Part shown: positions 1-64,000 of the stretch, piece by piece
How the letters are laid out: each line of letters opens with the position of its first letter
Numbering within the stretch: position 1 is the first letter of the stretch
Assembly: GCF_029962835.1 (NCBI RefSeq)
Contig: NC_080574.1
Span: 20,310,001 to 20,374,000 of the forward strand
Reading direction: 5' to 3'
Length of the DNA stretch: 64,000 nucleotides
Source: Magnolia sinica
Taxonomy: Eukaryota > Streptophyta > Magnoliopsida > Magnoliales > Magnoliaceae
The notes under the pieces: generated by a model
What the model saw: the letters and a program-made list of their open reading frames with translations, nothing else
Told to the model about the DNA's origin: nothing
Databases searched by the model: none
Program-made: the position numbers and the translations under genes

Positions 1-600
1 ACAGAGTGGATTTCTCATGGACATATCGGTGGGCCCCACATCGCTCTGCCTACAGAACTTCATGTTGGCCGGGGTGCCATAGGAGCCCTTCATTCTTAGA
101 AGTGCTTCTACCCATTAGATTCCAACTTTGTTATCCTAATATACCATTTATTCCAAAGATGACCCACAATAAGATTCCAAACTTTCAAGATTATCCATAC
201 AAAATGGATTATGCTAGTTGGGAAAAAAGTGCAATGTCTGCGTGTTAGAGGTGGGGCCTGCAATGAAAGGCACGAAAATGTCATTTTACTTAGAGGAATC
301 ATTGCTTTTCGCTAAGGGCCCATCACTGATATTAAGCTTTTTCATTGGACCATGTTAGGGTTACATGATTCGAGCACTATGGTCTACTGAGTTCTACGGT
401 GGGTAGTGGATGCCACGAAAGTCTCCCAGATTGGAAGATCCCAGTGACCAATGTAGGGAATGTGGGCGTCTTCTTAACCGTCTAAATGTAGGCTACAAAT
501 CAAATGGCTAAGATTCTCCTATCAAGAATCTTTTTTTAGGCATTGCCCATCAATAATGGGAAATGAGAAACTGATGGTCTCGATTACCATAATATAACTC
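1..600. repeat. Degraded GTGGGCCC-family repeat fragments
   Basis: There is no coding signal. The palindromic core GTGGGCCCCAC lies at 29-39, and fragments resembling the dispersed repeat family of this window continue through the stretch. If the minus-strand exon at 709-858 is real, this stretch would be intronic or downstream DNA of that gene. Confidence 0.4.
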
Positions 601-708
601 ACAATTTTTCTTTCTTTCTCCATTGTTTCCTACACTGATTGAGAATTAATTTACAAGAAAAGAAAAAAAAAAGAGAGAGAGAGAGAGAAAGGAGATGAGG
701 GAAGATAC

Positions 709-858
709 CTGGTGAACTATTGAGCTGCTGGAAGCTCTTCTCGCACAAGATAATTCCAAAGCCGGTTTCCCTAAAGCCCTTTTCCTCGTAGCAGAGTCGT
801 TTTTCGTGGACGAGAGATTGTTGATGAAAATATTTCTAGTTGAAGAAGAAAAGGCCAT
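709..858 (-). CDS. First coding exon of an unrecognised gene (partial)
   Basis: On the minus strand an ATG in good context (ATGGC) opens 50 codons that end exactly at a CAG|GTATCT splice donor in phase 0. The peptide starts MAFSSSTRNIF and is rich in Ser, Arg and Lys, with few acidic residues. That composition fits an organelle-targeting N-terminus, but I do not recognise the family. Upstream (higher coordinates) is a CT-rich leader typical of plant 5' UTRs. The first intron would start at 708 and run left; no second exon is seen before the window edge. The evidence is the start codon, composition, donor and leader together. A chance open frame remains possible. Confidence 0.45.
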
Positions 859-1000
859 GGAAGAGAAGCATAAGAAAACTCTCCCTCTCTCCCTCTCTCC
901 CTCTCTCTCTCTAAAAGAAAAGGAGATTAGTTAATAGACTTCCTTCTCCTTCTCTTCATCTTGGAGTTACTCTAAAAGCTAACATCAACACACTTGGGTC
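859..1000 (-). promoter_or_regulatory. Probable 5' leader of the 709-858 gene, with CT/GA microsatellite
   Basis: A pure CTCCCTCT run lies at about 880-912; read from the minus strand it is GA-rich, just upstream of the ATG at 858. Such GA/CT tracts are common in plant 5' UTRs. No clear TATA box was identified. Confidence 0.35.
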
Positions 1001-3277
1001 TCTTCATGGCTGGGAAAGGAGAGAAAACGTGCTTGTTGGGTGTTTGTGGATATAACAATCGAAGGTTTGGATTCATTTCAGTTTGTTTTTTTTTCGTCTT
1101 TCTTGTGGACTGAAATTTCACGCCACAAGCTATAAAATCTACATCAATTGCTTTAGACCACATACACGTATGCGTGTGAAAGCCTCATATGATCCGTCCA
1201 ACCGTCACGTAATCACATCCGCTTTCGGTGGCGGGTCGATGTTGCGCCACGTCATGGTCAGGGATTTTGTGACGCCTTGTGGATAATGTGATTGACAGGA
1301 ATTTGAGGAGCTGGTTCGTCTACACCGTTCCTGGAATAAGCTCATTATACAACTACCTATGTGGGGCCACATTGATGTTTTCGTGGCATCCAGTCCGTCC
1401 ATCATGTGCGCCCCACTCATGTTCTCCACTTGGGCCCAAAATCAGGCTTATTCAAAACTAAATTGAATCGCACCATGTTAATCGTGTATAAAACCTGTAA
1501 AATCAGGTGGCATTTTTTTTTTTAATTTTTAGTTTTATTCATCCTGGTGGGACGCGTCTTGTTAATGGATTGGAGTGGGCCACACACACGATGGAAGATT
1601 TTAGTGGCTGGAATCACATCGCAAATGTTTCCCATTGTGTGACCCACCTGTATCTTTTTACTATAGCCATGGGAAGTATTTAATGATGAGCAGTTAATCA
1701 TCATTGTTTCTCACCGTGTGTTATATTTGAGATTTGAGTACCCTTAGGATTTTTTAAAATGTATTCTAAAATGGGCTCTAAAAATGGATAGACTGAGTGG
1801 ATATACAGAATATGATCAAGGTGTGCCCTACAGTAAGGGTACCTCATTCGTGACCCTCCATTAACCTCGAAGGCCAACTGGCAATGTGAGTGGGACCTTA
1901 ATACCTGTTTGATTTTTCCAGCGGGGTGTAAATAGCTTGTAAATGAATAATTATTATCCTCTCACCGGTTTGAAAATTCATCCCAATTCCGGCTTGAAAA
2001 CTGGCTCAAAAGAGTTACTTTAATGTTCTGGACCCAACAATGAGGTTTCTGATTTATCTATTCCGTCCATCAGTTTTATCACAATATTTTGAAGCATGAG
2101 GCTAAAAATGAAGCAGATCCAGCACTCACGTGGCCCACACCAAAAGAAACAGTGGCCCTATGAAGTTTTTAACGGTAAGTGTTCGATTCCCTTTTTCGTA
2201 TGGTGTAGTCTACTTGAGTTTTGTATATGCCTCATTTTTTGGCTCATGCTATAAATTTAGTTGGCATAATGGATGAACAGTGTGGATAAGCAAAATGAAT
2301 CTCAGAGGGACCCACATATATTTTGCACAGTACTCAGTTCTCCTGTCCAAAAAGTAGGCAGTCAAATCAAATTCTGGTGAAAATGTTGTAAATGCACGAG
2401 TAAATAATTATTACCCTTTTACAGGGTATATACCCATGTAATGGAAAATAAAACAAGCACTAAATCCATGCGTGCATTATATTTCCATGTTGTCTATCTG
2501 TTTAGCAAACTTATTTATGTTTTACTAAAAACGAAGTAAATAAAAATTAAACTTATTTAAGCATGTTGTACTAAAAACGAAGTAAATAAAAATTTTAAGT
2601 AGACCATATTATAAGAAACGATGATTATCCGCCGTTAAAAAACAATTGTGGGCGACAAAAGTTTTGAATCAATCTAATACTTGTCTTATCCTTTCATCCA
2701 AGTTTGTTTATCCTCGTGAATAGATTTAATGGTCAACAAACATTATGGTGGACCTTAGGAAATTTTCAATGATGGGCACTCAATGATCACTATTTCCTAC
2801 GGTGCGGTCCACATGAAATTTGTATCTTCTTCATTTATAGAATAACTCTCTAAAACATACGAATGGTATGGATATACAATGCATGAATACAGGTAGGCCC
2901 TATTGTCGGGTCCCACTGGCTGGTTCGGGGGTAGCAGGCAAGTCGCGCTCGTCAGCCTCGGCCTCACCTAATCCCATCTGTGTAGGGATGTGGGAACCAC
3001 ATAACGATGCGCCCCACACATCTCAGCTGTATGACTCCACCCCACTGTCAGATGGTCACCAATTAAAAATAGTGGTGACCCTTCAGCCATTCGCATGGAT
3101 TAGTTGCATGGCAATCCAGACCGTCCAAATCATGGACCCAACTCTGCATAGCATGACTGAAATTGATGAGATAAGATAATGTTAACCATGTAATGTTTAC
3201 TTTCTAATTTGCACCACTCATAATTACTTTTAACAATTCATGCTATTGCTACTATTTAATTGATTAGGGTGGTTTTA
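1001..3277. repeat. Intergenic DNA with degraded GTGGGCCC-family repeats
   Basis: No gene is seen. Pieces of the dispersed TIR family occur around 1540-1840, 2030-2345 and 2650-3040, recognisable by phrases such as a gtggtccac core, 'aatgaagcagatcc' and 'gtgggccaca'. A short tandem duplication centred on 'gtactaaaaacgaag' lies at about 2520-2600. Confidence 0.45.
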
Positions 3278-3880
3278 GATAGGGCTAAAAGTCGGGTGGG
3301 TTCAACCTGACCAACCGGTGACTGACCCGACATTGAGTTGGGCTCAGACAAGATGTATTGGATTCGATCTCAGGCTTGGGCTATACAAACACCGACCCAA
3401 TAAAACTTGGGTAAGGCTTGGGCTGAAGTATCGGGTTGCCCGACCCAACCTGAACCCAATCAATATATAAGTATAATTTATAATTGAGTGTGGATCGTCT
3501 ATGTTGCAAGCACAAGAATTTCTAGTGGCGTTGGGTCTCATTAGTCCACATCATTTTGGATGACTCAAGCGAACAAGATATGCCGGATTTCTCTCCCAAA
3601 TAGGTTGCGTCCTACACAACATGATTTAAAAGGAGCTGTTGTCCTGTATTTTATCTTGTTTATTTAGAAAAAATTTTACGAGAAATAATTACATATATAA
3701 TTAATAAAATTATAGGTATAAAAAATAAGACGTGTCTTGAAATATAATAAACTAATGTAATAACAAAAATATTAGTATGAATCCACCCAATCAACCCCGC
3801 TAGAGCCCGCTTGGGTTGGGCTTGGGTTGAGAATTTCCAACCCGAGATCGGGTTGGGTCTAGGTCTTGTACACAGGTAAT
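3278..3880. mobile_element. hAT-like miniature element of the GGGTTGGG type (probable)
   Basis: The ends are rich in degenerate TCGGGTTGGG motifs: 'gtcgggtggg' at about 3291 and 'atcgggttgggtctagg' at about 3846, in inverted orientation, around an AT-rich centre. This layout matches non-autonomous hAT elements of plants. I could not find a clean 8-bp target duplication, so the borders are approximate. Confidence 0.4.
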
Positions 3881-4750
3881 ATTAACTACATGATTTTTCC
3901 CCATGAATTTGTACCCCTCAGTATTTTACTTTTAACAACTACCTAATAGCCATTAGTTAAATGGTTAAGATTGATTAATCTGGTTTTAGAGAAATACTCC
4001 ATCCCCAATGGAACCTAAGGTGGAGGGGCTTACCTAAACATACAACACATTTCGCAAGTCTACAAGGCCCAGACCAGTCATCAGGTGGGCTCTATCTTGG
4101 ATGGGGCTTACCTAAACATACAACACATCTGATAAGCAGATGGAACTTTGGGCAAGGATAGGAAGTTATAAAAAATCGACCCAAGTTCCTTTGACCATCC
4201 ATTTATTTATATATCTGAAAAATGCTCTAACCAAATTTGGTGAAATTTTTATGCGTCCCACCAAAGGCCGGCCCCACTTGATGATCAAGTCAGAAAGTGG
4301 TAAAAGCTCTTGATGGCATCCAACAGCTGATAGGTCATGGGCTGCAATGTCTTTATGATGTCGTTATAGGTGGAGGCCACAGCTTGAAACCCACACCAAT
4401 AGTGGACCCAATGGTCTACTATGTTAACATTTCTAATAATAATTTCCGAATCAATTATGATTGTTAGCCTAAGGAGCCATTGGAGAACATGTTTTTGATA
4501 TGCATTGGCAATTACATGTACTCTATGTGCATTTAAGTTACTAGTTGTGCTTGATAACTTATAATAAGAATTCATCTAAATTTATGTGAATCTGTTTTAC
4601 AGCTTATATTTGATGTATGTGTGATAATTAAATTCATGTAAAATGGTAGTAATCAAAATTCATATGAAATGGAATCCAATAGTTTGATTGTAATTAAAAA
4701 AATAAAATTTTAGTGTTGTTTAATTCACATCAAATACACCACCAATTATA
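3881..4750. other. Intergenic, no gene seen
   Basis: AT-rich DNA with a locally repeated phrase, 'ggggcttacctaaacatac', at about 4025 and 4100. No splice-bounded coding exons or structured RNA were recognised. Confidence 0.4.
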
Positions 4751-4869
4751 ACCTCTCAAAGGGCATCTGAATGTTTCATTCCCACTAGTTACCCGTGACA
4801 AAATTGCGGGATTTCCGGAATTTCCGCGGGATTAAAGCAATCAGACCATCATTTCGGCCTTTGAGAGGT
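4751..4869. mobile_element. Very small inverted-repeat element
   Basis: A 119-bp segment begins ACCTCTCAAAGG and ends CCTTTGAGAGGT, a perfect 12-bp terminal inverted repeat. The interior holds a second small palindrome (CCGGAATTTCCGCGG-like). No clear target duplication was found, so the superfamily is undetermined. Confidence 0.4.
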
Positions 4870-6116
4870 GATTGGATGAAGAAAAGATGCATGCTACCGA
4901 GTTGAGCGCTAGAACATCTTTATTGTAAACATACAACTAGTGTATGATGATAAGGAGATTGATTTAGCTGGACAAAATGCAAGGAAATGTGATTGGACGG
5001 ACTACGGTAGATATTTGGCCTACAAAATCAACACTAAGGACAAACCTTGATTGGGTGCACGGCAACTGGTTGCTTAAAGTTGTCAAATCACCACAATATC
5101 TGGCTCATGGTCCATCTGAGCGGGGGTCTACCAGATCAATGGTCTCTATCTCAGCACACGTTCACCACATGCATGGTTCACATTTTGTGGAACTATGAAG
5201 CAATCGCCATCATATCTCCATCGGAAAAGATTGCGTGTGAACCCAGATGTTTGGTAGACTGAGTATCGTTGTCTGGGTTCATGACTTAATCTATCCACAG
5301 ATCCAATGGTCAGGATATCTCATGACAGCTCATACTTTTCCTATGACTTAATCTGTCCACAGATCCAATGGATTCAATGTCCACAAATCCATCTGGTTTA
5401 GTTTGAGTTAATATATCCAGCGTGTACAATTTTTTAGACAAAAGTATATGAGAAATGAAATTGGTGTTAAATGAAGTGGGATTTAATGGTTTAATTGTGT
5501 TTGGATAGAATTAAATGAAAAGTATTTAAAATTAAAATATTCTGTAGTCACAAATATCATCCTGATACAAAACTTTTGTCATACCTACTGTTTGGTGTGG
5601 TATTGCCCACATGAGTTTTGGATCCACCTGATTTTTAGACTCCTGTCCTATTGTGATCTTGCAAAACAGATGGATGGAGAGGATTTGTCACGGACATCTC
5701 TACGTGGCCCCACACATCCCTGTGTATAAAAATATCTTTGTGCCCGGGTCATAAGCAAACCGCTTGCGAATATAATAAGCAAACGGCTAATTGATCAATC
5801 CCTTTCCATCTACCCGAAAAAATAATCCAAATAAAAATAAAATTCCCTTTCCAGGAATAATTCTGTATGCGTTGATAAGGACCGTTGATTTTGTGGGACC
5901 AAACATTGGTGAGCCCTGTTGCAAAGGCCAAAAGTCAAAGGGGCTGGATTGTCGCATTAATGCGACCAATTGCATAAAATTTTCAAAAAATGGGCCGTGC
6001 TCATTTACTAACTAGTCTGTTGGATGGACTGCCCATAATTTGGATGGTCTGAATTGCTTGTGGTCCACATGTGCAATTTCCCTATAATTTCCCATGTACC
6101 GCTCATCTACCAGAAT
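4870..6116. repeat. Intergenic with repeat fragments
   Basis: No gene. A roughly 66-bp imperfect tandem duplication built on 'gacttaatctatccacagat' lies at about 5282-5375. A GTGGGCCC-family fragment lies at about 5590-5730, with gtggccccacac at its edge. Confidence 0.4.
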
Positions 6117-6124
6117 GTTCACGA

Positions 6125-6740
6125 TAGGGATGTACACGAACTGAGTTAGCTCAGTTAGCTCGCTCGACTCGACTCGAAAAAGCTTGATTCGACTTGGTTC
6201 GAAGCTAAGTTCGAGCCAAGTTGAGCTGATTTTTTGAGCTCGAAAATGAGTTCGAGTCGAGTTCGAGCACGACCTAGCTCGACTCGACTCAGCTCAAATC
6301 GAGTTAGTTCGGTGACTTGATTACTCTGCCATTGATGTTGCTCACCAACTGTTTGATAAAATGACTCAATGAAATGTGGTTGGTGGTAAGGAATTAATGT
6401 ACACGAAACAAATACATTTTTTCTCATTGTTTTTTTTTTAAAATAGTTTTTATATCATTTAGAAGGTGTTTGAGAAAATACATATAAAATTATATATTGC
6501 ATCTGTTTGTAAAACAATGAAATTTTGAAGTTGCAGTTAAAGTGCTCGTGGAAATGCCTCAATGGCGAACTCAGCTCGATCTTGGCTTGAACTCGGCCCG
6601 AGCTGGCCTGAGCTGCTGACCAAACCGAGCCGAGCTGGCCAGTCAGGCTTAAGGACCGAGCTAAGTTGAGTTTGAGCTGAGGTCAGCCATTATTCGAGCC
6701 GAGGCCAGCTCAACTCGGTTCGACTCGATGTACACCCCTA
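6125..6740. mobile_element. Non-autonomous hAT element (MITE), 616 bp
   Basis: The ends are inverted repeats, TAGGGATGTACACGAAC at the left and the complement of a TAGGGGTGTACATCGAG-type end at the right. They are flanked by a perfect 8-bp target duplication GTTCACGA at 6117-6124 and 6741-6748. The subterminal regions consist of GAGCTCGAGT-like simple motifs on both sides, with an AT-rich centre. The 8-bp duplication and TAGGG tip are hallmarks of hAT. There is no transposase. Confidence 0.85.
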
Positions 6741-6748
6741 GTTCACGA

Positions 6749-8854
6749 AAGCCAATTGCGTATTCAATGAATTGTGGGGCCCGCTGTGACTTATGTATTT
6801 TATCCACTCTGTCAATTCATTTTACCAAATAATTTTAGGCCTTGATCCAAAAAATAAAGCATATCCAAAGTTCTTATGGCGAAGGAAGTTTCAGATCAAG
6901 CTTATATTTGTGTTTTCATTTCGTTCCTGTGATCTTATAAAGTGTTTGAATGACAAATAAACATAATAGACCCCGGGAAGATATCAACGGTGGAAATTGT
7001 TATTCCTACTGTTTGGTGCTCAGTACGATGAAAGCTTAATGACGCCCATCTCTCTTTTAACACAAACATCCCCACCCCACGTACCCATCCACACCAAATG
7101 GGCAATCGATCCATGGTCTGTGTTGAAACAGAGTCTGTCTAAGACTGAGCCATGGAACCGGACCCATGTTCACGTTCCTCTCAAGGTTACCAGCGGACAT
7201 TTTGTGCTTACAGCCAATGTGCAGCTCGTAAAGACATCCGAGCCGATGAAAAGGTAGGCCTCATCTAGAAGATCATTTGGTACAAAATCCAGGCCGTCCA
7301 TTCATTGAAAGGTTGGAATGTAGAACACATAAGAAGAAAAGTGTATAAAGTTAACACATACAATCAGGCTTAAGGTGAAAGGCAGCCGAGCTTTCTGTAT
7401 CGTGAAGGAAATGGCGGTACCCATCCTCCTCATTTGTGGCACTGATGTACAGCTAATCAGATAAGACCATTCAAAATCGCGGGACCTATTGCGCATGGAG
7501 AATATATCTAAAATTACATTGATCAAGCAATCCTAACCATCCAAATTCACCGAAATAAAATGAATGGTTAAAGATTCCACCAGTAAGAAGGAATCTCCCA
7601 ACGCTTTATTTGTTGTTTCGGTAGTCTGAGCAACTACTGGTATATATAATAGTCCCCGCAACTTCCGCGGGCACCTAAGAAGGTTTCAACGGCCGGCTTT
7701 CAATTCCTTCAATTTCTTGTGGTATAGTCCACTTTATTCTACATCTGCTTAAAATGAGATTGCAAAACCGATGAACCGAGTTGATTTCACATGTAAATGT
7801 CGGTGGGCCCCACACGGCTTTGGGGTTTTAGGAACTCAGCCGAATGGGGTTTCGGTGTATCAGGTTGGTGGGGCCCACCTTGATGTACGTGTATTATATC
7901 CACACTGTCCATTAGGTTTTCCAGCTCATTTTAGGGCATGATCCTAAAAATGAAGCAAATCCAAATCTAAGATGGATCACACCACATGAAACCGATGAAA
8001 CCATAGTGATTGGATGATCATTATTAAAACTTTTGGAGGCCACGAAAACTTTTGAATCAAGATGATATTTATGTGTCTCTTATTTAGGTTTTTGTGACCT
8101 TGTCAACAGTAAAATGAGAAATAAACGCTAAAAAGACCCAGCCAGTTTTTAATGGTGCGAGTTTAGTCGATGGGGTTCGTATGAAACATGGATCTGCTTA
8201 TTATTATTATTATTTTATCATATATTAGAATGAGCTGGAAAAATGGATGGACGGCATAGACGTAAGGCACGTGTATCACAGTGTCCCCACAGTCCGGGAT
8301 CCATCCACCTCGTTGAATCCCGGATCCACGAAAGCCGCATCCGAGGCCGCTGCGGCGGCTGTCCTTGCCAGCGTCTCATGGGACTGGAATTCGGTAGTGA
8401 CCCTCTAGTAATTGGTCGGTGCTGATTGATCCATGCCGTACATCCATTTTATTAACTAATGTTAGTAGATGCTACAAAAAAGAATAAGCAAATTTCAATT
8501 TCACTTACACCACACTGTAAGAAAGAGTAGCGATTGGGTGACTGCCATTCAAACTTTCGGAGGCTACAAAGGTATTGGGTAAGCTGATATTTGTGTTTTC
8601 TCTTCAGTCATGTCTATCAATAGGATGGATGACAAATAGACATTACACCGGGCCCGTGAAGTTTTCAATGGTGGGCCTTCAATCACCACTGTTTCTTGTG
8701 ATGTGGTGCATCTGAAATTTAAATCTACTTCATTGTAGGCTGATGATGGAAAATTGAATAATCAGAATAAAACGCATGCAGCACCTCCCGAGTAAGGGCT
8801 CATCGTGTAAACAATCCCAACCATCCAATCAGTGGGCTTCTACGGTTCCCCGAC
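6749..8854. repeat. GTGGGCCC-family TIR elements, including a good copy at about 7866-8290
   Basis: No gene. A copy with recognisable ends opens with 'ggtggggcccacc' at about 7864 and closes with the inverted counterpart near 8290. The arms pair through 'tccacactgtcc' and 'ggatggacggcatag'. Fragments of further copies fill about 6775-7560 and 8390-8850. A (TTA)n run lies near 8200. Confidence 0.55.
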
Positions 8855-9247
8855 GGAAACGGATTGGCTACTCCCCTGCCACCAGCCAGTGGTCGGTGCT
8901 CTGTGGGCCCCACCATGATGTATGTGTTTCATCCATGCCATCTATCTATTTTTCTAGATCATTTTATCCACCTATTTTTCTATAATTGAGGTATATCTCA
9001 AACTCAAGTGGACAACGTTATAAGAAATAGTGTTGAATGAAGGTCGACCATTGCAAACTTTTGGAGGGCTATAACCAAGCTGGTCTTTGTTTTTTCCCTT
9101 CATCTGGGTCATATGACCTGATCAACAGATTGAATGTCAAATAAACAGTAGGGTGGCATTAGAATAATTTTAATGATAGATATCCAATCATATAGTGTGG
9201 TCCACCTGATATTTATATCCCTCTCCTTTTTGGTGCCAATCCGTTTC
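8855..9247. mobile_element. TIR array element 1 (subfamily alpha)
   Basis: Begins GGAAACGGATTGGC and ends with the exact complement GCCAATCCGTTTCC. Behind the tip the left arm reads 'tactcccctgccaccagcc' and then gtgggccccaccatg. The right arm is shorter than the left. The interior carries the family core 'cttcatctgggtcatatgac' in forward orientation. Superfamily unknown. Confidence 0.6.
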
Positions 9248-9267
9248 CTTTAACTATTCGTATTACA

Positions 9268-9829
9268 GAAGCGGATTGGCTGGTGTACCACACACCACCA
9301 ACCTTGTGTTGATATCATTAAGTTCCGTGGATCTCATCATAAGGTATATCCTTCCATTAGATGAGATTGTTTTAACGCTCAAACCAAAAAATAAGACAGG
9401 TAAAAATATCATGTGGACCACATTGGAAGCAGCAGTGAGGGATTAAACGTCAACCATAGAAACCCATTTGGTCACATAAGTTTTAGATCAATATAATATT
9501 TGTTTTTCCTCCTTATCCTGATCTTTGTAATCTCATGAACAGGTTAGATGTTAAATGGGTATTATGGTGGGCTCTATTGATATTTTAATGGTGAGAATCA
9601 TTCCCACTATTATATGTGGTGTGGTCTGCTTCACTTTTGATAAAACTCTTTTTTGGCTTTAAAGCTCTAAAATTATTTGAAAAAAATAGATGAACGGGTC
9701 ACTGCGTAGCCAATGTAACTTTGATCATCTTTAAAACGTTCGTGCAGCTCGGAGCTCGACGAGATGCAGCGATCGCATTGGCGTGACACGTACCCACTAG
9801 TTAGGTTGGTGGTGTAGCGAATCCGCTTC
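9268..9829. mobile_element. TIR array element 2 (subfamily beta)
   Basis: Begins GAAGCGGATTGGCTGGTGTA, and its right arm reads 'ggttggtggtgtagcgaatc' then CGCTTC, the inverted counterpart. The interior core is in forward orientation ('gatctttgtaatctcatgaa'). It lies 20 bp after element 1. Confidence 0.6.
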
Positions 9830-9867
9830 CACGCTTTCAACAGCGCCCACTGCATCGTCCAATCAGG

Positions 9868-10233
9868 GGGACGCGGATTGCGTACTACCCCTGCCCGTCC
9901 CTAGCTCCGAACGGGCAGTTCTTTGGGCAGGCCCACCGTAACGTATCTATACAATCAAGTCGTCTAACCCTTTACTCAAATTATTTTAAGGTATTAAAAC
10001 AAAAATAGAGCTGATCCAACAGCTACACCACTGATGACTCTTGCATTTAATGTAAGTGACATTTAATGCTTTGTATATTTTAATGCAATCCAACTTATCA
10101 TTCGGTGTGCTCATGCCTTAAACGTAATCTGAGAAAAGGGATGGACGGCCCAGATGTACAGATTCATCACGGTGAGCCCAAAACTACCCGTTTGAAGGTA
10201 AGAACAGGCGGGGTAGTACGCAATCCACGTCCC
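9868..10233. mobile_element. TIR array element 3 (subfamily gamma)
   Basis: Begins GGGACGCGGATTGCGTACTA and ends TAGTACGCAATCCACGTCCC. The inner arms share 'cgaacgggcagtt' and 'aactacccgtttg'. This 366-bp element is the shortest in the array and has lost most of the family core. Confidence 0.65.
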
Positions 10234-10388
10234 GCCTCCATTCCGAAATCGGATTGCGTACTGAGTTACTGCTCTTATCGCACGGTGAGCCCAAAACTAC
10301 CCGTTTGAAGGTAAGAACAGGCAGGGTAGTACGCGATCCACGTCCCGCCTTCCGAAATCGGATTGCGTACTGAGTTACTGCTCTTATT
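10168..10388 (+). repeat. Direct tandem duplication, 113 + 108 bp
   Basis: Units 10168-10280 and 10281-10388 both run from 'cacggtgagcccaaaacta' to 'tgagttactgctctta' and differ by only a few bases and a short indel. Each unit contains the right end of a gamma element joined to the left tip of a delta element. The duplication therefore copied an element junction. Confidence 0.85.
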
Positions 10389-10829
10389 GTACTGAGTAAA
10401 CTCAGTTTGGCCCACCGTTAATGCATGTGGTTTATCCATGCCGTCCATTAGTTTTTCCATATCATTTTATTGGTACAACCCAAAATTGATGCATATATAA
10501 AACTCAAGTGGGCCATACCACTGGAAAAGTTTGAAGTATTGATTTCAACCGTTGAAAATTTTCTAAGGCCTCCGGTGATGTTTATTTCTAATCTAACCTG
10601 TTCATAAGATCATAAGGACATGGATGAAGGGAAAACACAAATATCAGCTTGATCTAAAACCTCTGTTGTCCCCAAGAATTTTTCAACGGTAGATGTTCAA
10701 TTCATACAATTTCTGGTGGTGTGTTAAAAGAGATGGACAGAGTGGATATAATGTACGAATGACACAGGGGCCCACGGAGTTTACTCAATACGCTTACCAT
10801 ACTGAGTTACTCAGTTCGCAATTCGCTTC
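10354..10829. mobile_element. TIR array element 4 (subfamily delta)
   Basis: Begins GAAATCGGATTGCGTACTGA and ends 'cagttcgcaattcgcttcc', the inverted counterpart. Its interior core is reversed relative to elements 1 and 2, with 'atggatgaagggaaaacaca' on the plus strand. Confidence 0.6.
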
Positions 10830-10846
10830 CCTCCATTCCGAGGTCC

Positions 10847-11410
10847 GGAAGTGGATTGGCTGATTTACCTCACACCAGCTATATAGCTGATGTGTTGAAG
10901 CAAGTTCCGTTAGTTTGATCACCAGGTATGTGTTATATTAAAACCCTACATCCATTTGAGAGATCATATTAAGGCTTGAGACTACAAATAAGATAGATAT
11001 GACTATCAAGTGGACCACATTACAAAACAGCAGGGGATTAAACATCTACCATTGAAAACCTTCTTAGGGTCACGGAAGTTTTGGGTCAAAATGAAATTTG
11101 TGCTTCCCTTTCATTCATGTCTTTGTAACCTTATGAATAGATTGGATGGAAAATAAACGTTAGGGTGGGCCTCATGAAATATTTAGTGGTGAAAATCATT
11201 ATCTCCGTTACTAATTGTGGTGTGGTGCAGATGATCTTTGGATATGATTCATTTTTTAGATAATGACCTAAAATGATCTCTAAAAATAGATAAATGGTAC
11301 ATATATGATAAATACATCACTTTGGGCTATGTAACTTTGATCTTCTTTGAGCCAGCTCGATGAGCGTCAGTGCTCGTCTTCGCACGACCCGTACGCACCA
11401 GCCAATCCAC
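10847..11410. mobile_element. TIR array element 5 (subfamily beta)
   Basis: Begins GGAAGTGGATTGGCTGATTT and ends 'gtacgcaccagccaatccac'. The interior matches element 2 over most of its length: both contain 'agttccgt', a similar 'aacctcatgaac'-type core, and 'gtaactttgatc' near the right arm. Core in forward orientation. Confidence 0.6.
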
Positions 11411-11424
11411 CCATAGAATGGTAC

Positions 11425-11826
11425 GAAAGCGGATGTGGACTGCGTAATACCCCATCACTACCTCCGAACGGGCAGTTTGTGGGCTGGCCCACCGTGATGT
11501 ATCTGTACACCCGAACTGTGTGTACCTTTTCTCATATTATTTTAAGGCATCACACGTTACTCTTGCATGAGCCCAAAGAGCAAATGGACCACACCACATG
11601 TTACTCTTGCATTTAATGCAACTGAGATTTAATGTTATATGCATTTTAATGCAACCAAGCTTATTATTTGGTTTGGTCCACTTGCATTGGATCGTCTTTT
11701 TTTATGCCTTAAAATAATATGAGAAAAGAAAATGGCAGTTTGGACATACAGATACATCATGGTGGGCCTGCCCACAAACCTGCCGGTTCAGAGCTAGGGA
11801 CAGGTAGAGGTAGTATGCAATCCGCG
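11425..11826. mobile_element. TIR array element 6 (subfamily gamma)
   Basis: Begins GAAAGCGGATGTGGACTGCG and ends 'gtagtatgcaatccgcg'. Like element 3 it has 'cgaacgggcagtt' in the left arm and a short interior with 'acatttaatg'-type sequence. It lies about 14 bp after element 5. Confidence 0.55.
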
Positions 11827-11838
11827 ACCTACAGGAGC

Positions 11839-12359
11839 GGGAACAGCTTGGCTGCTGCCCCTAACACCAGCCAATGGCTGGTGGTCAGTACTACGTGGGA
11901 CCTACCATGATTCATGAGTTTCATCCATACCGTTCATATATTTTTCTAGATCATTTTAAGGTATGTTACAAAATATGAGGTATATTCCAATCTCAATTGG
12001 ACCACATGACCATAAATAGTGTTGAATGAATGCCGACTATTAAAAACTTTTTGGGGGCCATACTTTTATGGATCAAGATGATCTTTGTTTTTTTCCTTTC
12101 ATCTGAGTATTTATGACCTAATCAACAAATTTGATGTCAAATAAACAGTTCATTGAGCCTTAGGAGGATTTAAATAGTGGATATCCCATCAGTATTATTT
12201 TCCCATGGTGTGGCTCACTTGAGATTTATGTCTCTATAATTTTTAGTATCTAAAAATAGATGAATAGAATAGACGAACCACATACATCATGGTGGGGCCC
12301 AAAGAGCACCGACCAACAGCCACGGGGATGGTGGCAGGGGGAGTAGCCAATCCGTTTCC
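11839..12359. mobile_element. TIR array element 7 (subfamily alpha)
   Basis: The left arm reads GGAACAGCTTGGCTGCTGCC and then 'ccagccaatggctggtgg'. The right arm is the matching inverse, with 'cggggatggtggcaggggga' followed by 'gtagccaatccgtttcc'. Forward core. The 'ccagccaatggctggtgg' segment is itself a palindrome. Confidence 0.6.
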
Positions 12360-12376
12360 ACCAAAGCAGATTAGCT

Positions 12377-12902
12377 GGAAACGGATTGGCTACTCCCTCG
12401 GCACTGGCCAATGGCTGGTGGTCAATGCTATGTAGGCTCCACCATGATTTATTTGTTTCATCCATGCTGTCATTCTATTTTTAAAGATCATTTTAAAGTA
12501 TGAGTCCAAAAATTAGGTATATCCAAATTTCAAGTGGACCACGTTACATGAAACAGTGTTGAATGAGGGTCGACTATTTAAAAACATTTTTGGGCCATAA
12601 AAGTTTTGGATCAAGCTGATATTTGTTTTTTCTCTTCATTTGGGACTTTATGACCTAATCTATAGATTGGATGTCAAATAAACAGTATAGTGGGCCTTAG
12701 AAGGATTTTAACTGCGGATATCAAATCGCTATTGTTTTCATGTGGTGTGGTCCACATGAGATTTATATCCCTCTCGTTTTTGGGATCAACACACAAAATG
12801 ACATGTAAAAATGAATGAGCGGAATTGATGAAACGCATGCATCATGGTTGGCCTACGGAGCACCGACCACCAGCCACGGAGCCCGTGGCAAGGAAGTAGC
12901 CA
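12377..12902. mobile_element. TIR array element 8 (subfamily alpha)
   Basis: Begins GGAAACGGATTGGCTACTCC and ends 'gtggcaaggaagtagcca'. It lies 17 bp after element 7, has the same orientation, and resembles it along its whole length. Confidence 0.6.
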
Positions 12903-13412
12903 GGAAATCGGATCGCGTACTGGGTCACTCACAATGCTCTTATCATACTGAGTTTGAGCCCACTGTAAATTTATGTAGTTTATCCACACCTTTCATCCAT
13001 TTTTCCATCTAATTTTAAGCGTTGAGCCCAAAATTGAAGCTTATAAAATTCTCAAGTGGACCACACCACAGGAAAACAATAGTGATTGTGAGTAATGATT
13101 TTCACCATTGAAACCTTTCTAGGCACACAGTTATGTTTATTTTTCATCCAAACTGTTAATAAAATCAAAACAACATGGATGAAGGGAAAAAACAAATATA
13201 ATCTTGATCCAAAACTTCTGTGGCCTCTAAGAATTTTTCAACAGTATAAATTCAATTCACACTGTTTCCTGTGGTGTGGTCCATTTTAGGGTTGTTATGC
13301 TTCGGTTTTGAGCTAAGGCTCTAAAATCATCTTGTAAAGTAGATGGACAGACTGGATAAAATACATAAATCAATGTGGACCCCACAGGGTTACTCAGTAC
13401 GCAATCCGCTTC
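12903..13412. mobile_element. TIR array element 9 (subfamily delta)
   Basis: Begins GGAAATCGGATCGCGTACTG directly where element 8 stops, and ends 'actcagtacgcaatccgctt' then C. The interior core is reversed, as in element 4 ('aacatggatgaagggaaaa'). Confidence 0.6.
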
Positions 13413-14040
13413 AAGTAGCCAATCCGTTTCCGATTAGCTGGTGTACACACCACCAATCAAGCGGTGTCGGTACGTCTCGCGCGGAAACGAGCGCAGACGC
13501 TTCTCGAGCTCCTGAGACATAGCTGTCCTTGTGGCCGTTCATTAATACATATTTACATTGCCATTCCGCATCCGACTGGAATCGTCTACTGCACCACTTT
13601 TACGCTGTGCATGATACGCCATGGTGCAAGTTATTTTACATGTAAATCAACTCTGTTCATCAGGTGATAATGATTATTTTGACCGTACATATAAAAGATA
13701 ACTCAAATTTAAAACTCATATGGCCCACACCAATAGAAACAATATAAAATTTCTCTCAAAACCGACATGTTCACACTATTTAGCCGGACTGAGTTTTTAT
13801 CAGGCTGTTTCCTTTTTAACATTCTCTTTATCCAGGCGAATTACACTTGATTAAGGGTTTCGATGAAATATATAACACAATGGTGACCCCACACATATCT
13901 ATGGTTGGCATCCCATCCCCTGTGGTGTGGTCCATTTGAGAGACAGATCTAACTGAATTTTGGAATTAGGGACTAACATATTGGATAAAATCTGATCGAC
14001 GGAGTGGGTTTTACATATACAACATGGTGGGCCCTACAGC
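13413..14040. repeat. Further TIR fragments upstream of the PMT26-like gene
   Basis: A partial tip, 'gtagccaatccgtttccg', at about 13415 looks like another array member without a partner end. GTGGGCCC-family fragments follow at about 13690-14035, closing with 'catggtgggccctaca'. No gene seen. Confidence 0.45.
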
Positions 14041-14333
14041 GTAAAGCAGCTGTTGCCTAGGATTCCAGTCCTTGTTGGTCGGTGTGTCGTGTCCATTGTT
14101 AGAAAGAGAGCTGTGTGCACTGCGGCTTCTCCCTGACCTTCGCTCATATTCCGGCCTTCTTGTGGCCACCTCTTTCTCTCTCAATAATAAAATATTCAGA
14201 AAAGGAAAACTCAAACCTTACCATTTATATATCTCTCTTTCCTCAAATTCTCGGAATCTCTGATCGTGAGGAAAGGAGGAAAACAAAATCTCGGCTTTTT
14301 TGCAGATCTGCTCCGATCTCCATTTCAAGAAAG
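14041..14333 (+). promoter_or_regulatory. Promoter and untranslated first exon of the PMT26-like gene (predicted)
   Basis: A pyrimidine-rich stretch (ctctctttcctc) leads to a good splice donor AAG|GTGAGA at 14333/14334. A leader exon ending here would join an acceptor ttttcag at 15718, leaving 34 nt of leader before the ATG at 15753. The TATATAT-like sequence near 14225 could place transcription start at about 14250. This is inferred from splice signals only. Confidence 0.4.
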
Positions 14334-15718
14334 GTGAGAGCTTCTCGCGATCTGCTCTCCCTCACCGTTTCTTCGCTTTTAATGCTAATCCAATGTAGTT
14401 TCTGTGAAATTCTCAGCAGTCGATTTGCCACACTCTCTCTCTTTTTTCGCGTTTCAACTGGATTTTTCCTTTCTGCGAAATACATTCAAATCTGCAGTGT
14501 TTCTAAGCCGTTGGTTTGGTTTCTGTTCTGAATCTTCGATTTTTTGGTTGAAAACGACAGATCTCTGTTTTTTTTTTTTTTTTTTTTCATATGATGTGGT
14601 ATGAATTTAATGCGAATTTTTCGTTTTTCCTTTTCTCTATCTTGAAAAGTCTTGGCACGTTTCTATCTCCCTTGCCGAAAGATGATAGAATTTAATGCGG
14701 CGATCTACTTCTTGATTTTACTGTTGTTGCTTTCCTTCTTTGAAATTTCTGTTGATCTTGAGGTAAATGGTTGAAATTTGATTTTCTTTAGTAGTTTTCT
14801 GATATTTACAGCGCCTGCTTTTTGACACCTGCAACCCTACAAATAAATTGCAATGACATGCTTGCTCTTTATCAAAAGAGAAGGGGGTGTCTTTTTATAT
14901 GAAGGGTAAAAAAATCAGGAAATGTAAAACTCTAAATATCAGCCCCCTGTATTATTCTGTTTTTTTTTTTTTTTCCACGGTCGGGATCTATTGATTTTGT
15001 CTGGTTCTTTTCTTTATTTCCTTTATAAAAAATAATAATAATAATAATAATAAAGCTTGTGTGATAATGGTCTGTGTTCGCCACCATCTTCAAAACGATG
15101 GCAACCCATATACCATACTAGTGACTTCCATGCTGGTAGATCTGGAATGTTCACATTGGGGGTCATATTGTGGATGGAGGAGCATTAGCCCGAAAAATCA
15201 CGCTAATCTCGGATTTTTCTAAGCAACCAGCTATTGGCCATCAAATGGACAGTTCAAAAGAAATTAGTCATCGGTCAAGGTTCGACAGGCAAAGATGGTT
15301 ACATACAGTTGGTTTGATTTTTAATCTTTCTTGCATCCATGAGGAAGCACATGGTTTGTACAGTGTGGATCGGAATACGCTATGCAACGTGTACAGTGGA
15401 TGAGTTGCCCCCATTTAGTAAATGATGGTGAATCCACGCCATAGCGCAATGCTGTTTAGTTTGATTTTTTTTTTTTTTTGGTTTATTTTATGTTCAGTAG
15501 TTCCGGTAGATCTTCTGCTTGCATTCGTAGGTTTTACTAATGCTGGTAACTGATCAGTGTGAATGTTTGTTTAGTACTTGAGAAAATTCCATGCTTTCAC
15601 AGCTTGTTTATGCTTTGTTCTCAAGTCTTAGAGTGTAGTTGTGATACATCCAAGATTGAGATGACAACATGGGGGATGCTTTGGGGTTGATTTGATTTTC
15701 TCTTTGTTATCTTTTCAG
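14334..15718 (+). other. Predicted 5'-leader intron of the PMT26-like gene
   Basis: About 1.4 kb of T-rich DNA between a GTGAGA donor and a ttttcag acceptor. It contains poly-T runs near 14570, 14960 and 15465, and an (AAT)n microsatellite at about 15030-15054. No open reading frame of interest. Long first introns in the leader are common in plant genes and can raise expression. Confidence 0.4.
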
Positions 15719-15752
15719 AATCATATTTTGAGGTCATTTTATATGTACAAAA

Positions 15753-17952
15753 ATGGTGACCACCAGATACCAAAGAATAGATGGTAGGAGATCGTCGCCA
15801 TCATATTGTTCAACAGTAACCCTTGTTGTGTTCGTGGCGCTCTGCTTGGTTGGGGTATGGATGATGACATCATCAGCCATTGTTCCCGTTCAAAATGTGG
15901 AGATACCTCCAGAGGAGACCCAAACTGATGTGAATGCACAAGTGGCGGTCGAGAGCATACCTCAGGGTGTTGAGGGTGGTTTGGGAGATGCGTCTCAAGA
16001 TGTGAAGGGAGGAGATGCTGCTACTGACACTGTCATTCATCAGGATGAAACCAATTTCGAAGTAAATCAAAACCAAAATCTAAATGAGAAAGCGAATGAA
16101 AATACAGGCGAGGAAATCAAGGAAGAGAACATCAGGAAGGAGGGCGAAGATACAAAGAATGGGTCAGATGATACACCTATAGTGGAAACAAGAAATGATG
16201 GGGATGGTAGGAATGACAATGGAGAATCTAATACGGAAGGTGGAGGGGTCAATTCTGAAGGCAAAGAAGCAAATACAGAAGGTGGAGAGGTAAATTCAGA
16301 AGGCAAAGTAACAAATACAGAAGCTGGAGAGAGGAGTTCTGAAGGCAAAGAAAGAAGTATAGAAGGCGGAGAGGTGAATTCAGAAGGCAAAGGAACCAAT
16401 ACAGAAGGCAAAGAGGTGAGTTCGGAAGGTAAAGAAACAAATACAGAAGGTGTAGAGGTGAATTCGGAAGGCACAAAAACAGGTACAGAAGTTGGAGAGG
16501 TGAATTCAGAAGGCAAAGGGACCAATACAGAAGACAGAGGGGTGAGTTCGGAAGGTAAAGATACAAATACCGAAAGTGTAGAGGTGAATTCGGAAGGCAC
16601 AAAAACAAGTACAGAAATTGGAGAGGTGAATTCAGAAGGCAAAGAAACAAATATGGGAGGTGCAGAAACAAATGAGAATGGACAGGCTGAAAGTCAGGAA
16701 GAGAAATCTGAAGGTGAAAAGAAATTTGGAGAAAACAATGATGGTGGACTGCATGATGGTCAGGAAAAGGAATCTCAGGGTGAGAAGAAATCAGAATTGG
16801 AGGAGAGCTCAGGCAAAAAAGTGCAAGGTCAAATAGAGGAGGTGGAACAAAATCAAGGGAAAGAAGAACAAAATTATGGTGATAGCAAGTCAGGCAACCA
16901 GTCGACGGTTGAGGTGTTTCCTGATGCGTCCCAGTCTGAGCTTTTGAATGAGACTAATACTCAAAACAGTGCATTCTCGACACAAGCTGTACAGTCAGAG
17001 AAAGAAAAGGAAGTACAGGAGTCTTCTTCATCCGAGGGCCAAACCATAAATGAGAAATCTGCAGCCAAAGGGGATGACTATGGGTATAGATGGAAACTTT
17101 GTAATGTCACTACTGGGGCAGATTACATCCCCTGCCTTGACAATGAGAAAGCTATCAAAATGCTCCGGAGTACTAAGCACTATGAACATCGAGAGAGGCA
17201 CTGCCCAGAAGAAGCCCCAACCTGCCTTGTTCCCCTTCCTGAAGGATACCGACAGCCAATTCTGTGGCCCAGCAGCAGAGATAAGGTATACAAGCATTCA
17301 CATCTAAACGTGAAACCATCAGTTGCTTCCTTATTAACGATGGCCTTATTATTGTGTCCCTGTTGTAGATATGGTACTTCAATGTTCCTCACACCCAGCT
17401 GGCAGCGATAAAGGGGCACCAAAATTGGGTGAAAGTTAGCGGGGAGTTCCTCACCTTTCCTGGTGGTGGAACTCAGTTTAAGCATGGTGCTACACGTTAT
17501 ATTGATTTCATCCAGGAGGTGATTACCTTTAACCTTTTATTCCTTGGTTCCATGGATTTCTTATCTATCACACAAGTACCCACGCACCCATACAAGTGCA
17601 CATGCACTCACCCAAGCACTCGTATTCGCACCGCCACAAACACCCACCCACACGCAAACATGCATTTTGTTCGTTATTGGTGTTACTTGGACCTTCTACC
17701 TGCATATGCTGCAAAAGATAACACCTACCACTGTTTGTGCTTAATCATGTATATTTCAAAACATAAATGGAAGTAGAGCTGGACACCTAGATGATCCGAG
17801 CTGAACTGTGCCAAGCTTGACTCAGTTTGGCCAGCAGCTTACCTCAGCTTAAATTCGGCTTGGCTTGGCTCGGTCCTCGAGCCGCACTGGCCAGCTCGGG
17901 TCGGGTTGGTCAGCAGCTCGGCCGAGTTCGAGTTCGAGCTTTTGAGTCGAGG

Positions 17953-18021
<69 letters not shown>

Positions 18022-20629
18022 GCCAAGTCAAGCCGAGCCAAACTGCGTCGAGTTGGGGCTGAGTTTTGAGTCGAGTCAAGCTCGGGCCAGCTCAAGCTCA
18101 GCTCAAAAATTTTTTGAGCTCAATTAAACAGCTCGGCTCGGCCTGAACTCAGCTCTCGAGCTGAGCCAAGTCGAGCTTATCCGAGCCCAGTCAAACAAGC
18201 TAACTGAGCTAACACGGTTCATGTCCAGCTCTAAATGGAAGATCTCTGTTTTCTGAAATGGGGTAGCATCTATGAACAGAAGATAAATATATAGTCTTGC
18301 ATGCATAAATGCAATAAAGATAGGGTATTACTACATCATAACTGCTTGGTTATGTGAATAAACTGCAATATTAAGGTATTGATCAAACAGATTATCTGGC
18401 ACCTTAGTGTCTTGTCACCAAAAGAAACTCATTGCAAATTGTCCCCGTCCTTGTTTTCTTTGTAGAGTTTCTTTGCCAATTCAAGCATTGGGCTGCCTAA
18501 CTAACTTCAAGAGTTGGTGGAATTCCAGCTGTCATTTTATTCTTCAATAAAACTATTATGTCTAACATTGATATATGGTGTAATTTTGCTGCAGACTATG
18601 CCTGATATAGCTTGGGGGCAACGAAGTCGTGTGGTATTGGATGTTGGGTGTGGTGTGGCCAGTTTTGGAGGCTATCTATTTGAAAAAGACGTTCTTACCC
18701 TGTCATTTGCGCCCAAGGACGAGCATGAAGCGCAAGTGCAATTTGCCCTTGAAAGGGGAATCCCAGCTATATCTGCAGTAATGGGCACCCAGAGACTGCC
18801 AGTTCCTGGCAAGGTCTTTGATATTGTTCATTGTGCTCGTTGCAGGGTCCCCTGGCACATTGAAGGTATTACCCATGTAACAATTTCTTTGTTCTTATCT
18901 CTTATAACATGTTGAAGCCCAAAGTATTTGTTCTGGAAATTTATAATAAGGTCGAACTTGCAGGCGGTATGCTTCTCTTAGAGCTGAATCGCGTGCTGCG
19001 TCCTGGGGGATTTTTTGTTTGGTCTGCTACTCCAGTTTACAGGAAGTCAGAGGAGGACCGTGAGATCTGGAATGGTAGGAGTGCTTCTTTGGCTAATCTG
19101 AGCATGCATGTGTGTGAAATTTATTGCAGATCAAAGCTTAAACTTCCTTTTTGTTTTTGGCAATTATGGCAGCCATGACTGAACTGACAAAATCCATGTG
19201 CTGGGATCTGATGCAAGTTAAAAGGGAGAGAGTGAATGAAATTGGTGCAGCAGTATTTAGGAAGCCCTCCTCCAACGTTTGCTATGAGAGCAGAGCAGAA
19301 AATAAGCCTCCACTCTGCGACGAGAATCTCGATCCAAATGCAGCCTGGTACCTTTTCTGTTAGTCAACTAATTGGATTGATTAATTGGGTTGGAGGATGA
19401 GGAACTTGCTCTAAAATATGTCTGTTTGTATGCAGGAATGTACCATTGCAGGCATGCATGCACCGACTGCCAGTTGGTGCAGGAGAGCGTGGCTCGCAAT
19501 GGCCAGAGCAATGGCCAGTAAGATTGGAGAAAACCCCATATTGGCTAAATGATTCTCAGGTTGGTGTTTATGGAAAACCAGCTCCCGAGGACTTCACGGT
19601 GGATTCTGAGCACTGGAAAAATGTTGTGAGCAAAGTATACCTTAACGGGATGGGAATTGACTGGTCTTCAGTGAGGAATATCATGGACATGAGAGCTGTC
19701 TATGGAGGGTAAGCACTGTTAGGATTGGATAGATACACACCGAAGATTATGTTAGATCCTAGATTATCTCCTAAGAAGTGCTGAGCAGAGTACTTGTGTC
19801 TTTCTTTCTATTACTGTCGATTGTGTTAGAAACGCCAGTTATAAATCCTAATCATGCTTTCACATGTTCTTGTTCTTTGCAGTTTTGCTGCGGCTCTGAG
19901 AGATTTAAAGGTCTGGGTCATGAATATTGTTCCAGTTAACTCACCGGACACACTTCCCATTATTTATGAGCGGGGTCTGTTTGGGATGTACCACGACTGG
20001 TGTGAATCCTTCAGTACCTATCCTAGATCATACGACCTTCTCCATGCAGATCACCTCTTCTCCAAACTCCAAAAGAGGTTCGCCATGTACAAATGCTTAT
20101 CGTTGCACAAAGGGTGTGAAGACTTGCCTAGCAAAGTTTTCCTCGCAGTCAATTGAGTTTTTATGACTTGTCCGGATGCAGTATGGCAATGACAAGAAGA
20201 GATGGCTAAATTACAATTAAACCTTGGTTTTTTTGTCCAGGGATAAGGCTAGTAATTGTAAACATGTTCTAAATAAAGTAGTCACCAAGTGGTCGTTCCT
20301 CTTCAGCAATTTAATTATTGCAATTCAGCCAGATAGTGCATCCAAACCCTGCGTAGGGCCGTGGTGTGGGTGAACACTGATAATAATTTGGGCAATTTGT
20401 TTCATGGTGCAGGTGCAACTTAGTGGCTGTGATTGCAGAAGTCGATCGGATACTGAGACCAGAAGGGAAGTTGATTGTGCGTGACAAAGTGGAAACCATA
20501 GCCGTGGTGGAAAACATGGTGAGATCTCTGCGGTGGGAGATCCGGATGACTTTCACCAAGAACGATGAGGGATTGCTATGTGTGCAGAAGACCAGGTGGC
20601 GCCCGCAAGAGGTGGAGACAGACAGGTAG
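15753..20629 (+). CDS. PMT26: PMT26-like probable methyltransferase (Golgi type II membrane protein)
   Basis: Eight coding exons are predicted: 15753-17285, 17369-17518, 18595-18865, 18964-19074, 19173-19347, 19436-19708, 19883-20077 and 20413-20629. All have GT-AG borders and consistent phase, and together give 974 residues. A short cytosolic tail ([16 protein letters not shown]) precedes one membrane segment at about residues 20-41. Residues 45-440 form an acidic stem that includes ten 14-residue repeats (160-299). The conserved methyltransferase region starts near residue 443 ([18 protein letters not shown]). It holds the SAM-binding motif [14 protein letters not shown] near 574-586, the CARCRVPWH segment, [12 protein letters not shown] and the C-terminal [11 protein letters not shown]. 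The N-terminus closely resembles Arabidopsis PMT26. The family (QUASIMODO2/PMT) is thought to methylate wall polysaccharides such as homogalacturonan in the Golgi; the exact substrate is inferred. The protein is longer than usual because of the stem. Confidence 0.93.
16230..16649 (+). repeat. Coding minisatellite, ten 42-nt units in the PMT26-like gene
   Basis: Residues 160-299 consist of ten consecutive 14-residue units with consensus NTEGxEVNSEGKxT. Units 5-7 and 8-10 look like copies of one three-unit block (126 nt), because the order GKxT, GTKT, GKxT and the V/I changes recur. The complementary strand also lacks stops over this stretch, a composition effect rather than a gene. Confidence 0.9.
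17570..17665 (+). repeat. Degenerate CACA/CACC-rich microsatellite in intron 2
   Basis: Repeated short C/A-rich blocks such as 'acccacgcacccatacaag' just after exon 2 of the PMT26-like gene. Only the composition is noted; no function is evident. Confidence 0.5.
17774..18233. mobile_element. Non-autonomous hAT element in intron 2 of the PMT26-like gene
   Basis: The ends are TAGAGCTGGACA and TGTCCAGCTCTA, a perfect 12-bp inverted repeat. They are flanked by a perfect 8-bp target duplication AATGGAAG (17766-17773 and 18234-18241). The arms are GAGCTCGGCT-type simple motifs, and the centre is an uninterrupted (AT)n run at about 17953-18018. It resembles the hAT element at 6125-6740 in composition but has a different tip. 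It lies wholly within the 17519-18594 intron. Confidence 0.9.
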
Positions 20630-21500
20630 TCACTGGCTTAGCTATCGCTGCATCATCCCGATACTGGCACCGAGATTAGGTTTCTTTGCTGCTTTTCTTC
20701 TGGTCTTGTGTAATCTTTATTGTCAGCCCTGTTGTATTTCCACACCTGCCAATGTATCATTTTTCTGTTGCTGCGGGCTTCTTTTCGTCCTTCCCATCCT
20801 CTCTTGTTTTTTATCCGTTCCTTCTTCAGAATTTTCTTCATCTTTTTTGTTTTTTCTTTTTTCATCTCTTTTCTCTGGGATGGGAGGAGGCCTGAGTTTT
20901 GTTGATTGTAAATCATATTCTTAGATTATAATGGAAATCTAGCAATTCATCCAACCATAAAATCCAGACGGGCAAATGTTGTTCGTTACTTGTGATGGTG
21001 TGCGATATTGAAGGCATAAAACTCTTTTACAGTTGGAGCAGCTTTAAGGTGGAGGAATGATGTTATATGTGTGGCCAAATGCAATTTGCTCTGAATTACG
21101 GTGGGACCCAATCATATATGGTTTCGATTGTGTATTCTACGTACGTTTTAACTGGAATAAACTGTTGACGTTATTCTCATTTCAGGTTGTTCGTTCTCCT
21201 TGGTGACACCCCCCCCCCCCCCCCAAGATAAAAATAAACAAAAAGTTCGCCTTAGATTTCTCTCTTTCTTTCGTTCACTTTTAATTAGGCAAATGACTAG
21301 GCGTTAGTGGTGGCTGTGAGGTGAGTTTGTTTTGGTGGGATTATCAGATCTCTTATGCGGTTGATCTCTCTAGAGAAGAAACGAGCAGCAGAAGCTGAGG
21401 GTGTTCTTTTTGTAGAATGCAAAATGAAAAGCTTAAAAACACTTGTACAACGTCAAATACCATGGAATTGACTGTTTGGACAGTGGAAAAAAGGAATGAA
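20630..21500 (+). other. 3' region of the PMT26-like gene and spacer
   Basis: T-rich DNA follows the stop codon at 20627-20629 and probably holds the 3' UTR; a single polyadenylation site cannot be chosen. A run of 16 C residues lies at 21209-21224. No further gene was found. Confidence 0.4.
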
Positions 21501-22680
21501 ATGGAAATTCCAATGATTTTATTAGCCATCCGGTGGAGCCCATCGTGTTGGGTCCAACCTGTTATGTGCTGGTGCATCAGGACCCTATAATCCATGTAAG
21601 ATTATCGACTGTTGCAAGCGTTGATGAACAGCACGGATCACATGCCTGAGTAGCTCCACCTTCCCCGATACATTCACACGGGTAAATCCGAACCGTTGTT
21701 TGTACTTCGGAGCCAAATCAAACATATGAATGGACGGGCCTCCACACAAGAGCCGAGATTGAACACGTCTGCAAGACCTAGTCCATTCATCAAGTAGGTC
21801 ACACCGCACGCCCTCCCCCAAAAATCAGTCCGTCTCATTCATTCGCCGGCTACTCCGGTAGAAGAAAATCCAACGGTTAGAAAATGAGGACCAACGGCCT
21901 ACATTGTGAATTACCAGATGAGTGGAATACTGACTTCTGCACTGGGGTAGGCTCAGGACGCGAAATTCCTAGAACAGCTGTTGTGGGGAGCCCGCACAAC
22001 CCAAAAAATCTGTCAGGTGTGAGACATCCCCTCCGTCCGTCATTTGCACCATCTTTAAGATGGTAAGGCTAATCTAAAATTCAAGTGAACCTCACCACAG
22101 GGAAAAGTGGTCATGGAGACGGTTGCCATTGAAATCTTCTTTGGGCCAGGATCATATTTAGTTTTTCCATTAATCCTGGTTGGACTCACCTTATGAATGA
22201 CCTGGATGGAATATAACTATACGGTGGGCTCCACGAAAGTTCCAATTGCTGGCGTCCCCATCCCTACTCTTCCTTCCCTGTGGTGTGGCCCACATGAGTT
22301 TCTGGTTGGCCCGATTTTTGGCGGTCAGTCCTAACACGAGTCGGCCCAAAAGATAGATAGAGTGGATGCCCCACACACACATCAAGGTGGGCCCCGCAGC
22401 TTCTTTTTTTTTTTTTTGCACGGGCGATTAGGGTCCGTTCCGGCTGATGAATGAGCATACGTGATTACGTGTAAGGCGAAACCAATCCGTCCATCTGAAG
22501 CAAGCAGTCCTCGACTCAAACAGGGGATTCCTTTCCGTGGCTTCTATTGGTCCACGTCAGCGCTGATGATATCAGCTGACATCAGTTGCGATAATGTAAA
22601 GAAAATAAAAATAAAAAAATGGAAACACAACCGTCTTTCTAAATGGGAAAGAAAAGTATTTTCCTCTTTCAAGTGCATTG
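21500..22680. repeat. GTGGGCCC-family fragments
   Basis: Fragments occur at about 21530-21640, 21960-22080 and 22100-22400, the last ending 'aggtgggccccgcagc'. No gene; open frames here follow repeat sequence. Confidence 0.45.
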
Positions 22681-22689
22681 GCCCAATTT

Positions 22690-23093
22690 TCTCCGGACCC
22701 ACCATGCTGTATGTGTTAGATCCACACCGTCCATCCATTTTTCAAGATCCTTCAAGTGCATTGGCCCAAAAACGAGGCAGATCCAAAGCTCAAGTTGACC
22801 TCACGGCAGGAAGCAGTGGGGATTGACTATAGTAAACCTTTCAATCGGCCACCATGATGTTTATTTGCCATCTAACCTGTTAATTATGTCATACAGACTT
22901 GATGACATAAAAACACAAATATCAGCTTGATCCGAGCCTTCCGTGGCCCTGAGAAGTTTTCAATTCCCACGGTTTACTGTGGTGTGGTCCACCTGAGATT
23001 TAGATCTGCCTCATTTTAAGTTTCATAAATAACATGATCTCGAAAAATGAATGGATGGTGTGGATCTAACACATGCATCATGGTGGGGCCCAC
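22690..23093. mobile_element. GTGGGCCC-family TIR element, good copy
   Basis: The left arm 'gacccaccatgctgtatgtg' continues with 'ttagatccacaccgtccatc'. The right arm 'aatggatggtgtggatctaa' leads to 'catcatggtggggccc'. The arms pair over at least 60 bp. The interior has the family core in reverse ('aacctgttaattatgtcata'). No coding capacity. Target duplication not recognised. Confidence 0.6.
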
Positions 23094-23175
23094 CAAAATT
23101 ACACGTCTTCTCTCCAGAATTGGAATTCCTAGTGCACAACACAGGGACGGGATGTTTTTAACTAATTGGATTTCC

Positions 23176-23587
23176 GTGGGTCCCACCATGATGCATGTAT
23201 AAGATCCACTCCATCCGTCCATTTTTCTAAATCAATTCATGGCACGAGCCCAAAAACAGCCAAACACAAAGCTCAAGTGTAACATAACAGGGTAAACAGT
23301 GGCAATTCCAGGCCTACCGTTGAAAACTTCGTGAGGCTTAGGATCAAGCTTATATTTGTGTTTTCCCTTCATCCATGTTTGTGTGAGCTAATGAACAGGT
23401 TAGATAGAAAACAAACATTATGGTGGGCCATAAGAAGGTTTCAACGGTAATAATTCAATCCCAACTACTTCCTGCTGTGTGGTCCAGTTGATCTTTGGAT
23501 CTGCCTCATTTTTGGACCAACTCCCTAAACAGATCTTAAAACATTGATGAGCGGTGTGGATCTAGCACATACATCATGGTGAGTTCC
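23176..23587. mobile_element. GTGGGCCC-family TIR element, good copy
   Basis: The left arm begins 'gtgggtcccaccatgatgca' and the right arm ends 'agcacatacatcatggtgag'. The interior core is in forward orientation ('catccatgtttgtgtgagct'). The element ends about 240 bp before the NF-YB start codon, within its likely promoter. Confidence 0.6.
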
Positions 23588-23825
23588 AAAAAAGATCCAC
23601 ACGACTCATTCAAGAAAGCATAAACGGACACAACAGTCTACGTGTCAGTTTCCCATGGGCCCACTCGGGTAACCGCTCCACTGACGGAGCGGGTCCGAGG
23701 GTGAGAATCAACTGGGTCTAAACCTCTCCCCATCTCCACTTTTCTCTCCTCAACCCCTTTTATCTTGCCTCTTCCCAAACAATAAAATCCACCACATTGA
23801 AAAGATTTAGAGACAGACTCAGACA
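23588..23825 (+). promoter_or_regulatory. Likely core promoter and leader of the NF-YB gene
   Basis: About 240 bp with a pyrimidine-rich block 'cttttctctcctcaacccc' and a weak TATA-like 'ttttatc' near 23758, followed by 'caaacaataaaatcc'. No start site can be fixed from sequence alone. Confidence 0.3.
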
Positions 23826-24440
23826 ATGGAAGACGATCATCACGTAAATGGGCCCACCAGAGGAAGCCCAGAAAGCAGCCCACATTCAGAAACTGGATGC
23901 AACCACAACAATATCAACAACAACGACGTTACCAATATTGGCACCAACAGCGGCAACAACAGCAGCAACAACAACAACAACAACAATAGAGAACAAGATC
24001 GATTTCTTCCTATAGCGAATGTGGGCCGTATCATGAAAAAAGCCATCCCAAGCAATGGCAAGGTGTCCAAGGATGCTAAGGAGACCGTCCAAGAATGCGT
24101 GTCGGAGTTCATCAGCTTCGTGACGGGGGAGGCATCAGATAAATGCCAGAGGGAGAAGAGGAAGACAATCAATGGCGACGATCTCATATGGGCCATAACA
24201 ACACTGGGGTTTGACGATTACGTGCACCCACTTAAGCTGTATCTGCTAAAATATAGAGAATTGGAAGAAGAGAAGCTTACAATGCCTAAGCAACACCAAA
24301 CAGACCAGCTACCACAACAATTGCCATTGGATAGTCCTCAATCTTCAATAATGTATGCTAATCAGCACTTCTCATTGCCTTTCTCCCCAAATGCAATGCA
24401 ACAACACCAACAAGCAAATGACCCAAGAGCCCAATGGTAA
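23826..24440 (+). CDS. NF-YB transcription factor subunit, non-LEC1 type
   Basis: An intronless 204-residue protein. Residues 1-54 are acidic, then Asn-rich with poly-N near 48-54. The histone-fold B domain spans about 55-146: [18 protein letters not shown] (DNA-contact start), [40 protein letters not shown] and [13 protein letters not shown]. The C-terminus is Gln/Pro-rich. NF-YB pairs with NF-YC, and with NF-YA the trimer binds CCAAT boxes. Lys82 sits where LEC1/L1L proteins have a diagnostic Asp, so this is an ordinary NF-YB (NF-YB1/8/10-like). Lack of introns in the coding region is common in the family. The exact orthologue cannot be named without a tree. Confidence 0.93.
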
Positions 24441-24760
24441 CAAGATGCCTGATTTTTTGCTTATATCCCCAATATATACTTATACATTCTCTATATAAAA
24501 TATTCTATACTTTTCTTGTTTTCACTTTCCCTACTTTTTATATATATAACCGCCTATCCCATGCAGTTCTATATTGATCATAACTGTAGTGGGGCGCATC
24601 GGATTGCTCAATCTAAATAATCCAACAGTCAGATTAAAAAAAAAAAAAAAAACAATGATCAAGTATGGCCCACCTAATAAAAGTCTTACAGTTCACACTG
24701 CACGTTGTGCCAACCACTAACATGGCATGCGTGTGAGGTCAGCTCATCTATTTAGAGTGG
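24441..24760 (+). other. 3' flank of the NF-YB gene
   Basis: AT-rich DNA with 'aatatatac' and 'tatataaaat' motifs that could serve polyadenylation near 24470-24510. A 16-nt A run lies near 24636. No gene. Confidence 0.35.
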
Positions 24761-26345
24761 CCCAACTCATTTAACTACATGTGTGCCCAGAAATATTTTG
24801 ACCCATGAAATCTATGGGATGGGGCACACCTGAAGATTTCATGGCCCAATACCATGAAGATCACATGAAACGAAAGTTGGAACAAGGGTTTCATGAAGCG
24901 AGCCTTTATTATGATAGGTAAAGTTATAAGCACGCCTTACTTTAGATAAAGACTAGGATCCAGCTTCAAAGCTACTGTGCGCACAACGCGGTTGCTTGCT
25001 GGCTCCAAAGCCTATTAGTAAAACGGGTGTATCCCCTCATTAACTGGGTGGAACACATGAACTGAGGTAGACCATCGGTTGTTCATTGATTTCGATGGTG
25101 CGGCGAGCTTGATGAATGGACCATCGGTCCCATCTTTTGCACAACTAAGATGTTATGCATAAATGAGATGATGGTAGCAAAGAAAATATTGTATGTGAAG
25201 GTCAACATACACGTTGTACATGAACGTTTTTCATTTGGAATGTTAGCTAGGCAAATGGGGGTTCTTACAACAACACCAAAGAATTCTTTTTCAGATAGCT
25301 AGGGTAGATTCTCATTTTTAAATGATATAAATATTTGTCAAACAAACATGCCCTTTAAATTACATTTTAAAGTACTGACAAATCAAAATTTCAGTTAAAA
25401 TATTTTGAAGCCTCTTTGCATAATGAAAAGTGGCTGCGTTTGGATGAAAGTAAAATTTGGAAAGTGAATTCCATGTTGGGGAGTTTCTGAAAAACTCACT
25501 CAAGAAATGGATTTTTATTCCAACTAAACTAAGATGCAATTTGCTGAATTATTATTCATGAAAAAGGACAACTTTTTTTACAAAAAAATAAAATAAAATT
25601 AATAAAGTGTTGTCCAAAAAGAGCGCGAGATGCGACATTATTGGAAACGACTCTCCACTCTACATCCATAACATTTAGGGAGTGTTTGATTTTTCAAATT
25701 TCTTGGTAAATATTGACAAATAAAACATTATTACTTCTAAGTTCTAACCATGTTTGGCAAGAGATGGAAATCAATGGGTATTTCCTCCTTGAAAATCGAT
25801 TTGAAAAGGGCTGATTAAAATTTATGGGCCCATTGTAATATATGCGACTTATCCATGCCATCCATTTGTGGTACCATCATGCATGACCTATGGCTATATG
25901 AGCTGGATTTAAAGAGAATGCATGCTCATGTTTTAGAATCTTCTTATTATAGGATTCTAGTTCAGTATATGTGTCATATTACTATACTTTTCACTACTGA
26001 CTTCATCTATATATGCTCTTGTAGTATATTGGCTTGTTTGATTTTCTGTAATTGGGTGTAAAGGAATTATGTAATCAAAGGCACGTCGAACAAGGGAATG
26101 GAAATTTTCATGACAAGCTTATTCATGCGCCCAAACACAACAACTGGAAAATCCATTTCTGTGATTTAGAAACTGAAATGGGAATCCATTTAAATGGTTG
26201 AGGGTTATAAATTCTTGAGTTTGCTAACCTGGGTGGGCACATTAACACTCTGTGAGCCCCACCGCGATGTGCGCAGGAATCCACACTATGCATTTGGTGG
26301 GTCCTCTCTAGGTTATGGGATGGCTGAAAAATCAGCAGTACCTAG
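24760..26345 (+). repeat. Tandem segmental duplication, unit 1
   Basis: This unit and 26360-27872 share ordered matches: 'acatgtgtgcccag', 'gaagatcacatgaa', 'ttggaatgttagctaggc', 'tgggggttcttacaa', 'aaatggatttttattcc', 'ctctccactctacatc', 'gtgatttagaaactgaaat' and 'gggttataaattcttgagtt'. Spacing between partners is about 1.5-1.6 kb throughout. Divergence is clear but modest. No coding content. Confidence 0.75.
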
Positions 26346-26359
26346 ATTTCAAGTGGCAC

Positions 26360-27872
26360 ACGTGGCCGGACTCATTTAACAACATGTGTGCCCGGAGACG
26401 TTTTAATGCATGAAATCTACGGAAGGGGCCCACCTGATCTGTGGTTTGGATGGTGAAAAGGTGGCCCAATACAATGAAGATCACCTAGAATGAAAATTGG
26501 AACAAGCTACTCATTAGTTGAGTGGCACATATGAACTGAGCCAGACCATTAGCTGTTGTTCATTGATTTTGATGGTGCGGAGAACCTGATGAATGGACCA
26601 TCCTGATTTACGCACCAGGTGATTCATATGATGGGTCCCACCTTTTGCACAGCTCCGATGTTATGCACGAATGAGATCTTTATATGGTGGCAAGGAAAAT
26701 GTTGCATGTGAAAGTCAACATACAAAGTTGTAAGTGAACATTTTTTTTATTTGGAATGTTAGCTAGGCCAATGGGGGTTCTTACAATGGCACCAGAGAAT
26801 TCTTTTTTCAGTAGAATCCCATTTTTAAATGATATAAATTGGTGGCAACCAAACAGGCTCTTTAGATTCCATTTGGAACTGCTTGCAAATCAAATTTCTA
26901 GTTTAAATACTTTGAAGTGTCTCTGCACAATGAAAAGTTGTTGTTTTTGGATGAAAGCCAAATTTGGAAAGTGGATTCCATGTTGGGGAATTTCTGAAAA
27001 CTCACCCAAGAAATGGATTTTTATTTTCAAGTAAACTAAGATGCATTTTGTTGATCATTATTTTTGAAAAATTGACAGACTTCTCCAAATTTTAAATAAA
27101 GTGTTGTCCAAGGAGAGAGTGCTCTCCACTCTACATCTATAACATTTAAGGGGTGTTTAATTTTTCAAATTCCTTCGATAAATATTGACAAATAAAATAT
27201 TATTACCAACTCACACTGTAGTGGGATTTCACCGCCTATGGATATTTGAACCCTAGTGTTGAAACTCTTGCGAGCCTACCATTGGAGTAAGAGTAAGGAC
27301 AATTAATATTATGTCATTGTTATAGTTTTACCGAAGTTAGGTTAAATAAGGAAATGGTCACTCAAATGCAAATGCATTAAGTAATTTGTAATTATTACAC
27401 TTTTTTATATAATTATAATAAAAAAACTTACATTAGTTTATATTGAACATAATGTGACATTGAACTAAAACCATTATTATGGTTGGAAAAATGTTATCAT
27501 TGCAGTTGAATAAACTGATGTAAGAAGACATGTAAAGTAATTTGTAGTTATTGTCAATTTCCTTACGTTTCTTTGACATTACAGGAATCAAATGGGCAAT
27601 AAATGAGGTGTGAAATTTTTCATGACATGCTTATTCATGCTGCCAAACAAACCAAGGAAAATCCATTTTCGTGATTTAGAAACTGAAATGCTTGGGAATC
27701 CATTTCAATGGGCCAGCTGAGGGTTATAATTAAGTTCTTGAGTTTGCTAAACTGGGCGGGCGGGCCCATTAGCACTCCGTTAATGGCATTTGAAGATGTG
27801 GATAAAAATTCACATTTAGTATTTAAAAACTGCATCGGTCAAACGGTTAGGATTTTCAAATCATCAGTATGT
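26360..27872 (+). repeat. Tandem segmental duplication, unit 2
   Basis: The second, diverged unit of the duplication described for 24760-26345. It ends just before the 5-bp target duplication of the element at 27878, so that element landed at or near the end of unit 2. Confidence 0.7.
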
Positions 27873-27877
27873 TTTAA

Positions 27878-30071
27878 TGTTGAGGGTAGGGTTGTGATGT
27901 AGTAATAAACTCGGTGAGACCGAGGTCGAATCCACAGGGACTGAAACTTGTACGTGATCTGAAACTGACTAGATATACAAGTAGCAAAAAGATGTAATAT
28001 AAATCCAATGTAAATTGATGAATAATGGTGGAATAATTATCTAAAACTTAAGTAATTCAGAGGAAGGAAACTAGAGGTTCAGAGGATCCACTTGTAGAGA
28101 TCAGGGAGAAATTATGCCTGCTTCAGAAATCATGGAATTTAACTAGACTTCCTTTGATCTAGTTTTCAAGAGGTGAAGGGTATATGAATTAGAATGGATT
28201 CCATCATCTAACCATGCCTAGGAGACAAAGCAAACAACAGAATTAAACTAATTACCAACCAATCAACAATGTATGAGGATCAGGAAGGGTACTGTCATCC
28301 TACCATGCCCATGGAGCAATGATGAACAACAGGGCTTCCTGACTTCATAAACATAAAAAGGGGAAAGAAATATTCAAAGCCATTGCAAACCCATTGTAAT
28401 TTCAGTCACAACAGACCATTAAAGACTAAGAAAAATATTCCTTATAATAATCAACTAAATCAAATTCAGTTTATGAATTTTAAAGGCACAAAGTAGAATC
28501 TCCCATCTCGCTACAGGCTTCACCTCTTAGCCCTAGCTAAGAGGTTTAGCCACACATGAATGGCCTGAAACTAATACAAGGGAAAAGAAAAACGGAACAC
28601 AAAGAACAGGAAAGAAGAAAACCCTTAGTCTTTTTCTCCCACTCTCATTCCAGCAGCCCAAGCTACCTCCAGTCCCACGTTCCAGCCGGCAGCCCTTTCA
28701 ATCCCAGCAGAAAAACCACGCTTTCACGTTTCTTCCTTTCTTCCTTCAATCCTCCAAAAACGAGCCCTGCCAAGAATTTCCTCTCGTTTCCTCCACAAGA
28801 TGATCTTCCTCTCTTCTGTTTTCCTCCTTCTTGTATTTTATATCCCCCGGGGTCCGGAATAGTTGCTGAGATATATCGCAGTCCATAAGCGTGCGCATCA
28901 ACGTGCGCAGCAGACTAGACGCAGAAACGCACTTGCGTTTGGCTTGAGATTTTGGGATGGCTGTACAGGCTTGGCTTCGAACTTTCCTCATGGCTGGGGT
29001 CTCGGCTTGCGTGGGCTCCACATGAATGGTTCAGATCGTTCATCCGATCAAGGATGATGGGCCACAGTTGTCCGGAATTTTCGGATTCCTCCGGACTGCG
29101 TAAACAGGACGTGTAACGTACCTGCGCTGTTCGGCTGGTGGGGCCCCTGATCATAGTTATTTGAGAAATCCAACTCGTCCATTAGCTTATTCACGAAAAA
29201 TCGGTTGGACATGACCATTTTTGGATCAGCTTATTCGTGGCCATGAACGATTTAATTCCACCGTCCGTCTGCTGTTTGGACGATCAACAGCCGGCTTCCG
29301 ATGTTTCTTGAAATTCCGCCATCTAGTCGAGGATGATAGGGGGCAAGGGCTTCTGATGGACGGTCCGGATTGATCATTTGATGCACGTTGGTGGCCCACC
29401 AACTTCCGCAATCCGACTGTCTGCGTAACAGAGGGACGCGCTGTTGCTGTTTCTGAGAGAGTTCGAGTCCAGGACGGTTTGACCGTCTTGGAGTTTTCGT
29501 GCACGCCTGGTGCACCCACACTGTACATGTGCAATGCACATGTGGGTCCCATGCTGATGTATATGAGAGATCAGCTCCGTCCAACCTGGTTCCCATATGA
29601 TTTAAATGGTTAACACCAAAATTGAAGTATTTCAAGATATCAGGCGGGCCCCAGATTGATAAGTTGTGGGCTGATCTGTCCGTTGGGACATTTTCAAAAA
29701 GATTTAATGGCTGATTTTCGACGTGTACGGTTAATTTATGGTCCTCAGGCCATGTATGAAGTTTCGATGCAAGCGGATGGTGGAAACTTTGTGATCTTGC
29801 AATCTGGCTGACTTTCAGGCCACTTGAGCTTCAGTTTCTCAATTTTCTTAGACCCCTGGAGTGTAATTTCTTCGATCTTTGTCCCCTGGAGTCCGTCCCT
29901 TGCCCTTGGTAATGCCTGAGTTTTAAATCCATGCTTTTAACATCCTTTCCAGCCCATGCTCGTAAATATACTCTGCATCACAAATACGATTAAATCAGGT
30001 CATTAACCGGCATCATGCTTGTAAATCCAGGAAAAAATTGGGGTCTAATATGCAGTATTTGACCCTCAACA
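27878..30071. mobile_element. Unclassified 2.2-kb element, copy 1
   Basis: Begins TGTTGAGGG and ends CCCTCAACA, flanked by a perfect 5-bp target duplication TTTAA (27873-27877 and 30072-30076). A second copy lies at 57390-59545; both share 'gggttgtgatgtagtaata', 'aaggatccacttgtagagat'-type sequence and the end 'ggggtctaatatg'. There is no recognisable protein. The 5-bp duplication and TG...CA ends resemble LTR-type integration, but no internal LTR pair, primer site or polymerase is visible. Confidence 0.8.
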
Positions 30072-30076
30072 TTTAA

Positions 30077-30550
30077 CTATGAATTGCGAGCATGATTGCA
30101 GATAAATGATTCTAATTGTTGAGATGTTGGTTGGTCTTTTAAAGGGATTTACAAGTTTGTCTAGCAAAATTGAATATTAGTTATATGAGTGCAAAACTAC
30201 CTAACTGGCAGTACTCTCCTCATACGTGGCAATATGGCACACGTGAATAAGATCCTGGTTGTTCATTTGGTGGTCGCGTGCATATTGATGGCCCGCTTTA
30301 ACAAACTATAAAACTTCATCTTTGAATCTAACTGAGCATGTAATTTAAACTATTTACTTTTATTACCATATGTACAGGTAGACACCCCACTAATCAAAAT
30401 ACGAACACTTCGTTAATGATCAAAATACGACCACTCGGCTTGATAACTATGAATGCTTAGAGAATTATTATTTTTCATGCTACCCACTAAATATTTAGAT
30501 CAGATCGTCTGGTGAGTTGAACGATAATATATATATATATATATATAAAT
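30077..30550. other. AT-rich spacer
   Basis: No gene. An (AT)n run lies at about 30526-30547 immediately before the split TIR element. Confidence 0.4.
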
Positions 30551-30688
30551 GATACTATGAGGTCCACCTCATTGGAACTTTTCATGAGGTCAAGTTGCGT
30601 GGGCCCCACCATGATGTGTGTCAAACATCTACCCCATCAGTCAGATGCACCATTCCATGGTGGGCCATAGGCTTAAAAATTAAGTCAA

Positions 30689-30785
30689 TCGTTGACTTGG
30701 GTGGGCCACACCACATACAACAGTTGGGAGGGGTTACCCTCCCATTAAAACATTCATAATCATTTATTGGGCCCACCACCGAGAT
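30689..30785 (+). repeat. Flank duplication, left copy (about 94 bp)
   Basis: This segment, from 'tcgttgacttgggtgggcc' to 'cccaccaccgagat', is repeated at 43872-43965 with only one 3-bp difference. It is part of the split TIR element and lies immediately outside the Gypsy element. Confidence 0.9.
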
Positions 30786-32703
30786 CCCCATTCTCGGCTC
30801 CCGGCGCCCATTCGCTGGTTCCGATCCTGGGATGCTACAAGGAGGATTTTTAACTTCGTTTGATTCATAAGAAGCATAACAAAGGCATAACCCACAAACA
30901 ACAACCAAAAACTCCATCACATTTCCACTATGATAAAAAACTTTACAAGTACAATGAGCATAATGGGAAATACAATGATGATAGACCAAAAGCTCAAAAA
31001 TGATCTGCCACGCGTCCAAGCCTCAGCGCTGCTGCGATCCAACGTCACCTGCACGCAACAGTCGTGTATAAGCTTATAGAAAGCTTAGAGGGTGGTGAAA
31101 GTGTATGCTCAAGGTGATAATGTAGTCATGTATCAGAGTAATGCGGAACATGCTGATGAGTGCTAAGAATCCCATTAGCCGTACCAAGGCCATGCGGTGC
31201 AAGGAATGATGTCGGCCATACCAAGGCCATGCAATGCAAAATGCAAGTCAAGCATACAAATCCTCATCTAAGTCCACATGTCAATACGGCTCAAATCTGG
31301 AATATCACTGGGGTCTAGTACACTCCAAGCCAGATTGCCGCCCCATCGCGCGCAATAAGGTGAGTGGAAAAGACCTCACTATCCGCCTGCCAATATCGGG
31401 CTCGGCTCGTCAATAGCGGACCCATTCCTCGAGCTGGTCAGACTCAGCCTAGCATTGCCCCCTACTCTCGGGCGGGTAAGGCCGCACCCCCTTCCAACCG
31501 ACCACGACACAGTGGAAAGCGCAACCGTCTGGTAATCGGCACCCAGCGCTCATGCACCCACTCGGTCTAGACGTTGGAGCAACCTCCTGGTACCATAAGG
31601 GTTTAGGGACTTTCACCCAGGGATATCTATCGCACCCCATGTAGAACAGTATTTCCGGTATCCAATCCTGCCAACCACGATACGTCTGTGGAGGCTACGA
31701 CCCTGATGTCGCTAGGGCGTACAGTAACTATACCACACAATGCGAATGCATGAATCACACTATTCAAAATCTGCGCATATCGTGCGCTCATGTAGGGCAA
31801 CACCCCATCTACGGGAGCTAAACAATCTGCCCGAAGGCCATGCTATGATCAGTCATTTCTCATATCAAGCATACGTATGATGCATATGATCATGAATCAT
31901 GGAATTAAATATGTTATATGGGGTGGATGATGTTCATAATGAAGATGGGCCTAGACGGCCTACACACTACACATATGGGAAGATGGGCCTAGACGGCCTA
32001 CACACTACACATATGGGCCTAACAGTGGACCCAAGGGAAAGTCATAATGCGGACATTTAACCACACTACACTTACAATGTGGACGTCAAACCAACATTGC
32101 TCCCAAGGCACGACCGTCGAAAAATATCAGTTCATAAGCTATTTTGGGATCACACATTGCAATGGACCTTAGGTACATCCATTGGGCCCTTAAATACATC
32201 AAATTAGCCAAGTCATATGGGCCTTATATTCATTAAGTGAGCCACACCAATGGGCCTTATGTACATTGCAATGGGCTATAACCCGGGGGCTTCAGAACCT
32301 ATCAAATAGGCCTAAGCTTATGGGCCTTACACGTGCCAAATGGGCCTCGACAGTTGGGCTCCATATGTACATCAAATGGGTCTACTCACCTGGGCCTTAT
32401 ATGTATCAAATGGGCCTCACCAATTGGGCCCCATGTGCACATCAAATGGGCCTCAACTCATTGGCCCCATTACATCAAATGGGCCTCGACCCATGGGCCC
32501 CTAATACATTGAATGGGCCTCGACCCATGGGCCTTTTATATACATCAAAGTGGGCCTCAACCATGGGTCACAAGTACTGAGGTGGGCCTCAATCACGGGC
32601 CTCAACATTAGTAAAAAAAATATATACATATAATGTAGTATATAATATGTATATAGTATATAATATATATACATAATACATGTATATAATATTATATGAA
32701 ATA

Positions 32704-32752
<49 letters not shown>

Positions 32753-34874
32753 ATATATATATACACACACACGCACACATCACAGTGGGCCCACACACTC
32801 ATCACAGTGGGCCCACACACATCACAGTGGCTGTGGCTCCACGTCCACCGTCCAGGCGGACGGTGGGAGTGAAACACATACATCAATGTGGGCTCCATGT
32901 GGGGCCCACCATAGTGTTTATATCCCATCCGGACCGTTGATAAGGTCCAGCAGACCTAGATGAAGGGTGAAAATAATTTTCACCCTGATCCAAAACTTCT
33001 GTGGGCCCCAAAAGGATTTCAAAGGTAGGGGTTAAATCCCGCTGTTTCATACGGTGTGGGCCACCTGAGCCTTGGATCGAGCTGATTTTTGGGGTGGGCC
33101 CACGTCAGGTAGGGGCCCACCATATGAACGGTTAAAATGACTTTATAAACATCAAGGTGGGGCCCACCTCGGCCTCTTGGGTCACGGCGGCGATCCACCC
33201 GCTCGGCCAGCGGCGCGCTGCTGTTGGCCGACACAGGCGTTCTGCTGTGTTTTTTATTTTTATTTTTTTTTGATTTACGCTTTTTCCATGGATTTTGCAG
33301 TGGGGTCCACCTCTTGCAGATCTGCTCCGTCCAAAGACTCCCCATGCTTCGACCAGCAAAACAAGCCCAATATTGGGCTGTTTCGTATAGAAGGGTTAGG
33401 AAAGGTTTCAATGGTGCAAACCCCCTTTTGCCACGGTATGGCCCGCCTGAAGGTCTGATGGATCCCATCTTTCCGGTCAACGGCTAAAAAGAGCTTGGGA
33501 AGGGAATGGATGGTGTGGATTTAATACATGCATCAAGGTGGGGCCTACATGAATAGGCCACCCCAAAACTTTGGAAAAAGTTGATATTTGTGTTTTTCCC
33601 ATTTACACGTCCAGCGTCCAGGGACGACGCTGGACTGTCTGGACATTTGAGGTGGGCCTGATCAGGTGGGCCACCACTGATGAGTGGTGTGGGTAGTACA
33701 CATATAAGGTGGGCCCTACTCAAATAAAATACTTACTACATGGTGGGGTCCATTCAAGCGGGCCATACAACCTTATCATCACACAACAAGATAAAAATAA
33801 TATAAAATAAAAATAAAACATAATGGGAGAGATATAGAGTGAGACCGTGTGATGGAGGGACCCCGACACTATGGGCCCTCCCTTGCACTAAATCATACAT
33901 CAAGTGGGTCCCATTACATGTGGATCCATGAAATGAAATCCTACGGTGGAGATCCTTTCTCCACTAAAATAAATGGTCTAGATGACCCTAAATGTGCAAG
34001 AAAGTAAACATCATGATGGGGTCCATGGAGAATGGCCCCATCATGGAACGATCATGATGATCAAGTGGGCCATCGGCCACATCTTAGGATCCAAAGTGAG
34101 ATCCAAACCATTGATCGGTTGGCCTCACTTGGTCCATCTTAAAAACATCAAAAACTATCCTATCCAAACACCCACCGCTTGATCTTCTTGCTCCCTTGGC
34201 TTCCTTAGCTCCTTGTACTACCCTTTGATGGAGGAAGATGGGAAATGGATGGTTGAGATGAGAGATGAAGGGGTGGGAAAGGTGGACCTCACAAAGGAAG
34301 TTTTCTCACCATGGGAGACTCATGGTGCTCTCTCTTGGATTTGGATTTTTTTTTTGAAAAAAAGAATAAGAGAGATAGTTGTAAAGGGAGGGAGAGAGAG
34401 AGAAAGAGATGGGTGATGGAGTGATGGGGGATGGTTTGGGTTGAAAATTGTGAAAAGGTGTATGGTTGTTGTTGAAATTTGGAAAAGAGGAGTGGTGAGG
34501 TGGAAAGAATGGTGGACTTTTGAAAAAGGTGGGGATGGGTTGATGTACTTAGGGTATGGGATGCTTTAATGGTTGATTGATGGGACTAATAGTAGAGATT
34601 CCCTCGAAATCCGCAACGCGCGGTGTTTCTTCGGAATAAACGCTGATCGGCATCTTCTTGCCTGGGTATCGGTTCGGTGCGCAAGTCACGGCGTTGGAAC
34701 CGCGGCGACGACGCGATCACCAAGACATAAGTTTCGGATCGAGCCGACGTCGGTGCGCAGGACCTGGCTTATGATCGTGCGCAAACACCGAATACGGTGC
34801 GAAGGTTGCCGGAATTTGACCGGAAGGACCGCGGAAGCTAACGGAACAGTACGGATTAGGACACGGGTCTTACA
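30786..34874 (-). repeat. Gypsy LTR, left copy (3' LTR in element sense)
   Basis: About 4.1 kb, nearly identical over most of its length to 39749-43871. On the minus strand it begins TGTAAGACCCGTGTCC right after a purine tract (aggaggggagag), as expected for a 3' LTR. It contains a tandem block of 'atcaaatgggcctcaac'-type units (about 32160-32610), an (AT)n run (about 32710-32761) and a copy of the GTGGGCCC repeat family (about 32790-33770). Confidence 0.85.
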
Positions 34875-37800
34875 GCTCTCCCCTCCTAATAGAAATTTCG
34901 TCCTCGAAATTTACACAATCATCGCAACTAGGCAAAACTCAAGAGGGAGAAGAAACATAACATCAGTATATAAAGTCAGAGATAACATACAACATGCAAC
35001 ACAATCAATCATCAAAAAGATGGGGATAACGCTCTCGAATCTCAGCCTCACGCTCCCAAGAAGCCTCCTCAGTAATGGTGACCCCATCGAACCTTCACCA
35101 ACGGAATGACCTTGGTCCGGGAGGACTGCTCCTTCCGATCAAGGATACGATCGGCCGCTCAATATAGGAAGCGTCCTCACGAACCTCTAACGCCGCCAAT
35201 CGATAACAGGAACGATGTCCGACCCACACTTCCTCAACATGGAGATATGAAAACGTTGTGGACGCTAGAATAACCGAGATGGCAAGGCAAGCCGATAGGC
35301 CACGCCGCCACGCGCTCAGTGATCTCAAAAGGTCTTATAAATCTCGGGGCAAGCTTGCCCTTCGCTCCAAATCGCACTACGCCCTTCATGGGCGAGACCT
35401 TGAGATACACATGGTCCCCTACATCAAACTCCAAGGGACGACGCCGACGATCGACAAAACTCTTCTGCCGGCTTTGAGCTGTGCGCATCCTCTGCCTGGT
35501 GATATCAATAGCCTCTGACGTCTCCTGCACAAGCTCGGGACCTAGGAGACGACGCTCTCCAACCTCGGTCCAACAACTAGGTGATCTGCATGGTCTGCCA
35601 TATAGTGCCTCAAACGGAGCCATGCCGATGGTCGCCTAATAGCTGTTATTATATGCGAACTCAGCTAATCGCAGATGCTCATCCCAGCTACCCCCAAAAT
35701 CAATCACGCAGGCCCGAAGCATATCCTCAAGCATCTGGTTGATCCTCTCGGTCTGGCCATCGGTCTGCGGATGGTACGCGGTGCCGAGCTGCAAATCAGA
35801 ACCCACGCTCTCTTGAAGCTCCCCCAAAATCGAGACGTGAACCTCGGGTCTCGGTCGAAATGATCGAGACAGAACGCCATGCACTCTCACAATATCCTCA
35901 ATGAATAATCTCGCAAGCCGGTCCAAAGGCCAAGTCGCACGTATCGCAATAAAATGTGCCGACTTCGTCACAGATTAATGACAACCCGGATGGCGTCATG
36001 ACCGCGCCGAGTCCTCGGCAAGCCCATAATGAAATCGCCGACACGTGCTCCCACTTCCACATCGGGACACTCAACTGCTGCAATAGACAGGGGGTCTCCG
36101 ATGATCGGCCTTGACACGCCGGCACGTGTCACACTCGGCCACAAAGTTGGCGATCCGGCGCTTCATCCCCGCCCAAAAATACTGCGCCTCATGTCGCGGT
36201 ACATCTTCGTCGAGCCGGGATGGATAGAAAATCGCGATCGATGTGCCTCGGTCATAAGATCTCGGCGTAGCTCAGAATATCCGGACACATAATCGGCCTC
36301 TAGCGAAGTCCACCATCCGTACCAATCACCAACTGACGACTCTCGATCTTTGCCCGCTCGGTAATCCTGAACGACTGCCTGCGAGCCTCGATCACCCTTG
36401 CGACAAGAGAGGGTTGAATCGGCAGGCTCGATAACTGCACAATAGAAGACTGCAAGCCAAACTCAAAGTCGTACTCGCTATATCCTCGAGCATCCGCCAC
36501 TCCCGAATCATCATGTGCGCCACTGGGCCTCGTGGCTGACGGCCGAGGGCATCCGCCACCACGTTCGCCTTGCCCGGGTGGTACCGGAGATCGAAATCAT
36601 AGTCCTTCAGAGCTCCATCCAACGCCTTTCTCATATTCAAAAAGACTGTGAGAAGAGGTACTTCAAGCTCTTATGATCGAAAAGAGCTCGAACTTAACCC
36701 CATAGAGATAGTGTCTCCACACCTTCGGTGCGACCGCCGCCAACTCTAAATCATGCGTGGGGTAGTTCACTCATGGACCTTAAGCTAGCGAGACGCGAAG
36801 GCTACAGTCCTGCCGTGGCATCAGGACAGACCCAAACCAATATGCGAGGCATCGGTGAATACAATAAATCCGTCACTCCCGGAGGGAAGAGTGAGGACAG
36901 GAGCGACCCCGACGGTCCTTTAACTCCATAAATGCTCGCTCGCAGCGTCACTCCAAATAAACTCGGCGCCCTTCCGCAACTTGGTCAACGGGGCCGCAAT
37001 ACGAGAGAAGCCCTCAATGAAACGCCGATAGTCGCCTGCTAAACCAACGAAACTACGGATCTCGGACGCGTGCGTGGGCTGGCCGCACTGACGCGCGGCC
37101 GCCACCTGCGAGGGGTCCGCTGCGCCCCCCGCCCTCGGCACCACGTGACCGAGGAACTTCACCTCCTCCCGCCAAAACTCGCACTTCTCCACTTCGCATA
37201 CAACGGGTGTGCGCGGAGGGTCTGCAATGTAACCTCCAAATTCCGCTCATGCTCCTCACGAGTCCTCGAATAAATCGAGAATGTCGTCGATGAAGACTAC
37301 AACAAACCGATCGAGATACGGACGGAAGACCTCGTTCATCAATCGCATGAACATCTGCTGGCGCATTGGTCGGTCAAGAAGGACATGACCAAACTCGAAA
37401 TGACCATAACGCGTCCGAAAATCTTCCGAATGTCCTCCTCTCGGACCCGAATCGGATGTAACCCGAACGCAAGTCAATCTTCGAAAAGAATGTGCACCCT
37501 GCAGCTGATCGAACAAATCATCAATCCTCGGGAGCGGGTACTTGTTCTTGATCGTGACCTTGTTGAGCTCGCGATAATCTACGCAGAGCCTCAACGAGCC
37601 ATCCTTCTTCTTCACGAAGAGTACCGGTGCTCCCCACGGTGAACTGCTCGGACGGATAAAGCCTAACTCGCGCAACTCGTCCAACTGCTTACAGTTCCGC
37701 AACTCCAATGGTGCCATACGATATGGGGCCTTTGAAATAGGCGCGATCGGGCACGAGATCAATCTGAAACTCGGTGAGTCGACGAGGCGGTAATCCCGGA

Positions 37801-39748
37801 ATCTCCTGAAACACATCGGGAAAATCGCAAACCACAGGCAACTGGTCGACGCTCACCGCTATGGGCTCCTCTAAGGCACACGACATCAAACAAGACAACG
37901 GCTCTCCTCTGGGCTCAGCAATGAACTGGAACTGCGGCAAGCCAGGTATACAAAACGTGACTGTCCTTGCGGAGCAATCTAATATGGCGTGATACTCGGC
38001 AAGCCAATCCATGCCCAGGATGACATCGAACTCGGACATAGGCAAAGCAAACAGGTCGGCAGGCAAAAACATATCCCCAACCAGAACGGGGCAAGACAAG
38101 CAAAATCGGCCCAACATCAGTCTTCCCCAAGGGAGTCGACATTGCAAACCCTCATGAGCAGACTCCAACGGAAAACCACAATCGGCAAAAACTCTCGGCC
38201 ACGAAAGAATGCGATGCACCGAATCAAACAACACACGTGCAATGCATGCAGATACGGAAGTATACCCTCCACGACTCCTCCGGATGATCGAGGATCTCGC
38301 CGGCCGCATAGAATCGAGCTCGAGCCGCTGGGAGGTGCCTGTCCCTCTCGAACGTGCTGCGCTGCTGCGCGCCGAGGCGGTCGAAATCGCGCCTCTCGCT
38401 GCTGCGGCCTCGAGGCCGGTGCCGAGTGCCGCCGCCGAGGTGGTCTCGGTGGTGGAGGCTGCTGCGCGCGCGTGGGGGCCTCGCCGCCTGTGGGGGTCTC
38501 TCGCCGCTGTGGTGGTGGAGGCCTGCTGTGGACCTCTCTCTGCTGCTACTTGGGACGAGGACACTCCCACATACGGTGTCTGTCGCACCGCACCTAAAAC
38601 AAGTGCTGATGTGGTCCCGGAGGTGGTGCTTGGGGTGCCGCTGGTGCTCGAAAGGCCGGGCGACCTGTGCGCTCGCGGTGGTCGACCCTGCTGCGTATCA
38701 CTCGAAGAAGCCTGCCTCTTGCGGTCTCTCCTCTGACCGCGATCAGACTGAGAACCGTCCCACTCAGCCTCAAAAATCTGGGCCTTTCGCACCACTTCCT
38801 CAAAGGTAGGGAGCTCATGCCCAATAACACGGCCTCGAAGACCGTAACGCAAGCCGGCCTCGAATCGGCGGGCTCTCCGCTCCTCATCATCCACTAAGTA
38901 AGGTGCAAATCGGGACAGTGCTACAAAACGAGCGGCATACTGAGCCACTGTCATATCGCCCTGCACCAAGGCCTCAAACTCCAACGCTCGCTGACGTCGG
39001 ATGTGATCGGGAAAATACTGTCGGTCAAACCGATCCACAAAATCCTCCCAAGTCCAAACAAAATCAGTGCCCGCTGCTCGAGAGACTGACATCCACCAGT
39101 GCTCAGCCTCACCATGGAGAAGAAATACGGCTAATCGGACTCGCCGCTCGGTCGCGCATCCCATCGTCTCAAATATCTTCTCTACGTCAGCGCGCCATCT
39201 CTCGGCCACGGTCGGGTCTGGCTCACCCTGGAAATGCGGGGGATCGAGGCGTCGGAACTCTCGAAGGAGGGCACTCGAGCGCTCTTGCTCTGCCTGTGCT
39301 GGTGAAATGACTGCCCTGCCCCTGAAGTGCGGCCGTCATAGCCTGCAGCATCTGCTGTAACTGGGAAGCACTCACAGATACGGTCGGCTCCGCACTAGTC
39401 TCTGGTGGAGGAGCTGCGCCCATAGGCTGGGCAGCATGAATCCCTGGCAGATGGGTGGCATCCTCAGGCGGGGCAATAGGGATCTCGGGTGGTGGGGCAG
39501 GAATCGTAGGTGGTAGTGCGGGAGCCGCAGGTGGTGGAGCGGGAGTCGATCGGGTCACTCTCCTGCGCGCCATGTCCTACAGGAAAGAGCGAAGGTGCCT
39601 ATCAACTTTGAAAACTCTCGGAGGCACACTCGTTAAGGGTCGGTAATAAAAGATCGCTAGGCTATCCGAACTTAGGACTTAAATCATTCATAGCAGACAT
39701 GTAATGTTGTTTTTGGTTATTCCCGAGTTATGCTCTGATACCAACTTC
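34875..39748 (-). mobile_element. Ty3/Gypsy fossil, chromovirus (Tekay/Del-like), internal region
   Basis: On the minus strand the order is gag (about 39573-38600), protease (about 38200-37900), reverse transcriptase and RNase H (about 37816-36390), integrase (about 36390-35230) with the GRPCRSP and KVSPMKGVVRFG segments. That order and those segments are typical of chromoviruses. A TGGTATCAGAGC primer site complementary to initiator tRNA-Met abuts the right-hand LTR. The element is broken, with several interruptions, and is a fossil. The high similarity of its LTRs points to a recent insertion. Confidence 0.9.
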
Positions 39749-41734
39749 TGTCACGCCCCAAACTCGGGAACCGGGCTCACAAAATTCCCGATCGCCGAAT
39801 CTGGCGCGACCTCCGTAGAACCCCATTCTCGGCGCCCATTCGCCAGGTTCCGATCCTGGGATGCTACAAGGAGGATTTTTAACATCAGTTTGATTCGTAA
39901 TAAGCATAACCAAAGGCATAACCCACAAACAACAACCAAAAACTCCATCACATTTCCACTATAATAAAAAACTTTACAAGTACAATGAGCATAAGGGAAA
40001 TACAATGAATATAGACCAAAACTCCAAAAGAAGATCAGCCACGCGTCCAAGCCTCAGCGCTGCTGCGATCCAACGTCACCTGCACGCAACGGTCGTGCAT
40101 AAGCTTATAGAAAGCTTAGAGGGTGGTGAAAGTGTATGCTCAAGGTGATAATGTAGTCATGTATCAGAGTAATGCGGAACATGCTGATGAATGCTAAGAA
40201 TCCCATTAGCCGTACCAAGGCCATGCGGTGCAAGGAATGATGTCGGCCATACCAAGGCCATGCAATGCAAAATGCAAGTCAAGCATACAAATCCTCATCT
40301 AAGTCCACATGTCAATACGGCTCAAATCTGGAATATCACCGGGGTCTAGTACACTCCAAGCCAGATTGCCGCCCCATCGCGCGCAATAAGGTGAGTGGAA
40401 AAGACCTCACTATCCGCCTGCCAATATCGGGCTCGGCTCGTCAATAGCGGACCCACTCCTCGAGCTGGTCAGACTCAAGCATTGCCCCTACTCTCGGGCG
40501 GGTAAGGCCGCACCCCTGCCAACCGACCACGACACAGTGGAAAGCGCAACCGTCTGGTAATCGGCACCCAGCGCTCATGCACCCACTCGGTCTAGACGTT
40601 GGAGCAACCTCCTGGTACCATAAGGGTTTAGGGACTTTCACTCAGGGATATCTATCGCACCCCATGTAGAACAGTATTTCCGGTATCCAATCCTGCCAAC
40701 CACGTTAAGTCTGTGGGGCCACGGCCCGATGTCGCTAGGGCGTACAAGAACTATACCACACAATGCGAATGCATGAATCACACTATTCGGTCATGCAGAA
40801 TCTCGCGCATATCGTGCGCTCATGTAGGGCAACACCCCCTGCACGAGCTCCTAAACAATCGCCCGAAGGCCATGCTATGATCATCATTTCTCATATCAAG
40901 CATACGTATGATGCATATGATCATGAATCATGGAATTAAATATGTTATATGGGGTGGATGATGTTCATAATGAAGATGGGCCTAGACGGCCTACACACTA
41001 CACATATGGGAAGATGGGCCTAGACGGCCTATACACTACACATATGGGCCTAACAGTGGACCCAAGGGAAAGTCATAATGCGGACATTTAACCACACTAC
41101 ACTTACAATGTGGACGTCAAACCAACATTGCTCCCAAGGCACGACCGTCGAAAAATATCCTTTCATAAGCTATTTTGGGATCACACATTGCAATGGACCT
41201 TAGGTACATCCATTGGGCCCTTAAATACATCAAATTAGCCAAGTCATATGGGCCTTATATTCATTAAGTGAGCCACACCAATGGGCCTTATGTACATTGC
41301 AATGGGCTATAACCCGGGGGCTTCAGAACCTATCAAATAGGCCTAAGCTTATGGGCCTTACACGTGTCAAATGGGCCTCGACAGTTGGGCTCCATATGTA
41401 CATCAAATGGGTCTACTCACCTGGGCCTTATATGTATCAAATGGGCCTCACCAATTGGGCCCCATGTGCACATCAAATGGGCCTCAACTCATTGGCCCCA
41501 TTACATCAAATGGGCCTCGACCCATGGGCCCCTAATACATTGAATGGGCCTCGACCCATGGGCCTTTTATATACATCAAAGTGGGCCTCAACCATGGGTC
41601 ACAAGTACTGAGGTGGGCCTCAATCACGGGCCTCAACATTAGTAAAAAAAATATATACATATAATGTAGTATATAATATGTATATAGTATATAATATATA
41701 TACATAATACATGTATATAATATTATATGAAATA

Positions 41735-41771
<37 letters not shown>

Positions 41772-43871
41772 ATATATATATACACACACACGCACACATC
41801 ACAGTGGGCCCACACACTCATCACAGTGGGCCCACACACATCACAGTGGCTGTGGCTCCACGTCCACCGTCCAGGCGGACGGTGGGAGTGAAACACATAC
41901 ATCAATGTGGGCTCCATGTGGGGCCCACCATAGTGTTTATATCCCATCCGGACCGTTGATAAGGTCCAGCAGACCTAGATGAAGGGTGAAAATAATTTTC
42001 ACCCTGATCCAAAACTTCTGTGGGCCCCAAAAGGATTTCAAAGGTAGGGGTTAAATCCCGCTGTTTCATACGGTGTGGGCCACCTGAGCCTTGGATCGAG
42101 CTGATTTTTGGGGTGGGCCCACGTCAGGTAGGGGCCCACCATATGAACGGTTTAGATAGCCTATAAACATCAAGGTGGGGCCCAGCTGGCCCGTCTTGGT
42201 GGTCAGCGCGCACCCGCCCTGCATGCGCAGGCGCCTTTCTTGACGCCAGAAAGCGGCTCGTGTTCTTTTGTTTTTTTTTTTTTTGATTTTTGTTTTTCCA
42301 TGGATTTTGCAGGTGGGGTCCACCTCTTGCAGATCTGCTCCGTCCAAAGACTCCCCATGCTTCGCGACAGTCAAAACAAGCCCAATATTGGGCCTGTTTC
42401 AGCGTATAGAAGTGTTAGGAAAGGTTTCAATGGTGCAAACCCCCTTTTGCCACGGTATGGCCCGCCTGGAAGTCTGATCGGTCCTATCTTAGGCCTCAAC
42501 GCCTAAAAAGAGCTTGGGAAGGGAATGGATGGTGTGGATCTAATACATACATCAAGGTGGGGCCTACACAAGTGGACCACCCCAAGGCTTGGGACAAAAG
42601 ATGATATTTGTGTTTTCCCATTTAAACATCCAGCGTCCAGGGACGCTGGACGGTCTTGCAATTTGAGGTGGGCCTGTTCAGGTGGGCCACCACTGATGAA
42701 TGGTGTGGGTAGTACACATATAAGGTGGGCCCCACTTAAATAAAATACCTACTACATGGTGGGGTCCATTCGAGCGGGCCACACAACCTTACCATCATAC
42801 AATAAAATAAAATAAATAAAAAGACATAAAATAAAAAGGGAGAGATAGAGAGTGAGACCGTGTGATGGAGGGACCCCGACACTATGGGCCCTCCCTTGCA
42901 CTAAATCATACATCAAGCGGGTCCCATTACATGTGGATCCATAGAATTGAAATCCTACGGTGGAGATCCTTTCTCCACTAAAATAAATGGTCTAGATGAC
43001 CCTAAATGTGCAAGAAAGTAAACATCATGATGGGGTCCATGGAGAATGGCCCCATCATGGAACGATCATGATGATCAAAGTGGGCCATCGGCCACATCTT
43101 AGGATCCAAAGTGAGATCCAAACCATTGATCGGTTGGCCTCACTTGGTCCATCTTAAAAACATCAAAAACTATCCTATCCAAACACCCACCGCTTGATCT
43201 TCTTGCTCCCTTGGCTTCCTTAGCTCCTTGTACTACCCTTTGATGGAGGAAGATGGGAAATGGATGGTTGAGATGAGAGATGAAGGGGTGGGAAAGGTGG
43301 ACCTCACAAAGGAAGTTTTCTCACCATGGGAGACTCATGGTGCTCTCTCTTGGATTTGGATTTTTTTTTGAAAAAAAAGAATAAGAGAGATAGTTGTAAA
43401 GGGAGGGAGAGAGAGAGAAAGAGATGGGTGATGGAGTGATGGGGGATGGTTTGGGTTGAAAATTGTGAAAAGGTGTATGGTTGTTGTTGAAATTTGGAAA
43501 AGAGGAGTGGTGAGGTGGAAAGAATGGTGGACTTTTGAAAAAGGTGGGGATGGGTTGATGTACTTAGGGTATGGGATGCTTTAATGGTTGATTGATGGGA
43601 CTAATAGTAGAGATTCCCTCGAAATCCGCAACGCGCGGTGTTTCTTCGGAATAAACGCTGATCGGCATCTTCTAGCCTGGGTATCGGTTCGGTGCGCAAG
43701 TCACGGCGTTGGAACCGCGGCGACGACGCGGTCGCTATGATATAACTTTCAGACCAAGCCGACGTCGGTGCGCAGGACCTGGCTTATGATCGTGCGCAAA
43801 CACCGAATACGGTGCGAAGGTTGCCGGAATTTGACCGGAAGGACCGCGGAAGCTAATGAAATGGTACGGAT
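39749..43871 (-). repeat. Gypsy LTR, right copy (5' LTR in element sense)
   Basis: Begins TGTCACGCCCC on the plus strand, next to the primer-binding site. It carries the same internal repeats as the left copy: the tandem TGGGCC block at about 41190-41640, a shorter (AT)n run at about 41741-41784, and the GTGGGCCC-family insert at about 41810-42780. Confidence 0.85.
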
Positions 43872-43965
43872 TCGTTGACTTGGGTGGGCCACACCACATA
43901 CAACAGTTGGGAGGGGTTACCCTCCCATTAAAACATTCATAATCATTTATTGGGCCCACCGAGAT
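43872..43965 (+). repeat. Flank duplication, right copy (94 bp)
   Basis: Direct copy of 30689-30785. It continues into unique TIR-element sequence ('gtggttcgcaaatccagcc'), showing where the element resumes after the Gypsy insertion. Confidence 0.9.
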
Positions 43966-44277
43966 GTGGTTCGCAAATCCAGCCCATCTATTGTTTGTGT
44001 CCCACTTAGATGAGGGGTTAGACCAAGTTTTAGGCTCATCCAAGACTTAGGTGGACCCTGCTAAGTGATTTTATATCTTTTAGGCATGCCTTCACATGGT
44101 TTTGATGGTATGACCCACCTGAGTTCCATATACGGCTAAAATTTGGCATATCCCATAACTTAAAGGGGACCCATTGCACGATGTTGATGTTCGACACACA
44201 TCACAGTGGGGCCCACACAGCTCGACTGCATGGGAAGTTCTCATGAAGTCAACTTTACATTATCATTTTCCATGTGT

Positions 44278-47200
44278 GTGTGTGTGGTGATAGATATATA
44301 ACTAGAATTTATTCGGATTTCTAATGTGACAGGATTCGAATACCTGATAAGTCATATAGCATACGTCTTTCGTAAACCCAGATTATAGCATGTGAAGGCC
44401 TATATCCAAAGTTTATCCAGATCCAATAAAACCCATAACTAGGACTTTCATACTCGAACCTTGCGAAGAGGTTGAAAAGAGAGGTTAATGATTTTAGGTA
44501 CTTGATTGATATGGGCAATAGCGTCTGAAGGCCCAGATTCGAAGTCTATCCAAATCCAGTAAAACTCATAACTAAGACCTCCACACTCGAATCTCATGGA
44601 GAGGTTTAAAAGAAAAGCTAATAATTATGTTTTTACCATTCATAACCCTTCATGCAACATACTCGTATCCTCGGACACTAAGCCCTAGGGGGTATATACT
44701 TGGTTTGCAATAACCAGGTATGGTTTTGGGTTGTATACTAACTTTCACAAGATTGATAAAATGGTTCGATTGAGCACTATTTTATATTCATCACTAGTTA
44801 AAATAAAGGCTCCATAATTCATGTTAGGCTAGAATCCATAGAATTGCCTTGAGATTGAAAAAATTGAAGAATTCTTAACTCGACTAACTCCTGACTTGAT
44901 TTATACTATGAATTCTGTGTAAGAGCGTCGGTTACAAAAAAGGAAGAGGTTAGACACCTTTTTAACACCCGTGTGAAACGTGGTATTTAAGGAATTTTCA
45001 GTAAAATACTAAGATTTAAATATCCAAACTATAAAAGATAAACTAAAAATGAAATTGGAATGGTAGAAAATTGGTTTTCTGATAAAAGTACGGAAAAGAA
45101 AAAAAAACATAGTTTTCGATTACTCCTTTATGTTAAGTATTCTAATACACAAGATCCTTAAGAGAGGCAACTGTAGAGTATACTTTATGTGAAGTCAAAT
45201 AGAGTCTATTACCTTAGGTGTTCAAAGAAGTGAAGTTAGAATATACAGACTGGAAACGGATATATCGAGAATACAACGTTGGCTTTGAAGTTAAAATATA
45301 ATATAAGAGATTGAAAGACTAAAAGCAATCGAGAGAACATGGAGTTAGAGTTTCTGTCTCCATTTAAAAATCACAGACAAGCACCCCCTCTGTCCTCTTG
45401 GCTCTCTTTGTCCTCAAGTTGTGAGGGTGAAACCCTCTTTTATAGGCATTTGAGATGAGGACATGTAAGGCTGAATGGATAAGATCGAGCAAGCTCGAGA
45501 CTTCAGCATCAATGTTAGACTCGAGCAAACTGAACCACTGCTGTAGAGATATGAGCAAGCAAGCCTTAGATGGAGCCTGTGCGAACCTACTGAAGAGATA
45601 AGAACAATCGAGCTTGAGACGGAGTGCCCATCACATGAAATAGTGTTCAAATCCACAAAAAGCCCATAGCCGGCGCTGACAGCACTGGTTTTATGCAAAA
45701 ATCTAGCACTCAACAAAGCCGACACCCATCCTCATGTGTTGGGCCAATTCTGTCTCAATTGGTACCGTTGGTTGCCTTCTTATGGCAATTTTAGCCATGT
45801 GTACCCTCTTAGATCGAGGACCACCAAAATTAGAAAGTCATGTAGTTGTGTTTTGATTAGTGGGGTGTCTACAGATGCCCTTCCTCAGTAGAGGTTGGGA
45901 TACAATTGAATGTTAAAGCAAGCGGACACCCCATCTGACATAGATGAAGAGGCATTGGTTCCTCTACTTTCCAGTGTTGTGATCGAGGAGCTTTCCTAGT
46001 TAAAAGCTTAACTCAAACAATTTATAAGGGTGGAAAAAATGTTGCAATATCTGATTGCAACCCTTTCACATCATTGATCGGTGTGTGCATCAAAGAAATC
46101 TAATGGGTTGGATGTTTGAGTGGTTAAAGTGTCTGCTCGTGTGGCCTAACGAGGATAACACACACTGGATTCGGAAATAGTAGTTTTTTACGCTGCACGA
46201 TCCCCTAGGATCGCTTACAAACATATTATTTATAATGTGTAGTTGCTTGGGCGTTTTGTAGTTTTACGGATCTCCTATATTACAATGCAATAATTTTGCA
46301 TATGTTTTGGACCAGAGTTGTCTGGATTATATTTTTAGCAACTTGAGTTTTATATTTTATCACTATGGTTTGTAAAAGATTCTTTTCACAGGTTAGAGTG
46401 TGATTACGCTAACCCAGGTATCAAAACAAAGTATTCTGGATTTATCAATTTCTTGTGATGATCGGCCTGATGTTGTGAGGTCAGGTAGATCATCTTTTTT
46501 TTTTTTTTAATTATTATTTTAGAATTTTTTGTTGAGCAAGCATGCCTGCCTTCTAGTGTTCACATGGATGTTGCGCTTCCAAGGTTTCGTCTTGTGGTAT
46601 GGATTGGGATAGATTTGATCCATCATACGACATTCAATAGGTTTCGATCAGAACTTTGGGCGGTTAAGATATGAGGTGATCGATATGTGTTGATCTGATC
46701 CGTCATACTGCGTCTAATGGCCTCGATTAGACTATTAGACGGTCTAGATAAAAAATATGATAAAATGGAATGAACTTGATTTATCACTCTGCATCAAAAA
46801 GTTCTTTTAAAAAAAAAATTATACAGTAGGAATCCGAGCTCGATCAATGTGGATGATGCATACCCAATATGTCATACAACTTTCAATGACCTCGATTAAA
46901 GCTCTAAATGGTTGAGATTAGATAATGTGTATGCAATGGAGTGGGGCCGATTTGCCAACCGATGTACAAAGGGTTTTCGATTGGAGTTTTGGACATTAGA
47001 ATCAGGGTTCCTCTTAATTAATTGTGCAAATTAAAATGGAATAGATGCAAATAGAATGCAATGGAATGTATCTAATTCATAATCCAACGTTCAAAGGGCT
47101 CCAAGTGGATGCATGACGGTCAAGACCAAGAATCCATCAGGAAATGGAAAAATGGATGAAATGAAATGCATGATATGTGTGAATGCATGATGTGTAATTG

Positions 47201-48440
47201 ATATGCAAATCCGATAAGTCGCATAACATCATAATGCCTCGGTTAAAGCATTTGAGGGTCAATATCATAAGTTTTGTTGATCGATGTGTGGATTAGATCC
47301 GTCATACAATGTCAAAATGCCTCGATCAAAGTATTTGACGGCCAAAATTGGATATTTTTGTTGATCGATGTGCAGATTCAATCCATTATATAGTGTTAGA
47401 ATGCCTCGATTAGAGCATTTGACGATCAAGATCAAATATGTGTTATTTCGTCTATGTGAATGGAAACAAAATGTGGTTATTAGTGCGTAAGTTCATGTAC
47501 AAGTGTGCTGTGCGGTAGACTCGTAAGTATTTTTTTCACAGCAGTTACAAAACAATTTACGCTCTATGAGATTGGTTTATTGCATGCTCTCTTCTTGTGT
47601 TTTTCTATTTTTGATTTTTTTAAAAATATATATATAATTACAACAAAGCGAAGTGTAATATGTACAACTAGAAATGTAAATGAGACTAATATATACTGAA
47701 ACGAAGGATGCTCGTAAGAAAGTAAAGAGACCGGTTTACACTAGAATGCAGGATGTAATCAAGAAAGTAAAAGTATTAGTATTCACTAGAGAGCTGGAAA
47801 GTAAATGGACCAGTATGGAACTGAAATGTTGGATGATTGCTAGAAAGTAAATGGACCAGTATAGAACTGGAGTGCAATAATGTTAGTAAATACTGGAAGT
47901 TAAAAGAATCTCCTAAAAGTTTACAGCCTAGTGTTTTTAAGTCGGGACATGGCTAATAGTCTGGTCCTCGGCAAAGTCGTCATTATGTGAAAACCCCCCC
48001 AGGTTGCCCACTAGGTGTCTGGGTTGAACCGTCTGATGGCTGCATGAGTCAAACAATGAATATAATATATGTGTGTGTCTGTGTGTGCAGTGATAGATAT
48101 GAGACTATAATTTATTCATATTTCTAATGTGTTAGGATCCAGATACCCGGCAAGTCACAGAGCATACGTATTTCATAAACTTAAAATGTTGTATGCTCAG
48201 TTGATACGACCAATAGCATGTGAAGGCCCTGATTCGAAGTCTATCCAAATCTAATGAAACTCATAGCTAAGACCTCCATACCCGAATCTTGCGGTGGGGT
48301 TAAGAAGAGATGTTCATGATTTTAGGTGCATGGTTGATATGGGCAGTAGCATATGAAGGACCAAATTCGAAGTCTATCCAAATCCAGTAAAACACATAGC
48401 TAAGACCTTGATACCTGAACCTCGTGAAGGGGTTAAGAAG
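44278..48440. mobile_element. LTR-element-like relic (uncertain)
   Basis: A direct repeat starts with 'gtgatagatat' at about 44285 and again at about 48085. Both copies continue with 'aatttattc', a 'gcatacgt' motif, 'gcatgtgaaggcc' and 'gaagtctatccaaatcca'. The left repeat may run to 'ggggtgtctaca' near 45873, an LTR-end-like sequence. No polymerase remains between them. If this is an LTR fossil it is old and heavily decayed; a non-LTR origin is not excluded. Confidence 0.4.
46600..47440 (+). repeat. Degenerate tandem repeat, units of about 90-130 bp
   Basis: Successive units contain 'atgcctcgattaaagcattt', then 'gacggtcaagat', then 'ttgatcgatgtgtggatt' and 'gatccgtcatac', with variations. 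At least six recognisable units occur. No coding meaning; the repeat lies inside the relic at 44278-48440. Confidence 0.6.
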
Positions 48441-48569
48441 AGCACCAGATCCGCCTTTCCTGTCTTTTAATCCAAGTTATGATTAGAGTCCATCTTGAGA
48501 CCATCAGCCAGTGATACTCCACCTTCCCCATCTTTCAATCCAAGTTACAATCAAAGTATATCTAAGGAC

Positions 48570-51035
48570 TACTAGTTCCTTAGTTTTGTCAATGACATGA
48601 GATAGGGTGTCTTGAGTCAGTTGAGCCTCCATAGGAAAACATTAAAGATCGAATACTCCAAGACTTAAACTATCATGGCCAAAGACAATAGATAAAGTAT
48701 GAGATGCCTTAGTAAACATATCCTTAGACCACTTTAAGAACCAAAACAACTCACCTCTAAATGAATCATCATATAAGTAAACATTTGACTCATTTAAACC
48801 AAGCATTAGACACTTAATGAACATGATAAGTTAGGCTTCTAAGAGGTGTAGAGCTGCTGTAAAATAGATTGTCCAAACAATAATCTTTTAGTGAATCTCA
48901 ATTCCATCGACAAGCTGTCGATGTGATGGGCTTCGAGCGGACATCGATTGATTGAGGACGACACAAAACGTCCAACAACAACCATCTAAAAAGTTGGAGT
49001 TTATTGATCATATCGAAGGACCTTCAATCCCATCCGAGAGTCATTTGATCGATTGAAGGCATCATTTAATTGTCGAATGTGCTATTTTTCTGCAAGCTTT
49101 TTGACAGTTATAACTTGTTTCCTTTATATAGGACACTCAGACCTTGGGCATTTGGATGCATTTTTTGTGTAATTAGAGTTTAGGTAACTCCCCACTCATA
49201 TCCCTTATCCCATGACTCTATACCTATGAGATCTAAGTAATCTCCATTGACACTATCACTCTAATGAGGATTGTAACCTCCATTATAAAGATGCATTTGA
49301 TCTCCACCATTTTCTAAATATTAGACATAAATTAATGGGTATATTCTTATCTATATCCTATAAAACACCTATGTAAGTGAATTCTCTTTATAAATAAATT
49401 ATCTATTAGTTGTAGGACATTTCATCATCCTCCCATCACTTTGGTTACCTCATCGGAGCATCAAATACACAATGATTGATTGTAGGAGCTGAAACATTTG
49501 CATTAATGATCGGGGAAAAATTAAGAACCTGATTCAAGCACGAGAGAGTAATGAAAAAGTATATCAAGCAAGATGCTATAACGGGGCTCAATTTAACAAT
49601 TACGGTAATTATTTAAAGTCCACAAACTCTTTTTTTGTGTATAATTGAGTGTAGAGTTTGTGACCCAAACTCAAATAAATTATTGTGTAGGACTTATGCT
49701 CTTGTATATGGCCGAATTCACCAAACACGGGTGTATACGTGTAAGTCTCCATGGGGAGCCTCCAGCAGGAGTGTACGTGGGCCTTAGATTAGGACCACAT
49801 TTACTGGACATGGGTGCATATGTGTTAGTCTTCATGGGCAGCCTCCGATGGAATTTTCTATGTAGGGTCTTGGATTAGGACTGTTAGTGGTTGTTGGTTA
49901 GCCAGTATAAAACTAAGTCTCTTGCATGAGCCATCGATACCAGTGGAAACAAGTGCATCCGACACATGAGTTTACGTGCATTAAGTCATTATGTAAGCCT
50001 CCAGCGGGAGTGCACACTTGTAAAGTTTAAAGGTAAATATGATTTAAAACTTCCAATAGCAAAATTTCAGTACACTCAAGGCATGTTTGGTCCTTGGAAT
50101 TGAATAGTTTTAAATTATATTATATGAGATTAACATCATTATTACACAATAATTGCATGTTTGGAAATACCATAGTATTGTAGCTATCCAATCTCATGTT
50201 TGGGATAAAAAATTTGCTACAGAAAAACACTGGATTAAGTAAAAAATCATGTTTGGTGGACCATGGAATTGTAATCAAAATGTCACAACGGACTAAATTT
50301 ACAATAGATGTCGTTCACTTGTACATATATATAACCAAAATGTCACGTGTAAACAGTGTATATGGATGGATGACATGGATAAATGCATGCATTAATGTGG
50401 GGCCTACATGTGCAGTGGATTTTAAAACCCATTGAAATCATGCATAGGACCAAATACAGTTCCATGGGACTAAATGCAATTCCATCCCACTTAATCCCAA
50501 CCTTTTTCATACTCTCCAAATGTTGGATGGAATTGCACGGGACCAAATGCAATTTTATTCCATCTAATCCCATCTAATACCTTGCGACAAACGCCCCCTC
50601 AAGGATAGTGCACCCATGACGAGTGGAGTAGGCAAATAGTTGAACCACTATACATGCTTATATTTTGTTTGTTATTTATGCACATTTTCATTTATATTTG
50701 TAAGCTTGATTCATTGAATTATATGAATGCATAATTAAATGTATGCTAGATGTTGAATAGCTAACACATCTTACACACAAGATCACTATCTTATAAACTA
50801 GTTGCTTATCGTTACATCTTTTGTAATCTATGTTGTTGGACCCACTTTGGCTTGGAAGCTTAAGTGTTAATTGTCTTATTAATTCAAGTTAGTAAATTGA
50901 TTTAATTAGATAATTAGTTTTTAATTGGTAAAATTTTAAGTGGTCCTATTCACCCCTCCCCTCTAGGACTTAGCTATAATTTTAAGTTCCACCGAGCTTC
51001 CGCGTGTGCCATGGTAGACAATCTTTGCAATTTCA
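48570..51035 (+). repeat. LTR of an old Copia fossil (left), with a MITE inside
   Basis: The first 0.5 kb matches 59789-60241: shared 'caatgac', 'ttgagcctc', 'ttaagaaccaaaacaactca' and 'agagtttat'. It ends 'gcaatttca' just before an AGTATCAGAGCG primer-site-like sequence at 51039. The total includes a 518-bp miniature element at 50080-50597. Divergence between the paired ends is high, so the insertion is old. Confidence 0.6.
50080..50597. mobile_element. Miniature TIR element in the old Copia LTR
   Basis: Starts GGCATGTTTGG and ends ACAAACGCCCC, flanked by the 5-bp repeat CTCAA (50075-50079 and 50598-50602). A related copy lies at about 60561-61763. The interior carries 'ccatgggactaaatgcaatt'-type sequence. 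No coding capacity. Confidence 0.7.
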
Positions 51036-52164
51036 ATTAGTATCAGAGCGAGTTATTCTTCAAGGATTTAATTGTCCAAAATAAGATTTGGAAAAGCTTT
51101 AGAATTATATTTACTCATGATGAAAGTAAGTCTTTAAGGGATATGAGAGACATTAAACTTAATAGGAATAATATTGTTACAATCTCTATCCTCTTAGTAA
51201 TCCAAAAGAACTCGTTTGCTTCATGAAGTAGATCGAGTGTCTCTCTTGTGTGCTATGTTTGTGCAGATGTTAGACACCTAAAATTTGAATGTTTGATCTA
51301 AAAAAGGGCCCAATCCGCATCACTCATAAACCGAAATGGCAAATATGTAATGACTAAGAAATGACACACTAATGGAGAAGCATCCTTAGAGGATTATTGA
51401 AAAATGAGTATCCAACCCCTCCTAAAATGACAAATCCCATAAGGGAGTTATTAAAATTAGTTGTCATTCTAAATGGAAAAAAAAAAACTAGTAAAATACT
51501 TAGTTAGGGGGACAACAACCAAGATAGGAACAGCATATGAAAATCTTTTACTGAACATAAATTTCCAAATAAGATCTCACATAAGAGAGATACGTTCAAG
51601 TAAGAAACACTCTCTATCAATCATAGTCCAAGTCGTAGGAAATTCACACCCAAGTGGGTTGTGAAAAGGGATACGTGACCTTTGAAGGTCTATGTGGGCT
51701 TATAGCTAAATTTAAGAATTTTACCCTCATTAGTAAACTTCACAGGAAAATCTAATGATTCGGCCTAATTTATAAGCCTTATAGGTAAATCTAAGGATTT
51801 AAGCCTTATTTTGTACTTAATAGTTAAATATAATAACTAAGCCTATTTTTTTTATTGATAGTTTAGTTTTAAAGTTGCTTTGTTTTGTATTTTAGGTTAT
51901 CGTTAGATTATCATTGGTCATTATTGCTTGATATGTAAATCTTTCAAATAATCATTTATGCATGTTTTATGTTTTTCATGTTTATATGTAACATACATTC
52001 CTTTGTCAGTATGCACTTATTCGTAAATATATGACTCATACAACTTTTGACATTATAAATTATTAGTATATCTATGGAATTAACTTTTTATGAATTTTGA
52101 CAAAATAAAGGAGAAAGATCAAGTTCAACCAAAACAAGTTGAATTATGTTTTCTGAGTTATGTT
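51036..52164 (+). mobile_element. Old Copia fossil, left internal remnant
   Basis: Follows the primer-site-like AGTATCAGAGCG. A trace of a gag zinc-knuckle-like segment is visible near 51236-51295. Only short internal stretches survive on either side of the younger Copia element, and the copy is clearly broken many times over. Confidence 0.5.
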
Positions 52165-52169
52165 TATTT

Positions 52170-55100
52170 AACATGGTTTTCCTCCTCGGTTCAGAGGAGA
52201 AGTAGTGCAGCTTATTGTAAAATGGATGTCTTAAATATTGTTTCATCGTGCTGCTTGACTCAAAGTCTAGCAAACTATATTTTTTGGTGTCGACCAGTCG
52301 AGGGTCAGGCTTGACCAGTCAAAGGGGTCCTTCGACCAGTCGAGGACCTGGCTCGACTAATCGAGGGTTACGCAGATTTTGCCGGACTGCGTTAATTTGA
52401 GGCAGTTTTGTAGAGGTGCAGAAGGGGAGTTTCCTAAACTATAAATAGGGGTCCTTAGGGATATTTTAAAAAGGCTAAGGCTTCATTAAGGCGTTTTCAC
52501 TTCAAAGAGGAAGAGAGGGAGAGAGAAAAGAGAGAGAAGAAGCTTATGAAAGGGAGGATTCTGCTTATAGAGATGATCTACTGCGCAATCGACGTATTAG
52601 CACTTTTATGTCCTCGTGATCGGTGAGATCTCTCCGTTTTCATTATTCTCTTATTGTTCATTCACTCATACATGAGTGAAGGAGGTTTGATCCAAGCGAT
52701 GTATGCTTGTGATTAGTTGTTAGGTTCTACTTCATAGTGAATTGTTGTTCTAGACTAAGTCCCGTGGTTATTACCTCTTCAAGGGTTTTCCACGTAAAAT
52801 CTCTTATGTCGTGCAGTTTGTGCTTTAATTTATTGCTTTATTATATCTCATAATTCTAGTGTTTTGGGAGGCGAGATCCTAAAGTTTTTGTGCAACGCTC
52901 CTAATAAAGTGGTATCAAAGCGTTCAGGTTGGTTGAACGGAGTGGTATTAGTTCTGAATTATGGAAGGTGGCTTATCAAGGATGATCAGTCTCAATGGTT
53001 CTAACTAGATCATATGGAAGGCCAAGATCGAGGACTTGCTTTATTGCAAGGACTTATATGATCCAATTTTAGGCGTATCAGCAAGGACGAAGGATATGTC
53101 AAATAATGATTGGAAGAAGTTGGATCGGAAGGCGGTCGGATTTATTAGACAATGGTTGGATGATTTCGTATTCCACCACGTGTCTAGGGAGACCTCAGCC
53201 ACTAGCCTATGACTGAAATTGCAAGGGTTGTACGAGAGGAAGACAGCCGACAAATAAGATTTTTTTGATAAGACGACTTGTGAATCTCAAGTTCAAATAT
53301 GGTGGTTCTATATCTGATCACATGAATGAGGTCAGCAATATATTGAACCAACTCTCTGCTATAAAGATAGTCTTGAATGATGAACTATAGGCTTCGCTAT
53401 TGCATAGCTCATTACCTGACAGTTGGGAGACATTGGTGATGTCTCTGAGTAACTCCGCGCCAGATGGAAAAGTGTCCATGAAACAGGTAACTAGTTGTCT
53501 CTTCAATAAGAAGACAATGGGGAAGTCTAAAAGGTCTACTTAATAAGAGGCTATTGTAACACAAGTTCGGGAGAGAGGAAAGAATAGAAAGGGTAAGAAG
53601 GCCCGAGATAAATCAAGAGGTAAGTTGGGTGTTAGGAAGGATGTTGAATGCTGGAATTGTGCTAAGAATGGTCACTGCAAGCATGAATGTCATAAGAAGA
53701 ATAATGATAAGAAAGGAAAAATAAATGAGAAGGAAGATGAATCTGATTCCACTGCGGTTGCTTCAGATTGCGACGTTGTAGTTATTCTTTCGGTAAATCA
53801 TGATGTTTGTCCCACGGCTACGAGTCAGGACACTGACTGAGTGATAGACTCGGGAGCCTTGTTTCATGTGACTCCACGCAGGGATTTCTTCACAAGTTAC
53901 AAGTCAGGTGACTTTGGGACCGTGAAGATGAGAAATTTTGGCGTATTGAAGATCGTAGGGGTCGGTGATATTTGTGTGAAGACCGATGTGGGCTACACAT
54001 TGGTTCTCAAGGATGTGAGACACATTTTAGACCTTTGCCTCAACTTGATATCAACGAGAAGGTTGGATGATGATGTCTATGAAAGCCGATTTGTTGGTGG
54101 GCGCTGGAAGCTCTTCAGAGGTTCGTTGATCGCTGCTAGGGGGAAGAAGTGTGCACCCTTTACAAGGCAAGTGTTAGTGTGTATAAGGGTGAGTTGAACG
54201 CAGCAGAAGATTCAACTGCTGACATGTGGCATAGGCGTCTATGCCACATGAGTGAAAAAGGATTTCAGCTACTAGCGAAGAAGCAGCTCCTTCCAGAAAT
54301 GACAAGTATACCTCTCAAAATCTGTATTGACTGTTTATCAGGAAAGCAACATAGAATTTCATTCGTTAAATCTGTTTTCCATGTTAATAAAATACATACA
54401 TTAAATTTAGTTTATTCTGATGTTTGTAGTCCTGTGAGGACAAAAACTTTGAGTGGGGCATTGTATTTTGTCACTTTTATAGATGATGCATCAAGGATGA
54501 AGTCTTTGATGTGTGATACGGCATGAACAGACGGTTCCCAAGGCCCTTAAGCATAATGGTGTGGTTGAGCGAATGAAGCGCACCATTGTAGAGAGAATCA
54601 GATGCATGTTATCTCATGCAAAGTTACCCAAGATGTTTTAGGGAGAGCAATGCACATGACAGTATATTTGATAAACAGATCTCCATTAGCCCTGTTGAAT
54701 GCAAAAGTACCTAAGAAGGTATGGACTGGATAAGATCCATCATACAGTCATCTCAAGGTGTTTGGACGCGGGGCATCCATTCACATACTAAAGGACGAGA
54801 GGTCCAAGCTCGATACAAAGATCAGGCAATGTATGTTATTGGGATACGGTGATGAAAAGTTCAGCTACAAATTATGGGATCCGACCGAGAAGAAGCTCGT
54901 CAGGAGCAGAAATGTTGTCTTCTTTGAAGATCAATGTATAGAAGACATTTGTAAGTCAAAGAAGACCCAACCTAATTCCCACTTGATCTACCTGTTGAGC
55001 CACAAGTGAGGAGGACATTTAGAGATAGACACTCATCCAATAAGTACTCGCCGCATAAGTACATTATGTTCACTGATGGGGGAGAGCCAGAAAATTATTC

Positions 55101-58100
55101 TGGCCCTGGCCGACGAGCATAAGAGACAGTGGTTGAAAGCTGTGCAAGAGGAGATGGTCCTTGCATAAGAACCACGTCTATGATATAGTGAAATTGCCTA
55201 AGGCCAAGAAATTTTTGAGCAATAAGTGAGTGTTCAGAAAGAAGATTGAGCAGAAAAATTCACAAACGAGATTCAAGGGCAGACTTGTGGTGAAGGGGTT
55301 TGGTCAGAGGGAAGGTATAGACTTTGAAGAGATATTCTCACCAGTGGTGAAGATGACATCCATACGGGTGTTGCTTGGGTTGACATTTAGCATGGATCTG
55401 AAGATAGATCAGTTAGATGTTAAAACTGTCTTTCTCCATGGTGACCTGCAATAATAGATCTACATGCACTAACCAGAGGGATTTGAAGTCAAGGGCGAAG
55501 AGTATATGATATGTAGGCTTAGGAAGAGCTTATATGGGTTAAAATAAGCTCTAAGGCAATGGTACAAAAAGTTCGACTCGTTCATATTAAAGCATGAATA
55601 TGACAGAACGGAGTTAGACCACTGTATCTTCACGCGCAAGTTCTCAAATAGTGATTTCTTAGATCTGTTGTTATACGTTGATGGCATGTTTATCATAGGT
55701 AAAGATATCAAGAAAATTAACAAGCTAAAATAAAATTTGGGTAAGTCGTTTGCGATGAAAGACTTGGGCCCGGCTAAACGGATCCTGAGAATGGAGATAA
55801 CCCATGAAAGAAGCAGCTGAAAGCTTTAGTTATCATAAAAGCCGTATATTGAGAAAGTCCTAGAGCGGTATATTGAATGCAGTAAATCTGGTTAGTACTC
55901 CACTGGATGGTCACTTCAAATTGAGCGACAAACAGTGTCCAAAGACGAAGGCAGAGGTGGATGAGATGAGAAAGATACCCTACGCGTCAGCGATAGGAAG
56001 TTTGATGTATGTTATGGTGTGTTCGTGTCCAAACATAGCATATGCGGTTGGTGTTGTCAGCCGGTATCTTGCCAATCCTGACAATGAACATTGGACATCG
56101 GTGAAATGGATACTGCGGTATCTAAAAGGCTCATTCAGGTTGAACTTATGCTATGGTGACAGAAAACCTGTGTTAGAAGTTACACAGATGCGGATATGAC
56201 ATGTGACATAGACTTCAGGAAGTCTACATTGGGGTTCATGTTCGTGTTTGTAGGAGGAGCGGTCTCTTGACAGAGCAAGTTACAGAAGGTCGTGGCATTG
56301 TTGACGATAGAGGCCAAGTACATTACAGGCACAAAGGCATGTAAAGAGATGTTTTGGATGAAGAGGTTCTTACAGGAACTTAGCCTGAAGCAGGAGCAGC
56401 ATGTGATCTATTGTGATAGTTAAAGTGCTATACACTTGAGCAAGAATCCAAGTCAGCACTCCAAGTCGAAGCACATAGAGATTCAGTATCACTGGATCAG
56501 GGATACTTTAGAACAGAAGGTGTTACAGCTTGAGAAGGTCCACACAGTCAATAATGGGTCAGACATGATGACCAAGACATTACTCAAGGACAAGTTTGAG
56601 GTTTGTAGAATCCTGGCTGACTTGAAGAATGCGAATTCCTCCTGAGTCGAAAATGAGGAGATTTGATGGAGTTTTTCTCATTAGTTCAAAGGAGAGGTAG
56701 TGCAGCCTGTTGTAAAACGGATGTCTTAAATCTTGTTTCATCGCGTTGTTCGACTGGTCGAGTGGACCGCTCGACTAAAAGTCTAGCAAGTTGTATTTTT
56801 TAGTGTCGACCAGTTGAGGGTCAGGCTCAACCGGTTGAAGGGGTCCTTCGACCAGTCGAGGACCTAGCTCGACTAGTTGAGGATTACATAGATTCTGCGC
56901 GGATTTTGTGCGAATTGCATAAATTTGAGGCGGTTTCACAGAGGCGTGGAAGGAGATTTTCCTAAACTATAAATATGGGTCCCTAGGGCTATTCTAGAGA
57001 GGCTAAAGCTTCCTAAAGTGATTCTATTAAGGCATTTTCATGTCAAAGACGAAGAGAGGGAGAGAAAAGAGGAAGAGAGGGTTCTGCTCATAGAGGTGAT
57101 CTACTGTACAGTCGATGTCTCAGCACTTCTACGTCCTCGTGATTGATGAGATCTTCCTATTTTCATTATTATCTTATTGTTCATCCACTCCTACGTGAGT
57201 GAAGAAGGTTTGATCCAAGCGGCGTGTGCTTGTGATTGGTTGTAACGTTCTACTTCATAGTGAAATATTGATCTAGACTAGGTCCCATAGTTTTTACCTC
57301 TTCGAGGGTTTTCCACGTAAAATCTCTTGTAGCGTGTGGTTTGTACTTTGATTTATTGTTTTATTATATCTTATAATTATAGTGTTTTGTATTCACACCC
57401 CAATTATAGGGTTGTGATGTAGTAATAATCTCAATAAGACTAAGGTCGAATTCACAAGGACTGAACCTTGTATGTAATCTGAACATAACTCGAATTAGAG
57501 CTAGACTAAGATGTAATTTAAATCAGGGATAGTTGAGGGGATAATAGTAATTTTATTTATCTAAAACTTGAGAAATAAAAAAGATAGGAAACTAGGGTGC
57601 CAAGGATCCACTTGTAGAGATCAGGGAGATTTACGCTTGATTCATGAACTTAACTGGGCTTCGAGTCCCATCTTCATATGGTTGGAAGATATATAACTAA
57701 AACTCAATATGAATTTGCTTTGATATAGTTTTCAAAGAGATGAGAGGTATGCGATTTAGAGTTGATTCTATCATAAAACCATGCCCATGAGACAAAGTAA
57801 ACAATAAAATTAAACCAATCCACAACCAATCAGAAAGATATATAAATGTTAAGAAGGATTCCATCATCCAAACATATCCAAAGGGCAATAGTGAACAACA
57901 GGGCTTTCTAACTTCACAATCAAAATAATGAAAAGAAAATACTCAAAGTCATCGCAGATCTATTGTAATTTCAGCCACAAAAAATCATTAAAAACTAAAA
58001 GTATACCTTCATAATTAAACTAGAATCCAAAAGAGTTCAACAAAATATGAATCAAAACCAAGCAAACATCCCAATCACGTTACAAGCTTCACCTTTTAGC

Positions 58101-59590
58101 CCTAAGAAGTTTAACCAACTATGATTATGATTAACTAAAAACTCTTTAAAAAAATAGCATAAATACAACAATGGAAGAAGAGAACTCCTTGAACCAGTCG
58201 TGCTCTCTCTTGATTTTGCTCCCATGCTCCTATATGCCTCCACGGCTGCCCATTACCTCGCTCTCTTGCCAGACGTCAAAGGATTGAATACCGGATCTCT
58301 CTCTTTCTCCTCCTTTTATAGCCAGCAAAAAGGGTCGGCTGGGCTTGCATCGGTGTGAAGAAATCACGCAGCAACGTGCATAAAAGGTGCGTATCTTTGT
58401 CCTGAGCAAATACCCGCAACACAGCTGCGTTTGGGGTGGCTTTGGGAGGCCGTTTTTCCACACCTCTTGAATATGATTTCTTGGACAGGGTTATGGACAC
58501 TTTTTGCAGCATGTGGACGGTCCAGATCATCAAAACGATCAAAGAAAGTGGCCCACAACTCCCCCAAATTTTTGGATTTCTTGGACGCAGGGGCTGCTTA
58601 AACAGAGTACGCCATGATGCTCGGTGGGCCTCTGATCAGCTCTTAAAGAAAAATACATTCCGTTAATTGAATTCCTGGCGAAAAATCAGTTAGGATGGAG
58701 TGGTTTTTATCGAGTTTTGGTGCGGTCCACTATATCAAACCAACTCACCGTTAATCTTGCGTTTTTCGACGATCCACATGCATACACGTGTATGGGGCAA
58801 AAATTTCACCTAGGCGAGGGTTATTTCTCTCTTTTGGACGCAATGGATGGTCCAGATCATCACTCCGGATGATGAGTAGGGTTCACTGGCAAAAACGGCC
58901 AGCCAGCGTTCGTCCGCTGGACGCTGGCGCGGGAAGAAGACGGGTCAACCGTCTATTGACCGAATCAATCGTCTGGTGTGACGTGAGCGCGTGTACCCCA
59001 TGTACACGCACTGTACATGTGGGATCCAATTTGATGTACATGTGGAATCTGTTCCATCCATCCGTTTTGTCACCTCATTTAAGGGGTTGAGACAAAATTT
59101 GAAGTACATATAGATATTAGGTGGGCCCCAAATTAGGATTTTAGAGGTGGATCTTTCCGGTGGGCCACTTCCACAATGATCTAATGTCTGAAATTGACTT
59201 GTACGGTTAATTTATAGTCCTTAGGCCATATATGAAGTTTTGAGCTAAACGGATGATGAGAACCCTGTGATCTTGCGTTGTGGACGATTTTCGGGCCCAT
59301 TTTACGTGAGTGGCCTGATTTTTCGGACCTCTGGCGTGTAATTTCTTGATCTCGGCCCCCTGGGGTTCGTCCTTTGCCTTGATAATTTTAGAGCGTTAAA
59401 TCCATGCTTTTAAAACACTTTTTAGTCCAAACTCTTTAAATTCACCTTGCAACAAAAATATGATTAAAATATGACATTAAACAATATTATATTCATAAAA
59501 ACAGGTAATAACTGGGGTCTAATATGTAATATTCGACCCTCAACATTTTGGGAGGCGAGATCCTAAGGTTTTGTGTAACGCTTCCAACAC
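52170..59590 (+). mobile_element. Younger Ty1/Copia fossil (Tnt1-like organisation)
   Basis: The LTRs are about 52170-52908 and 56664-59590; the second is split by the 2.2-kb element at 57390-59545. A TGGTATCAAAGCG primer site lies at 52910 and a purine-rich tract near 56650. A 5-bp repeat TATTT flanks it (52165-52169 and 59591-59595). Parts in Copia order: gag with a CCHC knuckle (about 53650), protease (about 53845), integrase (about 54230-54900), reverse transcriptase (about 55250-55800) and RNase H (about 55900-56640). It is broken, with roughly ten or more interruptions. The LTRs are visibly diverged, so it is of moderate age. Confidence 0.88.
57390..59545. mobile_element. Unclassified 2.2-kb element, copy 2
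   Basis: Inserted in the 3' LTR of the younger Copia fossil, with a perfect 5-bp target duplication TTTTG (57385-57389 and 59546-59550). The empty site is visible in the 5' LTR as agtgttttgggagg near 52857. The right end CCCTCAACA matches copy 1, whereas the left tip (TATTCACACC) differs from copy 1 before the shared 'agggttgtgatgtagtaat'. No protein recognised. Confidence 0.85.
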
Positions 59591-59595
59591 TATTT

Positions 59596-60241
59596 GTTAT
59601 GGGGAATTGATGGAGATAGGAGGAGCATTTGTGGGAGAGCAATGCAAGAATTTGCATGCTTTTATGTATTCGAGTTGTAAATCATTTATATTTGACATGT
59701 AATATATTTTATTGTTTTGAATTGTCATTGGCATGAGCCATGACAGGGTATAGGTAGTTTTTGTCATGTAATTAACAAGTGAGGAGATTGTTAGTGCCTC
59801 AATCTTATCAATGACGTGAGGTAGGATGTCTCGAGTTGGTTGAGCCTCAATAGAAAGATATTGAAGATCGAAGACTTGAAGCATTATGGTCAAAAACAAT
59901 AAATAAAACATGACGTGCCTTGGTAAACCTGGCTCTAAACCACCTTAAGAACCAAAACAACTCACTGTTAAATGAGTCATCGAATCAGTAAATATTTGAT
60001 TCATCTAAACTAGCTTTAGACACCTAATGAATATGATAAGATCAACTTTTTAGAGTTGCAAATATGCTATAAAACACATTGCTCCAAACAATAATATTCG
60101 AATGAATGTCGATTTCGTCGACTGGAGTGGAGCTTCGATCAATCAAAGTTTAGTGCTCGATCGATTAAGCATTGATAAAAATATCCATCAACAACTATCT
60201 AAAAACTAGAGTTTATCGATTATATCAAAGTGTTTTACAAT
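59596..60241 (+). mobile_element. Old Copia fossil, right remnant and start of its second LTR
   Basis: A purine tract 'aagtgaggagat' at about 59777-59788 is followed by TGTTAGTGCC, a typical Copia LTR start. The sequence then matches the left LTR from about 48570. Placed with 48570-52164, this shows that the younger Copia sits inside this older one. Confidence 0.6.
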
Positions 60242-60560
60242 CCTCACTTGAAACCTAGCCCTTTCTTTTGGCCAGGGTTGTGAACGAGTGGGGCCCACGG
60301 TCAGTGTTCTAGATGTTTCATTTGGCACAATCTGATTCATCCGTGAGACAGACATACTCCCATTGCAAATGGAAGACTGTTGGCTACATAATTTTTTTTT
60401 ACTAGGACAAGGTTTGGGTACTACCCCCACCTGTCTTTAGCAAGTCCGAGTGGCTACCGTGATGGATTGATTTCATCCACATCATCCATCCATTTTCCAT
60501 ACAATTCTAGGTTATAAGGACAAAACAATGAGGCAGATCCAAATCTCAAATAGACTGCAT
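60242..60560. repeat. Short spacer with a GTGGGCCC-family fragment
   Basis: Contains 'agtggggcccacggtcag' near 60289 and 'ttcatccacatcatccatcc' near 60472, both typical of the dispersed family. No gene. Confidence 0.4.
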
Positions 60561-60760
60561 GGCATTGAATTGTATTAGATGAGATTAACACCATTATTGC
60601 ACAATGATTGCATGTATGAAAATACCATGGTACTGTAGTTATCCAATCTTATGTTCGGAATAAAAATTGTACTATGAAAAATATTGAATTAAGCGAAATC
60701 ATGACTGGTGGACCATGAAATTACAATTAAAAGACTAAATTTACAATGGATGTCCTTCAC

Positions 60761-60761
<1 letters not shown>

Positions 60762-60800
<39 letters not shown>
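60762..60800 (+). repeat. (TG)n microsatellite
   Basis: An uninterrupted TG dinucleotide run of about 39 nt. The related copy at 50080-50597 has an AT-rich 'gtacatatatataacc' at the equivalent place. Confidence 0.9.
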
Positions 60801-60802
<2 letters not shown>

Positions 60803-61285
60803 CTATCTAAAGCCAAGATGTCATGTGTAAACAATATATGTGAATGGACAACATAGATAAACACATGCATCAATATAAAGCCCATGTGTGTAGTGGATTT
60901 CAAAATCCATCGGAAATCGGGGGTATTTAGCACATGGCATTAGGAGGGATAAGGTGGGATGGGATTCAAAAAACAATAATGATGTCTTTGTCAGAAAATT
61001 GTCTTATAATTCAATGGGTTTTGTAATTTCATGGGATCTTGTGCCATGCTGTTTGGATGGCATGGGATGCTTCTAAGAAGCCCTGCAAACTAAGAAAGGA
61101 TTTGCCAATTCCATTGGCCAGGCGCTACTTCCAAGAAATATTATAAACCTACTTCTTTCAGTAGTTCCAAACAGTCGCAACCTAAAATTCACATGGATTT
61201 TACAGGACTAGATGTAATTCCATGGGATTAAATGCAATTCCATCCCACTTAATCTCAACCTTTCCCATCCTGTCCAAATGCCTAA

Positions 61286-61707
61286 GGGCCCATTTGGCCA
61301 AGTGGATTGGAAGGGATTGAATGGTATTAGGGTGGATGGCATGAGTTTTAAGGTAATGTTGGTGTTGTCAGTAGATTGTCTTAAGATCCATGGGATTGCT
61401 ATATCCCGGGATTACTATATCAAGTTTGTTTGGCACGCCCTGCCAATCTAGGGATTAAACCTTCCCATCCCTTCCAATCCCTCGAACCGAACACATCTCA
61501 GGCAAATTTTAACGGGTTAGGGTGGATTGGATGGGATTTAAAGGAAACGATGGTGTTGTTAGTGGATTGTCTTCAGATCCATGTGATTGCTATATCCTGG
61601 GATCAAATCACCCAGTCTGTTTAGCACGCTGGGCCAATCCTGGGATTTAACTTCCAATACTTTCCAATACTATCCAATCCCTTCCAATCCGCCAGCCAAA
61701 CGGGCCC
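61286..61707. mobile_element. Tourist-like (PIF/Harbinger) miniature element
   Basis: Starts GGGCCCATTTGGCC and ends GCCAAACGGGCCC, flanked by the 3-bp target duplication TAA (61283-61285 and 61708-61710). Its interior is an imperfect tandem duplication of about 190 bp; each half includes 'agattgtcttaagatccatg'-type sequence and 'gggattgctatatcc'-type sequence. The trinucleotide duplication and GGGCC...TTTGG tip fit Tourist elements. Confidence 0.8.
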
Positions 61708-61763
61708 TAAAGAAATTGGACGGAAACAAATGCAATTCTATCCCACATAATCCCTTCTAATAG

Positions 61764-62145
61764 CCTGCGCCAAACGGTCCCACCCGATGGGTAATAATAT
61801 GATATTGCAGCACATTACAGAGTCCAAGTGAACATGCCCTGTCCAGTAACTCAGGTGATAGTTCAAAAAACGCTACGGATGATTCAACCGCGCATCCCGA
61901 GTCGGTAATTCCCTCAGCGAGCCCCACCCGATGAATGGCGTAGATATCAAAAGTGCTGCTAATTCGACACGTGTACTACGCCGTCCATTTTCCACCTCCC
62001 TCACGCGAGTTCCATACGCACGTGACACTGAAGCTATAAAAACCCTTAACTGTCAAAGTGGCGGGAATCCCCCTCGTTTATTCCCTCCTCTTTTCTCCTA
62101 TCCATCTACAGATCACAAGCTCTCATCCCATTCCCGCCAAGAAAA
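61764..62145 (+). promoter_or_regulatory. POLD1 promoter and leader with E2F-type sites
   Basis: A TATAAAAA box lies at 62035-62042. GGCGGGAA at 62060-62067 and TTCCCGCC at 62131-62138 are both exact E2F consensus sites (one on each strand), 79 and 8 bp upstream of the ATG. Two ACGTG motifs (near 61968 and 62020) occur further up. Plant replication genes are commonly driven by E2F at the G1/S transition, so S-phase expression is a reasonable inference. Confidence 0.65.
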
Positions 62146-63387
62146 ATGCAGAACGGCAGCAGCAGCAAGAGGCGAGCTCCTCCGCCTCCTTCGGCCCCGA
62201 ACGCCTCGAAGCGATTCCAGCCCCAGCAGCAACAGCAGCGTCCGCAGTCGACGGTGACGATGGCGGAAGATGAGGAGATGATGGACGAAGACGTCTACTT
62301 GGAAGAAACCCTACTCCAAGACGAAGAATTCCTCCACGATGAAGAAGCCTTACGAGCCCTCTCATCCCGACTCTCCAAATGGAAGCGTCCTCCCCTCCCC
62401 CCTTCCTATGTCTCCCAATCCCAAAGCATAAGTAATCTCTCTCCTTCAATTTCTAGGGTTCCTCTTCATCCCTCCGTTTTCTTTTTCATGTTTCGCTTTG
62501 AAAACCTCTAATTATTATTATTCTTATTCTTCCTGGATTGTAGTTTTCCAGCAATTGGAGATAGATTACGTTATTGGCGATAGCCATAAAGTATTGCTCC
62601 CTAATTCGTCGGGCCCTGCTGCCATCCTTAGAATGTTTGGTGTTACAAAGGAAGGTTTGTGTGGTTTTCTTTTCTTTTTGACCCTTCATTTTATTTTATT
62701 TTTTCTTTTTGGATCTTGAGAAAAAGTTTTCTGTTTTTCCGGGACTTGTTTAGGCCACAGCGTCTGCTGCCATGTTCATGGGTTCGAGCCGTATTTCTAC
62801 ATTAGCTGCCTGCCCGGGATGGACCCCGATGATATCTCCCGTTTCCACCAAATCCTTGAGGTACTAGCCTTTTTCTTATTCGCCTTTTCCTCTTTCTTTC
62901 TCTCAGTCTGCATTTGGATGCATGTGTGACTGAATTTCAAACACGTATCCAATCAAGAAAATGGCAAATTTTAATGATGTTTCCTAGCATTCATGCCAAC
63001 AGAAGTAGCCCCCAAATTTCAAGTACGTTTCTTTAACGTGCAAATTGATAGTAATATAATCTTAGTTTGGAGTCTAGATGCTCGTTATGAATGCTATTAA
63101 CAGGAAGCACAGTTAGGTTACTTCCACTTCATTAAGCTAATAATTATTGTTCAGTTGGGTAGTGCATCCAAACACACTCTAATATTTCTGTTTGGACTGT
63201 ATTGGCTATATTGTGGTGGGTTTTCAGGGTAGAATGAGGGAAGCAAACAGGAACAGCAAGGCTCCCAAATTCATCTTAAGAATTCAGATGGTCCAGAAGA
63301 GAAGCATTATGCATTACCAGCAACAGCAATCTCAGCCTTTCCTTAAGATTGTTGTTGCCCTGCCAACAATGGTTGCCAGCTGTCGAG
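62146..63387 (+). CDS. POLD1: DNA polymerase delta catalytic subunit, N-terminal part (gene continues beyond the window)
   Basis: Four coding exons are predicted: 62146-62431, 62544-62654, 62754-62860 and 63228-63387, with GT-AG borders and continuous phase. They give about 221 residues, the N-terminal fifth of a protein usually near 1,100 residues. The start (MQNGSSSKRRAPPPPSAP) is Pro-, Gln- and Arg-rich, followed by an acidic stretch. Conserved segments then follow: WKRPPLPPSYVSQSQSIIFQ, EIDYVIGDSHK, AILRMFGVTKEGHSVCCHVH, FEPYFYISCLPGMDPDDIS and MVQKRSIMHYQQQQSQPFLK. These match plant POLD1 almost residue by residue. The enzyme replicates DNA with a proofreading exonuclease; both catalytic domains and the C-terminal zinc/Fe-S cysteines lie outside this window. 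The exon ends in phase 1, expecting a downstream exon. Confidence 0.95.
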
Positions 63388-63594
63388 GTGAGCGAATGCG
63401 ATTTGCATTTGTTGTTGCACTCTGTAGCAATAGACATTTGGATATTTAGAATGATCCCTTGTCTAAACAGTTAAATGTTTTCTTGGACCAATCTATTTAA
63501 GAAATAAGATATATTCTGTTACATTTAAGAGCAATTACAGACTTGATGCTTTATGATTAAATGTGTTTCATTGCCTTCAATTATTCATAAAGAC
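63388..63594 (+). other. POLD1 intron 4, first part
   Basis: A GTGAGC donor at 63388 opens an intron that continues past the window end. AT-rich and without coding signal up to the LINE remnant. Confidence 0.6.
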
Positions 63595-64000
63595 AGGGAG
63601 ATTGATGAGTTTATTTTCAATAGAATTAGAGTTGGTTGGAGGAAGTGGATATGTGCCTCTAGGTTGTTGCGAACCCTGCATTGCTGCATCTTTTGATATG
63701 TAAGAGAAAATTTATAATGCAACTATATGTATGGCTTTGCTATATGGAGCAGAGTGTTGGCAGTCAGAACGCAACATGATCAGAGGTTTGAGTGTTGTAC
63801 AGGTGATGATATTGAGAATCTGAGATAGATGTGTGGGAAGTCTAGGAACAGTAGAATTAAGAATGAGGTCATTTGAAGCAGCTTGGGGGTAGTCCCAATA
63901 GTAGATAAAATGATGAAGAGCGGATTGAGATGATTCTTTTATGCGCAATGAAGATTGGAACAACTCCTGTAAGGAGGGTATGTTGATTAGGGTGGAAGGC
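63595..64000 (+). mobile_element. LINE (L1-type) 3' remnant in POLD1 intron 4
   Basis: Translated pieces resemble the C-terminal end of plant L1 reverse transcriptase ORF2: a RVGWRKWICASRLL-like segment (about 63625), LLYGAECW (about 63740), MCGKSRNSRIKNEVI (about 63830) and SLGVVPIVDKM (about 63880). They are in sense orientation with the gene. In-frame stops and shifts separate the pieces (for example a TGA directly after NEVI), so it is a dead fragment. It probably extends beyond the window. Confidence 0.7.

Follow-up and report, generated by a model that had tools for sequence, protein, structure and literature searches.

The window (the whole stretch of 64,000 nucleotides analysed here, from a 1.84-Gb plant genome) carries nine short non-coding elements with terminal inverted repeats (TIRs), or MITEs, followed downstream by a gene with a methyltransferase domain. 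The elements had been described in an earlier note as lying end to end; all nine are present at essentially the places it gave, although some of the joins are nests, in which one element interrupts another (Table 1). Each of the nine finds its best pairwise alignment within its own arm type, and the four types stand in the order claimed: alpha, beta, gamma, delta, beta, gamma, alpha, alpha, delta. Elements of the same type are 18–25% diverged. When the first and last 130 bp were compared with shuffled sequence in the seven elements other than alpha 3 and delta 1, an inverted repeat above the shuffles was found in six, the seventh being beta 2 (score 42, with shuffles reaching 46.5). Related but diverged arms occur beside the array and elsewhere in the window.

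The outer tip proposed as common to all four types is only partly so. With at most one mismatch, GGAARCGGATTG matches 12 places in the window against 0.5 expected from shuffling, and 11 of the 12 fall within 8855–13431; the tips of gamma 1 (GGACGCGG) and of delta (GAAATCGG or GAAGCGG) nevertheless differ, and the left tip of alpha 2 is decayed. Likewise, the delta copies do align better when reversed, in nine of the 10 comparisons with alpha and beta elements (the exception is alpha 1 with delta 1), but this means only that those copies lie in the opposite orientation; arm matches are found on both strands. The 120-bp gap reported between the third and fourth elements does involve a local tandem duplication, but delta 1 starts at 10245 rather than 10354. 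By direct comparison the two copies, at 10168–10280 and 10281–10389, are identical at 69 of their first 73 bp, and since the duplicated unit contains the start of delta 1, the duplication is later than the insertion of delta 1.

Table 1. Elements and associated features of the array, in window coordinates.
Feature	Position	Strand	Remarks
Alpha 1	8855..9248	+	Right arm internally deleted; no clear target site duplication (TSD); spacer to beta 1 of 18 bp
Beta 1	9267..9830	+	No clear TSD
Gamma 1	9869..10232	+	Tip GGACGCGGATTG; no clear TSD
Tandem duplication	10168..10389	+	Copies of 113 and 109 bp: end of gamma 1 and start of delta 1
Delta 1	10245..10830	-	9-bp TSD CTCCATTCC at 10236-10244 / 10831-10839
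Beta 2	10847..11409	+	Right tip decayed; arms not above shuffles
Gamma 2	11431..11829	+	Tips GGATGTGGACTG / GGTCGCGGATTG
Alpha 2	11839..12359	+	Left tip decayed, right tip exact
Tenth element (beta-type), outer tip	12361..12376	-	Resumes at 13440-about 13530 once alpha 3 is removed
Alpha 3, main part	12377..12902	+	TSD GATTAGCT at 12369-12376 / 13432-13439
Delta 2	12903..13412	-	Inside alpha 3 right tip; 9-bp TSD AAGTAGCCA at 12894-12902 / 13413-13421
Alpha 3, terminal 10 bp (ATCCGTTTCC)	13422..13431	+	Beyond nested delta 2
Tenth element (beta-type), arm	13440..13530	-	Cut by alpha 3; far end not found

Nests and Mutator-type target duplications

Target site duplications order several of these events. 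Delta 2 interrupts the right tip of alpha 3, leaving the last 10 bp of alpha 3 on its far side; alpha 3 in turn lies within the tip of a further element of beta type, the tenth. Rejoined across alpha 3, the tenth-element tip aligns to beta 1 with a score of 42 (shuffled maximum 35), and its arm, compared with beta 1 and beta 2 in reverse complement, scores 34 and 37 (27 and 30 at most for shuffles). The duplication flanking delta 1 sits 4–12 bp outside the edge of gamma 1, its insertion point being within the 19 bp that separate gamma 1 from beta 2. The TSDs of delta 1 and delta 2 are 9 bp long, that of alpha 3 reads most readily as 8 bp with a further, ambiguous G, and no TSD can be read in the other six of the nine. 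The array, an extreme case with about ten elements, probably grew mainly by successive insertions.

A 9-bp target duplication is the hallmark of Mutator elements (9–11 bp across the superfamily), whose TIRs are long, about 100 bp or more, while hAT MITEs are recognized by an 8-bp TSD. We sampled 20 stretches of the genome (200 kb, not selected for packing) containing 107 candidate tip pairs, of which 25 have a 9-bp TSD with at most one mismatch, against 0.28 expected from cross-pairing of flanks; among pairs with good tips the proportion was 17 of 23. Under a looser scoring of the duplications, 17 of 25 pairs reached at least 6 and eight fell below, the 99th percentile of the null being 4.7. 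The arms of the 25 sample elements, compared over the first and last 130 bp, are long and imperfect (70–111 identical positions of 82–129 aligned). With the 9-bp duplications of delta 1 and delta 2, these features identify the elements as non-autonomous Mutator-type MITEs. A hAT reading, suggested by the 8-bp TSD of alpha 3, was set aside: 9-bp duplications dominate, and alpha 3 alone reads 8 bp in the window. The end positions of the TSDs are G or C in 35 of 50 cases (P 2.6e-5), while A or T at the second positions (31 of 50) is not enriched; the maize Mu target consensus is given as SW::SWNNNNNWS::WS in PMC2774946.

Insertions at resident tips across the genome

The exact sequence GGAARCGGATTGGCTR occurs 14,708 times in the genome, against once for the reversed pattern. 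For seven of the 25 sampled elements a resident tip lies no more than 30 bp from the centre of the TSD (1.2 expected, P 1.4e-4; two of the seven residents rest on a one-mismatch tip only), and for 18 none does; within 40 bp the number rises to 10, two of which form one mutual pair, against 1.6 expected. Tip density falls from 0.67 per 100 bp at 0–15 bp to 0.05–0.10 past 60 bp. Genome-wide, 125 places (53 + 72; two for the reversed control) carry an insertion in the outermost ~45 bp of a tip, as opposed to 13 (6 + 7) at 150–180 bp further into the resident, and the 30 bp downstream of an interior word (2,842 copies of its longer form) contained none. When 12 of the tip-insertions were fetched, seven had a 9-bp TSD with at most one mismatch (four of them perfect) and five gave none; by eye, the resident arm continues across the joint in at least six of the seven. 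Two places among the listed tip-insertions match the alpha 3-in-beta join of the window at the same tip position, one of them (L071) with a TSD containing one mismatch, and at a further locus (L032) the delta-in-alpha position is reproduced within 1 bp with a different incoming family. The suggestion in the earlier note that the elements prefer each other's tips is supported by the TSD-proved nests of the window, by the spacing of TSD-supported elements in the sample, and by counts across the genome that include controls for distance and for the element interior. Landing at tips is a well supported general feature of this genome.

Some of these counts include repeated copies. One nest accounts for 18 of the 100 tip-insertions listed, and a second for five more; composite transposition of nests was considered and rejected, as the five fetched copies of the first lie inside a larger repeat that is itself 94–99% identical from copy to copy. 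Residents of tip-insertions start with GGAAGCGG in 60 of 77 cases and with GGAAACGG in 17 (eight of these 17 with an alpha arm). A simple rule of insertion at any tip does not predict this excess of GGAAGCGG starts, for which the greater age of beta elements is a candidate reason. Certain positions recur, the resident keeping exactly 25 bp in eight of the 77 and 42 bp in nine.

Pairs of tips facing outward were found at 80 + 73, 48 + 57 and 23 + 21 places at gaps of 0–30, 31–61 and 150–180 bp respectively, the patterns being nearly palindromic and most places therefore counted on both strands. This slow fall-off indicates that the clustering is partly regional. Among the matches listed, 11 of 61 outward pairs have one common spacer, and the six such pairs that were fetched share long flanks with tandem repeats.

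Origin of the array and of the tip preference

We favour, with a probability of roughly 0.7, an account in which the locus is a nest and stack of tip-sharing Mutator-type MITEs that grew by separate transpositions onto resident tips. The types would have in common an outer tip of about GGANRCGGATT; each transposition would leave a 9-bp target duplication no more than a few tens of bp from a resident tip, on either side of its edge, and every arrival would add two tips, such that a pile-up could draw further arrivals. The six older window elements that lack a TSD presumably came by the same route. The alternative offered in the earlier note, that a small array was enlarged through unequal exchange, appealed to the repeated beta–gamma order, and that particular pair does recur in only 2.8% of random orders of the nine elements; one tandem duplication of 113/109 bp is also present. 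However, some ordered pair recurs in 50% of random orders, the two beta–gamma junctions align no better than shuffles (P 0.72, 0.15 and 0.78), beta 1 and beta 2 are less alike (75% identity) than other same-type pairs (79–82%), and three elements have TSDs of their own, all of which makes enlargement by exchange very improbable. Still harder to credit is an assembly artefact: misjoining can occur in dense repeats, but 18–25% divergence within types makes confusion of reads unlikely, TSDs match across the nests, and comparable joins turn up at many sites spread over many contigs.

Candidate causes for the preference itself are tethering by transposase and accessible DNA at tips. Under the preferred reading the preference would act at integration, most likely through a tip-bound transposase that captures or tethers the incoming transposase–element complex. 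A single transposase, or a near-identical set, may serve all the tip-sharing types, which is plausible because they share tip positions and TSD length. On the boldest reading, Mutator-type MITEs of a whole superfamily would seek out their own ends, tip-bound transposase steering copies of any tip-sharing family, a proposal to which we give slightly less than an even chance. A less probable but serious competitor holds that insertions go to open stretches near genes, resident ends staying open while the element body is packed, with no recognition of tips. Maize Mu insertions are described in PMC2774946 as tracking open chromatin, the array lies upstream of the methyltransferase-domain gene, and the outward excess declines gradually over about 60–180 bp; yet insertions drop about tenfold from the first 45 bp to 150–180 bp further in, so that an open pocket would need to stop just within each tip, and the recurrent positions within tips point to local DNA features. 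A third account is that tip and near arm simply hold good 9-bp Mutator targets; in its favour are the recurrent beta-tip target near GTGTACCAC and the G/C bias at TSD ends, which resembles the maize Mu consensus as given in PMC2774946. This we consider unlikely: the second consensus position shows no enrichment, targets are spread across some tens of bp, both inside and outside the edge, and many insertions lie in unrelated flanking DNA outside the resident tip, an excess that makes sequence preference an improbable sole cause.

PMC5907723 and PMC8449440 link the clustering of Mutator-type MITEs to microsatellites. The SaTar arrays of guayule and rice, as presented in PMC5907723, consist of non-autonomous MULEs linked by microsatellites, often lacking TSDs and not interrupting one another. 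Our elements resemble them in being short, non-autonomous and Mutator-type, with members of different families standing end to end much more often than chance allows, but differ in their 9-bp TSDs, in mutual interruption at tips (delta 2 in alpha 3, alpha 3 in a beta tip, and seven of the 12 fetched tip-insertions) and in their spacers: a simple repeat of at least 8 bp with at least five units was found in none of 27 spacers between abutting exact tips (30 pairs fetched, three unparsed). Pineapple likewise has two families of Mutator-like MITEs with similar TIRs that form clusters by inserting next to one another, with 46% of full-length elements in clusters; according to PMC8449440, though, those clusters lie in (TA)n and members with 9/10-bp TSDs in ordinary DNA are sparse single units, whereas here it is the TSD-making members that form clusters in ordinary DNA. 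Among the nested MITEs of maize and rice (Jiang and Wessler 2001, as reported in PMC5907723), too, elements lie within or next to MITEs of their own or another family, insertion into elements being the commoner there; both modes occur here, and the into-element insertions that we counted are concentrated at the tip. Finally, a tip-insertion yields two tandem TIRs on one side, as in MULEs with tandem TIRs, but the latter are described in PMC3310237 as flanked by a TSD on the outside, with none recognizable at the inner TIR, while the inner element here has its own.

In this genome, with many thousands of tips, clusters form in ordinary DNA, mainly at the ends of elements. If homing is real, the targets would be roughly 80 bp of ordinary DNA centred on the tip edge, arrays would nucleate and enlarge unaided, and tips would serve as disposable landing pads. 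Self-targeting of this kind could steer new insertions away from genes, inactivate older copies through damage to their tips, and build inverted-repeat-rich arrays beside promoters that might feed small-RNA silencing. As TSDs fix the order of events, whether targets are chosen via the elements' own bound ends or merely via open chromatin becomes a countable question.

A look by eye through open frames of at least 130 codons in L001–L020 revealed no MULE transposase, one tip pair 3.7 kb apart (L057) encloses no open frame of more than 88 codons, and the exact tip is absent from the viral contig collection. Seven of 46 outward pairs (the 61 less 15 recurrent ones) have an 18-bp spacer, a peak that is a lead only (P 6e-4 before correction for 31 lengths); the spacer between alpha 1 and beta 1 is likewise 18 bp. 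In a single case (L042), two elements appear to have reused one target, with an outer TSD of CCCCAACTC.

Elements of the array and their kind

The window (C2:20310001-20374000), taken from an assembly of 1.84 Gb in 127 contigs, contains plant-type genes and repeats (a methyltransferase domain, an NF-Y-type histone fold, a Ty3-type gag). The nine TIR elements of four arm types claimed in an earlier note are present: non-coding and about 360-590 bp long, each aligns best to its own arm type (75-82% identity). With one mismatch or none, the shared outer tip GGAARCGGATTG occurs 12 times in the 64 kb, where 0.5 would be expected, and 11 of these matches fall inside the array. The packing is not purely end to end, as had been claimed, but includes a two-level nest at the right-hand end of the array, formed by delta 2 and alpha 3 (see the table). 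The ATCCGTTTCC beyond delta 2 is the 10 bp missing from alpha 3, and the site rejoined after removal of alpha 3 aligns as a beta tip (score 42 versus a shuffled maximum of 35). The 120-bp gap ahead of the first delta element as originally drawn does lie, as proposed, within a local tandem duplication, with copies of 113 and 109 bp and of later date. The remaining six window elements have no readable target site duplication (TSD) and may be older.

Elements and element fragments in the window
Feature	Position	Setting	Sequence at the site
Delta 2		Inside alpha 3	9-bp TSD AAGTAGCCA on both sides, then ATCCGTTTCC
Alpha 3		Inside the tip of a beta-type element, the tenth	GATTAGCT at both flanks
Delta 1	Start 10245		TSD CTCCATTCC
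Diverged arm relatives	1357-1834, 2024-2318, 2553-2946, 5549-5765, 6744-7012, 7668-8312, 8355-8786, 13643-14050, 22024-22403, 22685-23588		
Two matching pairs of element fragments	32900-33552 and 41919-42573	Ty3-type gag/protease/RT frames between them	

Apart from one inverted, one-mismatch match near 5796, the tip was not found at one mismatch or fewer in the diverged arm relatives. With the array, these relatives take up much of the interval 6.7-14.0 kb, which lies upstream of the gene with the methyltransferase domain. The two fragment pairs, about 9,019 bp apart, are probably the LTRs of a single retrotransposon carrying old MITE pieces.

In a 200-kb sample (20 of 46 planned stretches around the first exact plus-strand tips along C1), 25 of 107 candidate tip pairs carried a 9-bp duplication with no or one mismatch, where cross-pairing of flanks predicts 0.28, and 35 of 50 TSD end positions were G or C (P = 2.6e-5). 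The TSD length, long arms and G/C ends fit the Mutator superfamily. Relatives of the tip bear other arms (GGATGCGG, GGACGCGG, GGAGGCGG), and the tip therefore marks a superfamily of families.

Landing at resident tips

We removed each of the 25 TSD-supported elements and sought a resident tip (at most one mismatch) near the TSD centre. In seven cases one lay no more than 30 bp away, where 1.2 were expected (P = 1.4e-4). Extending the distance to 40 bp gave ten cases against 1.6 expected; the P of 1.6e-6 here is too small, because a mutual pair accounts for two of the ten. Tip density per 100 bp of flank was 0.67 at 0-15 bp, 0.27 at 15-30, 0.40 at 30-45, 0.13 at 45-60 and 0.05-0.10 from there to 1.9 kb, a near-far comparison internal to a sample that favours element-containing regions, its stretches being centred on exact tips.

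Genome-wide, outward-facing exact tip pairs with gaps of 0-30 bp occurred at 80 places in forward and 73 in reverse; the counts were 48 and 57 at 31-61 bp and 23 and 21 at 150-180 bp. The reversed controls gave 0, and most places were scored on both strands; arithmetic from tip counts puts chance at about one, a few at most, per 31-bp bin across the genome. Insertions inside a tip were found at 53 + 72 places at gaps of 0-30 bp from a 13-bp tip (reversed control 2), and deeper in the resident, at 150-180 bp, at 6 + 7. No tip lay within 30 bp downstream of an interior alpha word anywhere in the genome; the longer form of this word has 2,842 copies. Together with the seven sample elements, these outward pairs and tip-insertions bear out the suggested preference for landing at each other's tips. 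Among 100 tip-insertions listed, 77 were apparently independent, 18 were copies of one nest and five of another. Residents of the 77 began with GGAAGCGG in 60 cases and GGAAACGG in 17, the latter being the commoner form (63 versus 37, counted by eye) among the first 100 exact tips listed. Outward spacers show a weak peak at 18 bp.

Twelve tip-insertions, all plus-strand matches hand-picked from the list, were inspected. In seven the incoming element had a 9-bp TSD, four of these duplications being perfect and the rest differing at one position. Judged by eye, the resident arm was continuous across the rejoined site in at least six of the seven; no TSD was seen in the other five. The window's alpha-in-beta event recurs in one stretch (L071) at an identical tip position, and in another (L032) the delta-in-alpha site was hit again, within 1 bp, by a different incoming family (TSD GGCTACTCC versus the window's TGGCTACTT, read from the tip). 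Of 30 abutting pairs 27 could be parsed, ten with a TSD score of at least 7.8 for one or both partners.

Alternative origins and mechanism

The repeated beta-gamma order had been taken as a hint of unequal exchange. For neither spacers nor flanks do the two pairs align better than shuffles, and some ordered pair recurs in 50% of random orders of these nine elements (beta-gamma itself in 2.8%), so that this origin is unlikely. Under random insertion into a growing cluster, a simple simulation places about 7 of 8 later elements in the interiors of earlier ones, whereas the three TSD-bearing window elements sit at tips or in a spacer.

The preference extends some 45 bp either side of the tip edge, and inside the resident the insertion rate falls about tenfold by 150 bp. 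The main rival to targeting through the tip is a pocket of accessible DNA common to the tip and its flank, and maize Mu does follow open chromatin (PMC2774946). The DNA outside the tip is arbitrary, and sequence alone therefore cannot explain the preference; the simplest mechanism would be tethering of the incoming complex by transposase bound to the resident tip.

Related arrays and other joins

Nested MITEs were reportedly described by Jiang and Wessler in 2001. The nearest known systems are the SaTar arrays of PMC5907723 and the mMITE clusters of pineapple (PMC8449440), likewise stacked Mutator-type MITEs that arose by adjacent insertion. Their members are joined by microsatellites and uninterrupted, whereas the Magnolia elements interrupt each other and none of the 27 spacers examined between abutting tips held a microsatellite; pineapple members with 9/10-bp TSDs are single, whereas Magnolia members with 9-bp TSDs cluster. 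In tandem-TIR MULEs (PMC3310237) the inner TIR has no recognizable TSD. In the parts of the open-licence literature covered, we noticed no account of Mutator-type MITEs whose self-targeting is concentrated at tips.

Several other joins deserve mention. In about six listed outward pairs 150-180 bp apart, an unrelated sequence resembling GAGAAATTTACGACTGTGGACCCCACC recurs between the tips; it may be a further small element that sits next to tips. Stretches L061-L065 carry a single nest, gamma-type inside a beta tip, multiplied within a larger repeat (copies 94-99% identical). In L051-L056 a spacer close to GTCCCGGATACGGACGTGGATCAGA is common to eleven alpha/beta pairs among those listed, and tandem repeats around ATGGGTCGCAGTTGTCCTGTTAT lie within the alpha-type member; such a pair may move as a unit. 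At 76-1201 of L042 two elements abut with CCCCAACTC as their outer TSD; a word similar to it lies between them, which would fit two uses of one 9-bp target.
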